Of a stretch of DNA of 49,118 nt, positions 1-49,118 are shown piece after piece. The position numbers and the translations under genes were made by a program. This DNA is from Candidatus Gastranaerophilales bacterium. GTDB taxonomy: Bacteria; Cyanobacteriota; Vampirovibrionia; Gastranaerophilales; Gastranaerophilaceae. The notes under the pieces were generated by a model. It searched no databases. It was not told the DNA's origin and was given only the letters and a program-made list of their open reading frames with translations. The stretch spans positions 1 through 49,118 of the forward strand of contig CALUWA010000011.1 of assembly GCA_944324365.1 (NCBI GenBank), written 5' to 3'. Every line of letters starts with the position of its first letter. Position 1 is the stretch's first letter.

Positions 1-125
1 GGAATGTACCAAAATATGTCATCGCGCACTTGTTGCGCGATCTATGGATTGCTTCGTCGCAAGCTCCTCGCAATGACTCAAACGGTCATTCTGAGAGCAG
101 AGCTCGAAGAATCTCGTTAAATAAG
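1..125. repeat. Dispersed repeat modules leading into prepilin 1
   Basis: Positions 1-77 match 4751-4827 with differences only at positions 8-9. The block contains a hairpin (atcgcgca/tgcgcgat, 21-28 with 34-41) and the 'gattgcttcgtcgc...cgcaatgac' module. The 'cattctgag...gaagaatctcgttaaa' module follows (about 88-125) and recurs at 4834-4870, 15645-15684 (inverted), 16320-16357 and 32291-32326. Confidence 0.85.
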
Positions 126-812
126 AGATCCTTCGGATTTCATCCTCGCAATGGCATTGCAAAGAAAGCTGCGTTCACGCTTGCGGAAGTGCTTATAACT
201 TTGGGTATAATCGGCATAGTTGCTGCAATGACCTTGCCGACATTAATCGCTAACTACCAGAAAAAAGTAGTAGAAACGCGGCTTATTTCTTTCTATTCAA
301 AAATCAACCAGGCATACAGGATGTCTTATGCGGAAAACGGCGATACTGTTGATTGGATTATATCGGATAAAAATTATAGTTATAATGAGATGCTGGATTG
401 GCTGGAAAAATATATATTTCCATATATGAAACATTACAATGTAAAACAATGTAATGCTAAAACTATCGGCCAAATAGGAGTATGTGTAACAATTCCTGAC
501 GGAAGTTTGTACTGGTTTTCAATAGACAGAGAAGGTCAGGATGTAAAATATTATGTCAATGGTAACTGGAATGATACCTCCCCAAGAAATTCTTTTCAAT
601 TTAATTTTTCAAAACGTGTCAAAAACGATGGCTCAGCAAATAAACAAAGTATGGATTTTTTGTCTCCGTATGTATTTGATTGGGATGGCAGACGGGAATC
701 TCTGTTTACCCATGGTACCTGGGGCTGCAGAAAAGGCTGCACAAACTGCGGTTACTGCACAAAATTAATCCAGCTCAACGGCTGGGAAATTCCTGATGAT
801 TATCCGTGGTAG
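30..812 (+). CDS. Type IV prepilin-like protein with repeat-encoded N-terminal extension (5' end uncertain)
   Basis: Prepilin-like protein of the type IV pilus/pseudopilus class, expected to be cleaved by prepilin peptidase and assembled at the inner membrane. The leader ends in KKAA and the mature part begins at the Phe encoded at 174, in FTLAEVLITLGIIG, followed by a hydrophobic helix and TLPTLI. The mature part is about 212 residues, with a C-terminal cluster of paired cysteines (CRKGCTNCGYC). No in-frame ATG lies between the window edge and the leader; the only usual starts are the TTGs at 30 and 33, inside repeat DNA. The frame is open to position 3, so the true start may lie outside the window. 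An ATT at 156, just before AKKAAF, is a remote alternative without a Shine-Dalgarno. A terminator follows directly. Specific pilus role unknown. Confidence 0.75.
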   Translation: MLRDLWIASSQAPRNDSNGHSESRARRISLNKRSFGFHPRNGIAKKAAFTLAEVLITLGIIGIVAAMTLPTLIANYQKKVVETRLISFYSKINQAYRMSYAENGDTVDWIISDKNYSYNEMLDWLEKYIFPYMKHYNVKQCNAKTIGQIGVCVTIPDGSLYWFSIDREGQDVKYYVNGNWNDTSPRNSFQFNFSKRVKNDGSANKQSMDFLSPYVFDWDGRRESLFTHGTWGCRKGCTNCGYCTKLIQLNGWEIPDDYPW

Positions 813-813
813 C

Positions 814-845
814 AAAAAGGCAGTCATTAAATTGACTGCCTTTTT
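814..845 (+). terminator. Rho-independent terminator after prepilin 1
   Basis: Perfect 13-bp inverted repeat (814-826 with 833-845) with A and T runs on either side, so it can serve both the prepilin and the convergent small gene at 850-1038. Confidence 0.85.
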
Positions 846-849
846 ATTA

Positions 850-1038
850 TTAGAACTGATCCATAATTTTTTCTGCTTCCAGTCTGCGTTTTTCACGTGT
901 GGTTTGAACTGTATTAATAGTTTTTTCTTCTTTCATTTTTGCTTCAATACTTTCCTTCGTAAAAGCTTCCGGTTTGAAGTTTTGCCAGCCCCAGCAGCCA
1001 ATTGCAATAATTAAAACCAGTATGACAAATCTTATCAT
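850..1038 (-). CDS. Small single-pass membrane protein, unknown function
   Basis: A 62-residue protein. An N-terminal hydrophobic segment (about residues 3-19, IRFVILVLIIAIGCWGW) is followed by a charged Lys/Glu-rich tail likely to form a helix. It reads as an inner-membrane anchor with a short cytoplasmic or periplasmic tail. The start is well supported: AAAGGAG lies about 8 nt before the ATG on the minus strand. It converges on prepilin 1 and shares the terminator between them. I do not recognise the family and no function can be assigned. Confidence 0.65.
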   Translation of the reverse strand: MIRFVILVLIIAIGCWGWQNFKPEAFTKESIEAKMKEEKTINTVQTTREKRRLEAEKIMDQF

Positions 1039-1126
1039 AAATAATTCTCCTTTTATTTCTGTTATTACATATTATCTTCTTTCTTTGATTTTGAGGTCAT
1101 ATTTTTATAGTATTTTTGTTAAGAAC

Positions 1127-1155
1127 TTGTTAAAATCAAATCTTTATAATATAAT
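1127..1155 (+). promoter_or_regulatory. Sigma-70-type promoter of hppA
   Basis: TTGTTA (1127-1132), 17-nt spacer, perfect TATAAT (1150-1155). The predicted transcript start near 1162 gives a leader of about 33 nt before the ATG at 1195. Confidence 0.7.
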
Positions 1156-1194
1156 AACTGTCGTGTAGTGTACACTTATGTGAAGGGAGACATT

Positions 1195-3630
1195 ATGATT
1201 AAAAAGTTTACTGCTCCAAAAGCTCTGATGGCTCTTATTGCCACTTTGCTGATGGGCATTTCGCCTGCTTTGGCAAGCGAAGCTGATTTGGTTGTCCCTA
1301 GTATCAAATGCGCAAATCCTTTTTACTTCGATTTGTTGTTTTGGGGTATTATTGTATCCTTTGCCGGTTTGATACTTGGGTTTATCGAATTTGTAAGGAT
1401 TAAGAAATTGGAAGTTCACACAGCTATGGCTGAGGTTGGAAACACAATTTTTGAAACTTGTAAAACTTATCTTGTTCAGCAAGGTAAATTTTTATTCCTG
1501 CTTGAAGTTTTAATCGGTCTGTGTATCGCATTTTACTTCGGCTTTTTGCAGCATATGCCTGCAACAGATGTGCTTATTATTTTGGCTTGGTCTGTTATCG
1601 GTATTTTGGGTTCTTACGCTGTTGCCTGGTTCGGTATCAGAATGAATACTTTGGCTAACGCAAGAACTGCATTTGCTTCATTAAAAGGCAATCCTTTGAA
1701 TATTTTAAATATTCCGTTAAAGGCCGGTATGTCTATCGGTGTTTGCCTTGTATCAGTTGAATTGATATTGATGCTTACCATTTTGTTATTCGTTCCTGGA
1801 CATTTGGCTGGTGCCTGCTTTATCGGTTTTGCAATCGGTGAATCTTTAGGTGCTTCTGCTCTTCGTGTTGCGGGCGGTATCTTTACTAAAATTGCCGATA
1901 TCGGATCTGACTTGATGAAAATTCAATTCGGTATTAAAGAAGATGATCCTAGAAACCCTGGTGTAATTGCCGATTGTACTGGTGATAATGCCGGTGATTC
2001 TATCGGACCTACAGCTGATGGTTTTGAAACTTACGGTGTAACAGGTGTTGCCCTTGTTTCTTTCATCTTGCTTGGTGTTAAACCTGAATATCAGGTTCAA
2101 TTGTTAACCTGGATTTTTGTTATGAGATACTTAATGATTGTAACTTCTGTAGTTGCATATTGGATTAACGGTCTTGTAACTAAAGTTTATGCAAAATCAG
2201 CCGAAAAATTTGATTTTGAAAAACCTTTAACAAATTTGGTTTGGTTGACTTCAATCTTATCAATTGTTATGACATTTGGCGTAAGCCACTGGTTATTGGC
2301 TCCTATGGGCGGCAATTTATGGTTAGTATTATCTGCTATCATATCTTGCGGTACATTGGGTGCTGCTTTAATTCCGGAATTTACAAAGATATTCACTTCT
2401 CCGAAAGCTTTGCATACGGAAGAAGTTGTTACTGCATCTAAAGAAGGCGGTGCTTCTCTTACAATCCTTTCAGGTATTGTATCAGGAAACTTCTCTGCAT
2501 TCTGGATTGGTGCAGTTATTGTATTGTTGATGGGTCTTGCTTATTATGCAAGTATTCATATTCCGGCTGATGTAATGATTTATTCATCAGTATTTGCGTT
2601 TGGTTTGGTAGCATTCGGCTTCCTCGGTATGGGACCTGTTACTATTGCAGTTGACAGCTACGGTCCGGTTACTGACAATGCTCAATCAGTTTACGAATTG
2701 TCTTTAATTGAAGATATTCCGAATGTTTCAGATGAAATCGAAAAAGATTACGGTTTCAAACCTGACTTTGATAACGCAAAACAATATTTGGAAGAAAATG
2801 ACGGTGCAGGTAACACTTTCAAGGCAACTTCAAAACCGGTATTAATCGGTACTGCGGTTGTTGGTGCTACTACTATGATTTTCTCACTTATTTTGGTTAT
2901 CCAAAATACTTTGGGTATTCAGCCGGAAGCAGTTCTTAACATGTTAAATCCATATACATTGTTAGGTTTGCTGGCTGGCGGTGCCGTAATTTACTGGTTC
3001 AGCGGTGCTTCTATGCAGGCTGTTACAACCGGTGCTTACAGAGCAACTGAATACATCAAAGATAATATTAAACTTGATGATGAATCAAGCAAATCTGCAA
3101 ATCTTGCTAATTCAAAAGAAGTTGTTAAGATTTGTACCCAATACGCACAAAAAGGTATGATTAATATCTTTATTTCATTGTTTGCGTTTGCGTTGGCGCT
3201 TGCTTGCTTGTCAGCTCCTGTAATTTCTGAAAACCCTGAATTTGCAAACAGACCGGTAGCATTCTTTGTAAGTTACCTGATTGCAATTGCGGTATTCGGT
3301 TTATTCCAGGCAGTATTTATGGCAAATGCCGGTGGATGCTGGGATAATGCTAAGAAGATTGTTGAAGTTGATATGAAGGAAAAAGGAACTCCGCTTCACG
3401 ACGCAACAGTTGTTGGCGATACGGTTGGCGATCCGTTCAAAGATACTTCTTCAGTTGCTATGAACCCGATAATCAAATTTACAACATTATTCGGTTTGTT
3501 GGCAATGGAAATTGCAATCAGTGAAGCGTTCAGAGAAGCTGCTCCGATTGCAGGTATTATCTTCTTGCTAATTGCATTATTCTTTGTATGGAGATCTTTC
3601 TACGGAATGAGAATTCCGACAAAGAAATAA
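1195..3630 (+). CDS. hppA: Membrane-bound ion-pumping pyrophosphatase
   Basis: Couples hydrolysis of pyrophosphate to H+ and/or Na+ export across the membrane. At 811 residues with many membrane segments it fits the family. The start is the ATG at 1195, preceded by AAGGGAGA at 1183-1190; a GTG at 1168 is in frame but lies too close to the predicted transcript start. Residues 1-28 resemble a signal sequence ending SPALAS. Substrate-site motifs include EDDPRNPGVIAD with GDNAGDS just after it, and a second Asp-rich site near the C-terminus (DNAKKIVEVD, then GDTVGDPFKDTSS). GPTADGFETYG replaces the commoner GMAADLFETY-like segment. Lys543 in GNTFKA sits where the K+-dependence switch residue is expected, which would predict K+-independence. 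Ion specificity is inference. Confidence 0.95.
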   Translation: MIKKFTAPKALMALIATLLMGISPALASEADLVVPSIKCANPFYFDLLFWGIIVSFAGLILGFIEFVRIKKLEVHTAMAEVGNTIFETCKTYLVQQGKFLFLLEVLIGLCIAFYFGFLQHMPATDVLIILAWSVIGILGSYAVAWFGIRMNTLANARTAFASLKGNPLNILNIPLKAGMSIGVCLVSVELILMLTILLFVPGHLAGACFIGFAIGESLGASALRVAGGIFTKIADIGSDLMKIQFGIKEDDPRNPGVIADCTGDNAGDSIGPTADGFETYGVTGVALVSFILLGVKPEYQVQLLTWIFVMRYLMIVTSVVAYWINGLVTKVYAKSAEKFDFEKPLTNLVWLTSILSIVMTFGVSHWLLAPMGGNLWLVLSAIISCGTLGAALIPEFTKIFTSPKALHTEEVVTASKEGGASLTILSGIVSGNFSAFWIGAVIVLLMGLAYYASIHIPADVMIYSSVFAFGLVAFGFLGMGPVTIAVDSYGPVTDNAQSVYELSLIEDIPNVSDEIEKDYGFKPDFDNAKQYLEENDGAGNTFKATSKPVLIGTAVVGATTMIFSLILVIQNTLGIQPEAVLNMLNPYTLLGLLAGGAVIYWFSGASMQAVTTGAYRATEYIKDNIKLDDESSKSANLANSKEVVKICTQYAQKGMINIFISLFAFALALACLSAPVISENPEFANRPVAFFVSYLIAIAVFGLFQAVFMANAGGCWDNAKKIVEVDMKEKGTPLHDATVVGDTVGDPFKDTSSVAMNPIIKFTTLFGLLAMEIAISEAFREAAPIAGIIFLLIALFFVWRSFYGMRIPTKK

Positions 3631-3648
3631 ACTATAGCAGAATATAGT

Positions 3649-3682
3649 AAAAAAGCTTGAACAATTTGTTCAAGCTTTTTTT
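3649..3682 (+). terminator. Terminator of hppA
   Basis: Perfect 15-bp inverted repeat (3649-3663 with 3667-3681) with a 3-nt loop, continuing into a T run. Confidence 0.9.
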
Positions 3683-3710
3683 TGAGGGTAAATAAGTAAT
3701 TAAATTTATT

Positions 3711-4020
3711 GTTCATTTTTTCTTCTTTGGCATCAAAGAAGAAAAAATGGAACCGTTCACGACCGAAAGAAAGAGTGAAGCCATTTTGCACGTTTCGAGC
3801 AGAGCTCTCAACGGCAAAAGAAGGCAAAAAGAAGAAACAGCAATCAAATTCTGCGCTGCCTGCGGCATCGCTTTGACCAAATGGACGTACGTTCCGTTTG
3901 CTACGCAAACGAAATCGTTAAGCGCTGCTAAGGACAACGCAGCGCATTTTACGTCATTGCGAGCGTAAGCGAAGCAATCCAGGAAACACATTGCAATAGT
4001 GGTAAGATTCCGAAACAAGT
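3711..4020. repeat. Mosaic repeat block A, with purine/pyrimidine hairpin
   Basis: No gene is supported in 3683-4430. The block opens with a perfect 16-bp hairpin (3714-3729 with 3734-3749, loop gcat). A module running 'gaaccgttcacgaccgaaag' to 'caaaagaaggc' follows (3750-3830), and recurs at about 15842-15920, 31967-32045 and, inverted, at 4160-4240. A module at about 3845-3945 containing 'cgctgcctgcggcatcgctt' recurs inverted at 16130-16175 and 32352-32465. The block ends in 'cgtcattgcgagcgtaagcg' (3951-3970) and 'gattccgaaacaagttcgga' (4005-4024). Confidence 0.8.
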
Positions 4021-4033
4021 TCGGAATGACATA

Positions 4034-4366
4034 ATGTTACTCACGTAAGTGAGTCGGGCGAACGTGTACGAAGTGCGATAGTGAGCCCTAAAAGAATTTG
4101 AGCTGAAAGCTCAAATAACATTTAGGCATTGAGCGTCAGCGAAATGCAGGGAACGTTTGCGTGTTTTCTTTTCTTGCCTTCTTTTGCAGTTGAGAGCTTT
4201 GCTCGAAACGTGCAAAATGGCTTCACTCTTTCTTTCGGTCGTGAAAGGTTCGTTTTCTCTGCTTGGTTGTTCGCGTATTACGAGTTCCAGAGCATTGCCC
4301 TTCGGCAACGCTCTTCACTCTACGCTCACAATCCGCTTTGCCTCGCAACCAAAAGAAAAGAAATAG
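4034..4366. repeat. Mosaic repeat block B, inverted copy of 15743-16064
   Basis: About 330 bp that read, as reverse complement, almost the same as 15743-16064. It contains 'cgtaagtgag', the short hairpin 'gagctgaaagctc', the 'cattgagcgtcagcgaaatg' segment and the 'gcattgcccttcggcaacgc' stem-loop. Frames in both directions are open across the block, but I regard these as repeat DNA and not genes. Confidence 0.85.
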
Positions 4367-4429
4367 ACAATAAAGAGATTAATAGCGCATTTTGCACAGC
4401 GCAGCGTCATGTAGATGTGCCTCAGGCAC

Positions 4430-4484
4430 TTGCAAAATTTGCGAACATCGTTTATACTAAAGAAAAATGGAGGTATAAAACATG
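4430..4484 (+). promoter_or_regulatory. Promoter, Shine-Dalgarno and ATG upstream of prepilin 2
   Basis: TTGCAA (4430-4435), a 17-nt spacer and TATACT (4453-4458) make a good sigma-70 promoter. GGAGGT (4469-4474) lies 7 nt before the ATG at 4482. As sequenced, this ATG opens only 17 codons (MQKSSIARKHRGGGIYI, stop 4533-4535) across a G10 tract at 4513-4522. With one G fewer the frame continues without stop into the 400-codon prepilin frame. Confidence 0.65.
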
Positions 4485-4487
4485 CAA

Positions 4488-5007
4488 AAGTCAAGTATAG
4501 CGCGGAAACACCGGGGGGGGGGTATCTACATCTAAGTCAGGACAAGGGTTTATGCTCATTTGCCATTATGGCGGTTCTGGTGTTTTAAGGGATTTAGCCC
4601 GAAGTATTTATGAAGCAGTCATTCAGAGGTGCACAGCCCGAGTGCCTGAGGCACGACATTATAACGCTTCGCTGTGTGTAATGCGACAATCAATCCAGGG
4701 AATAAGATCGCGGACAAACCTTTGGTTTTCCGCGATGACATGTGGCTGGTGGAATGTGTCAAAATATGTCATCGCGCACTTGTTGCGCGATCTATGGATT
4801 GCTTCGTCGCAAGCTCCTCGCAATGACGGAAAACGTCATTCTGAGGGCATAGCCCGAAGAATCTCTTTAAATAAGAGATCCTTCGCTGTCGCTCAGGATG
4901 ACAATGTGACTTCACTTCGCTGCGGCGGTTCGCTTTGTAAGGATGACAAAGTATATGGCAATGACGGGAAAAAGAGATCCTTCGGATTTCATCCTCAGGA
5001 TGACATA
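4488..5007. repeat. Repeat array read through in the prepilin 2 frame
   Basis: A chain of modules: 'agtatagcgcg...tatctac' (4494-4578, also at 15546-15630), the prepilin-1-like block 4751-4827, 'cgtcattctgag...gaagaatctctttaaa' (4834-4870), and two versions of 'agagatccttcg...aggatgac'. The whole stretch is stop-free in the frame of the prepilin. Confidence 0.8.
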
Positions 5008-5754
5008 GAAAAGAAAGCGGCATTTACGCTTGCGGAAGTGCTTATCACTTTAGGCATAATCGGTGTAGTTGCGGCAATGACGTTACCGACCTTGATAAAC
5101 AATACAAAAGACACAGAACTGGTGTCCCGTGCAAAGAAGTCGTATTCGGAAATTATGCAGGCGGTTCAGATGTATGAGGCGCAAAATGAAACCCCGGGAG
5201 ATTTGACCGGTTTATTTGAAGCTAAAAACGGAACTAAAAACAGCGGACAGCTTGCAGAGGATTTTTCAAAATATTTTGCTTCCGGTGCGAAAGTATGTAA
5301 AACCAGAACAGAGCCCGGATGCAGCCAGTATTTTTATAACATTGAATATGCCACGCCGCAAGTAGATGATGAAGGAAATCTTACTGCGAGCGGAGCAAAT
5401 TTTCCGAAAATTATTTTACCAAACGGAACAATTGTTGGTGTTGAACAAACAAACGAATGCGGAGAGATTATTGAATATCAAAAGAAAGATGAGTATGGGC
5501 AAAAATTAACCGATGCAGATGGGAATCCAATTATGGACACCTATGCGGCTCCTTGTGCATACATATATTTTGATACAACCAGTCCTCAGCGTCCAAACAA
5601 ATTTGGTATGGATGCTTTTCGTTTGGTTGTTACCCCGGATAAAGTCTATTATGGGACTTATAAACCTGCCGGTACAGAAAGTTTGCGTAGTATTGTTATG
5701 TATGGGAAATTAACTTATACGAAATATAAGGTTGGTGAAAAGCTGGAATTTTAA
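4552..5754 (+). CDS. Type IV prepilin-like protein with long repeat-encoded leader; possibly phase-variable
   Basis: The frame from ATG 4552 gives 400 residues. The prepilin core starts after IEKKAA, and the predicted mature protein begins at the Phe encoded at 5023 (FTLAEVLITLGIIG, about 243 residues), with an N-terminal helix and TLPTLI as in prepilin 1. The first 157 residues come from repeat DNA and have the biased look of translated intergenic repeats. ATG 4552 has only a weak AAGGG four bases away. The much better promoter, Shine-Dalgarno and ATG at 4430-4484 lie one base out of frame because of a 10-G tract. The prepilin may thus be switched by slippage at that tract, or broken. Prepilin peptidase would remove all repeat-encoded sequence. 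A terminator follows. Confidence 0.7.
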   Translation: MLICHYGGSGVLRDLARSIYEAVIQRCTARVPEARHYNASLCVMRQSIQGIRSRTNLWFSAMTCGWWNVSKYVIAHLLRDLWIASSQAPRNDGKRHSEGIARRISLNKRSFAVAQDDNVTSLRCGGSLCKDDKVYGNDGKKRSFGFHPQDDIEKKAAFTLAEVLITLGIIGVVAAMTLPTLINNTKDTELVSRAKKSYSEIMQAVQMYEAQNETPGDLTGLFEAKNGTKNSGQLAEDFSKYFASGAKVCKTRTEPGCSQYFYNIEYATPQVDDEGNLTASGANFPKIILPNGTIVGVEQTNECGEIIEYQKKDEYGQKLTDADGNPIMDTYAAPCAYIYFDTTSPQRPNKFGMDAFRLVVTPDKVYYGTYKPAGTESLRSIVMYGKLTYTKYKVGEKLEF

Positions 5755-5763
5755 TTATTTAAA

Positions 5764-5811
5764 CAAAACCCCTGAAAGGCAGATATTTTACATCCGATTT
5801 CAGGGGTTTTG
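5764..5811 (+). terminator. Bidirectional terminator between prepilin 2 and phosphohexomutase
   Basis: Inverted repeat aaaacccctgaaa (5765-5777) with tttcaggggtttt (5798-5810). It serves the converging genes on both sides. Confidence 0.8.
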
Positions 5812-5829
5812 TTTTATTTCTTATTTTGT

Positions 5830-8097
5830 TTAGAATTTATATTCAGGAATTACAAACGGTTCGTTATTTGCATCTTTTTCCACAAATTTTAAGTAGTAAT
5901 TCATCGCTTTTTCCTTAGATTCATTATAGAATTTATCGGAAATATATTTTTTATGAAGTTCTGTTCTATCGCCGCTGTAGTTGCCCATAGCACCGGCATA
6001 GGTTTCGAGTACTTGTTTGTTAAGTCCGCCGCCGTATGCTTTTGTTTTGGCATCAGTTCCTGACGGTCTTATTTCGATATACTTGTCTGTGAATTCCATA
6101 TAAGTTCCGTCGCCGACAAATTTTATTGATTTGAGGTTATCAAAGATAAGGCTCTTGAATGAATCGTTCAAAACTTCTTTTACATCTTCGATAGTCATAA
6201 CGCCTTCTTTTACGGCTATTGCCATAGAAAGATAGAATAAATCATTTTTCGTGCGTTTTGCTTCGCCTAATATTTTTGCTTCTTTGAGTTTATTAATATC
6301 AGGTTCTGATTCGTTATAGTATGCAATATCTACACGAGTGTCATATCTGCCGACAATTTCATTTTTATCAAAAATATTTTTTAAATGTGTTGATAACGGT
6401 GTGTCTTTAAGTTTTGCAATTAGGGCTGATGCAACAATAATTGCTTCTGTCGCGCTTTTTTCTCTCATTGCAACCGCAGATCGTCCAGCCAAGGATTTTA
6501 TCAAATCTTCGGTTCCCATAATCATTCCGCCGGATTCTTCTCCGCCGAACAGCAGACGCGGATTTTTGCCAAGATTTATAGAATTGCCGAATACATCATC
6601 AACAATGACATCTTTTTCAGGATGTTTTTTAAGCTGTAATTCAACTTTTTTCATAATATTTGCGATTTCTTTAAACCCGACAGGGACATTTACAACTTTA
6701 ACCCCCTGTTTTGCGGCCCATTCATCCCAGGATAGAGCTGAAGCTGTTGTTTTAATCATAAATCGCGGATGGTTGTTCCAGAGTTTTTCTGCTCTGAGCT
6801 GTTTTGCCCAGAAATCCATTAACATTAAAAATGCCTGGTTTGCCGTGAAAACTGTCAGTATTGTTTTGTCATCCAATTTTACAAAATCTATGCCGTTTTC
6901 TTCCAGATAAGGAATCCTTTCTGCGCTTTCTGTTTGGGTAATTGTAAGTCTGTCGTGATCCGGGTCGGTAATTAATACGGCCGTTCCAACAGGCATATCT
7001 TTTAATTTTTCTTCGTAATGAAGTGTTTCTATTACAGGGAAGAATTTTTCGCCGTTTTTGCGAGTTGCAAGAACAGTTGCATCAACGGAATAATCGTAAA
7101 ATGCTTTTTCCCCTTTAGGAGTTTCGTCGTATTTTCCGATAGAGTGGAAAAACGGATCTTCTTCAATATTGAACCATACAAATTTGTCTGAAATTTTTAA
7201 TTTTTCAAGAACTCTTGATAGTGTTCTGTAAGCGGAACCTCCGACATTTTCAATAACAATCTTATTATCGAAATTTTTGATAAGGTTTAAGTTTATCTCT
7301 TTAGCAACTCCTGATTGCAGGTATTCCACGTATAAATCAACTCCGTCATTGAGTTTTTTCATTACACTTTCATCAATAAGCGGATTATCTTTTGCCGCAA
7401 TTTTGATTTCGTAATAACCCTTCTTTTCTGTTTCATCAAAAATTTCCTGAATTTTGTCAACAAATTCCAAAGATTCTTCAGGCAAATATTGCGAACCTTG
7501 CGAATTTAAGTCTTTTGTTGCGTTTTTTACGGAAATTCCGTGGCTTGAGGTGATATATTCCCCGCCTACAAGATCAAGCTTAAATGCTAAAAATGAAGCA
7601 AGCCAAATCGGAATAGTTTTTCTACCATCTGGTACAAGTGTTTTTATGCCTTGGGCAGCCTGAATTCTTGCAATTGCATCTAAAAACAGAGCTGAATTAT
7701 AGCGGACTTCTCTGCCTGCAACTTTCAATATTTCCTGTCCTTTATATTTTTCTTTGGCAACAAGTGCTTTTGCCAAAGTTGCAAGAACTATGCCGACTAA
7801 ATTAATCGGAAATCTTGTATCCTGCGGAAAAAGAATGTTTTGCGGGCCTCTGATTCCGGCAGTTGAAACTTTTGCTTCTTTTGCATAGTTAGCAAACCAG
7901 TCGTATAAATTTAACCCTTCAGGATTTGTTTTTTCATCATAAGGTTTAAGGTGCTCTTTTTTTAGTTTAAAGATAAACTCGCCCTCATTTGAAAAATCCA
8001 TTAAGTCTAATTCTTTTATATAATCCGGGGTTTTATCATATACACTTTTAAATAATTCGTTTTCTAGTTTATTATCAGATTTTTTACACTTTTTCAT
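5830..8097 (-). CDS. Phosphoglucomutase/phosphomannomutase-family protein
   Basis: Alpha-D-phosphohexomutase superfamily enzyme moving a phosphate between C1 and C6 of a hexose, feeding glycogen or cell-envelope sugar pathways. Visible motifs are the metal-binding loop DPDHDRL, the sugar-binding GGEESGG and the phosphate-binding RPSGTDAKTKAYGGG near the C-terminus. The catalytic serine loop appears as ITSSHGIS where the family usually has TASHNP, so the serine is kept but the context is unusual. At 755 residues it is longer than the common 450-580. The ATG at 8097 is chosen because GGAGGGAG precedes it by about 6 nt; the in-frame ATG at 8133 lies upstream of that. Substrate cannot be told from sequence. 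Confidence 0.88.
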   Translation of the reverse strand: MKKCKKSDNKLENELFKSVYDKTPDYIKELDLMDFSNEGEFIFKLKKEHLKPYDEKTNPEGLNLYDWFANYAKEAKVSTAGIRGPQNILFPQDTRFPINLVGIVLATLAKALVAKEKYKGQEILKVAGREVRYNSALFLDAIARIQAAQGIKTLVPDGRKTIPIWLASFLAFKLDLVGGEYITSSHGISVKNATKDLNSQGSQYLPEESLEFVDKIQEIFDETEKKGYYEIKIAAKDNPLIDESVMKKLNDGVDLYVEYLQSGVAKEINLNLIKNFDNKIVIENVGGSAYRTLSRVLEKLKISDKFVWFNIEEDPFFHSIGKYDETPKGEKAFYDYSVDATVLATRKNGEKFFPVIETLHYEEKLKDMPVGTAVLITDPDHDRLTITQTESAERIPYLEENGIDFVKLDDKTILTVFTANQAFLMLMDFWAKQLRAEKLWNNHPRFMIKTTASALSWDEWAAKQGVKVVNVPVGFKEIANIMKKVELQLKKHPEKDVIVDDVFGNSINLGKNPRLLFGGEESGGMIMGTEDLIKSLAGRSAVAMREKSATEAIIVASALIAKLKDTPLSTHLKNIFDKNEIVGRYDTRVDIAYYNESEPDINKLKEAKILGEAKRTKNDLFYLSMAIAVKEGVMTIEDVKEVLNDSFKSLIFDNLKSIKFVGDGTYMEFTDKYIEIRPSGTDAKTKAYGGGLNKQVLETYAGAMGNYSGDRTELHKKYISDKFYNESKEKAMNYYLKFVEKDANNEPFVIPEYKF

Positions 8098-8124
8098 AAA
8101 TGCTCCCTCCTGGTAGTAGTGTCT

Positions 8125-8130
8125 ATTATA
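8125..8130 (-). promoter_or_regulatory. -10 box for the phosphohexomutase gene
   Basis: TATAAT on the minus strand about 27 nt upstream of the ATG at 8097. The -35 region is poor. Confidence 0.45.
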
Positions 8131-8163
8131 CAATAAATAAATAAATATTGGTAGATTTGTTGT

Positions 8164-8192
8164 TGAAAAACGTAAAAATTCATGCTAGAATT
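8164..8192 (+). promoter_or_regulatory. Sigma-70 promoter of the plsC pair
   Basis: TTGAAA (8164-8169), 17-nt spacer, TAGAAT (8187-8192). It overlaps the in-frame ATG at 8182, which argues that translation starts at 8221 instead. Confidence 0.75.
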
Positions 8193-8220
8193 TTACCACA
8201 GGTTAGGGAGTGTAAGCGAG

Positions 8221-8931
8221 ATGTCAAAAGAGAATGAAAAAAAGTCTTATACTAAAAGAACGTCCGAGCAGTTTAACTGGTGGCGTGCATTTTTTCAGGT
8301 TCTTGTATGTAAATTTTTCTATATGATACGGTTTAAATTTGTATACAGACTTGAAGTCCACGGGCTTGAAAATGTTCCGAAAGATAACGCTTACATCGTA
8401 TGCCCAAATCATCTTTCCACATTGGATCCGCCTTTGATGGTGGCTGTTATGCCGCGAAATATTTCATTTATGGCTAAAAAAGAATTGTTTGATATCAGAT
8501 TCTTAAGATGGTGGATGGATTGGCTCGGAGCTTTTGCCGTTAACCGCGAAAGTCTTGGTCCTTCTACTATTAAAACTGTTATGTCAATCAAAAAAAGCAA
8601 ATGGGTCTTTGGAATTTTTCCGCAGGGAACAAGAGGTATCCCGGGAGAAATTAAAGGGGTGACAAAAGGCTTTGCCGGATTGGCAAAAATTACCAAGTGT
8701 GATATCCTTCCTGTCGGAATTACCGGAACAAATGAAGTAAAAAGAATTCCTTTTAGCGGGAAAATTGTCGTGAATATCGGAAAACCTATTCCATATAGTG
8801 ATGATACAGATGATATGGTTAATAAATGGGGTGAAGCTATTCAAAATTTAACAGGATTTAAATATATTCCTAATGATGAAGTTGAAAAAGAGATTGGAGT
8901 TAAGAATGACAACTGCGGAAAAAAATTATAA
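8221..8931 (+). CDS. plsC: 1-acyl-sn-glycerol-3-phosphate acyltransferase (PlsC family), copy 1
   Basis: Membrane-associated acyltransferase that converts lysophosphatidate to phosphatidate in phospholipid synthesis, or a related acylation. The 236-residue protein carries the catalytic NHLSTLDPP (H-x4-D) block around residue 60, the FPQGTRG substrate block (family EGTR) around residue 137, and the downstream 'ILPVGITGT' block. The N-terminal 20 residues are charged and then a hydrophobic segment follows. ATG 8221 is preceded by AGGGAG. The next gene overlaps its 3' end by 26 bp, so the two are probably co-translated. Confidence 0.88.
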   Translation: MSKENEKKSYTKRTSEQFNWWRAFFQVLVCKFFYMIRFKFVYRLEVHGLENVPKDNAYIVCPNHLSTLDPPLMVAVMPRNISFMAKKELFDIRFLRWWMDWLGAFAVNRESLGPSTIKTVMSIKKSKWVFGIFPQGTRGIPGEIKGVTKGFAGLAKITKCDILPVGITGTNEVKRIPFSGKIVVNIGKPIPYSDDTDDMVNKWGEAIQNLTGFKYIPNDEVEKEIGVKNDNCGKKL

Positions 8932-9607
8932 CAGACGTTATGCATCCGAATACAACATTTTTAGATCAATGTGGTATATGTTTTTCTTGTATACTGTTGT
9001 TGTTCCGTTTTTTTCTATTTTTTATGATTATGAAATAACCGGCAGAGAAAATTTGCCAAAGTGGAATAAAAAAGACAAATACATTTTTACTGCAAATCAC
9101 GTTTCTATTTTTGATCCGTTTTTGGTTCCGTTTGCGGCAAAAAAGCTTATGGCTTTTATGGCTAAAAAGGAACTGTTTGAAAAAGGTGAAAAAGCCGGCT
9201 GGCTTATTAAATCTCTCGGAGCATTTGCGGTTGACAGGACAAAACCTGAAATTGCAACTTTTAAAACAGTTCGTGATATTTTTACAACAAGCTGGTCGCT
9301 AGCCGTATTTCCTCAAGGCGGTACAAGACCGTATGGCAAACTTGAAGGAATTAAAAAAGGTTTTGTAGTAATTGCAAAAAATGCTAAAGCGGATATTATT
9401 CCTGTTGCAATCGGCGGATTTACGGGCTATCCTAAACTTAAACCGTTTACAAGGCAGAAGGTTCGTTTACATATATGCAAACCGATATCTTATAAATTAC
9501 CGGCAGAAGAGGTTATTTACAGATGGTGTGAAGAAATTTCGCAGCATGCCGAATATGAAAATTGTGCCCCTGTTCCTGTACAGGAAAAAGAAAAAGTTAC
9601 TGCTTAA
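8906..9607 (+). CDS. PlsC-family acyltransferase, copy 2
   Basis: Tandem paralogue of the preceding gene, 233 residues, with NHVSIFDPF (H-x4-D) and FPQGGTRPYG in the same order, and a single strong hydrophobic segment near the N-terminus (WYMFFLYTVVVPFF). The start at 8906 is chosen because GGAG lies 7 nt upstream and the longer frame has no better site. The extra Gly in the FPQGGTR block differs from copy 1, so donor or acceptor preference may differ. Together the pair could handle successive or alternative acylations; this is inference. Confidence 0.85.
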   Translation: MTTAEKNYNRRYASEYNIFRSMWYMFFLYTVVVPFFSIFYDYEITGRENLPKWNKKDKYIFTANHVSIFDPFLVPFAAKKLMAFMAKKELFEKGEKAGWLIKSLGAFAVDRTKPEIATFKTVRDIFTTSWSLAVFPQGGTRPYGKLEGIKKGFVVIAKNAKADIIPVAIGGFTGYPKLKPFTRQKVRLHICKPISYKLPAEEVIYRWCEEISQHAEYENCAPVPVQEKEKVTA

Positions 9608-9666
9608 ATATATAAAATTTGATATGCGGCCGCTGTTTTTGCTGCAAGATAAAAAAGTTCACAAAT

Positions 9667-9702
9667 AAAAAGGCTCTTGATATTTTGTATCAAGAGCTTT
9701 TT
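9667..9702 (+). terminator. Terminator after the plsC pair
   Basis: Stem aaaaaggctcttgata with tatcaagagcttttt, one bulged G, with A and T runs. It also fits the convergent gene at 9741-10928. Confidence 0.85.
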
Positions 9703-9740
9703 ATCGCTGTCTTATTTAAAGAAAGGAATTTTGATTTAGA

Positions 9741-10928
9741 TTATGCAGCTTGTTTAACTTGTTCTGGTTTCATTTCAACAGTTTGCGCTGTCTGTTGAGC
9801 CGGTTGTTCTGCCGGAGCTGCTGTCATTTGATTTAATTTTGCCAATGCGGTTGTTGCTGCTTCCTGAACTCCTTTATCCTGGTCTTTCTGAGCAACCGTG
9901 AAGATTGTATTCAAATCTTTTTGGTATGCCGGCTGTTGGATGTAGCTCAGTGCTTCAATTGCAGATGTTCTTACCATTGGGTTCGGGTTGTTCTTTAACT
10001 GTTCAACAATTGTTACCGCTCCAGGTAATTCTGTCAGAGGAACTGTTGAATTTGTCAGTTTTTGAACTTCTTCGCCATAGAGTTTCTGCATTAGAGCTGA
10101 AGTGAACATTGCATAGCTTTTGTTTCTTTCAGCTTGTTCAAGCGGTGATATTGACATTGCAAGGTTCTTTTCCTGATCAGTTACCTGCTGGCCTGACATT
10201 AATTTTTCTCTTGCTGCTGTCTGTTCCTGTGTAGGACCTTGCAGTTTGCTTGTGTCAGCTGTAATAATATTTGTTAAAGCGTCAACAACTTTTGTATCTA
10301 ATAATTCTGTTGCCTGGCTTGGATTTTCGTTAATCATATTAGCGATTTCTTCCATACCTGTTGCCTGAACTTCATAGTCAGGGTTTGTTAATTTAGCAAG
10401 AAATGCATTTAAATCAACTTGAGGTGTTACTGCTGCAGGAGGAACAACTTCTACCGGTTTAGCTGTTTCTGCCGGTTTTTGTTCACTTGCTGCCGGAGCT
10501 TCTTTTGTTTCTTCCGGTTTAACCGGTTCTTGCGGTTGAACTGCTGCCGGAGCCGGTGCAATTGCCGGAGCCGGTACTTCCGGTGTCGGAACTTGTGCAA
10601 CAGGAACTTCCTGAGCAGGAGCCGGCTGAGCCTGGTCTACTGTCGGAGCTACCATTGTCGGAACCTGAGGAGCCGGTGCTGTCGGCATTGTAATGCTTGG
10701 AGGCATGTAATAAGGCTGCATAGGAGCCTGCGGATAGTTATAAAGTTGTCCTTGCGGATAATTGTAGTATGGCATTGTTGGTGTCGCATACTGTGGAACT
10801 TGTTGTGCTACCGGAGCTTGTGCCGGTACGTTGACCATTGGATTGTGAACGTCAATTTTTACGGCGTTGTAGTTCGGTTGTGGAACTTGCGCGTAATTGT
10901 AATTGGGTAAATTTGGAATTTGCATCAT
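9741..10928 (-). CDS. Pro/Gln-rich protein with HEAT-like C-terminal half, unknown function
   Basis: 395 residues. Residues 1-170 are low-complexity: repeated Tyr/Pro/Gln at first (NYNYAQVPQPNYN), then long Pro-Ala-Val-Gln stretches, with no signal peptide. The C-terminal half is helical and resembles HEAT/armadillo repeats (NPDYEVQATGMEEIANMI, NPNPMVRTSAIEALSYI, DKGVQEAATTALAKL), a fold usually used as a protein-binding scaffold. It ends in another Gln/Ala-rich tail. ATG 10928 (or the adjacent 10925) is preceded by AAAGGA. It stands alone, flanked by a terminator and a divergent promoter region. I do not recognise an orthologue with known function; a scaffold role is inference. Confidence 0.75.
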   Translation of the reverse strand: MMQIPNLPNYNYAQVPQPNYNAVKIDVHNPMVNVPAQAPVAQQVPQYATPTMPYYNYPQGQLYNYPQAPMQPYYMPPSITMPTAPAPQVPTMVAPTVDQAQPAPAQEVPVAQVPTPEVPAPAIAPAPAAVQPQEPVKPEETKEAPAASEQKPAETAKPVEVVPPAAVTPQVDLNAFLAKLTNPDYEVQATGMEEIANMINENPSQATELLDTKVVDALTNIITADTSKLQGPTQEQTAAREKLMSGQQVTDQEKNLAMSISPLEQAERNKSYAMFTSALMQKLYGEEVQKLTNSTVPLTELPGAVTIVEQLKNNPNPMVRTSAIEALSYIQQPAYQKDLNTIFTVAQKDQDKGVQEAATTALAKLNQMTAAPAEQPAQQTAQTVEMKPEQVKQAA

Positions 10929-11081
10929 ATTATCTTTTCCTTTCAATAAATAATTGTCTATTCCTATTCTACCTTTTAAATACTCCTCAAGAAAATAAAT
11001 TGCTATATTTGCGATTTTTTTTAATAATTCTTAACAAAAACTTTTTTAAATACTGCTGAGAACGGGAATATATTTACATTT

Positions 11082-11110
11082 TTGGGAATTTAAATTTTTT
11101 GTGATATAAT
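11082..11110 (+). promoter_or_regulatory. Promoter of the transketolase-ftsEX cluster
   Basis: TTGGGA (11082-11087), 17-nt spacer, perfect TATAAT (11105-11110). The leader is about 50 nt to ATG 11166. Confidence 0.65.
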
Positions 11111-11165
11111 GCTGATGTGGGATACTATGTAGCCCGTCAGGATTAATTGAGGGTAATTAATATAA

Positions 11166-12128
11166 ATGATAATCAATTTTAAGGAACGGAAGTCTATAAG
11201 GAATGCTTTTGGCAGTGCCCTTGTAGAGGCTGGAAAGTTAAATCCTAACATTGTTGTGCTGGATGCAGATTTGGCATGCTCTACACAAACTGCTATGTTT
11301 GGTAAGATTTTCCCTGAACGTTTTTTTGACATGGGTATATCCGAGCAGGATATGATTGCAACTGCTGCGGGATTGGCATCTGTAGGTAAGATTCCGTTCG
11401 TGTCAAGTTTTGCTATGTTTGCAACCGGCAGAACTTATGATCAGATAAGAAATTCTGTATGTTACCCGGAATTTAACGTAAAAATTGTAGGAACGCATGG
11501 CGGAGTTACTGTTGGAGAAGACGGCGCAAGCCATCAGGCTTTGGAAGATATTTCTCTTATGCGCAGTATTCCTAATATGTCGGTGATAGTTCCGGCAGAT
11601 TGCAGAGAATGCGAAGAAGTTATAAAATTTGCGGCTGAAAACTACGGCCCGATGTATATCCGTATTCCGCGGACAAATGTATGTGATATTTTTGATGAGA
11701 ATGAAGACTTTGATTTTTGTAAAGCCAGAGTTATTCAGGAAGGCTGCGATGTAACGGTTATTACTAACGGAGAAACTCTCGCTGAGGTTATTCAGGCTGC
11801 TCAAATCCTTGAAAAAGACGGATATTCAATTCAGATAATTCATGTTCCGGTGGTTAAGCCGCTTGATGATGCAACAATTATTGAGCAGGCAAAGCTTACT
11901 AAATTTGTAATTACAGTAGAAAATCACTCAATTATCGGCGGGTTAGGCAGTGCGGTGTGCGAACTCCTTTCCTATTATTATCCGATGCCGGTTATAAGAA
12001 TCGGGGTAAATGATACATTCGGTCAGAGCGGAAAATGGGATGAATTACTGGATTATTACGGCTTAAGTGCGGATAAGCTTTCTAAAAATATTAAAAAACA
12101 AATAGACAGATATCGTTTGGTAAAATAA
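11166..12128 (+). CDS. Transketolase, C-terminal (pyrimidine-binding) subunit
   Basis: Corresponds to the central pyrimidine-binding and C-terminal domains of transketolase, as in split transketolases where two polypeptides make one enzyme of the pentose phosphate pathway. Seen: 320 residues, FFDMGISEQDMIATAAGLA (the Glu that activates the thiamine cofactor lies here), THGGVTVGEDGASHQALEDI, and a C-terminal domain with VVKPLD and the ENHSIIGGLGSAV block. The N-terminal diphosphate-binding subunit is not next to it and not in the window. It leads directly, 10 nt later, into ftsE. GAGGG lies about 12 nt before the ATG. Confidence 0.85.
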   Translation: MIINFKERKSIRNAFGSALVEAGKLNPNIVVLDADLACSTQTAMFGKIFPERFFDMGISEQDMIATAAGLASVGKIPFVSSFAMFATGRTYDQIRNSVCYPEFNVKIVGTHGGVTVGEDGASHQALEDISLMRSIPNMSVIVPADCRECEEVIKFAAENYGPMYIRIPRTNVCDIFDENEDFDFCKARVIQEGCDVTVITNGETLAEVIQAAQILEKDGYSIQIIHVPVVKPLDDATIIEQAKLTKFVITVENHSIIGGLGSAVCELLSYYYPMPVIRIGVNDTFGQSGKWDELLDYYGLSADKLSKNIKKQIDRYRLVK

Positions 12129-12138
12129 AGGGTTATAT

Positions 12139-12816
12139 ATGATACAGTTCAGATCGGTTACAAAAAAGTATAAAAACGGCAATTATGCTCTAAAAAATAT
12201 TAATATAGATATATTGTCGGGAGAATTTGTTTTTATCGTCGGTGCATCCGGTGCCGGAAAATCAACTCTTATGAAGCTTTTGTACCATGAAGAGTGTCCT
12301 ACAAGCGGAACTGTTACTATCGGCGGTATAAATATTGCAAATCTTTCCAACGATAAAGTTCCGAGCCTTAGAAGATGTATGGGAATTGTATTTCAAGATT
12401 ACAAGCTTCTTCATAATATGAGTGTTTATGATAATGTTGCATATGTAATACGAACTCTCGGGATAAGTACAAGAGAAATCCATGCCAGAGTTACCGGAGC
12501 TTTGAAAATTGTCGGCTTGGAACATAAAATCCATGCCACACCTTCGGAGCTTTCCGGCGGTGAACAGCAGAGAGTGGGTATTGCAAGAGCAATAGTTAAC
12601 GGGCCTCCGCTTTTGATTGCGGATGAGCCGACCGGTAATTTGGATCCTAAAAATTCTCTGGAAATTATGCAGATATTAGACCAGATTAATCAGCGCGGTA
12701 TTACTGTAATTGTGTCTACCCATGATAACGCAATGGTAGATTATTTCAGAAAAAGAGTTATAACTCTTGATAAAGGTGAAGTTGTAAGAGATATTCAAGC
12801 AGGTACTTATGAGTAA
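12139..12816 (+). CDS. ftsE: Cell division ATP-binding protein FtsE
   Basis: ABC-type ATPase that partners FtsX at the division septum and drives activation of peptidoglycan hydrolases. 225 residues with Walker A GASGAGKST (about 36-44), Q-loop in FQDYKLL, signature LSGGEQQRVG (about 138-147), Walker B LLIADEPTGNLD and the switch His in STHD. Its stop overlaps the start of ftsX (atgagtaa at 12809-12816), the usual translational coupling of this pair. A periplasmic amidase that could be an eventual target is encoded at 22043-23884; that link is inference. Confidence 0.95.
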   Translation: MIQFRSVTKKYKNGNYALKNINIDILSGEFVFIVGASGAGKSTLMKLLYHEECPTSGTVTIGGINIANLSNDKVPSLRRCMGIVFQDYKLLHNMSVYDNVAYVIRTLGISTREIHARVTGALKIVGLEHKIHATPSELSGGEQQRVGIARAIVNGPPLLIADEPTGNLDPKNSLEIMQILDQINQRGITVIVSTHDNAMVDYFRKRVITLDKGEVVRDIQAGTYE

Positions 12817-13717
12817 TCAGAAATCAAAAATAAAAAAAGAAGCAAAAAAATATATTCCGAAAGATTGGCTTTGTGAGTTGAGAATTTTGTACAGACTCAC
12901 AATGGAGACTTTTTACGATATAAAAAGAACCGGAATTGTAAATTTGGCGATAATTACTACAATGGCCGCCATTTTGACCATATTTGGAGCTTTTTTCCGT
13001 ACTACAATGTCAATTTCATCTTTTGCGCATGAGCTCGGTAATGTGCTGGAAATTTCGGTTTATTTGAAAGCTAATACGGATCCGAATCTTGTTAAAAACA
13101 GAGTGAGCGAATTTGAGCACGTAGAAAGTGTTAAAATTATTCCTAAGGAACAGTCCTGGGCTGATTTGAAACGTGAGATGAAACTTCCTGATGTTTCAAA
13201 TCCTCTGCCGGATACGCTGCATGTTAAGGTTGATAAGCCTGAAAATATAGATGCGGTTTTCGCGAATATCAAAAATCTAACATCTGTTGAAGATATGAGT
13301 TATGCTCAGCAGCTTGCTAAAAAAATTCAGACCTTGAATCACGTTGTTAATACGTTAACATTTGTTGTATTGATTATTATGGGTATTTTAACCATAACTA
13401 TTATAAACAACACAATTCAGCTGGTTATTCAATCCAGAAAGGATGAAATAGAGATTATGCGCCTTATGGGTGTAAGCAATTGGTATATAAGATTCCCGCT
13501 TATTATGCAGGGTGCGTTTTACGGTTTCAGCGGTGCGGTAATTGCCATAATTCCGCTGCATTTTGTTGAAAACGGATTGGGAAATCTGCATCAGTTCTTT
13601 ATGGTGCCGACGCCTGTTTTTGCCCAGACTATTGTCGCATTGACGATGTTTGCGATGGGAATTATGTTCGGAGCGGGCGGCAGCTTCCTGTGTATTAAAA
13701 AGCATTTACAAGTGTAG
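12809..13717 (+). CDS. ftsX: Cell division protein FtsX
   Basis: Polytopic partner of FtsE. 302 residues: a basic cytoplasmic N-terminus, a first membrane segment around residues 45-65, a periplasmic domain of about 100 residues (the part that contacts hydrolases or their activators), then three membrane segments in the C-terminal half beginning LTFVVLIIMGILTITII. The cytoplasmic loop QSRKDEIEIMRLMGVSNWYIRFP is typical of the family. It overlaps ftsE by 8 bp and is followed 3 nt later by the receiver-like gene. Confidence 0.93.
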   Translation: MSNQKSKIKKEAKKYIPKDWLCELRILYRLTMETFYDIKRTGIVNLAIITTMAAILTIFGAFFRTTMSISSFAHELGNVLEISVYLKANTDPNLVKNRVSEFEHVESVKIIPKEQSWADLKREMKLPDVSNPLPDTLHVKVDKPENIDAVFANIKNLTSVEDMSYAQQLAKKIQTLNHVVNTLTFVVLIIMGILTITIINNTIQLVIQSRKDEIEIMRLMGVSNWYIRFPLIMQGAFYGFSGAVIAIIPLHFVENGLGNLHQFFMVPTPVFAQTIVALTMFAMGIMFGAGGSFLCIKKHLQV

Positions 13718-13720
13718 ATT

Positions 13721-14962
13721 ATGAATACTATTATATTAATTACAAATAAAGAAGAAGTTGAAAAAACTCTTTCCAGAAATCTGGTATTATTAAGGGAGTC
13801 TGATACTATTTTGGCTTCTTCTTATGAAGAGGCGCCGGATGTTGTTTATGATAAGCGTCCGGATATTATTATTGTCCATGAGCATGAGGATAGGGAAAAG
13901 ACAATTAATATAATCAAGTACCTGAAAGAAAAACGTATTTTTGACAATGTAAATATAATTTTGCTTGTTGAAAAGTATGACAGGGATTTTATTTTAAGTG
14001 CGTATGACGAGGGTATAGACGATTACTTTTTAACAACTTCCGATCCTTCCGAGATGTTAATACGCCTTATAAACTGCATAAAAAAATCCGAACGAAATAA
14101 GCAGTTTAAAAGTTTAAAATATTACCTTTCGAGTTACGGGATTATGTCCGAACAAAGCGGATTTTACAGTGCGAAATTTGCGCAGGAAATATTTGAGCTC
14201 GAATTGATAAATAAAAATTTTGCAGGTTGTACGTTTATGGTAATTGTGCCTGATGAAGAGGGCAAAAAGGTCTTTTCAGACAGCAAGATGAGTTCCGCTA
14301 TAAAGCAATCAACCAGAAGCTGCGATGTTGTAGCGGAGGCTTCCGGTTCGAGATATTATCTATTGTTGAATACGGATATAAACGGCTCTATTGTTGTTTT
14401 GAATAAGCTAAAAACTCTTTTGCCGGAGAAGTTGACTATAAAAGCCGGGATTGCCGAAATTCAAAGCCGTAAATTTACGGAAGTGGAAAAACATGCTATA
14501 TGTGCTTTGAATGAAGCTCTTTTAAATAACGTTGATTACGTTGTATATTCTGAGCGGAAATCAGAAAGTGACGATTGGTTAACCCAAGAGCAGGATGGTG
14601 AAAAATCTTACAAATTTTTCAAGGGAGTATATAATAAAAAGCTGGAAAGTGTAATAGCTCCGGTATTCTACAGACTCCAAAAAATCTATGAAGATAAACT
14701 TGTAAATACTAAAATAGAGCAGTTTACTGACGAAAGACAATGTGTTTTCAGGTTGATTAGCGCCAGAAATGAAGGCCGGTTAAAGATTGTTTATCCGGGA
14801 TTTTCAAAAGTTATAGTTTATATTATGTACTCCGGTCTTGACAGCCCTGAGAACAGAGAAATTACTCTTCCGATTAATATGATTACTCAGAAAGAGATAT
14901 CAGAAATTGCGGAAGGTTTTATAAATGAATTTGTTTTATATATGAATAAGGAGAAAGTATAA
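13721..14962 (+). CDS. Degenerate receiver plus degenerate GGDEF-like protein linked to ftsEX
   Basis: 413 residues. Residues 1-125 fold like a response-regulator receiver: RPDIIIV ends the third strand, but the phospho-acceptor Asp position reads His/Glu (VHEHEDRE), and the usual Lys near DDYFLTTSDP is replaced by Thr. Residues about 135-285 resemble a GGDEF domain, but the active loop reads ASGSRYYLLL where GGDEF is expected, so cyclase activity is unlikely. The last 130 residues are not recognised. It starts 3 nt after ftsX and abuts the next gene without a gap, so it is probably co-expressed with division genes. A non-catalytic regulator or scaffold is inferred. Confidence 0.7.
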   Translation: MNTIILITNKEEVEKTLSRNLVLLRESDTILASSYEEAPDVVYDKRPDIIIVHEHEDREKTINIIKYLKEKRIFDNVNIILLVEKYDRDFILSAYDEGIDDYFLTTSDPSEMLIRLINCIKKSERNKQFKSLKYYLSSYGIMSEQSGFYSAKFAQEIFELELINKNFAGCTFMVIVPDEEGKKVFSDSKMSSAIKQSTRSCDVVAEASGSRYYLLLNTDINGSIVVLNKLKTLLPEKLTIKAGIAEIQSRKFTEVEKHAICALNEALLNNVDYVVYSERKSESDDWLTQEQDGEKSYKFFKGVYNKKLESVIAPVFYRLQKIYEDKLVNTKIEQFTDERQCVFRLISARNEGRLKIVYPGFSKVIVYIMYSGLDSPENREITLPINMITQKEISEIAEGFINEFVLYMNKEKV

Positions 14963-15502
14963 ATGTTGGATACGGAAAATAGTCTGCTGTTGGTTATAGA
15001 TGTACAGGAAAGACTTGTTGCGGCTTTAGATAAAGATATTATCGTAAACAGAGCTGGCAAACTTGTTGATGCCGCAAATTTACTGGGTATCCCGGCAATT
15101 GTTTCGGAACAGTATCCGAAGGGCTTGGGGCATACAGTGCCGCAGATTGCTTCAAAATTAAATCCGTCGGCTTATGTTCTTGAAAAGACTTCTTTTTCTT
15201 TGCTGCGTGAGGAAGGTTTTTTGGAGAAACTTAAATCATACGGCAGAAAGCAAATAGTAATTTGCGGAATTGAAACGCATATTTGTGTGTACCAGACGGC
15301 CTGTGAACTTGTAGAGGCAGGGTTTGAGGTTGTTGTTCCAAAAGATGCCTGTGCAAGCCGTAATAAATATGAATTTAAGCAGGGAATAGATTCAATGCGC
15401 GACTGCGGAGTGAGAGTTTCTTGCGTTGAAATGGTGCTTTTTGAATGGCTGAAAGGAGCTAAGCACCCGAAATTCAAAGAAGTTCAGGCGTTGATTAAGT
15501 AA
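14963..15502 (+). CDS. Isochorismatase-family cysteine hydrolase
   Basis: 179-residue alpha/beta hydrolase of the isochorismatase/nicotinamidase superfamily. The catalytic triad is visible: Asp in LLVIDVQERL, Lys in LEKTSFSLL and Cys in GIETHICVYQTA, preceded by the usual cis-peptide region. Substrate is unknown; closest by layout are the YcaC/bacterial 'hydrolase' branch proteins of unassigned substrate, not true isochorismatases. The ATG directly follows the stop of the preceding gene and has AAGGAGAAAG upstream. It is the last gene of the 11.1-15.5 kb cluster. Confidence 0.85.
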   Translation: MLDTENSLLLVIDVQERLVAALDKDIIVNRAGKLVDAANLLGIPAIVSEQYPKGLGHTVPQIASKLNPSAYVLEKTSFSLLREEGFLEKLKSYGRKQIVICGIETHICVYQTACELVEAGFEVVVPKDACASRNKYEFKQGIDSMRDCGVRVSCVEMVLFEWLKGAKHPKFKEVQALIK

Positions 15503-15534
15503 ATACATTCTTCCCCTTGGAAAGAAAATAGAGG

Positions 15535-15690
15535 ATAGAAGTAAGTTAAGTATAGCGCGAAGATACCGAAGGAGATATCTACTTCTAACTCAGGGTAATG
15601 GTTTGTGCCTATTTGTCATTGTGCGGTTACGACCTCGCAATGACGTGAAATGAGATTCTTCGGGCTGCGCCCTCAGAATGACGCATGGTG
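15535..15690. repeat. Mosaic repeat block C1
   Basis: Contains 'agtatagcgcgaagatacc' to 'ttgtcattgtg' (15546-15625), a copy of the module that follows the ATG at 4482, but with 'gaagga' where the other has the G10 tract. It ends with an inverted 'gattcttcgggctgcgccct' module (15651-15684). No gene is supported in 15503-16352. Confidence 0.8.
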
Positions 15691-15724
15691 TCATCCTGAA
15701 CTATAACCCATGTTATCGGAATAT

Positions 15725-16064
15725 GTTCATTTCTTTCTCTTTATTTGCGAGGCAAAGCGGATTGTGAGCGTAGAGTGAAGAGCGTTGCCGAAGGGCAATG
15801 CTCTGGAACTCGTAATACGCGAACAACCAAGCAGAGAAAGAAATGAACCGTTCACGACCGAAAGAAAGAGTGAAGCCATTTTGCACGTTTCGAGCAGAGC
15901 TCTCAACTGCAAAAGAAGGCAAGAAAGAGAAAGCACGCAAACGTTCCCTGCATTTCGCTGACGCTCAATGCCAAAATGTTATTTGAGCTTTCAGCTCAAA
16001 TTCTTTCTAGGCTCACTATCGCACTTCGTGCACGTTCGCCTGACTCACTTACGTGAGTAACAGA
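15725..16064. repeat. Mosaic repeat block C2, long imperfect palindrome plus module
   Basis: Begins with a perfect 16-bp inverted repeat (15725-15740 with 15833-15848) enclosing 92 nt. Those 92 nt fold further around agagcgttgcc/ggcaatgctct. The following module (15838-16047) is almost identical to 31963-32172 in the same orientation. The span 15743-16064 is the inverted counterpart of 4034-4366. Confidence 0.85.
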
Positions 16065-16109
16065 TGGCAGTTTTGCGTGTGCGTAAGCACGATAGCAAAA
16101 CCTAAAAGA

Positions 16110-16357
16110 TTTTGTGAGCGAAGCGAACAAAACGTACGTCCATTCTGTCAAAGCGATGCCGCAGGCAGCGCAGAAAACTTTTGCTGTTTCTTCTTTTTTG
16201 GTTCCATTTTTTCTTCTTTGATGCCAAAGAAGAAAAAATGAACAAATATATTACATAACTTATGTATGTGGTTGATAGATGCACATAACATTGGTTATGT
16301 GTAACGCAATGACGAAAACCGTCATACAGAGGGCGCAGCCCGAAGAATCTCATTAAA
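16110..16357. repeat. Mosaic repeat block C3, abutting ribF
   Basis: Contains the 'cgtccattctgtcaaagcga' module, a perfect 16-bp hairpin (16205-16220 with 16225-16240, loop atgc), and 'acataacttatgtatgtggt' (16254-16273, recurring at 32543). The terminal 'cagcccgaagaatctcatta' module runs into the ribF stop codon. Confidence 0.8.
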
Positions 16358-17249
16358 TTGAGCTGCTAATATCTTCTTTTATCTGCCTTTTTAATTCGTC
16401 AACGGAGTTAAATTTCTTTTCTTTTCTGAGCATTTTTAAAAATTCGACATTAATTTTCTGTCCGTAAATATCTTTGTCAAAGCCGATTATGTGGGTTTCC
16501 AGGGAGCATTGGTGAGTATTGGAAACCGTCGGTCTTACTCCGAAATTTGTAACACCTTTGTATTGTTCAGTGTTAACTGTCACTCTTGTTGAATAAGCTC
16601 CGAACGGCAGCTCTATTAATTCTTGCGGATAGAGAATATTTGCGGTTCTAAAACCTATTGTTCTCCCGATTTGTTTGCCGGTTATGACTTTGCCTTCAAT
16701 TGAAAATTTGTACCCAAGCATTTTGTTGGCTTGTTCTATGTCGCCTTGTGATAAAAAGTTTCTTATGGCTGTGCTGCTTATTGTTTGGCCGTTTGTTTTT
16801 GTTTCGTCAACCATGAAATAGATATAATTATATTCTTTTGACTTTTTTGCAAGGTATTCTGTGTTTCCGGATCTTCCGGCGCCGAAATTGTGGTTAAATC
16901 CGGTTGATATGGATATCGGAGCGAAATTTTTTATTAAAATATTTTCAAGATATTCCTGAGCTGTAAGTTTGGCGATTTTTGCAAAATCCAGTTCGTAAAG
17001 AAAATCAACACCAAGGTCTGCGAACTTTTCCCGGCGGGTTTCCCTTGTTAGAATGTATTTGGGTGCAGTATTGTAAAAATAACAGCAAGGATGGTCTTTA
17101 AATGTAATTACTGCGGATTTGCCACCCTGTTTGTGCGCATAGTCAACTGCAGATTTTATGACTGCCCTGTGTCCTAAATGTACTCCGTCGAAATAACCGA
17201 GAGCAAGAGATAAATTTTTATTTATATTGGGTTCAGAAAATATTTCCAT
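16353..17249 (-). CDS. ribF: Bifunctional riboflavin kinase/FAD synthetase
   Basis: Makes FMN from riboflavin and FAD from FMN. 298 residues. The N-terminal adenylyltransferase domain has LALGYFDGVHLGH (HxGH-like nucleotide site) and the downstream GFNHNFGAGRSG segment. The C-terminal kinase domain (from about residue 180) has the GKVITGKQIGRTIGFRTANI region and NFGVRPTV. The ATG at 17249 has only a weak upstream purine run. The stop codon (16353-16355) and the last bases fall in the 'gaagaatctcattaaa' end of a dispersed repeat, so the repeat inserted at, or reset, the extreme 3' end. The product length is normal. Confidence 0.93.
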   Translation of the reverse strand: MEIFSEPNINKNLSLALGYFDGVHLGHRAVIKSAVDYAHKQGGKSAVITFKDHPCCYFYNTAPKYILTRETRREKFADLGVDFLYELDFAKIAKLTAQEYLENILIKNFAPISISTGFNHNFGAGRSGNTEYLAKKSKEYNYIYFMVDETKTNGQTISSTAIRNFLSQGDIEQANKMLGYKFSIEGKVITGKQIGRTIGFRTANILYPQELIELPFGAYSTRVTVNTEQYKGVTNFGVRPTVSNTHQCSLETHIIGFDKDIYGQKINVEFLKMLRKEKKFNSVDELKRQIKEDISSSI

Positions 17250-17327
17250 ATCTTAATTATATTTCAAAAATTTCCCGGAACAATTCTTGTCTATTTGTGT
17301 TACAATAAGTCCCAAAAGGAGTATGTT

Positions 17328-17762
17328 ATGAAAATTGCGGTCGGTTCTGACCATGGCGGGTTTGAATATAAAGAAAAAATTCTTAAATTTCTGAAAGATA
17401 ACGGATATGATGCAGAGGATTTTGGTGCTTATTCAAAAGATTCTTGTGATTATCCGGATGTTGCCAAAAAAGTTGCACAGAGTATTCAGAATAAGGAATG
17501 CGAGCGCGGAATTTTAATATGCGGAACCGGTATAGGAATGTCCATTGCAGCTAATAAGTTTAAAGGTATCAGAGCCGCTCTTTGCGGGGATACATTTTCG
17601 GCGCATGCAACAAGAGAGCATAATGATTCAAATATTTTGTGTTTGGGTGAACGTGTAATTGGTGATATGCTGGCTTTGGATATTGTTGATGTTTGGCTGA
17701 AAACAGATTTCTCGGGTGACAGCCGCCATCAAAGACGTATTGATAAGCTGGAAGATGTTTAG
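17328..17762 (+). CDS. rpiB: Ribose-5-phosphate isomerase B
   Basis: Interconverts ribose-5-phosphate and ribulose-5-phosphate. 144 residues, the family's usual length. Seen: GSDHGGFEYKE at the N-terminus, DYPDVAKKVA, the CGTGIGMSIAANK phosphate/anion loop and ATREHNDSNILCLGERV. ATG 17328 is preceded by AAAGGAG at good spacing. The 3' end overlaps comEC by 8 bp. Confidence 0.94.
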   Translation: MKIAVGSDHGGFEYKEKILKFLKDNGYDAEDFGAYSKDSCDYPDVAKKVAQSIQNKECERGILICGTGIGMSIAANKFKGIRAALCGDTFSAHATREHNDSNILCLGERVIGDMLALDIVDVWLKTDFSGDSRHQRRIDKLEDV

Positions 17763-20148
17763 AAATTCTATAACAGAACTTTTGCAGAGTAAAAATGTAA
17801 TAATGTTTTTGACAGCCATATTTTTTATGGCCGGTATTTTGGCATTTTTTAATAACTGTATAGTTATTCTTGCCATACTTGTAACATTTTTGCTTGTGAC
17901 TTCCATTTTCGGCCGGTTTATTTCGTATAAGTATGTTTTGTTATGGGGATTTGTTTTTTATTTCGGATTTTTCTACACTGCCGGAAGAATAAAAAATTCT
18001 GATGACCTTTTTCACTACGCGCCTGCAGATGCGGTTTTAACCGGCAGGATTGTATCTGTCCCGAATAGCAATACAAAAGATAAAATGAAATTTTTCTTTG
18101 AGGTGTCCGGTATAAACGGGAATGAGGTTAAGGGCAAAACGCTTGTTCAATTGCAGGATGAAAATGGAGATTTTTCAAATTTAAACATCGGAAATGTATA
18201 TCAAATTGAGGGGAAACTTAGAGTTCCGTTTAAGGCATCAAATCCGTCCCAGTTTGATTACGGGAAATATTTGAGAAATTTTGATGTGTATTCCGTTTTT
18301 TATGCACAAAATCAGGATTGCATACAGATTGAGAATAAATTAACTTTAAAATGGAGTTTTCTCCGGAATTTGAATAATTTGAGAAATCGGATTATCCAAA
18401 CTCATGCAAAATATTTAAAGAGCCCGAATATTGAAATATTAGGCGGAATAATCTTTGGTGATGATGCTGTTGCTCCGCCTGATTATATAAAAGATAATTT
18501 TAAAAATTCCGGTTTGCTGCATATATTGGCAGCTTCCGGCATGAACGTGGCTTTTATATACGGCTTTTGGTATTTTATTTTGCGCCGTCTTAGAGTTCCG
18601 TACAAAATTACTGTTATAACCGGCATGGGGGTTGTAATTTTATACACGCTGATGACGGGTTTGGGTGCCTCTGTTATAAGGGCGGCATTAATGCTTTTGT
18701 TTGTTCTTGCCGGCAAGCTTATTGACCGTGATGCACATAGTGTTTCGCTTTTGGCATTTGTTGCTTCCGTAATGCTTGTTTATAATCCGGCATTTATTAA
18801 TGATGTCGGATTTCAACTGTCTTTTATTGTGACGTTCGGGCTTTTAACGAGTGCAAATGCGGTTATGGAACGTATGCATAATTGGAAGGTTCCCGACTGG
18901 CTGTGTGCCGAACTTTTAATCCCGGTTGTTGCTCAGATTTGGGTTGCTCCTATCCAGATGTTTTATTTTAACAGTTTTAGCACATATTCGATTTTGGCAA
19001 ATATTTCAATAATGCCATTTTTGAGTGTTATAAGTTTTGTTGGATTTGTGAGTTCTGTTTTTGCCGTATTTAAACCTGCTGCGGATTTTGTCTGTATGGT
19101 ATCTGATTTCGTTTTGAAGTATTTTCTTGATATTTTGGTGTGGATTTCAAAGTTCTTTTCAAATCTTCCGCATGCGCTGCTTGATACTACTCATCCATCG
19201 GTTTTTCAAATAGGGCTTTTTTATGCTGTTGTTTTGATGGTTACGTTTATGTTTAAGGTAGGAATCACAAAACGGAAAGTTCTTATAACCGGAGTGATTG
19301 CTTTAATTTTATGTTTGTCAGTTATTCCGGTAAGAAATAATAATTTGGAAATTTTGGCGTTTGATGTCGGCAACGCGGATGCTTTCCTGATAAAAACTCC
19401 AAAAAATAAGTATTTTATAATTGATACAGGTAAAGCTCCGTATAATAACGGTTCAAGTCAGGCCAAGGTTATTATACTTAAATATCTTAAAGACAGAGGT
19501 ATAAAAAATATTGAAGGGCTTATAATTACCCACTTTGATAATGATCACTCCGGCGGGGCTCCTGATTTAATCGAGCAGCTTAATATAAAAAATGTTTATG
19601 TAAATTCTCTTGAAAATAAATCTTACACTTCAAATAAAATATATACCGTGCTTCGGGATAAGGGTTTAAGTGCGGTTTTGGCGGTAAATAATGATTTGAT
19701 ATATAAAGAAGGAAATTTGGAAATTAAGACGTACAGGGCTTTTGCAAAATCCGATAATGAAAATTCGATAATAACTCTTTTAAAATGCGGAAATTTTGAG
19801 GCTCTTTTTATGGGGGATGCAGGTGTTGAAGCGTATAAGTCCGTAAAACACTATTTAAATACGGATTCTTTGGAAATATTAAAAGTCGGACATCATGGCG
19901 GCAGGGATGTTGTATCTTCGGATATGCTTAATGAACTTTATCCGCAGGTGTCATTGATTTCAACCGGTCAGAATAAATTCGGACATCCTTATAAGTCTAC
20001 ACTTGATATTTTGCGGGATACGGATGTGTATCGTACTGATAAAAATAACTCGGTGAAGTTTTCATTGAAGGGTGAAAGTTTTGATGTTTATACTTTTGAT
20101 ATTTCAAATAAAAAGTTTAAACTTAATAAAACTTATGCAGTTAAATAA
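17755..20148 (+). CDS. comEC: ComEC/Rec2 DNA-uptake channel with metallo-beta-lactamase domain
   Basis: Inner-membrane channel that passes single-stranded DNA into the cytoplasm during natural transformation. 797 residues: N-terminal membrane segments and a small soluble domain (about 1-200), the competence membrane domain with LLHILAASGMNVAFIYG (about 255-480), and a C-terminal metallo-beta-lactamase domain with DVGNADAFLI, THFDNDHSGG and VGHHGGRD, whose metal ligands are intact. The ATG at 17755 overlaps rpiB and is chosen over the earlier in-frame GTG at 17716, deep inside rpiB. The prepilins at the left of the window are compatible with a DNA-uptake pilus, but that link is inference. Confidence 0.92.
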   Translation: MFRNSITELLQSKNVIMFLTAIFFMAGILAFFNNCIVILAILVTFLLVTSIFGRFISYKYVLLWGFVFYFGFFYTAGRIKNSDDLFHYAPADAVLTGRIVSVPNSNTKDKMKFFFEVSGINGNEVKGKTLVQLQDENGDFSNLNIGNVYQIEGKLRVPFKASNPSQFDYGKYLRNFDVYSVFYAQNQDCIQIENKLTLKWSFLRNLNNLRNRIIQTHAKYLKSPNIEILGGIIFGDDAVAPPDYIKDNFKNSGLLHILAASGMNVAFIYGFWYFILRRLRVPYKITVITGMGVVILYTLMTGLGASVIRAALMLLFVLAGKLIDRDAHSVSLLAFVASVMLVYNPAFINDVGFQLSFIVTFGLLTSANAVMERMHNWKVPDWLCAELLIPVVAQIWVAPIQMFYFNSFSTYSILANISIMPFLSVISFVGFVSSVFAVFKPAADFVCMVSDFVLKYFLDILVWISKFFSNLPHALLDTTHPSVFQIGLFYAVVLMVTFMFKVGITKRKVLITGVIALILCLSVIPVRNNNLEILAFDVGNADAFLIKTPKNKYFIIDTGKAPYNNGSSQAKVIILKYLKDRGIKNIEGLIITHFDNDHSGGAPDLIEQLNIKNVYVNSLENKSYTSNKIYTVLRDKGLSAVLAVNNDLIYKEGNLEIKTYRAFAKSDNENSIITLLKCGNFEALFMGDAGVEAYKSVKHYLNTDSLEILKVGHHGGRDVVSSDMLNELYPQVSLISTGQNKFGHPYKSTLDILRDTDVYRTDKNNSVKFSLKGESFDVYTFDISNKKFKLNKTYAVK

Positions 20149-20153
20149 AATGG

Positions 20154-21905
20154 CTAGCTTGGCTGATAACCGAGTTTAACGGCTTTTGCAAACGCTTTTT
20201 CCGCTTCTTTGCTTTTGCCGAGATTGCTGAGCGCAAGGCTCTTGTAGTAATATGCACCGCCGCAGTTTCTGTCGATGAGCAGGGCTTTGTTTGCATATAA
20301 GAGTGCGTTGATGTTTGCCTGAGTGTTAAGCGAAACGCAGGCAATGCCAAGGTAATTGTATATATCTGTCGGATCAAGTTCGATTGCTTTTGAATAACCG
20401 TCAAGTGCTTCTTCAAATTTACCGCTTTCCTGAAGCGCCCAGGCTTTTCTGTAATGTGCATAGGCATAATCTTTGTTTATAAGAAGGGCCTTGTTTGCAT
20501 AAAGCATTGACTGTTTTGTATCGCCTGTTTTGGAGTAAATATATGAAATATTAACATAGGCATCTATGTATTTATCGTTTCTTGCTATACATTCTTTGTA
20601 TAATTTGATGGCTTCCGGATATCTTTTCATTTCCTGGAGCGCCCAGGCTTTTCTGAAATATGAATATGCATCGTCTTTATCCAAAATAATTGCACGGTTT
20701 GCGTATTCTATTGATTTTTCGTAATCCTTTAGGATTGAATAGCAGTATGAGATCCATTGATAACAGTCAATATCCGTTTCATCAAAATCAAGAGAATTTT
20801 TATAGTTTTCGATAGCTTCTTCATATTTTTTTTCGTCCGTTAGTATTCGGGCTTTTCTGTAATATATATAAGAAGATTGGTCATATTTGAGGGCTTTTTC
20901 TATGTAATCATAAGCCGTTTCATTTTCTCCGAGCTGTGAATAGCAATAAGATAAGCTGGCATAGGTGGAGGCATCTTTTTTGTCATATGTCAAAAGTTTT
21001 TTGTATACGTCTATTGCTTTTTCAAAATCTTCAACCCGTTCAAGGAACGCTGCAATAATCTGGTATAAAGATTCGTTTTCTCCGGTCGTGCGCAGTGCAA
21101 AGTTATAACAGCGCAGAGCTTTGTTAGGCTGGTTTGCGGCTTCGTATAATTTTGCTAGTTTTACTATAATCCATCTTTTATTTTCCGTGTTTCTGTATAA
21201 GTGTTTGAGGATATTCTTCGCTTCTTCGTATTTTCCCTCATATACAAGACAATCGGATTTCTTTTCTAATAAATCTTCTGTTGTTGCGATATCAAGGCAT
21301 TTGTCTACAAAATAATTTGTGTTTTCAATGTCCTGCATTTCGCTGTAGCATTTTGCAAGGTTAATATAGAGGTTATAGGTATCTTTGTAGCCGAGTTCAA
21401 GAGCTTTTTGGTAATAGTGTTCTGCTGTTTGGTAATCCTCTTTTACAACTTCATATACAAATCCTATGTTATAAATGTATGCGGCTGAATTGTCGTTATG
21501 TTCTTCCAATTCTTTTGAAAGTTCCATGGCATATTCTTCTTCTCCGCAGTATTGATAAAGAATTATCATAAACATCAGGTTTAAAAAATTGTTTTGATGA
21601 AGCTCCTCTGCGCATTTACAGTATTTAAGTGCTTCTTTCTTCCTGCCTTCTTTTGCATATGCAAATGCTGCTCTGATATATCCGTAAGCGTAATTTTTAT
21701 CTTTTTTTATTGCTTCTTTTGCGTATTTTATGGCTTTTTTATTATCACGCATAAATACGTATGCTTTAGAAAGATATGCATATTTTTCTGCCGTCATTTT
21801 TTTTGATTTCAAATCATTTTCCAGCATTGCAGCGATATCTTTAGCATTTGCTTCCGATATAAATTCTTTTACATCTTCGTATTTTGTATAGAAATTATCA
21901 AACAC
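20154..21905 (-). CDS. Tetratricopeptide-repeat protein
   Basis: 583 residues built almost entirely of TPR units, roughly 14 by eye, such as YAYGYIRAAFAYAKEGRKKE and DAYSYFRKAWALQEMKRYPE. Three units share the almost identical 'YRKAWALQE/FRKAWALQE/YRKARILTDE' core, indicating recent internal duplication. There is no signal peptide or membrane segment, so a cytoplasmic protein-interaction scaffold is likely. It starts with GTG at 21905, preceded by GAGAGG. It stands alone, converging on comEC with a gap of only 5 bp. Partner unknown. Confidence 0.85.
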   Translation of the reverse strand: MFDNFYTKYEDVKEFISEANAKDIAAMLENDLKSKKMTAEKYAYLSKAYVFMRDNKKAIKYAKEAIKKDKNYAYGYIRAAFAYAKEGRKKEALKYCKCAEELHQNNFLNLMFMIILYQYCGEEEYAMELSKELEEHNDNSAAYIYNIGFVYEVVKEDYQTAEHYYQKALELGYKDTYNLYINLAKCYSEMQDIENTNYFVDKCLDIATTEDLLEKKSDCLVYEGKYEEAKNILKHLYRNTENKRWIIVKLAKLYEAANQPNKALRCYNFALRTTGENESLYQIIAAFLERVEDFEKAIDVYKKLLTYDKKDASTYASLSYCYSQLGENETAYDYIEKALKYDQSSYIYYRKARILTDEKKYEEAIENYKNSLDFDETDIDCYQWISYCYSILKDYEKSIEYANRAIILDKDDAYSYFRKAWALQEMKRYPEAIKLYKECIARNDKYIDAYVNISYIYSKTGDTKQSMLYANKALLINKDYAYAHYRKAWALQESGKFEEALDGYSKAIELDPTDIYNYLGIACVSLNTQANINALLYANKALLIDRNCGGAYYYKSLALSNLGKSKEAEKAFAKAVKLGYQPS

Positions 21906-21994
21906 AATAACCTCTCAGTTTTCTGTTTAATAATACGGCTCAAATTTTTCAAAACTTTATAGAAAACTTAAAAATATTTACAAAAATTGACAAT

Positions 21995-22023
21995 TTGAAA
22001 AAAGGTTTTTATCCATATATAAT
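21995..22023 (+). promoter_or_regulatory. Promoter of the amidase-murI pair
   Basis: TTGAAA (21995-22000), 17-nt spacer, TATAAT (22018-22023), with a second TATAAT at 22023-22028. The leader is only about 13 nt. Confidence 0.7.
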
Positions 22024-22042
22024 ATAATCTGGATATGCGAAT

Positions 22043-23884
22043 ATGAAGAGAATATTATTTATATTAACTTTATTTATTACATTTACGCTGAGTTTCGTAT
22101 CAGGTGCGTTTGCAGAAAATGAAGGTATTTTTAAGATTACATCCGCAAGCTATGATACGTCGAATTCTCTTATTGCGCTGACATCTTCTTATCTTGGCGA
22201 AATGCCGGAGATAGGTAAGATAAAAATAGTAAAACTTTCAAATCCGACACGTGCATATTTCGATTTGCCGGGTACGATATTGTCTATTCCGAGAAAGGAT
22301 TGGCGTTTTGCCTATGGCGATATAAAACAGATTAAAATTACGCAATTTTCTACAAATCCGGATGTAGTGCGTGTTGTAATTTATTATGATGATGATTTCG
22401 ATATTTCGTCAATGCAGTTTTTGAAAGTTCAGAATAACATTATTATAAAGTTGAAAAATGTTGTTGCGCAGAACCCGTTTATGCAAAATACTTATAGGGA
22501 TGATCATGCTTCATCTAGTGATTTTTATGAGTATATGACGGTTTCTGCGGCTGTTGACAAAAATGATCCGCTGTCCCAGATTAATGAGGCGTTCAATTCC
22601 CAGTCATTCTTAAAACAGGAGTTGAAGCTGAATACAAAGTTTTATGTTGACAGAATTTCAGCAAAGAACGGGGCTGTTTTAATAAGCGGTATGGGCTCAG
22701 TCGGGATTGAAAAGCCGATGATTTTGACAAACCCGACGAGAATAATTTTCGATTTACCAAACACTCTTGTAAACCAGAATTTGCGAAACAAAGAGTATAG
22801 CCTTGGCGGTTCGGATAAATTTAAAATAGGACAGTTTTCGGTTAATAAAGCAAGGGTAGTAATCACAACTCCTGATGTTACAAAGTATATTCCGATATAT
22901 TCAAAGGATAATCAGGGGCTTTTAATCGGGAATACCGAGAAAATAAGCTATGATATGATACCGTATAGCGACGGTATTATTAACGGATATTCAAATTACA
23001 AAATAGACGAGCAATCCAGTGCTATGACGCTGAATTTCAATACTGCCCTGATACATGGGTTTGACAGAACTAATACCCAAGTTATCGTGTATATGTATAA
23101 TATCTCTGATTTTGATAAAGAAAATTTCACAAAAACTTTTACGGGCACTCCTTTTGAAAAATCAGAAATAACAGTTCAGCCAAAGGGTTTGAAATTAACT
23201 ATTCCGATTGAATACGGAAGTTTGGTAACGGCATTTACCGGTGCGGACGGTAAATCTCTAAAAATCCAGGTTAAAGCACCGAAAGTTCAGGAAAAAGAGA
23301 CACCTGCCGTAACGGCTCCTGTTATAACAAAGCCTTCTGAGATTTCAGGTAAACATAAAGTTGTTGTTGACGCAGGCCATGGAGGGTCTGACGTCGGAGC
23401 TACACGAAACGGTGCTCACGAGAAATTTATTACTCTTGATGTTGCAAAACGTGTCGAAAAACTTTTGAAAGAACAAGGGTATGATGTCTTGATGACCAGA
23501 ACCGGTGATACTTATGTATCGCTGCAGGACAGGGTTCAGATGAGTGAAGATTATGAACCGGATATCTTCGTAAGTATCCATGTTAATTCAAGTACAAGCG
23601 ATTCTTCAAAGGGTGTGGAAACACATTACTACCATCAGGAAAGTATTCCTTTGGCGCAGGCTGTTCATGCTTCATTGGCAAGTTCGATAGACTCACCTAA
23701 CAGAGGCTTATTCAAATCTAAATTCTATGTAATAAATCATACAACGGATCCGGCTATTCTTGTTGAAATCGGATTTATTTCAAATACATCAGAAAGAGCC
23801 GCACTGCTTAGTGATTCCAGAAAGCAGGCTACGGCAAAGGCTATTGTGGAGGGTATTAACAATTATTTCAAGAATAGTAAATAA
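22043..23884 (+). CDS. N-acetylmuramoyl-L-alanine amidase with two AMIN-like domains
   Basis: Periplasmic zinc amidase that cuts the stem peptide from MurNAc, as AmiC does during cell separation. 613 residues: signal peptide (1-24, ends SGAFA), AMIN-like beta domains at about 30-130 and 195-290, a linker, and the Amidase_3 catalytic domain at about 435-610. Zinc and catalytic residues are visible: His in VVDAGHGGSD, Glu in NGAHEKF, His in SIHVNSS, and Glu in ILVEIGFISN. AMIN domains bind the cell wall or secretins, so septal targeting is plausible. Its last 41 bp are shared with the murI frame. Confidence 0.93.
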   Translation: MKRILFILTLFITFTLSFVSGAFAENEGIFKITSASYDTSNSLIALTSSYLGEMPEIGKIKIVKLSNPTRAYFDLPGTILSIPRKDWRFAYGDIKQIKITQFSTNPDVVRVVIYYDDDFDISSMQFLKVQNNIIIKLKNVVAQNPFMQNTYRDDHASSSDFYEYMTVSAAVDKNDPLSQINEAFNSQSFLKQELKLNTKFYVDRISAKNGAVLISGMGSVGIEKPMILTNPTRIIFDLPNTLVNQNLRNKEYSLGGSDKFKIGQFSVNKARVVITTPDVTKYIPIYSKDNQGLLIGNTEKISYDMIPYSDGIINGYSNYKIDEQSSAMTLNFNTALIHGFDRTNTQVIVYMYNISDFDKENFTKTFTGTPFEKSEITVQPKGLKLTIPIEYGSLVTAFTGADGKSLKIQVKAPKVQEKETPAVTAPVITKPSEISGKHKVVVDAGHGGSDVGATRNGAHEKFITLDVAKRVEKLLKEQGYDVLMTRTGDTYVSLQDRVQMSEDYEPDIFVSIHVNSSTSDSSKGVETHYYHQESIPLAQAVHASLASSIDSPNRGLFKSKFYVINHTTDPAILVEIGFISNTSERAALLSDSRKQATAKAIVEGINNYFKNSK

Positions 23885-24665
23885 AAATAACCCTGTGGGC
23901 TTTTTTGATTCCGGTGTCGGCGGTTTGACTGTGTTGAAAGAATTCAGAAAAATTCTTCCCGGGGAAGATTGCGTTTATTTTGGCGATACAAAGAATATGC
24001 CATACGGCGAAAAATCAAAAGAGCAATTAATAGAATATTCAAAAGCCGCATTTGAATTTTTTGAATCCAAAAATGTTAAAGCGGTGGTTATGGCTTGTAA
24101 CACAACTTCCGCTACCGTATATGATGTTTTGAAAGATGAATATTCATTCAAGCTTTATCCGATTATTCAATCTGTTACAAAAATATTAGCTGAACTTCCT
24201 GTGTCCTCTTTGGGAGTATTTGCAACTCAGGCTACGGTTAATTCTCACGCATATTTGCATGGTATTGAACATATTTCTTCGCACAAAAAAGTTTTCGAAA
24301 TTTCTTGTCCGGACTGGGTTAGAATTGTGGAAAGCCATGATGAAAATAGTCCTGAGTCTTTAAATAAAATTAAAGAAAAGTTATCAGTAATGCTCAAATT
24401 TAAGCCTGATAAAATAGTTCTCGGCTGTACTCATTATCCGTTTTTGCTGGATCAGCTTTCAAAATTTGCTGACAGAGAACTTTTTATAAATCCGGCAGAA
24501 TTTTTTGTGGAATTTATACAGGAAGATTTGAGAAATGCCGGTATGCTTAATGATACAGATGCAGTTGGACAAGAAATTTTTTATACCAGTGCATCTGCAG
24601 AACACTTTAGAAAAGCCGGAGAAATTTTCTACAACCTTTCAAACGCACGAATAGAGTCTGTTTAG
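23844..24665 (+). CDS. murI: Glutamate racemase
   Basis: Supplies D-glutamate for peptidoglycan. Catalytic cysteines are visible in ACNTTSAT and GCTHYPFL, with GFFDSGVGGLTVLKEF at the N-terminus and YFGDTKNMPYGEKS following. The start is unclear: no ATG is available near the conserved N-terminus. TTG 23844 gives 273 residues; ATT 23862, 8 nt after GGAGGG (23848-23853), gives 267, nearer the family's usual length; GTG 23898 would cut too close to the FFDSG motif. In every case except GTG 23898 the start lies inside the amidase gene, so translation is probably coupled. Cell-wall hydrolysis and precursor supply are joined in one transcript. Confidence 0.9.
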   Translation: MWRVLTIISRIVNKNNPVGFFDSGVGGLTVLKEFRKILPGEDCVYFGDTKNMPYGEKSKEQLIEYSKAAFEFFESKNVKAVVMACNTTSATVYDVLKDEYSFKLYPIIQSVTKILAELPVSSLGVFATQATVNSHAYLHGIEHISSHKKVFEISCPDWVRIVESHDENSPESLNKIKEKLSVMLKFKPDKIVLGCTHYPFLLDQLSKFADRELFINPAEFFVEFIQEDLRNAGMLNDTDAVGQEIFYTSASAEHFRKAGEIFYNLSNARIESV

Positions 24666-24764
24666 AGTTTTTTTAAAAATTTTGTAAACTTTTTTAAATC
24701 AGGTAGCAAAATTTTTTTTCCTTTGTTTTAGAATAATTGTAGAAGACAAATTATTTGGTGAAAC

Positions 24765-25748
24765 ATGAATATTAAACCTTTGAATTACAACTTTACCCAC
24801 AAACACCGATATAAGTCGGATTGTGAATATGCAAATCCGGCAAATCAGAGAAAGAGTGCGGATTTGTGCGGTGAAAAAAGAGATAATATAACGTTTAGCG
24901 GTAGTCAGGACAAGAGTGTGGCTGCCGCTAATTCGTTTATGGGAAAAACCTTAAAAAGCGGAGTTTTTAATTGGCTGACTAAATTTTCAGGCGGTCATAA
25001 TATTGCAAGTTCTGCTTTAATTGCACTGTTTCTGGCAGGGCTTTTAAGACCGGCAGCTACAGTTGCTCTTCCTGGTAAAAAAGATAAAGACGACAAAATC
25101 TATGCAGCCGGTCACTCTATGGCGTCTGCTATTGTAGGTTTTGTATTCTCAACTATCATTACCAGCCCTCTTGATTCCGGCAGTAAGTTTATAATTGAAG
25201 ATGCCAGAAAAATGAGTAAGGCTGATTTTGCTAAACTTTCAGAAGCGGAAATTCGTAAGATATTGGAAGAAGAACACGGAATGAGTGCAGAAGATATCCA
25301 AAAATGCCTGGATGAGAAAAAAGCAGAATCCGTAATTGCAAGAACATTTGATAAAGGTCTTACAATAATAACTGAAAAAACAGATAAAATTAATGAACTC
25401 AGACGTCAATTGAAATCTACTAATGATGCTGCCGCTAAGAAGGCGCTTGGCGACCAAATAAGAAGTTTGGATAAACATATTAAGGCAATTGATACAACGA
25501 TGCATAACGTGGCTGAGTGGGCAATTGCAGTTCCTAGAGCAGCTCTTACTATCGCATTGATTCCGCTGATTTTAAAATATGTATTCCATCTTGAAAAGAA
25601 AAAGCCTGCTGCTCCAAACCCTCAGCAGGAAAATAACCAGACAAAACAAGATGTGCCGGAACAGTCAAAAACGGATACTAATAATAATTTAACACTTTCC
25701 GGATTTATGACAAAATCTATGAAAGATTTTTCGGGAGGTCAAAAGTAA
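24765..25748 (+). CDS. Membrane protein of unknown function, pair member 1
   Basis: 327 residues. A short polar N-terminus with NITFSGSQDK, two membrane segments (about residues 76-100 and 113-137), a charged helical region of about 100 residues with many Lys/Glu (possible coiled coil around 185-240), a third membrane segment (about 250-275) and a Gln/Asn/Pro/Lys-rich tail. The same order is found in the next gene. The stop overlaps the start of that gene by one base (taatg). No family is recognised. Confidence 0.7.
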   Translation: MNIKPLNYNFTHKHRYKSDCEYANPANQRKSADLCGEKRDNITFSGSQDKSVAAANSFMGKTLKSGVFNWLTKFSGGHNIASSALIALFLAGLLRPAATVALPGKKDKDDKIYAAGHSMASAIVGFVFSTIITSPLDSGSKFIIEDARKMSKADFAKLSEAEIRKILEEEHGMSAEDIQKCLDEKKAESVIARTFDKGLTIITEKTDKINELRRQLKSTNDAAAKKALGDQIRSLDKHIKAIDTTMHNVAEWAIAVPRAALTIALIPLILKYVFHLEKKKPAAPNPQQENNQTKQDVPEQSKTDTNNNLTLSGFMTKSMKDFSGGQK

Positions 25749-26614
25749 TGAACGTGACATTTAATACATATAATACCTATAATAATTATAAAAAGTCCGC
25801 GCAAAGACCTCAGACTTTTACCGGAAAGGAAGAAGCAGCCGAAAGAATTTTGAATGCGGCAGAAAACACTATTATAAATTCAGTTACGGGTGACTCAAAA
25901 TCCTTAACATCTATTTCACAAAAATATGACAATTTCTGTAACTGGGTTGGCAAACACATTTGCAGACCGGTTTTTGATAATAGTTTAGTCGATAACTTTT
26001 CTGATAAAATAAAGGATAAAGATAATGCAATTAAATTCTTTCTTATCGGCGGTTCCGCAATAACCAGCGGTGTTTATATGCAGCGAACTCTGACAAATAA
26101 GAAAATGGATAAGGACAGAAAGAAAACTCTTGCAGTTAACCAGTTCTTTACATTCCTTCTTTCTACGGCAGGTGCGCTGTTCCTGGATAAACACTTAAAA
26201 TCATGGTGGAATGAAAAGAAAGAACAATACTTTGACTTAAATGTTCCTAATGCGGAAGCTATTCGCAACAGTATGAAAGAAAAGAATGAAAAGATAAAAT
26301 TGAGAAATGAAGGTTTGGCAGATGTGGATAAGGAACCTTTATATACTCTTGACAGTTATCTTGAAAAATTCGGCAAAAAGCACTTCCTGGATTCAAAAGA
26401 TTATAAAAACTTGATGACCAAGATGAAAGGCTTTGCAGCACTTCGTTCAATCATTGTATTTGCTCTTGTTTACAGATTCCTTGTACCGATTCTTGTAACA
26501 AAACCTGCAAATATAGTTTGCGACAAGTATCTTGCTCATAAAAAGGCAAAAGATGCGCAGAAGGCACAACAGGTTGAACTAAAGCCGCAAAATGATGTGA
26601 AAACAGCGGCATAG
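25748..26614 (+). CDS. Membrane protein of unknown function, pair member 2
   Basis: 288 residues with an Asn/Tyr/Thr-rich N-terminus (VTFNTYNTYNNYKK), a PQTFTGKEEA motif like the ITFSG of its neighbour, two membrane segments (about 95-118 and 128-150), a charged middle, a third membrane segment (about 228-252) and a Lys/Gln/Ala tail. The shared topology suggests an old duplication or a two-part complex, although direct identity by eye is low. The stop-start overlap with the preceding gene implies coupled translation. GGAGGTC precedes its ATG. A terminator follows at 26631. Confidence 0.7.
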   Translation: MNVTFNTYNTYNNYKKSAQRPQTFTGKEEAAERILNAAENTIINSVTGDSKSLTSISQKYDNFCNWVGKHICRPVFDNSLVDNFSDKIKDKDNAIKFFLIGGSAITSGVYMQRTLTNKKMDKDRKKTLAVNQFFTFLLSTAGALFLDKHLKSWWNEKKEQYFDLNVPNAEAIRNSMKEKNEKIKLRNEGLADVDKEPLYTLDSYLEKFGKKHFLDSKDYKNLMTKMKGFAALRSIIVFALVYRFLVPILVTKPANIVCDKYLAHKKAKDAQKAQQVELKPQNDVKTAA

Positions 26615-26630
26615 TTAACATATAGCATAA

Positions 26631-26667
26631 AAAAGATACGGCCAAATTACAGAAGCCGTATCTTTTT
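26631..26667 (+). terminator. Terminator after the membrane-protein pair
   Basis: Perfect 12-bp stem aaaagatacggc (26631-26642) with gccgtatctttt (26655-26666). Confidence 0.88.
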
Positions 26668-26679
26668 GTATGTTCATGC

Positions 26680-26697
26680 TAAAATAGTTTTACGATG
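26680..26697 (+). promoter_or_regulatory. Extended -10 box and near-leaderless start of the AGCS symporter
   Basis: TGCTAAAAT (TAAAAT at 26680-26685), then 9 nt to the ATG at 26695. No Shine-Dalgarno fits in between. Confidence 0.5.
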
Positions 26698-28197
26698 AAT
26701 TTAGATAGCGCAATTGATAGTTTACTATCACCGATAGCCGATAAAATTTCAGGGATAATTTTTTCTTCCGTAACAATTCATGGTGTTAGGGTTGAATTTT
26801 TGGTTGCACTTTTAATGTGTGCAGCGCTTTATTTTACGTTTAGAACCCGTTTTATCGGATTTTGGGGGTTTAAACATGCAATTAAGTTAATAACAAAAAA
26901 TTATGAGCATAAAGATATAATTGTCAGAAAAAAACACGGAGAAGTATCAGCTTTTCAGGCTCTGACTGCAACGATTTCTGCATCTGCCGGGATAGGTAAT
27001 GTTGCAGGTTCTGCAGCTGCTGTTTCAATCGGTGGGCCGGGAGTTATTTTCTGGATGATGGTTGCAGGTGTTTTTTCTATGGCTTTAAAATTTGCGGAGG
27101 TGCTTTTAGGGCTGAAGTTCCGGCAGGTTAATAAAGACGGAACAGTTGATGGCGGGCCTATGTATTATATTCAAAACGGATTGAAAAATCATAAAATAAT
27201 TGGGCCGTTTGCACCTTTTTTGGCAAAAATCTACGCTGTTTGCTGTATTTTTGCAATGATTGGCGGATGGAACCTTTTTCAGATAAATGCCATGACTACT
27301 CAAATTACCGAAGTTACAGGCGGGGAGAGCAGTTTCTTCCATAATCAAAGCTGGCTTTTGGGGCTGATTGTTGCCGTTATAACTTATGTTACGATAATTG
27401 GCGGAATTAAAGCTATAGGCAAGTTTACATCAAAAGTTACTCCGGTTATGTGTTCTTTGTATGTATTATCGGCTTTTGTGATTTGTTTGATGAACATAGG
27501 GCATCTGCCGCATACTGTCCATGTAATTTTAACGGAGGCGTTTAAGCCGAGAGCTATGGAGGGCGGGATGTTTGCCTGCATGTTATGGGGCTTTAGACGT
27601 GCAATGTTTGCAAACGAAGCCGGACTTGGAACCGCTCCGATTGCTTTTTCCGCAGTAAGAACCAATAAGCCCGTGGCACAGGCATTTATCGCCATGCTTC
27701 AGCCGTTTGTAGATACAGTAATTGTCGGGGCTGCAACTGCTTTTGTAATTGTTGTGAGCGGGGTTTATTTACAAAATACGGGGCTTGCCGGTATTGAATT
27801 GACTTCAAAAGCGTTTGCTACAGTATGCCCGTTTTTCCCGATATTATTGACTTTTATGGCAAGCTGCTTTGTTTTATCTACCATGCTCTGCGGATCATAT
27901 TACGGAGTTAAGGGCTGGACTTTTTTGTTTGGTGATACAAAATTGACAACAAGAACTTTTCAGGTTATATATTGTATATTCATTATTATAGGTTCTGCGA
28001 TGAACTTTAAGAGTATAATTAATCTTTCGGATGCGTTTACTCTGTTCCTGGCGGTTCCGAACTTAATAGCAGTTTTCATACTTTCGGATGTTGTTATTAA
28101 GGAATTGAAAAGGTATTGTAAAAAATATAACGTTGGCTTATTTAAAATAGAGAAAGAGGAGAGAGAAGATGAAGAAAAATTGTCTGGAGATAGTTAG
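26695..28197 (+). CDS. Sodium:alanine/glycine symporter, AGCS family
   Basis: Secondary transporter taking up alanine, glycine or a related amino acid with Na+. 500 residues with about 10-11 membrane segments. Family marks include TATISASAGIGNVAGSA, the GGPGVIFWMMVAG signature, DGGPMYYIQNGL, ANEAGLGTAPIA and QPFVDTVIVG. The protein ends in a highly charged tail (KIEKEEREDEEK) that encodes the Shine-Dalgarno and start of the next gene; the overlap is 29 bp. The start follows a -10 box without a ribosome binding site. Confidence 0.93.
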   Translation: MNLDSAIDSLLSPIADKISGIIFSSVTIHGVRVEFLVALLMCAALYFTFRTRFIGFWGFKHAIKLITKNYEHKDIIVRKKHGEVSAFQALTATISASAGIGNVAGSAAAVSIGGPGVIFWMMVAGVFSMALKFAEVLLGLKFRQVNKDGTVDGGPMYYIQNGLKNHKIIGPFAPFLAKIYAVCCIFAMIGGWNLFQINAMTTQITEVTGGESSFFHNQSWLLGLIVAVITYVTIIGGIKAIGKFTSKVTPVMCSLYVLSAFVICLMNIGHLPHTVHVILTEAFKPRAMEGGMFACMLWGFRRAMFANEAGLGTAPIAFSAVRTNKPVAQAFIAMLQPFVDTVIVGAATAFVIVVSGVYLQNTGLAGIELTSKAFATVCPFFPILLTFMASCFVLSTMLCGSYYGVKGWTFLFGDTKLTTRTFQVIYCIFIIIGSAMNFKSIINLSDAFTLFLAVPNLIAVFILSDVVIKELKRYCKKYNVGLFKIEKEEREDEEKLSGDS

Positions 28198-28819
28198 ACA
28201 AAAGTGTGAAAGTTGTACAGGCTGCGCTTTGGCTAAAACCCGTAACAATGTTGTATTCTCTGATGGCGATGCATCTACTGCAAAAATAGTTTTAATCGGG
28301 GAAGCTCCGGGAGAAATGGAAGACGAAACGGGCAGACCGTTTGTCGGAAGAGCCGGACAATTGCTTACCGAGTTTTTGACAGAAGCCGGAATTTCGCGAG
28401 ACAGAGATGTTTATATGATTAATACGGTAAAATGCCGTCCGCCTGAAAACAGAGTTCCGACTGATGAAGAAAAAGCCGCTTGCAGAAAGTTTTTGGACGC
28501 TCAAATTGATATTATTAAACCTGATGCAATTATTTTGTGCGGTGCAACAGCGTTGAAATCTTTTGTAAATCTTGATAAAAAACAAACTATTTCAAAAGTA
28601 AGAGGTCAGTGGATGACTGTTACTGTTGACGGTGTTGAATATAAGGCTATGACTATTTTCCATCCGTCATACTTGTTGAGAAACCATTCTATGGCAGATG
28701 GTTCTCCAAGAAGACTGATGCAGGAAGATTTAAGAAATATCAAAAATACAATTTTGCCTGATGTTGATAATATTTCTTCCGGAAATAATATAACATTCGG
28801 TTCGTTAGTCAACGTATAG
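28169..28819 (+). CDS. Family-4 (iron-sulfur) uracil-DNA glycosylase
   Basis: Removes uracil from DNA in base-excision repair. 216 residues. The four expected cysteine ligands appear: Cys pairs in the N-terminal CESCTGC region, and Cys in NTVKCRPPENR and AACRKFL. Motif A is GEAPGEMEDETGRPFVGRAG; motif B is HPSYLLRN. AGGAGAG about 5 nt before ATG 28169 lies within the symporter's 3' end, so the pair is co-translated although the functions look unrelated. Confidence 0.92.
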   Translation: MKKNCLEIVRQKCESCTGCALAKTRNNVVFSDGDASTAKIVLIGEAPGEMEDETGRPFVGRAGQLLTEFLTEAGISRDRDVYMINTVKCRPPENRVPTDEEKAACRKFLDAQIDIIKPDAIILCGATALKSFVNLDKKQTISKVRGQWMTVTVDGVEYKAMTIFHPSYLLRNHSMADGSPRRLMQEDLRNIKNTILPDVDNISSGNNITFGSLVNV

Positions 28820-28839
28820 TTTATTATATTTTTTGATTG

Positions 28840-28870
28840 AAAGCTCTGCTTTATAGCAGAGCTTTTTTAT
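28840..28870 (+). terminator. Terminator after the uracil-DNA glycosylase
   Basis: Stem aagctctgct with agcagagctt around a 4-nt loop, then a T run. Confidence 0.9.
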
Positions 28871-28923
28871 ATTCTTGCCCTTATTTGGTTTTTATTGTAC
28901 ACTTTCCTTATACGGGAGAAATA

Positions 28924-30504
28924 ATGAGAGATAAAATTGCGGTTATAATTGGGGCTGGGCCGGCAGGCCTAAGTGCTGCTTACAATTTTTTAACAAAGAC
29001 TGATGATATATTGCCGATTGTTTTGGAAGAACTTGATTGTGTGGGCGGGATTTCCAGGACGGTTCATTACAACGGCAACGGAATTGATTTGGGCGGTCAT
29101 AGATTATTTTCAAAAAATCAGGAAATACTCGATTTTTGGGAAGAAATTTTGCCGCTCCAAGGTAAACCTCCGATTGATGATAAGATGTTAGGACGAAAAA
29201 TTACTGTATCTGAAAACGGGCCGGATCCTGACGAAACCGACAGGGTTATGCTTAAACGCAAAAGAGTTTCAAGAATTTATTATCTTAGAAAATTTTTTGA
29301 TTATCCTATAAGCCTAAAGGCGTCCACTATTTTGAATATGGGGATTGGAAGAACTTTTCGTGCAGGCATGAGCTATATAAAATCCTGTTTTGTAAAAAGA
29401 GAAGAAAAAAGCCTTGAGGATTTTATGATAAATCGCTTCGGCACAGTTCTTTATAAGATGTTTTTTGAAAAATACACCCAAAAAGTCTGGGGACTTCATC
29501 CGAGAGATATTTCAAAAGAATGGGGAGAACAGCGTATTAAAGGACTTTCGCTTTCAAAGGCTGTTTTGAACGCACTTTTGTCTCCGCTGAAACTTATTTC
29601 AAACAAGCAGAAAGAAACTTCGCTTATAGAAGAATATTTTTATCCTAAATTTGGCTGCGGTCAGCTTTGGGATTATATGGCTGATGAAATAAAACGTCTT
29701 GGCGGTGAAATCCATTTGAATACTAAAGTTGTTTCATTTGATTTCGAAAATGGGCGTATAAACGGTGTTAATACTGCTGTATGTGATAACAATGAGGCTC
29801 ATACTTACAGTAAGTATGAGAAATTCCAAGGGAATTTCTATATTTCCTCAATGCCTGTCAAAGATTTAGTTGCCGGGTTAGGTGAAGAGGTTCCTGAAGA
29901 CGTTAAATTGATAGCAAAAGAGCTGCCTTATCGTGACTATATGCTTGTAGGCTTGTATTGTAATAAAATTAATCTGAAAAATAACACTAAAATTCCTACA
30001 ATAAACAATATTTGCCCTGACAGCTGGATTTATATTCAGGAAGACGATGTGACGGCCGGCAGATTACAGATTATGAACAACTGGTCGCCGTATTTGGTGA
30101 AAGATTTTAAAGATAAAGTTTTCATAAGTCTGGAATATTTCTGCAACGAAGGCGATGAGATGTGGAATAAGTCTGATGAAGATATGATTAATTTCGGAAT
30201 TTCCGAGGTTGAAAAGCTTGGAGTTGTTGACAGGGCTGATATTCTTGACAGTGTGAGAATAAAAGTTAAAAAGGCTTATCCTGCATATTTCGGGGTATAT
30301 AAGGATTTTGATATTGTGAAAAATTATATTGCTGCTATCCCGAATTTGTATTGTGTCGGGCGCAACGGCCAGCATAAATATAATAATATGGATCATTCTA
30401 TGTTGAGCGGAATTGAAGCTGTTAATGTAATAAAAGATAATCTTGATAAGAGTATCTTATGGCTTGTTAATACGGAAAAGGAATACCATGAAGTCAAACA
30501 ATAA
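28924..30504 (+). CDS. FAD-dependent oxidoreductase, UDP-galactopyranose-mutase/amine-oxidase-like
   Basis: 526 residues. The N-terminal dinucleotide-binding fold is VIIGAGPAGLSAAYNF, followed by GGISRTVHYNGNGIDLGGHR. The middle has a conserved KYTQKVWGLHPRDIS block, and the C-terminal FAD region is YCVGRNGQHKYNNMDHSM. These fit the family of UDP-galactopyranose mutase and protoporphyrinogen-oxidase-like proteins often found with glycosyltransferases. ATG 28924 has GGGAGAA upstream; an earlier in-frame ATG at 28837 overlaps the terminator and is rejected. It overlaps the glycosyltransferase by 17 bp, so a joint role in sugar or lipid-linked sugar metabolism is likely but unproven. Confidence 0.85.
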   Translation: MRDKIAVIIGAGPAGLSAAYNFLTKTDDILPIVLEELDCVGGISRTVHYNGNGIDLGGHRLFSKNQEILDFWEEILPLQGKPPIDDKMLGRKITVSENGPDPDETDRVMLKRKRVSRIYYLRKFFDYPISLKASTILNMGIGRTFRAGMSYIKSCFVKREEKSLEDFMINRFGTVLYKMFFEKYTQKVWGLHPRDISKEWGEQRIKGLSLSKAVLNALLSPLKLISNKQKETSLIEEYFYPKFGCGQLWDYMADEIKRLGGEIHLNTKVVSFDFENGRINGVNTAVCDNNEAHTYSKYEKFQGNFYISSMPVKDLVAGLGEEVPEDVKLIAKELPYRDYMLVGLYCNKINLKNNTKIPTINNICPDSWIYIQEDDVTAGRLQIMNNWSPYLVKDFKDKVFISLEYFCNEGDEMWNKSDEDMINFGISEVEKLGVVDRADILDSVRIKVKKAYPAYFGVYKDFDIVKNYIAAIPNLYCVGRNGQHKYNNMDHSMLSGIEAVNVIKDNLDKSILWLVNTEKEYHEVKQ

Positions 30505-31903
30505 CAAAGTTTTTTTGATTGTGATGATACTATGGACAGTCATAACTCTTTTGAGGGTAGCTTTTCATCAGCCTTGGTTTGATGAAGCGCATGCTTATAT
30601 TATTGCAAAAGAGTTGTCCCCGCTGGATGTGATTTCTCTTATGAATGTAGAGGGTCATACTTTTATTTGGTATTTTTTGCTTATGCCTTTTGCTAAAGCT
30701 GATGTTTGGTATCCGTATCCTATGCTTATATTAAACTGGCTGTTTATGTTTTTCGCAATGCTGGTGTTTTGGAAAAAAGCTCCGCTTCATCCTGTGACTA
30801 AAACTGTTGTTTCTTTTTCTTATATATTCCTTGCGCAGCTTCCTGTTGTTGCAAGATGTTATGCAATAGGGGTGTTATTTCTGTTTATGCTGGCAGCATT
30901 TTATAAGGAAAGACTGGAAAAGCCTTTAATTTATGCGGCTTGTATAACTTTATGCGCAAATACAAGTGTTATTGCTTTGTTTGGTGCCGTCGGGTTTGGA
31001 TTTGTATTTGCCTATGATTTGATAAAAGGTGCATTAAATGGACTTGTTTCAAGAAAAGATTTCAGAATTGCGTTTGTAATATTAGCGATTGGAGCTGTTC
31101 TGATTTTGTGGCAGCTGGGTTGTTCAAACGCAAATTTCATCAATGAAGATAATCAATTTTTATATAGGTTCTCTTCTTATTTGATTTCAGAAAATCCTAA
31201 TATTATTGATTATTTGAATATTTTTGCACTTGCTTCCGTTATTTTGGCATTACCTGTTTATTGTTTTAAAAATAAGCGTGTATTTTTTATATTGCTTTTT
31301 CCGATAGTCGCAATGCTTTATACTTTTTTAACAAAATACGGAGGCGGGCCTCATCATTATATCTTTTTCTATATCTTTGCTCTTATCGGGTTGTGGATTA
31401 TGAAGTATTTTGATGTGTCGTCAAAAAAAGCTGTTGTTGCGGAAATTGCTGTTGCTTTATTATTCTTTGCACAAATATTTTCTCATATGAGCTATACTCC
31501 GGGGTATTTTAATTCCGGATCTAAAGTTATGGTGGATGTTTTTATAACGGATGAAGTTAAAAACAATGGTAAAATTATGATTTTTAAAGCTTTTGATATG
31601 AGGTTTATTCCGTATATAAAAGATAAAAATCTTGATATTTACTATTATGCAACGGCTGAAATTTCAGATTATTTAACTTATAACACTCCGTTATTAGAAG
31701 TTGCAAAATATTATCTTTCTCCGACTTGGATTCATAAAGTGAATAAAGGTGACAAGCAGTTGTATGGAATTTTGGAAGTTACTGATATGACTCCTGCCGA
31801 AGGTTTTGTATTTGAGGACAGGGATTATAAGATGATTTTTGAGCCGTATAAAATTTTTAACAAAACATACGGAATTTTTAAGATAATCGAGATTAAAAAA
31901 TAA
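30488..31903 (+). CDS. GT-C-type membrane glycosyltransferase
   Basis: 471 residues with about 10-11 membrane segments and the acidic loop after the first one, HQPWFDEAHAYIIAKE, as in ArnT/PMT-type enzymes that use polyprenyl-phosphate sugars; the DE pair is the probable catalytic or metal site. The C-terminal 120 residues form a soluble domain. ATG 30488 is preceded by AAAAGGA. It is translationally coupled to the FAD protein. Acceptor unknown; a surface glycan or glycolipid is inferred. Confidence 0.8.
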   Translation: MKSNNNKVFLIVMILWTVITLLRVAFHQPWFDEAHAYIIAKELSPLDVISLMNVEGHTFIWYFLLMPFAKADVWYPYPMLILNWLFMFFAMLVFWKKAPLHPVTKTVVSFSYIFLAQLPVVARCYAIGVLFLFMLAAFYKERLEKPLIYAACITLCANTSVIALFGAVGFGFVFAYDLIKGALNGLVSRKDFRIAFVILAIGAVLILWQLGCSNANFINEDNQFLYRFSSYLISENPNIIDYLNIFALASVILALPVYCFKNKRVFFILLFPIVAMLYTFLTKYGGGPHHYIFFYIFALIGLWIMKYFDVSSKKAVVAEIAVALLFFAQIFSHMSYTPGYFNSGSKVMVDVFITDEVKNNGKIMIFKAFDMRFIPYIKDKNLDIYYYATAEISDYLTYNTPLLEVAKYYLSPTWIHKVNKGDKQLYGILEVTDMTPAEGFVFEDRDYKMIFEPYKIFNKTYGIFKIIEIKK

Positions 31904-31962
31904 CCAGTAGTTGTTGTGTTGTATGTACTTTCATTTCGTGATATGCAGCGAATTAAACCGTA

Positions 31963-32345
31963 AAGAAATGAACCGTTCACGACCGAAAGAAAGAGTGAAG
32001 CCATTTTGCACGTTTCGAGCAAAGCTCTCAACTGCAAAAGAAGGCAAGAAAGAGAAAACACGCAAACGTTCCCTGCATTTCGCTGACGCTCAATGCCAAA
32101 ATGTTATTTGAGCTTTCAGCTCAAATTCTTTCAAGGCTCACTATCGCACTTCGTGCACGTTCGCCTGACTCACACCAGGCGTCATTGCGAGGAGCAAAGC
32201 GACGAAGCAATCCAGGGAAAGAATATTCAAAAGACATTCGTAAATTGCAACGTTAATAAGATCCTGAAACAAGTTCAGGATGACACCAAGCGTCATTCTG
32301 AGGGCGAAGCCCGAAGAATCTCATTAAACAGAAATCCTTCGCTTC
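31963..32345. repeat. Mosaic repeat block D1
   Basis: 31963-32172 is almost identical to 15838-16047 in direct orientation. The 'cgtcattgcgaggagcaaag' core (32181-32200, through gcaatccag at 32216), 'gatcctgaaacaagttcagg' (32260-32279), and 'cgtcattctgagggcgaagc' (32291-32310) through attaaa follow. No gene is supported from 31904 to 32784. Confidence 0.85.
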
Positions 32346-32351
32346 GCTCGC

Positions 32352-32610
32352 AATGACGATTTATTGCGCTGCGTTGTCCTTAGCAGCGCTTAACGATTTC
32401 GTTTACGCAGCAAACGGAACGTACGTCCATTCGGTCAAAGCGATGCCGCAGGCAGCGCTAAAATCTTTTGCGTGTTTTTCTCTTTTGGTTCATTTTCTCT
32501 TTTTGCTTCGCAATCAAAAAGAGAAAATGAACAATAATTTACATAACTTATGTATGTGGTCGATAGATGCACATAACATGTGTTATGTAACTAATTACTT
32601 GAGATATACA
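32352..32610. repeat. Mosaic repeat block D2 with 18-bp hairpin
   Basis: An inverted copy of the 3845-3945 module (32352-32465), then a perfect 18-bp hairpin (32488-32505 with 32515-32532, loop cttcgcaat). 'acataacttatgtatgtggt' (32543-32562), also found at 16254, follows. Confidence 0.8.
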
Positions 32611-32631
32611 GCAATGACGATTTATTGCGTT

Positions 32632-32664
32632 CCCTCCCCTGCTCGGGGAGGGCCGGGGTGGGGG
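32632..32664 (+). repeat. GC-rich hairpin overlapping a G-quadruplex-type sequence
   Basis: ccctcccc (32632-32639) pairs with ggggaggg (32645-32652). The run 32645-32664 has four G tracts (4, 3, 4 and 5 G) separated by 1, 2 and 1 nt, matching the usual quadruplex pattern, in otherwise AT-rich DNA about 140 nt before the MATE gene. Confidence 0.6.
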
Positions 32665-32784
32665 ACGATTTAATTGTTCAGTTAAGCTTGCTTCCCATCC
32701 CAACCTTCCCCAAGTAGTGGAAGGAGTTTATAAACTTAGTTACTTAGTTACTTTTAAAAAGTTCCATTTAAAAGTTTATTTTTT

Positions 32785-32808
32785 TATAATATAATAGCTT
32801 ACGTTATG
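32785..32808 (+). promoter_or_regulatory. -10 boxes and short-leader start of the MATE gene
   Basis: Two overlapping TATAAT boxes (32785-32790 and 32790-32795). The ATG at 32806 follows 10-15 nt later without a Shine-Dalgarno. Confidence 0.5.
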
Positions 32809-34188
32809 ATAAATGACTTAACTACAGGAAACCCCTTAAAACTTATATTATTATTTTCCGTGCCGTTGCTTATCGGAAATATTTTTCAGCAGTTTTATAA
32901 TATTGCGGATATCGTAATTGTCGGCAGAACCCTCGGAATTGATGCTTTGGCTTCTGTCGGGGCGGTCGCACCTTTGTTTTTTCTTATTATGTTTGTTGTT
33001 GTCGGTATGACAAACGGGTTTGCAGTCATAACGGGGCAGCGCTTCGGCGCAAAGGATTATGACGGTGTCAGGCGTTCTGTTACAATGTCGACTATATTAA
33101 GTACGGTTTTAACCTTGTTTTTTACATTTTTGTGTTTGGGACTTATGGATTATTTGCTTAAATGGATGCAAGTGCCGGCTCAGATTTATAAAGACGCTTA
33201 TATTTATATTCAAATAGTTATTATGGGGTTGTTTGTCGCAAATTTTTATAATTTGCTGGCAAGTATTGTAAGGGCTTTGGGAGATAGCAAAACTCCGCTT
33301 TATTTTTTGATTTTTTCTTCAATTCTAAATGTGTTTTTGGCTTTGTTGTTTATTCTTGTTTTTCATTGGGGGGTGCCTGGGTCTGCTGTGGCTGTCGTTT
33401 TGTCGCAGGTAGTATCTGTAATCCTTTGTTTTGTTTATGTAAAAAAGCATTTCCCTATTTTACATCTAAAACGTGAAGATTGGATTTTTAATAAAAAAGA
33501 AGATTGGCAGTTTGCACTTGAGCATTTGAATGTGGGTTTCCCTATGGCTGTTCAGTTTTCAATTTTGGGACTTGGAATTTTGATTATTCAAAGTGTTTGT
33601 AATTCTTTCGGGGCGGATGTCATAGCTGCAATGACCGCGGCTTTAAGGATAGAACAAATTGCAACAATGCCGATGGTGTCGTTTGGGGTAGCGCTTGCTG
33701 CTTTTGTTGCTCAAAATTTCGGGGCAAATAATTTTAAGCGCATAAAAGTCAGTGTAAAAAAAGTTTCTGTTATAAATTTGCACTTAAGTGTGATTATGGC
33801 TTTTGTTATGCATTTTTGGGGCAGCGGATTCGTTAAAATATTTATTGGCGGGCAGAATCCGGATGTTATAAAAATCGCTCATGATTATTTGTTTATTAGT
33901 TCGCTGTTTTATTTCTTTTTGTCACAGATATTTATATACAGAAATGCTCTGCAAGGGCTTGGACGTGCAACAATTCCGCTTTTGGCATCTATTGGAGAAC
34001 TTGCAATGAGAGCATTTGCAGCTATATATCTTGCCGTAAAATTCGGGTATGTGGGAATGTTTTTCTCAGGGCCTATCGCTTGGGTTACAGCATCTATTGT
34101 ACTTGCTGGCGGATATTATACTAACATCCACAGATTTATCAGAGAAGCACAGGAAGCTGTCCGCGGAAAATCTGTTATTAAAGCTTAA
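32806..34188 (+). CDS. MATE-family multidrug/toxin efflux protein
   Basis: 460 residues in about 12 membrane segments with the twofold repeat of the MATE family. The first half starts PLLIGNIFQQFYNIADIVIVGR, and the equivalent segment in the second half is FPMAVQFSILGLGILIIQSV. TNGFAVITGQRFGAKD in the first half and AAFVAQNFGANNFKRIK in the second are the usual cytoplasmic loop marks. It exports cationic drugs or metabolites using Na+ or H+; substrate unknown. The 3' end overlaps the convergent repeat-protein gene by 11 bp. Confidence 0.92.
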   Translation: MINDLTTGNPLKLILLFSVPLLIGNIFQQFYNIADIVIVGRTLGIDALASVGAVAPLFFLIMFVVVGMTNGFAVITGQRFGAKDYDGVRRSVTMSTILSTVLTLFFTFLCLGLMDYLLKWMQVPAQIYKDAYIYIQIVIMGLFVANFYNLLASIVRALGDSKTPLYFLIFSSILNVFLALLFILVFHWGVPGSAVAVVLSQVVSVILCFVYVKKHFPILHLKREDWIFNKKEDWQFALEHLNVGFPMAVQFSILGLGILIIQSVCNSFGADVIAAMTAALRIEQIATMPMVSFGVALAAFVAQNFGANNFKRIKVSVKKVSVINLHLSVIMAFVMHFWGSGFVKIFIGGQNPDVIKIAHDYLFISSLFYFFLSQIFIYRNALQGLGRATIPLLASIGELAMRAFAAIYLAVKFGYVGMFFSGPIAWVTASIVLAGGYYTNIHRFIREAQEAVRGKSVIKA

Positions 34189-34600
34189 ATCTTCCGATAT
34201 TATTTCCGTATTTGTCCATTTGAATATAAGTTCCGTCGGAATCCTTTTTTAAGGATCCTGTTTGATTGCCGTATTCGTCATAGGTATAAATTCTGCTGCC
34301 GGAGGTTTTAAAGGAACCTGTTTTATTCCCGTACTTATCCATAAATGTACCGCTGCCATCGGAATTTAATTTCATAGATCCTGTTTGATTGCCGTATTCG
34401 TCGTAGCTGGTAACTCTGCCGTCATTATTTTTGTAGGAACCTGTTTTGTTACCGTATTTGTCGTATGTGGTTGTAGTTCCGTTATTTGTTTTAAAAGAGC
34501 CGGTCTGGTTACCGTATTTATCATAGGTGTATGAAGTTGAAGCGGTTGCAGCTGTAGGAAGCAGAAATATTGCCAATGCAGATATCAGTATTTTTTTCAT
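34178..34600 (-). CDS. Secreted protein of six YDxYGNxTGSxK repeats
   Basis: 140 residues. A signal peptide (1-20, LPTAATA end) is followed by six tandem units of about 20-21 residues with consensus Y-D-[KE]-Y-G-N-x-T-G-S-x-K, spaced by Thr/Asn/Gly/Ser-rich linkers. Units 4 and 6 begin Met-Asp and the last is shortened (NNIGRFKL). The pattern recalls the YD repeat of Rhs and related beta-strand wrapping proteins, but it is only a small array without a toxin or core domain. The start is certain: AAGGAGG lies 5 nt from the ATG, so expression is probably strong. Likely a periplasmic or surface protein; function unknown. Confidence 0.75.
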   Translation of the reverse strand: MKKILISALAIFLLPTAATASTSYTYDKYGNQTGSFKTNNGTTTTYDKYGNKTGSYKNNDGRVTSYDEYGNQTGSMKLNSDGSGTFMDKYGNKTGSFKTSGSRIYTYDEYGNQTGSLKKDSDGTYIQMDKYGNNIGRFKL

Positions 34601-34637
34601 AAAACCTCCTTTTTGATAAAATTATAGCAAAAATATT

Positions 34638-36422
34638 TTATTCGTGAAGCTTTAAGTATTTAATGTATTTTTCTATTCCTTGTTTAAGGCTTACGGATGG
34701 AGTATAGCCAAATAATTTTTTAGCTTTTGAAATATCTGCATGTGTTCGCGGAACATCTCCGTTTTGTGTTGGAAGATAATTTATTTGAGCTTTTTTACCT
34801 AAGCAGTTTTCAATTACTGAAACTAAATTTTTAAGTTTGATAGGATCTGAGTTGCCGATATTAATAATTTGAAAATTTCCGGTATTAACATTTATGCAGC
34901 TGTATAAAGGGCGAATTATATCCTCTATATATGTATAGTCACGTACTGATGAACCATCTCCATATATCTCTATAGGTTTGTTTGAGTTGATTTTATGTAT
35001 GAATTTACATATCGCCAAATCAGGACGCTGACGCGGTCCGTATACTGTAAACGGACGTATAATAACACTTTTAAGGTTATATGTTTTTGTATGTTTTTCA
35101 ATGAGTTTTTCCATTTTGAGTTTCGAGTCAGCATAAGGCGAAATAGGTTTTAAGTTTTCCATATCTTCTGAAAATTTTTCTGCATCTGAAACTCCATAAA
35201 CGGAGCTTGAGGAGGCGGCTATAAATTTTTTAATCTTGAATTTTATACAGCATTTTAAAATATTTTCAGTTCCTTTAATATTTGTTTCAAAGTACTCGTT
35301 TGGGTGTTCAAAAGATTGTCTGACATTTGCTTTCGCAGCGAGATGATAGACAAAATCTATATGATTTTCTTCAAAAATTTTTTTAATTTCTTTATAATTT
35401 CTTATATCGGCTTTAAATATTTTGTATTTCTTTTTGTTCAGGTTGTGTTCAATATTTTTTTGCTTTATTTCACGCGGGTAAAAATTATCAAAATTGTCAA
35501 TAACAATAACCTTGTATCCATAGTGCAGCAAGGTATCAGCAAGATTTGAACCTATAAATCCAGCACCTCCGGTAATTAAAACCGTATATTTCTGATTAGG
35601 AGGAAATATTTTTGCTAATCTTCTTGCAGGCTTAGTGATAAAGAAGAACTTAAGCCATCTTGCGGCATTTTTAAACAGGAGAGAATTTCCGTATGTTTTT
35701 GTAATGTATTTAAAAATGTATTCTACGGGATAACCCATTTTTTTTAATATTAATAATGACAGCCAAGATGCCGGAACGGATTTCGGAGCTGTATACTGTT
35801 TTATTTTGAAGAATGGACTGCAGGCTTTTAACAGTTTATAGTAAGGGTTTGTTGCAACAAGATTTTCAGGAATATATACGCCGTATCTGTACCCTTTGTT
35901 TTCTAACAAAGTTGTCATTTTTTTCTCGTATTTTCTGACAATTTCGCTTCTGTCATCTTCTTGTTGAATTGTTTTAATAAATTCTCTGAAATCTCTGTCT
36001 TTTATAATTTTATTGTTAAATACGATAAAGTAACTCTGAATATGCCTGTATGAATATATATTTATTGTATTGCCCCAAAAATCAAGATTTTTGCCTTCCA
36101 TTTTGTTAAACATTTCTTTAAACGGAAATATCGGCGCAAAACAAGAATCGTTTGCCAATATAAGTTCATCAAATTGTTCAATATATTCCCAGCCTAGTGT
36201 ATTTATAAGTTCCTGCCAGGAGCCGAAATCATATTTATTGTGCCTGTGGGCATTTGCTGTTTTTACATACGGTTTAAGTTTATCAAGTTCTTTTGCCGGC
36301 ATGTTGCAATCAGCAAGATAATGTATTTCTGCAATTTCCGCCAGATGTTTTAAGTAATAAATAACATAATCGTGAATGGTATTATTTTTATCAAATCCCG
36401 CAAATAAACAAATTTTTTTCAT
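34638..36422 (-). CDS. Fusion of RgpF-like (rhamnan synthesis F) domain with NAD-dependent sugar epimerase
   Basis: 594 residues in two parts. Residues 1-about 250 match the RgpF/rhamnan-synthesis-F glycosyltransferase-like domain (HRHNKYDFGSWQELI, ELILANDSCFAPIFPF, LDFWGNT). Residues 280-594 are an extended short-chain dehydrogenase: cofactor loop ITGGAGFIGSNL, VYHLAAKANVR, the catalytic Ser/Tyr/Lys region SSSSVYG then YADSK, and YGPRQRPD. The second half most resembles UDP-glucuronate or UDP-glucose 4-epimerases. A fused transferase and sugar-nucleotide enzyme suggests a dedicated surface polysaccharide step. The start at 36422 has only a weak ribosome binding site. It diverges from the permease remnant at 36450. 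Confidence 0.82.
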   Translation of the reverse strand: MKKICLFAGFDKNNTIHDYVIYYLKHLAEIAEIHYLADCNMPAKELDKLKPYVKTANAHRHNKYDFGSWQELINTLGWEYIEQFDELILANDSCFAPIFPFKEMFNKMEGKNLDFWGNTINIYSYRHIQSYFIVFNNKIIKDRDFREFIKTIQQEDDRSEIVRKYEKKMTTLLENKGYRYGVYIPENLVATNPYYKLLKACSPFFKIKQYTAPKSVPASWLSLLILKKMGYPVEYIFKYITKTYGNSLLFKNAARWLKFFFITKPARRLAKIFPPNQKYTVLITGGAGFIGSNLADTLLHYGYKVIVIDNFDNFYPREIKQKNIEHNLNKKKYKIFKADIRNYKEIKKIFEENHIDFVYHLAAKANVRQSFEHPNEYFETNIKGTENILKCCIKFKIKKFIAASSSSVYGVSDAEKFSEDMENLKPISPYADSKLKMEKLIEKHTKTYNLKSVIIRPFTVYGPRQRPDLAICKFIHKINSNKPIEIYGDGSSVRDYTYIEDIIRPLYSCINVNTGNFQIINIGNSDPIKLKNLVSVIENCLGKKAQINYLPTQNGDVPRTHADISKAKKLFGYTPSVSLKQGIEKYIKYLKLHE

Positions 36423-36449
36423 TTTCTATCTGCCTTATGGTCTAAAATT

Positions 36450-36752
36450 ATGAGTATATCTCTTATATGTGTTTTCAACGGTTTATCAAAAAGAGGGGAT
36501 ATCCTGAAATTATTTTTCCAGCATTTGACAAGAATTTTACCTCCAAGGTATTACGTTTCTTTTATTGAAAGTGAGTTTATGGCCGGAACGGTGCCTGAAA
36601 TTGTAATTGCTAATGCAATATATTTGACTATCCTCGGGCTGCTGTTATTTGCGGCCGTATACAAGAATACTTCTATGAGATTAGAAAAAAGTCCCTCGCA
36701 TCTGCCGCCTCTTGTGCAGGAAGTGAGTGAATCGGAAAGGCAGGATAAATGA
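36450..36752 (+). pseudogene. C-terminal remnant of an ABC-2-type permease
   Basis: The 100-residue frame matches only the end of an ABC-2 permease: FFQHLTRILPPRYYVSFIE, then a last membrane segment (VIANAIYLTILGLLLFAAVY) and a charged tail. The five earlier membrane segments and the extracellular domain are missing, and the first 18 residues do not look like family sequence. The break lies about 28 bp from the start of the divergent fusion gene, so a rearrangement there probably removed the permease head together with the expected upstream ATPase and HlyD-like genes. The 3' end overlaps the intact permease by 4 bp, the old operon layout. Confidence 0.7.
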
Positions 36753-37888
36753 TAAGAGATTTTTTCCGCCGTGTTTTGGCATTAATGAAGAAAGAATTTA
36801 TAACGATATGGAATGATCCGAAAACAAAAGGGATTATTATAGGGCTGCCTATATTACAATTGTTGATATTTTCAAATGCCGTAACAATGGAAGTTCAAAA
36901 TATTGATGTTGTAGCTCTGGATCGTGCAAAAAGTGTTGAATCGCGAGAGCTGCTCTCTCGGTTTGAAAATTCACCGAGATTTAGAAATTTTTATTATGTT
37001 GATAATGAAACCGATTTTAAAAATAAACTTGATACCCAGAGGGTTCAAATTGGGATATTAATTAATAATGATTTTTCGAAGAATATAAAATCGGGCAGAA
37101 CTGCTGCCGTACAGATAGTATCAGACGGCAGGCAGACAAATTCTGCTTCTATTGCATCCGGGTATGCATCGCAGATTATTATGGGCTACGGGGCTGAAAT
37201 TAACTCATCCTCTTCCACATTGGGCGGGGGAGCTTCTGCCGGAGCGAGTATAAATCCTTCCGTTCGTAACTGGTTTAATCCTAACCTGGAATACAAATGG
37301 TATATTTTAACGGTCATTGTTGCGATGTTGTCGCTTGTTACCACTTTAATTTTGACGGCACTTTCTATTGCCAGAGAAAGAGAACTGGGAACTTTTGACC
37401 AGCTTATCGTAAGTCCTTTATCGTCTTTTGAAATTTTGTTGGGGAAATCCGTGCCTCCTCTTATTATAGCGATGACTCTTACAATGGTGATGACCGGTAT
37501 TGTGGTCGTGTTTTTCCATATTCCTTTTGCAGGTTCTTTTCTTTTGTTTATGATTTCAATATTTATTTCATTGCTGGCTATTGTCGGAGTCGGACTTTAT
37601 ATTTCTGCAATCTGCAATACGCAGCAGCAGGCAATTCTTTCGGCTATGACATTTATGATGCCTGCGGTGCTGTTGTCCGGGTTTATTTCTCCGATTGAAG
37701 ATATGCCGGTTTTTCTGCAATATTTGACCTGGCTGAATCCTGTCCGGTTCTTTATGGTGTTAACCCGCGGAATATTCTTAAAAGGAATGGGATTTGGAGA
37801 TGTTGTATCAAATCTTATCCCGTTAATTATAATCGCTTCAATCACTCTTATGCTTGCCGGCAGAACTTTTAAAAGAAAATTGGGATAA
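36749..37888 (+). CDS. ABC-2-type transporter permease (YbhR/YhhJ-like)
   Basis: 379 residues: a membrane segment near the N-terminus after KKEFITIWNDPKTKG, a large extracytoplasmic domain (about 45-175), then five C-terminal membrane segments with ARERELGTFDQLIVSPLSSFEILLGK and the FISPIEDMPVFLQYLTWLNPVRFF motif typical of the family. The ATP-binding partner is absent from the window and the sister permease is truncated, so it may be non-functional or use an ATPase encoded elsewhere. It starts with ATGA overlap on the remnant. Confidence 0.85.
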   Translation: MIRDFFRRVLALMKKEFITIWNDPKTKGIIIGLPILQLLIFSNAVTMEVQNIDVVALDRAKSVESRELLSRFENSPRFRNFYYVDNETDFKNKLDTQRVQIGILINNDFSKNIKSGRTAAVQIVSDGRQTNSASIASGYASQIIMGYGAEINSSSSTLGGGASAGASINPSVRNWFNPNLEYKWYILTVIVAMLSLVTTLILTALSIARERELGTFDQLIVSPLSSFEILLGKSVPPLIIAMTLTMVMTGIVVVFFHIPFAGSFLLFMISIFISLLAIVGVGLYISAICNTQQQAILSAMTFMMPAVLLSGFISPIEDMPVFLQYLTWLNPVRFFMVLTRGIFLKGMGFGDVVSNLIPLIIIASITLMLAGRTFKRKLG

Positions 37889-38089
37889 GTTTTATAGTTG
37901 CCGGATTAGTAAATCTGATCTACTTGAATGTAAAAGAACACATGGTTCGATTATTTTGGGACACTTTGTGTTGGGGTCGAAACCTCAATCTACAAACTAT
38001 TTTGTTGAGCTGAAAGTCAACCATACTCAAATAAAAGAATAGTTTGTAAAAATAAAATTTATTGTGACAAAATCTCTATTCAATTATGT

Positions 38090-38104
38090 TAAAATTGGTA
38101 TATG
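38090..38104 (+). promoter_or_regulatory. -10 box directly before the PHP gene (leaderless start)
   Basis: Extended -10 TGTTAAAAT (TAAAAT at 38090-38095), then 6 nt to ATG 38102. The transcript would begin at or next to the start codon; there is no Shine-Dalgarno. The rest of 37889-38089 shows nothing convincing. Confidence 0.55.
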
Positions 38105-38935
38105 AAAGTAAACTTAAAGACAAATTGCAGAATGACTTTCATTGGGTTACATCCAAAAGATTTAGCTTACAAAAAGTTATTGCAAAAGGGCTTGCAAGAC
38201 AGTTTTGGCATTTCGTGCAAACCGGAGGATTTAAATGCCGTTGCAGGGCCGTTTGAATTAAAGCAAATTATTAACAAACTAAAACCGGAACACTATCAAG
38301 TAGGGGAAAAACTCAGAGCTAATTTTCATCTGCATACGATCTCGTCTGATGGCAGATTAACTCCTAAGGAATTTCTAGAACAGTGCACCAGCTACGCAAA
38401 CAGAGTTTTTAAGTCAGGAAAAGCAAATGACGATCTGCCTGCATTTTCTGCCGCAATTACTGATCATGACAGGGTAAAAAGTTCTCAGGAAGTAATTGCA
38501 CTGATATCTCAAGAACCCGGCAAGTATAAAAACTTCAAATTCGTTGCCGGTTGTGAATTTTTGCTGCATGGTTATAAAGAACCTCACCCGGCGTTTGAAG
38601 CTGTTGGTTTGGGTTTTAATCCTTTTGATAAAGCTCTTGAGACGCTGATGAAAGGTTTTGCATCAAACAATCAGGTCTCGGATATTCCCAAAATAAAAAA
38701 TGCCGGCGGAATTTTATCCTGGGCTCATCCCATATTTACCCCGGATAAAATAAATGATGATTTTTTTGAGTTTTTGAAAAAACACGGTATAGACGGAGTG
38801 GAAGGAAATTATCAATATAACAGATGGGATAAAGAATATGTCAATTCGATAAAACCAATGCTGGAAAAACTTATTAAAAAATTCAAAATGTTTGTAACTG
38901 GCGGAACGGACTGCCATACAAAATCCTTGTTCTAG
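38102..38935 (+). CDS. PHP-domain metal-dependent phosphoesterase
   Basis: 277 residues. Metal-binding motifs of the polymerase and histidinol phosphatase (PHP) fold are in order: NFHLHTISSDG (about 76-86), ITDHD (about 120), GCEF (about 152), WAHP (about 208) and GGTDCHTK (about 267-274). The first 70 residues are an N-terminal extension outside the core. These proteins hydrolyse phosphate esters such as nucleoside 3',5'-bisphosphates or histidinol phosphate; the substrate here is unknown. The frame ends 2 residues after the last motif, so the C-terminus is short but all metal ligands are present. Confidence 0.82.
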   Translation: MKVNLKTNCRMTFIGLHPKDLAYKKLLQKGLQDSFGISCKPEDLNAVAGPFELKQIINKLKPEHYQVGEKLRANFHLHTISSDGRLTPKEFLEQCTSYANRVFKSGKANDDLPAFSAAITDHDRVKSSQEVIALISQEPGKYKNFKFVAGCEFLLHGYKEPHPAFEAVGLGFNPFDKALETLMKGFASNNQVSDIPKIKNAGGILSWAHPIFTPDKINDDFFEFLKKHGIDGVEGNYQYNRWDKEYVNSIKPMLEKLIKKFKMFVTGGTDCHTKSLF

Positions 38936-38939
38936 AGCT

Positions 38940-39023
38940 TGTAGGTTGGGCATACATGCCCAACAATTGTAAAATCCTCAAATTGGGGGCGTTGGTTGAG
39001 CATACATGCCCAACGATAAAACT
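38940..39023. repeat. Two copies of a short palindromic repeat
   Basis: 'gttgggcatacatgcccaac' at 38945-38964 and a variant 'gttgagcatacatgcccaac' at 38994-39013. The core ttgggcat-ac-atgcccaa is a perfect inverted repeat in the first copy. It sits between the PHP gene and the defence island. The rest of 38936-39179 is featureless AT-rich DNA. Confidence 0.7.
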
Positions 39024-39179
39024 GAACATTAAAGTACAAATATTTCAAACTGTAAAGAAACACCTTAAATGATTATTTGTAACATTAATAGCGATTATTT
39101 TATTAAAGTATGGAATGCAGATTGACATCTATATTGAGAAAAAGTTATAGATAATTTTGAAAAAATCCCATAAAAAATT

Positions 39180-41786
39180 CTATTTATAAGTATATAAACC
39201 TAAAACGTCATATATTTCATTTACTAAAAGTTTAGGGATTAAGTTATTTTCGTCTATTATTTGAATATTATCGCTAAGCCATTGTAGTGCTTCAGCTTCT
39301 GTCATATTTTCATTATTTAAAATTAGATTACCTTTCTCATCTTTAAGAGTTTCTAACTCAAATATGGTTGAACGAGATAATCCAAGAATAATCATTGAAG
39401 CTTGAGTTTTTTTGTTAATTCCATATTCTAAAAACATTGCTATGTCTTTAATTTGTTCTTTTGGAATATTTTTGTCTATTTGTTCAAAAAAATAGTTCAT
39501 TACATCAACATAACAAGATAGTAATTTAGGAACTTTATATCTTGCATATAAATCTACATCGTTAAAAATCTTTCGTATTGTAGTATTTAAGGTTTCAGAT
39601 ATATTTTTATCTTCAAGGTATTTTCTTCGTTTTTGAATTATTGTAGGTAAATTTTTAAATCTTATCCAACTTGTTGTTATTAATGCAGGATAAATTGCTT
39701 CATATAATCCTGTATTAAAATCACATTTAATCATACGACTTAATATTGATATAAGATTTTGATACATTCCTTCTTCTGACAAATCAGGTATTATACTATT
39801 TATATCATTTGGATTTTCATTGTATTTCTCATGAAATCTATCTAATAGTTTTTGCATAGAATAATGATAGGTCGTAGGGTGATTTTCAAGAATTTCTTTA
39901 GGAATACTTATTTTGCTAGAATATTCTTTTAATACTTGATTTAATTCCTTTATTTGTTCATTCGAACAAGTCGATGCAACCTCATTACATAGTTTTATAT
40001 CATTTGTTTTCAAGTATTCTTGAAAAATATAACCAACAGTTGCTTCAATGCCGTCCTTATTCAGATTGTTTTTAGGAAGTCCAACTTTAAAGGATGCTAT
40101 AATGTCAGGAAGGTTATTTGAAATTATTTTATGGGTTGTACGCTCTACATTCTGTTCAACCATTTCGGTAGGTGCCGAATTCCAATCTACATAATAAATA
40201 TTTCCATTAAATTCTTTTCCTAGGCGTCCAGCTCTCCCAAGAAGATTAAATAAATCTGCACCAGACATGGGTTTATTTTGACCTTTTTTAGGTTCTTTTA
40301 CAAAGATATTTTTGCAAGAGAGATTTACTCCTTCAAGAAGTGTAGATGTACAAATTACATACTTTAAAATTTTTTTATTGAATAAGTTTTCTATTTGTTG
40401 TCTGATAATTTGTGGCATACTTCCGTAATGAAATGCAATTCGTTTTTTTAATAGTTTTATAAGTAAAAAATCCTCATGTACTATTGTTTTACACAAATCT
40501 ATAAGAGCATTAATTTCGACATCATTTGCATATGTATCAGTTTCAAGTTCATAAATGTAATCAGCTATTGATTCCGCTTGAGCCCCACCATCTGCATAAA
40601 TAAGATTTCCATAGTCATTTTTTCCAATATTGTAAGCCCAACAACCTAAAATTTTTGCTTTAGATCTAGGCATAGGATTAGTTAAATTCACTTTAGCAAC
40701 TCTTTGTCTTGTATTATTAAGTTCTAATTCTATCGCTAATTTTTTAGGGCAAACTCTTTGGTCAGAAAGCCTCCTACATATATGGAAATAGTTTCTATCG
40801 ACTGTTTGCAATGTACTTTTTATTTTGACAGCATTGATATATACATCTTCTGGATTTTTAACAAATGGTCCCGCAAAAACAACTCTAGTATTATTATTGC
40901 GTCTTATTATTTCATCTATAACCTGTTGTAATAAAACGCCACGTTCATTATCTCCAACTTTATGAGCTTCATCAATAAAAACTGCTTTAAAATTTTGAGA
41001 TTTATTTCGAGATAGAAATATAGACATCCTTTCTTGTGTAAATACATATATATTTTTACTTTTATTTACTAATGTAGATTTAGCAAATGGCATTGATATA
41101 ATATTTACTTTGGATTTATAATCGTAAAATTCTTCTTTTAAATCTTTCTCAAACTGATTTATTAATGCTCTTGTTGGTACAACAATACCTACATTAATAT
41201 TATTAGAATTATCCAATTCAAGATGATATTTTAACCATTTTTGAACTATAAAAGATTTACCAGCAGAAGTTGGAGCAGATATTGACACTATATTACTTGA
41301 ATTCTCTACACCTTGCCAAAAATCTTTTTGAAACTTATTGCAATGGACAATGTCATTATCCGTTACATAGAATGAATATTCAATATCTCTATTGATATTT
41401 TCTAAAGTAAACTTAAATGGTTGCAAGTAATATACTTTCTCTGGCAATTTATGTAATTTTTGTGCAAGATTAATTGCTTGTTTATTTACAAGCAGTTCCA
41501 ATATCATATATGCTACTTGTTTAAAGATATCATTATCTACGAATTCTATAACATATTGTGCTATACGTTGAGAAATATTTTGCATATTTTCATTTGAGCA
41601 TTGTGCAAAAATTTGTGCTACTTCTAACAGGTATTTTAAGTCTGGGATTTCATTGTGCAAAAATCTTATATTAGGAATTCTTTCTAATTGTTTACAAGCA
41701 GAAATTATAAATAAGTTTTTATATTGTTTTTTAAAATAGTCGTTATTAAAAATTTCAGTGCTTAACTCATCAAAGAAAGTTGTCAT
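39180..41786 (-). CDS. hamB: Hachiman defence helicase HamB
   Basis: Superfamily 2, Ski2-like helicase of 868 residues. Walker A is APTSAGKSF (about 171-179), the DEAH box is FIDEAHKVGD (about 271-280), a second-domain motif is CTSTLLEGVNLSCKN and motif VI is NLLGRAGRLG (about 513-522). The long C-terminal helical part is typical of defence helicases. It overlaps hamA by 4 bp (ATGA) and is the second gene of the pair. In the known Hachiman complex HamB scans DNA and releases the HamA nuclease on sensing damage or phage DNA; applying this here is inference from the gene pair and motifs. Confidence 0.87.
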   Translation of the reverse strand: MTTFFDELSTEIFNNDYFKKQYKNLFIISACKQLERIPNIRFLHNEIPDLKYLLEVAQIFAQCSNENMQNISQRIAQYVIEFVDNDIFKQVAYMILELLVNKQAINLAQKLHKLPEKVYYLQPFKFTLENINRDIEYSFYVTDNDIVHCNKFQKDFWQGVENSSNIVSISAPTSAGKSFIVQKWLKYHLELDNSNNINVGIVVPTRALINQFEKDLKEEFYDYKSKVNIISMPFAKSTLVNKSKNIYVFTQERMSIFLSRNKSQNFKAVFIDEAHKVGDNERGVLLQQVIDEIIRRNNNTRVVFAGPFVKNPEDVYINAVKIKSTLQTVDRNYFHICRRLSDQRVCPKKLAIELELNNTRQRVAKVNLTNPMPRSKAKILGCWAYNIGKNDYGNLIYADGGAQAESIADYIYELETDTYANDVEINALIDLCKTIVHEDFLLIKLLKKRIAFHYGSMPQIIRQQIENLFNKKILKYVICTSTLLEGVNLSCKNIFVKEPKKGQNKPMSGADLFNLLGRAGRLGKEFNGNIYYVDWNSAPTEMVEQNVERTTHKIISNNLPDIIASFKVGLPKNNLNKDGIEATVGYIFQEYLKTNDIKLCNEVASTCSNEQIKELNQVLKEYSSKISIPKEILENHPTTYHYSMQKLLDRFHEKYNENPNDINSIIPDLSEEGMYQNLISILSRMIKCDFNTGLYEAIYPALITTSWIRFKNLPTIIQKRRKYLEDKNISETLNTTIRKIFNDVDLYARYKVPKLLSCYVDVMNYFFEQIDKNIPKEQIKDIAMFLEYGINKKTQASMIILGLSRSTIFELETLKDEKGNLILNNENMTEAEALQWLSDNIQIIDENNLIPKLLVNEIYDVLGLYTYK

Positions 41787-42841
41787 AAAGATTCTCCTCC
41801 CACAATCTTAGTAAATGTTGTGCGAAATTTATCTACACTAGACATTGGAATAAAAAATACATTTATGACAATATTTTCCAGTTTATGTTCATTAACCTTC
41901 TCTGAAAAATTTTGCATCCATTGTGAAGCCGCTTCTGTAGCATTTCTTGCAGTTTTTTCTATATTGTTATAATCGTAAACATTATTATCATTGAAGCCTA
42001 TTAAGCAAATACCTCTAACTTCTGTAAATAATTTGTTTTTTCTATGTTCTGGGTCAAAATAATTTTTCAATTTTTCTTTTAAAGCAATTTCATAATCACT
42101 ATTTCCAAAATCACAGTAGGTATTTAATAGATTTAAGTCTGTTCCGTCATCACTTTTTGTTAAGTACGGTTCAATACTTTCAATACAATTTTTAATAGCA
42201 TCTGATATATTAGCATATATTTTTGCCTCACCATAATGCAAAGCTAATTTCTGTAAATCTTCTGTTAAACCAATATGAACACCATCACTCCCATGTATTG
42301 GCATCTTATTACTTGTTTTAAAGCTCATTTTACATATTGCTTGCGGTAATTTTAAGATTTGTTCTGCTAACAAAAACAATAAAATTTCACCTTCTTCACC
42401 ACTTCTGCGACAATCTTCTGGAGTTATTTCACCTTTATCACATAAAGATTTTTTGTAAATCCAATAATCAATAAGTTTCTTTTTGGCCTCTTCAAATAGT
42501 TTAATAAGTTCTGCAGACTTACCATTGGCTGCATGTATTTTACTTCTTGGAATAACGTAATCGACCAACGAATAAAGCATTCTTTTCGCCAAATCTTCAT
42601 AACCACAATCAGAATTTTGTTGATTAGGCAGTAAAAAATAACAGTGAGTTACCGTTTTTGTATTTTCTATAGTTTTAAAATCTTTTGATTCATGTATTTT
42701 AAAAGCGTTGTCGATACAATTATGCAAGGAGCTTTCATAATCTGATCGTTTTAATAAATCAGGAATATTTTTATTTAAAATATCAAGTTCATTTTCTAAT
42801 TTACTCATTTCACTACTCTTAAATTGTTTTAATTTTATCAT
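41783..42841 (-). CDS. hamA: Hachiman nuclease subunit HamA (DUF1837)
   Basis: 352 residues. The C-terminal half carries a restriction-endonuclease-like active site: Glu in SGEEGEILLF (about 147-150), Asp in HGSDGVHIG (about 187) and the E-x-K of HYGEAKIYAN (about 204-206). This is the DUF1837/HamA pattern. The first 110 residues are helical and less conserved. It is encoded immediately before the helicase with a 4-bp overlap, matching the hamA-hamB order of Hachiman systems. Start ATG 42841 has no clear Shine-Dalgarno; an internal ATG 11 codons later is an alternative. It diverges from the DpnII-type operon across 117 bp. Confidence 0.85.
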   Translation of the reverse strand: MIKLKQFKSSEMSKLENELDILNKNIPDLLKRSDYESSLHNCIDNAFKIHESKDFKTIENTKTVTHCYFLLPNQQNSDCGYEDLAKRMLYSLVDYVIPRSKIHAANGKSAELIKLFEEAKKKLIDYWIYKKSLCDKGEITPEDCRRSGEEGEILLFLLAEQILKLPQAICKMSFKTSNKMPIHGSDGVHIGLTEDLQKLALHYGEAKIYANISDAIKNCIESIEPYLTKSDDGTDLNLLNTYCDFGNSDYEIALKEKLKNYFDPEHRKNKLFTEVRGICLIGFNDNNVYDYNNIEKTARNATEAASQWMQNFSEKVNEHKLENIVINVFFIPMSSVDKFRTTFTKIVGGESL

Positions 42842-42924
42842 AATAATTTATTTACTGCAGTTTTGTTACATAAAAGAATATATTTATAAAAATTTTATGT
42901 TTATACATAACTGTTTATATTGTG

Positions 42925-42952
42925 AACAACATTGTTATTTTTATATTATAAT
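42925..42952 (+). promoter_or_regulatory. Divergent control region: palindrome and -10 box of the DpnII-type operon
   Basis: Perfect short palindrome aacaa-ca-ttgtt (42925-42936), then TATAAT (42947-42952), 6 nt before ATG 42959. The palindrome overlaps the expected -35 region, a position suited to a repressor. No regulator gene is seen in the island. Confidence 0.45.
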
Positions 42953-42958
42953 TAACTC

Positions 42959-43762
42959 ATGCAAAAGTATTATGAAACGGATAATATAACCTTATTTTTA
43001 GGGGATTGTATTGAAATTTTGAACCGTGCAACTCCTCAATCCGTTGATATGATTTTTGCTGATCCTCCTTATATGTTATCTAATGGTGGCATTACATGCC
43101 AATCTGGAGAGGTTGTTTCAGTCAATAAAGGCAAATGGGATGAGAGTAAAGGGATTGATGAGGATTTTGAATTCCACAATAAGTGGATAAAGGTTTGCAA
43201 AAGAGTTTTAAAACCTAATGGAACAATATGGATTTCAGGAACTTATCATTCTATTTATGCTTGTGGGTTTGCCTTACAAAAAAACGGATTTAAAATTTTA
43301 AATGACATTTGTTGGTTTAAACCCAATGCTTCACCCAATATGTCTTGCAGGTATTTTACAGCAAGTCATGAAACACTTTTATGGGCAAAAATAGATAACA
43401 AAGAAAAACATACATTTAATTATGAACTTATGAAAAATGGCAATTGGGGTGAAGATTTTATTAAAAAACCGGAAAAACAAATGCGTTCAGTTTGGGCAAT
43501 AGGAACTCCAAAAAGTTATGAAAAAGAATTCGGCAAGCACCCGACCCAGAAACCTTTAGAATTGTTAAGACGCATAATCCTTGCGTCAACGAACAAAGGC
43601 GATTTAATTCTCGACCCATTCACAGGAAGCTCAACAACTGGTATAATGGCATTAGAGTTAGGCAGGAAATTTATTGGAATAGACTTGGAAAAAGAATACT
43701 TAGACCTTTCTGTTAAAAGGTTTGAACAAGCATTTTCAAAGAAAGATAGAGCATGGCAGTAG
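42959..43762 (+). CDS. dpnA: DpnA-like adenine-specific DNA methyltransferase (beta class)
   Basis: 267 residues. Beta-class order: catalytic motif ADPPYMLS near the N-terminus (about 31-38), a target-recognition stretch, then SAM-binding motif DPFTGSSTTGIMALELGRKFIGID near the C-terminus. In DpnII systems this second methyltransferase also modifies single-stranded GATC, which protects incoming DNA during transformation. It overlaps the next gene by 10 bp. The start follows a -10 box by 6 nt with no ribosome binding site, suggesting a leaderless transcript. GATC specificity is inferred from the neighbours. Confidence 0.87.
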   Translation: MQKYYETDNITLFLGDCIEILNRATPQSVDMIFADPPYMLSNGGITCQSGEVVSVNKGKWDESKGIDEDFEFHNKWIKVCKRVLKPNGTIWISGTYHSIYACGFALQKNGFKILNDICWFKPNASPNMSCRYFTASHETLLWAKIDNKEKHTFNYELMKNGNWGEDFIKKPEKQMRSVWAIGTPKSYEKEFGKHPTQKPLELLRRIILASTNKGDLILDPFTGSSTTGIMALELGRKFIGIDLEKEYLDLSVKRFEQAFSKKDRAWQ

Positions 43763-44595
43763 TTTTAGAACAATTGAAAAATGAAACATATCCGATTGTT
43801 AAATGGGTTGGCGGAAAACGTCAGCTAATGTTTGAACTACTCAAAAATATGCCAATGTCTTACAACAGATATTTTGAACCTTTTATCGGTGGTGGTGCCC
43901 TGTTTTTTGAGTTGCAACCGCAAAATGCCTACATTTCAGATATGAACGAGGAGTTGATAAATTTATATTTAACTGTTCGTGATAATGTTTATGAATTAAT
44001 TTCAGATCTGAATAAGCATGAAGTATCAAAAGAATATTTTTTAGAAATAAGAAATTTAGATCGAACTGAAAAATATTCAACACTTTCAAATGTAGAAAAG
44101 GCAAGTCGTTTTATATACTTAAATAGGACTTGTTTTAACGGATTATACAGAGTAAATTCTCAAGGACAATTTAATGTCCCGTTTGGAAATTATAAAAATC
44201 CAAGAATAGTTGATGCGGATAATTTAATAAACTGTTCAAAATTACTTAAAGATACAGAAATTAAGTGTGCAGATTTTTCAGAGATTTTAGAGAATGTCCA
44301 AAAAGGCGATTTTGTCTATTTTGACCCTCCTTATGTTCCATTAAATGAAACATCTAGTTTTACTTCATATACAAAGGATGGTTTTGATTTAGATATGCAG
44401 TTTAAGCTGAGAGAAGTCTGTGATGAATTGGATTCTAGAGGTGTTCTGTTTATGCTTTCCAATTCTGATACTAATTTAGTAAATGAATTATATACCAATT
44501 ATGAAATAAAAAAAGTTTTTGCTTCTAGAGCAGTAAATGCTAATGCAAATGGTAGAGGCAAAATCACAGAAGTTTTAGTGAGGAATTATGACTAG
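43753..44595 (+). CDS. dpnM: DpnM-like GATC adenine methyltransferase (alpha class, Dam family)
   Basis: 280 residues, D12-class methyltransferase giving N6-methyladenine in GATC. Seen: SAM motif PIVKWVGGKRQLM (about 14-26), YFEPFIGGGALFFEL, the TCFNGLYRVNSQGQFNVPFG block typical of Dam/DpnM, and catalytic FDPPYVPL (about 193-200). It overlaps dpnA by 10 bp and the endonuclease gene by 8 bp. It protects host DNA from the endonuclease encoded next. Confidence 0.93.
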   Translation: MAVVLEQLKNETYPIVKWVGGKRQLMFELLKNMPMSYNRYFEPFIGGGALFFELQPQNAYISDMNEELINLYLTVRDNVYELISDLNKHEVSKEYFLEIRNLDRTEKYSTLSNVEKASRFIYLNRTCFNGLYRVNSQGQFNVPFGNYKNPRIVDADNLINCSKLLKDTEIKCADFSEILENVQKGDFVYFDPPYVPLNETSSFTSYTKDGFDLDMQFKLREVCDELDSRGVLFMLSNSDTNLVNELYTNYEIKKVFASRAVNANANGRGKITEVLVRNYD

Positions 44596-45445
44596 AAATT
44601 TTAAAGAATGGTTATCTACTTTTAGACCTTGTATTGCAGATTATGGCTATTATGCAGATTTTGATAAAATTACTAAGAATATAGATAACTTAAAAGTTGA
44701 GTTAAATATTTTAAACTCTTTAGTTGGTTCAAAAAATATTGAACAAGATTTTGAAAATATTATAAAAAAATATCCGGAAACTTTAAAATGTATTCCTTTA
44801 CTTTTAGCTGTTAGGGCTAATGAAATATATACAATAGATAAGGATGGTGAGTATAATTTTTCATTCAAGAAAATGAATTATTCTATTGAAGAATACAAAA
44901 TGTTTATGAGAAAAACAAAGCTTTTTGACTTGCTACAAAACCATATTGTAAATAATTTAGTAGATTATGCAACAGGTGTTGAAACAGGTTTAGATTCTAA
45001 TGCTCGTAAAAATCGTGGCGGGCATTTAATGGAAAATCTTGTTGAAAGTTATATTCAAAAAGCAGGTTTTATAAAGGGACAAAATTACTTTAAAGAAATG
45101 TATATCCATGAAATTGAGCAAAAATGGAATGTAAATTTATCAGCGATTTCTAATCAAGGTAAAATGGAAAAACGTTTTGATTTTGTAATAAAAACAGATA
45201 AACAAATTTATGTAATTGAAACCAATTTCTATGCTAGTGGAGGCTCAAAATTAAATGAAACAGCAAGAAGTTATAAAACACTAGCTCAAGAAGTTGCAAC
45301 AATAGATGGGGTAACATTTATCTGGTTCACTGATGGTTGTGGCTGGAATAGTGCTAAAAACAATCTTGAAGAAACCTTTGATGTTTTGGATACTCTTTAT
45401 AACATTCAAGATTTAGAAAATAATATTTTACTAAATTTAAAATAA
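44588..45445 (+). CDS. dpnB: DpnII/MboI-type restriction endonuclease (GATC)
   Basis: 285 residues, close to DpnII length. The family core is clear: NARKNRGGHLMENLVESYIQ, then KRFDFVIKTDKQIYVIETNFYASGGSKLNETARSY, in which D-x(n)-E-x-N forms the PD-(D/E)xK-like site, and FIWFTDGCGW. It cuts unmethylated GATC. GAGGAAT lies 5 nt before the ATG. Order here is dpnA-dpnM-dpnB, whereas the pneumococcal system is dpnM-dpnA-dpnB. Confidence 0.92.
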   Translation: MTRNFKEWLSTFRPCIADYGYYADFDKITKNIDNLKVELNILNSLVGSKNIEQDFENIIKKYPETLKCIPLLLAVRANEIYTIDKDGEYNFSFKKMNYSIEEYKMFMRKTKLFDLLQNHIVNNLVDYATGVETGLDSNARKNRGGHLMENLVESYIQKAGFIKGQNYFKEMYIHEIEQKWNVNLSAISNQGKMEKRFDFVIKTDKQIYVIETNFYASGGSKLNETARSYKTLAQEVATIDGVTFIWFTDGCGWNSAKNNLEETFDVLDTLYNIQDLENNILLNLK

Positions 45446-45457
45446 GTAAGGTCTTTA

Positions 45458-46249
45458 ATGAAAAACGCAATTGACACAACATTTGATTTTACATCTGATA
45501 CTCCTCATTATTGGGATAATTTTTGGCAAAATTGCGATGGGCTTGGCTGTGGAAGTGCAGATCCTGATACAAAAAGTCCTACTCTTAGGAAATACCATAA
45601 AATATTATGGAGTAAGTCATTACCTAACGGTGAATTTTTAGAATTGAAAGAGGGTAAAACTACTAATGAATATTTAAGATGGAAAGACTTTGTTTTTGGG
45701 AGTGATTCCATTATCAATATTTATCTACATAATATTAGACTAAAGGCTTTTATTGAAAAAGTTAAGATAGAAATAGAAAAAACTCAAAATTATAAAGTTT
45801 TTCTTGAAAACTATTTAAAAACCGCTTATACAATTGGTGGATGTATGATTTTCCCAAAAAGAGAACGTGACAATTCTATTAATTGCCAAAGAGGAATAAA
45901 TCGAGTTATCCAAGACCGATTTGATTTAACTTTAGAATGTATTAGAAGATATTACACTGGAGACTCAAATAGCCCATTAACAAATGTTTTTTCGAAGAAC
46001 TCTCAGTTTTTTGATTTATTCATAGATTTTAAAGGTTTTGTCAATTTCTTTTTATTACAAGATTTAGTAGCAGAAGATTATTCTGAAATAAAGCTGTTTT
46101 TGCAGAATAATTTGGCATTTACAGAAGACCCTAGACCTCAAACGGTAGAAGAATGGTTTATTTTATATAACAATCAAATGAATTTTCTAGCAAAAAGAAA
46201 TGAGCGTATTTCAAAGATAAGGTTTGATCATGAAAATTGTATTAAGTAG
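45458..46249 (+). CDS. DUF6994-family protein, unknown function, in the restriction operon
   Basis: 263 residues resembling the DUF6994 family. It begins with FDFTSDTPHYWD, followed by the family-like DPDTKSPTLRKYHKILWSKSLPNGE block, a GGCMIFPKRERDNSINCQRGINRVIQDRFDLTLECIRRYY core and FKGFVNFFLLQDLV. There is no signal peptide or membrane segment, and no catalytic motif I can name. It starts 12 nt after the endonuclease stop with AAGG upstream, and overlaps the Nmad3 gene by 20 bp, so it belongs to the same transcript. A role in defence is suggested only by position. Confidence 0.75.
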   Translation: MKNAIDTTFDFTSDTPHYWDNFWQNCDGLGCGSADPDTKSPTLRKYHKILWSKSLPNGEFLELKEGKTTNEYLRWKDFVFGSDSIINIYLHNIRLKAFIEKVKIEIEKTQNYKVFLENYLKTAYTIGGCMIFPKRERDNSINCQRGINRVIQDRFDLTLECIRRYYTGDSNSPLTNVFSKNSQFFDLFIDFKGFVNFFLLQDLVAEDYSEIKLFLQNNLAFTEDPRPQTVEEWFILYNNQMNFLAKRNERISKIRFDHENCIK

Positions 46250-47045
46250 AAAAGGATTTGATAGTGCATCTGGTGGATGTCCAAGTTTTATTATTGGAAA
46301 TAAATTGGTTTCTTTGCCAATACCCGATGAACATACAAAATTAAAATATAGCAATGTTGAAATTTATAATTATAATCTTGGTAAACTTTTTGAAAAAAGT
46401 GGAATTAAACCAAAATTAAACGGCAAAGAAATTTCGACTTGTCATCTAGACCCTGATATCGAAAATGGTTTGTTCGGACAGTGTTCGACTGCGGCACAGC
46501 ATTTAATGAATAATAATGTGGAAGTCGGTGATTTATTGTTATTCTTCGGCTGGTTTAGAGATTTTGATATTAAAAATTATAAATTTAGCAAATTAGATAT
46601 CGCAGGAAAACATTGTATATATGCTTATTTTAAAATCGGAAGAATTCTGGATTTAAACAAATCAGCAGAAAAACAAGAGGCATTAAAGCTTTCAGCAACT
46701 CATCCGCATATTGCTTATGACTCGAATGAATACAATAAAACTAATTTGTTATATGTCGCTGCTCCAATCTTAACTACAAATAGCAAAATTAGGGGGTGTG
46801 GGAGATTAAAATATTCAGAACAAACAACATTAACAAAACCCAATGAAAACAAATCAATTTGGCAGCTTCCGAAATGCTTTCTAAATACCAATATGACATA
46901 TCACACAAATAAAAATTGTTGGTCTGAATTGAATAATAATTTTTGTCAATTAAAAAGTGCATGTCGAGGACAAGAATTTATTATAAATGAAAATAAGGAT
47001 ATTGAAAAATGGGCAATTGAATTGATTAGAAATAATATTGATTAA
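46230..47045 (+). CDS. Nucleotide-modification-associated domain 3 (Nmad3) protein
   Basis: 271 residues with the N-terminal mark KIVLSRKGFDSASGGCPS, then HLDPDIENGLFGQCSTAAQHL and DLLLFFGWFRDFD, the pattern of the Nmad3 family. That family was named from its association with nucleotide or DNA-base modification genes in phages and bacteria; its activity is not established to my knowledge. ATG 46230 is preceded by AAGG and lies inside the DUF6994 gene. A Cys/Trp-containing C-terminal part (CWSELNNNFCQLKSACRG) is of unknown role. It converges on the DUF2971 gene with a 4-bp overlap. Confidence 0.75.
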   Translation: MKIVLSRKGFDSASGGCPSFIIGNKLVSLPIPDEHTKLKYSNVEIYNYNLGKLFEKSGIKPKLNGKEISTCHLDPDIENGLFGQCSTAAQHLMNNNVEVGDLLLFFGWFRDFDIKNYKFSKLDIAGKHCIYAYFKIGRILDLNKSAEKQEALKLSATHPHIAYDSNEYNKTNLLYVAAPILTTNSKIRGCGRLKYSEQTTLTKPNENKSIWQLPKCFLNTNMTYHTNKNCWSELNNNFCQLKSACRGQEFIINENKDIEKWAIELIRNNID

Positions 47046-48118
47046 ACTCTATAACTCTTGCATTCTTTCGGAGTCATTTTGTATTCAGTATTAGTTATAT
47101 CAATATCCATTATATATGTTTTTATTTTTAATTTTCTTGCAATTTTAATTAAGTAATTTTTATTAGCATTTTTCATCTTGGCTCCAAGATATATTGCTGT
47201 TGGACGTTGTTTTATCATGGGGTAAGCCTCACAATGTGATATAATACGCCATTCTTTTTCATATTCCCAATCCTTAGACTTATGTATAAGAACTTTATAA
47301 ATAGCTAAGTCGTCATCTTTTGGAATAAAAACCTTAACAGGAGCATTCATTAATATTATTTGTGACCAGTATGAAGAAAAAAAGTCCTTTGCATTAAATC
47401 TAGTCTTTGTATAAATTACAGGATATAATAATTCATAATGTCGAAATACACATTCATTTTTACAATTTAAACAAGGAGTAAAATAATCTTGAAACTCATA
47501 CTCAAGCACGAATCCCTTATGTGAATCTGCATAATGAGCCCACATAGGCGGAGAAGATGGAGTTTCGGAAAAACAGGCTATATGAGGATATGTTCTTAGA
47601 AATTCTTTTGCTTGTTTAATAGCTTGCAATATATGGAGTCTGAATCGTGGAATCCTTTTTTGAATAAAATTGGAATAAGTAGTATCTTTCATTGCTAGGA
47701 GTGCATTTATCTTTTTTAGATTTTTTTTAGGAATAATCTCTACTAACTTAGGATTATAGTCTAACCATTTTTGAAGCTTCCAACGATTTTGTGGATTGAT
47801 AATATCATTAATTATAGCATCAGGATCCACTTGAATTAAACAATCAAAGGGGTCATTAAAATCTGCAGGTTTGGAAGATACAACTAAATCTTTTTTAAGA
47901 GCATCTACAGTATAGTCGCTAAAGTTACGATATCTAAATAAACGTTTTGGTTTCAGTTCTTGGACTTTTTGACAAAAATCTTTTATTTTTGCATTATTTT
48001 CATCAGGACTATCATAGTTCCTAATAACAGTACTGTCCAATATTTCTTTAAATCTATCACGTACAGAGTTTTCTTCCATATTCGTATTATATATCAGACA
48101 ATTATTTAATACTTGCAT
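47042..48118 (-). CDS. DUF2971 protein, probable defence-associated
   Basis: 358 residues from ATG 48118, or 345 from ATG 48079. DUF2971 marks: LFRYRNFSDYTVDALKKDL, SSKPADFNDPFDC, ACFSETPSSPPMWAHYADSHKGFVLEYEF and KDWEYEKEWRII. A Cys pair (CLNCKNEC) lies in the middle. The family is common in defence and mobile regions; biochemical activity is not established. The shorter start is favoured because a minus-strand TATAAT (48086-48091) lies between the two ATGs, 6 nt before 48079. Confidence 0.75.
   Translation of the reverse strand: MQVLNNCLIYNTNMEENSVRDRFKEILDSTVIRNYDSPDENNAKIKDFCQKVQELKPKRLFRYRNFSDYTVDALKKDLVVSSKPADFNDPFDCLIQVDPDAIINDIINPQNRWKLQKWLDYNPKLVEIIPKKNLKKINALLAMKDTTYSNFIQKRIPRFRLHILQAIKQAKEFLRTYPHIACFSETPSSPPMWAHYADSHKGFVLEYEFQDYFTPCLNCKNECVFRHYELLYPVIYTKTRFNAKDFFSSYWSQIILMNAPVKVFIPKDDDLAIYKVLIHKSKDWEYEKEWRIISHCEAYPMIKQRPTAIYLGAKMKNANKNYLIKIARKLKIKTYIMDIDITNTEYKMTPKECKSYRV
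48086..48091 (-). promoter_or_regulatory. -10 box 6 nt before ATG 48079 of the DUF2971 gene
   Basis: TATAAT on the minus strand, followed by acgaat and then ATG; no Shine-Dalgarno. This spacing matches 38102 and 42959. Confidence 0.45.
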
Positions 48119-48165
48119 TATTTTGATATTTAAGTGATGAATACGACACCTAAAAAGGAGGTCGT

Positions 48166-48399
48166 ATGAGTAAAAGCAAGAAATACAAGATTAAACAAAA
48201 AGATTTTAGGAAGTTAGAAAAACTAGCTGAGCGGATTTATAATACAGCTACTGTAATTGATTATTTTTGCAGGACGCAGCAAGAAATTGAAGAGCTGTAT
48301 AATCTTACTCCAATCGTCGAAAATTTAAGGCGAGATACTGATACTGTGAACGCTTATTTTATAAATTACCCGGAAGGTAATATTCAAAAAAGATTTTAA
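48166..48399 (+). CDS. Small hypothetical protein
   Basis: 77 residues, strongly basic N-terminus (SKSKKYKIKQKDFRKLEK) and a mostly helical body, no membrane segment. A near-consensus Shine-Dalgarno (AAAAAGGAGGT) lies 5 nt before the ATG, so it is probably a real gene. No family recognised. The basic N-terminus could bind nucleic acid; this is inference. Confidence 0.6.
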   Translation: MSKSKKYKIKQKDFRKLEKLAERIYNTATVIDYFCRTQQEIEELYNLTPIVENLRRDTDTVNAYFINYPEGNIQKRF

Positions 48400-48624
48400 T
48401 ACCGTTCAAAAAGTGTTCAAAAAGCGCTGTATTGAATTTTATACTCATAAGAGATAGTAAAGCATATCTTACTTAAAAAGTTTGCTTAGAAAGCCTGTTA
48501 TCCGTTTTTATATAATTGCTCATTACAAAAATACTTTTTATGTCTAAATGATACGTTTTGTGTGTATTTACTTGATATTTAACCCATTGAGAGTGATATA
48601 TGTCATTACTGGCAAGAGGTAGCA
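48400..48624. other. AT-rich spacer with a tandem 11-bp repeat
   Basis: Contains two adjacent copies of 'gttcaaaaag' (48404-48426). No gene or clear promoter is seen. Confidence 0.4.
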
Positions 48625-48840
48625 ATGATTGAATTAGGCAAAAAGTACAAACTTAAAAAGATTAGAGGTTTTGAAAGCTCTGATAACGAGTACTACAAAG
48701 TAATTGGATTCTATAACTTCGACACTGTAATTTGTGAAAACGCCTACGGAGAAAGGTTTGTATTTATGAAAGAGTTTTTAATAGACCCACAAAAGCCTGA
48801 TGATATTTATTCAGATTTGATACTTGAAAGGAAAGAATGA
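48625..48840 (+). CDS. Small hypothetical protein
   Basis: 71 residues, mixed charged and aromatic, possibly a small beta-rich domain (KYKLKKIRGF, YYKVIGFYNFDTVICE). AGAGGT lies about 5 nt before the ATG. The stop overlaps the next gene (ATGATGA). It belongs to a row of at least three tiny overlapping genes running off the right edge, as in phage or plasmid accessory modules. Confidence 0.6.
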   Translation: MIELGKKYKLKKIRGFESSDNEYYKVIGFYNFDTVICENAYGERFVFMKEFLIDPQKPDDIYSDLILERKE

Positions 48841-49040
48841 TGACAGAAAAAGACTATGCACTTTATGGCACAAAGGTTTTGAATTTAAAGACTCAAGAAA
48901 TCGGCTTGCTAATTTGTATTTGGAAAAACAAGTTTGCAGATTCAGAAATAGATTATGCAACTTGCGTTGATAAACAAGGCAAAAGATATAATATAGAGCT
49001 TGATAACATACGAGGGTTTGAAGATGATTTTGAAAAATAA
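48837..49040 (+). CDS. Small hypothetical protein
   Basis: 67 residues; ALYGTKVLNLKTQEIGLLI and YATCVDKQGKRYNIELDNI suggest a small beta-barrel-like fold similar in size to the preceding protein. It overlaps the previous gene by 4 bp and the following frame by 17 bp, which supports coupled translation. No family recognised. Confidence 0.58.
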   Translation: MMTEKDYALYGTKVLNLKTQEIGLLICIWKNKFADSEIDYATCVDKQGKRYNIELDNIRGFEDDFEK

Positions 49041-49118
49041 ACTAACAAGAGAAACCTTAGAAATAACTTATCCTGAATTTAGAGAAAAGTTTGTAAAAGA
49101 AATCAGGATAGCTTTTGA
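49024..49118 (+). CDS. Start of a further gene, cut by the window edge
   Basis: ATG 49024 opens a frame (MILKNKLTRETLEITYPEFR...) that has no stop to the end of the window. GAGGG lies about 8 nt upstream and the frame overlaps the preceding gene. Partial; no function visible. Confidence 0.5.
   Translation, partial: MILKNKLTRETLEITYPEFREKFVKEIRIAF

What the first reader, a model, noticed from the sequence alone, without database searches (positions are those of the whole stretch)
39180..42841. Hachiman system with intact nuclease and helicase motifs
HamA shows the E, D and E-x-K residues of its nuclease site, and HamB has Walker A, DEAH and motif VI. The genes overlap by 4 bp in the expected order. 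Hachiman in this group extends its known range, if confirmed.
Basis: partly seen in the sequence, partly recalled or inferred. Interest (0 to 1): 0.5.

Follow-up and report, generated by a model that had tools for sequence, protein, structure and literature searches.

The report
Ordinary Hachiman defence pair, swapped helicase
A non-photosynthetic relative of cyanobacteria carries an intact copy of the known two-gene anti-virus system Hachiman; the system itself is ordinary, but close relatives show that its helicase half has been exchanged for another version while the nuclease half stayed the same.

Summary
The finding is right. The minus strand holds hamA (41783-42841; true start probably 42808) and hamB (39180-41786), overlapping by 4 bp. 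PADLOC, Pfam, PDB sequence profiles and fold comparison all give HamA and HamB.

The host is a Melainabacteria genome. HamA occurs in 23 of 386 sampled genomes of the phylum, near the >5% quoted for prokaryotes, so "extends the known range" is a small point.

Beyond the finding: four close copies in four genera share hamA (dS 0.16-0.39), but hamB falls into two alleles (dS 1.08-1.38 between, 0.33-0.48 within) with a sharp breakpoint (0 of 2000 shuffles reach it). Recombination exchanged most of hamB under a conserved hamA. The pair borders a DpnII restriction-modification block; another genus has this block at 95% DNA identity with a very different Hachiman in the same slot.

Verdict: new member of a known kind; the hamB exchange is the part worth following.

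The parts
41783..42808 (-). hamA, nuclease effector (probable start 42808, 341 aa; longest ORF starts 42841, 352 aa)
   Evidence: PADLOC HamA 1.1e-72, Pfam HamA 1.4e-45, VIA-align 8zue_A Z 16.1 and 8vx9_A Z 11.2; start inferred from three relatives with stops in the first 11 codons
42386..42388 (-). codon of conserved Glu (E141 of 341, E152 of 352)
   Evidence: invariant column in A1; kept in 19 of 19 HamAs aligned
42284..42286 (-). codon of catalytic Asp (D175 of 341, D186 of 352)
42221..42229 (-). codons of E-x-K (E194-A-K196 of 341, E205-A-K207 of 352)
39180..41786 (-). hamB, Ski2-like SF2 helicase (868 aa); its ATG overlaps the hamA stop by 4 bp
   Evidence: PADLOC HamB1 1.1e-212; PDB profile 9wh1_B 1.1e-124; Foldseek best hit 8vx9_B 1.7e-17
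41253..41276 (-). Walker A, APTSAGKS (171-178)
40962..40973 (-). DEAH box (272-275)
40224..40238 (-). helicase motif VI region, GRAGR (517-521)
39395..41673 (-). exchanged segment of hamB: allele I (window, L026) against allele II (L028, L025)
   Evidence: MaxChi breakpoints near 41673 and 39395; dS per gene
42959..45445 (+). adjacent DpnII-type restriction-modification genes (two adenine methyltransferases and DpnII), divergent from hamA; a neighbouring defence system, not part of Hachiman
45458..48118 (.). companions of the R-M block: DUF6994 (+), Nmad3 (+), DUF2971/PDC-S31 (-)
   Evidence: same block 95% identical in L041
39051..39084 (+). 34-bp intergenic element at the left edge of the Hachiman slot, exact in G063 on the same side of its different Hachiman

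Best explanation
This is a canonical two-gene Hachiman system. By analogy with the solved E. coli systems, HamB, a Ski2/Hel308-like DNA helicase, holds the PD-(D/E)XK-type nuclease HamA inactive while it surveys intact DNA. When a free single-stranded 3' end or other damaged DNA made by a replicating phage enters HamB, ATP hydrolysis moves the helicase and switches on HamA, which degrades phage and host DNA (abortive infection). Shown here: both genes, all motifs, family membership, intact reading frames, movement between genera, and recombinational replacement of most of hamB among close relatives. Inferred: the biochemical steps, and that the system is active in this host.
For: HMM membership; solved-structure profiles 9wh1_A 5e-12, 8vx9_A 3.3e-11, 9wh1_B 1.1e-124; fold matches; catalytic E/D/E/K kept in 19 of 19 aligned HamAs, 5 of the 24 HamA places having been left out; dN/dS about 0.09-0.13 in hamA and 0.07-0.15 in hamB (ratios of the values). 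hamAB is 92% identical in DNA to a copy in another genus where gyrA is 81.6%, so it moved horizontally. Mechanism from PMC12278908 (abstract, passages and Discussion read).
Against: No activity data. HamA is only 13% identical to 8vx9_A over the fold alignment, so details of regulation may differ. Plain Foldseek of the HamA model gave no match at E<=0.001. hamB is interrupted in two relatives (G309 by an in-frame stop, G057 by a frame change), so the system is not always kept.
Confidence: 0.94

Rival explanations
1. The pair is another nuclease-helicase system (AbpAB-type or the PADLOC candidate PDC-M23) that merely resembles Hachiman.
For: HamB also hits PDC-M23B (1.1e-43) and the chain 8zue_B, named Anti-bacteriophage protein B; HamA matches 9wh1_A, named Anti-bacteriophage protein A/HamA C-terminal domain-containing.
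Against: Hachiman models score far higher over nearly the full length of both proteins. AbpA carries an extra N-terminal nuclease and an inactive HamA domain (PMC12278908 Discussion); this HamA has no such extension and an intact site. That paper treats AbpAB as a Hachiman variant anyway.
Confidence: 0.03
2. The genes are a decayed or silent remnant.
For: hamB is interrupted in L025 and L027.
Against: Both window genes are full length with all motifs; dN/dS is well below 1.
Confidence: 0.05
3. The hamB split into two alleles reflects fast divergence of hamB, not recombination.
For: Sensors can evolve quickly (general knowledge).
Against: dS jumps as well as dN (0.16 in hamA against 1.08 in hamB for L026/L028); the change is sharp at both ends; the other listed pairs have about equal HamA and HamB identity (83/81, 78/81, 65/65, 60/64, 46/46).
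Confidence: 0.04
4. The hamB chimera is an assembly artefact of metagenome bins.
For: At least the named relative L048, which has the contig length of G034 contig 1, is a metagenome-assembled genome.
Against: Each allele occurs in two separate genomes of different genera with the same junction.
Confidence: 0.04

Closest known systems
Hachiman of E. coli (8VX9/8VXA/8VXY; Tuck et al. 2024, PMC12278908)
   Same: Two genes, HamA DUF1837 nuclease with D-E-x-K, HamB Ski2-like helicase; fold matches
   Different: HamB 868 aa against 1174 aa; low identity (13-15% in the fold alignments)
AbpAB of E. coli (chains 8ZUE, 9WH1)
   Same: HamA-like C-terminal domain and a Ski2-like helicase of about the same size (853 aa in 9wh1; 9wh1_B is the best sequence-profile match)
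   Different: AbpA has an extra N-terminal nuclease and, per PMC12278908, an inactive HamA site; the window HamA has neither
HamMAB nuclease-protease Hachiman (PMC12799240, passages read)
   Same: HamA and HamB core
   Different: There a protease is fused to HamA, the D-GExK motif is lost in virtually all fusions and a second nuclease gene precedes it; none of this in the window
Defence hot spot R1H of Dolosigranulum pigrum (PMC8547433, passages read)
   Same: A chromosomal slot in which R-M systems and Hachiman vary between strains
   Different: Here the variation crosses genera, and the hamB allele itself is replaced under a conserved hamA

Membership tests
Hachiman | HamA (PF08878/DUF1837) protein above curated cut-off | tested here: met
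   156.4 bits against cut-off 25; PADLOC 1.1e-72
Hachiman | HamB Ski2-like SF2 helicase, full-length match | tested here: met
   PADLOC HamB1 residues 7-863 of 868, 1.1e-212; Foldseek top hits 8vx9_B, 8zue_B, 8vxa_A, then Hel308/Pol theta
Hachiman | Intact nuclease site (E, D, E-x-K) in HamA | tested here: met
Hachiman | Intact helicase motifs in HamB | tested here: met
Hachiman | hamA-hamB order, adjacent and co-directional | tested here: met
Hachiman | HamA fold of the solved complexes | tested here: met
   VIA-align Z 16.1 (8zue_A, 267 residues, 4.2 A) and 11.2 (8vx9_A, 236 residues, 5.2 A), first unrelated row 4.9; plain Foldseek gave nothing at E<=0.001
Hachiman | PADLOC type I or type II | tested here: inconclusive
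   HamA models tie (HamA2 1.1e-72, HamA1 2.5e-72); HamB favours HamB1 (1.1e-212 against 1.6e-195)
Hachiman | Complex formation, damage-triggered DNA degradation, phage protection | not testable with these tools
   needs bench work
AbpAB | Extra N-terminal nuclease domain fused to the HamA domain | tested here: not met
   352-aa protein; the only Pfam match above its cut-off is HamA at residues 82-333

The most novel reading that the evidence does not exclude
hamB is an exchangeable sensor allele. In this bacterial family recombination replaces nearly the whole helicase (about codons 38-797) while hamA and the two hamB ends are kept, so one nuclease is paired with two sensor types about 25% different in protein. 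The exchange may be selected by phage inhibitors of HamB or by different triggering DNA structures, as allele swapping is in other immune loci.
Probability: 0.3. Interest if true: 0.45.

Novelty: new member of a known kind. Interest (0 to 1): 0.22.

Why it matters
The system itself adds one more Hachiman, in a class (Melainabacteria) for which the held papers name none. What could matter is the natural experiment around it: four nearly identical HamAs with two HamB alleles give ready-made pairs for asking what HamB senses, which parts touch HamA, and which phage inhibitors act on it.

Tried and rejected
Plain Foldseek of the HamA model found nothing significant; the second look with VIA-align found the solved HamAs. 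Viral contigs gave no relative of HamB or of HamA, phage records none of HamB, plasmids only HamB relatives under 60% identity, 30 records. The genome collection scan gave a single named relative. Rfam found nothing in the window.

I considered a special link between Hachiman and DpnII. Of 386 genomes, 23 have HamA and 39 have DpnII, 7 have both (hypergeometric 0.0046, no correction for kinship); in 4 of the 7 (G000, G063, G240, G250) the two are neighbours, in the other 3 they lie on different contigs. I fetched 20 of the other DpnII loci; the slot beside the first methyltransferase can be read in 15. I tested one or two proteins in 9 of those 15: Lamassu in 3, DndB/DpdB-like in 2, an OLD/AAA protein in 1, no clear defence match in 3. 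So this is a general defence slot, and I rejected a specific coupling.

I followed the 34-bp element as a possible recombination site: 27 copies in 9 of 10 genomes, none for the reversed control, but neighbours include ordinary metabolic genes and its arms are poorly palindromic (4 to 8 of 13 in the six copies compared). Left open. An earlier pattern had the wrong spacing and is void; the gyrA comparison had two sequences in the wrong orientation and was redone.

Full report
Observation. The motifs are present: HamA E152, D186, E205-x-K207; HamB Walker A 171-178, DEAH 272-275, GRAGR 517-521. In the three closest relatives the first 11 codons of the 352-aa HamA reading contain in-frame stops, and their ORFs are 341 aa; the true start is therefore probably Met12 at 42808.

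Identity. PADLOC: HamA 1.1e-72, HamB 1.1e-212; Pfam HamA 156.4 bits. NCBIfam has no match for HamA and only generic helicases far below cut-off for HamB. A profile of 16 HamAs finds the solved proteins 9wh1_A (5e-12) and 8vx9_A (3.3e-11), where HamA alone found none at 0.01; a profile of 11 HamBs finds 9wh1_B (1.1e-124) first. These two alignments were chosen sets: they left out interrupted hamBs and several divergent pairs. AlphaFold models (mean pLDDT 71.9 and 71.5) match solved HamA-type chains (Z 16.1, 11.2, 8.5; next row 4.9) and HamB chains. Plain Foldseek with HamA found nothing at E<=0.001.

Host and range. The genome G000 has 2.05 Mb in 36 contigs; the window is one whole contig. The one named relative is 'uncultured Candidatus Melainabacteria bacterium' (L048, HamB 94%); its contig length (424800) equals that of G034 contig 1, a genome of the window's family. 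The order name Gastranaerophilales is my inference. In the phylum sample 23 of 386 genomes have HamA at E<=0.001, 22 over the cut-off, near the >5% of prokaryotic genomes quoted in PMC12278908 (passage). No held paper names Hachiman together with Melainabacteria or Gastranaerophil-. A rumen survey that includes 77 Cyanobacteriota genomes mentions Hachiman once in passing in the main text (PMC11834463, passages). The own genome has a second, divergent HamA-HamB pair on contig C4.

Mechanism. I rely on PMC12278908 (abstract, passages, Discussion): HamB surveys DNA and restrains HamA; a free ssDNA end triggers ATP hydrolysis and activation of the nuclease; phage and host DNA are degraded. For the window this is inference from intact motifs and fold.

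Horizontal movement. hamAB is 92.2% identical in DNA to G034 over 39204-42866 and about 80% to G240 and G309 taken as a whole, all in other genera; gyrA between G000 and these genomes is 81.6, 76.2 and 78.8%. The R-M block 42940-49118 is 95.2% identical to G063, whose gyrA is 83.1%.

Exchange of hamB. Among the four close copies (window/G000, L026/G034, L028/G240, L025/G309) dS in hamA is 0.16-0.39 for all six pairs. In hamB it is 0.33 and 0.48 within the types {window, L026} and {L028, L025}, but 1.08-1.38 between them. Site patterns in hamB favour this grouping 371 to 17 and 12; in hamA they do not (5 against 16 and 3). MaxChi for L026 against L028 is 200.6, against at most 21.2 in 2000 shuffles, with breakpoints near 41673 and 39395; mismatches are 4.2% before, about 25% inside, 2.4% after. 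The shuffles ignore codon structure and rate differences along the gene, so the dS contrast is the better argument. In the other pairs listed HamA and HamB identity agree within 5 points. Both alleles keep all helicase motifs; one member (L025) has an in-frame stop. The exchange is well supported; that it changes sensing is a guess. I found no report of such a swap in two listings, which were not exhaustive.

Neighbourhood. Next to hamA, divergently, lies a DpnII-type R-M block with DUF6994, Nmad3 and DUF2971 proteins. In L041 (G063) the same block borders a different Hachiman (HamA model match only 7.8e-6, helicase HamB1 2.4e-62), in L040 a third type (HamA 5.5e-106), in L028 the window's type. 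On the other side a 34-bp stretch (39051-39084) is identical left of the slot in the window and in L041. So the Hachiman in this slot seems to have been replaced as a unit. Other DpnII loci of the family hold Lamassu or other systems there; a comparable hot spot is known in Dolosigranulum pigrum (PMC8547433, passages).

Verdict. A real, intact, ordinary Hachiman; new member of a known kind. The hamB exchange is the part worth keeping.

Noticed in passing
window 39051-39084 and about 37929-37962: A 34-bp element (TGTAAARRAACAC-N6-TGATT-N2-TTGT-N-ACA) recurs a few times per genome in 9 of 10 genomes of the family and never in the reversed control; it lies at edges of mobile segments, sometimes as pairs about 1.1 kb apart. 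Function unknown.
   Followed up: partly
window 37996-38951: A gene with PHP-like motifs by eye (no Pfam match) is 98.5% identical in DNA to a copy in another genus (L079) whose other genes do not match the window: a separate mobile segment.
   Followed up: partly
window 31962-32622 (also 15837-16048, 3742-4255): An interspersed repeat with dozens of copies at 74-99% identity across the window's own genome; no Rfam match.
   Followed up: no
L045 9044-12089: Second Hachiman pair in the same genome, divergent: HamA best 5.6e-11, helicase 689 aa HamB1 2e-93, near other DNA methyltransferase genes.
   Followed up: partly
L046 2943-7172: In an 8.3-Mb genome of the same phylum the HamA and HamB matches fall in one 1409-aa ORF, a likely natural fusion.
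   Followed up: no
L025 5236-7830 and L027 7593-10201: hamB interrupted (in-frame stop; frame change) while hamA is intact; L034 and L038 helicases also look split.
   Followed up: no
L041 3601-5814: An Mrr-nuclease/nSTAND3 protein sits between the 34-bp element and the divergent Hachiman of G063.
   Followed up: no
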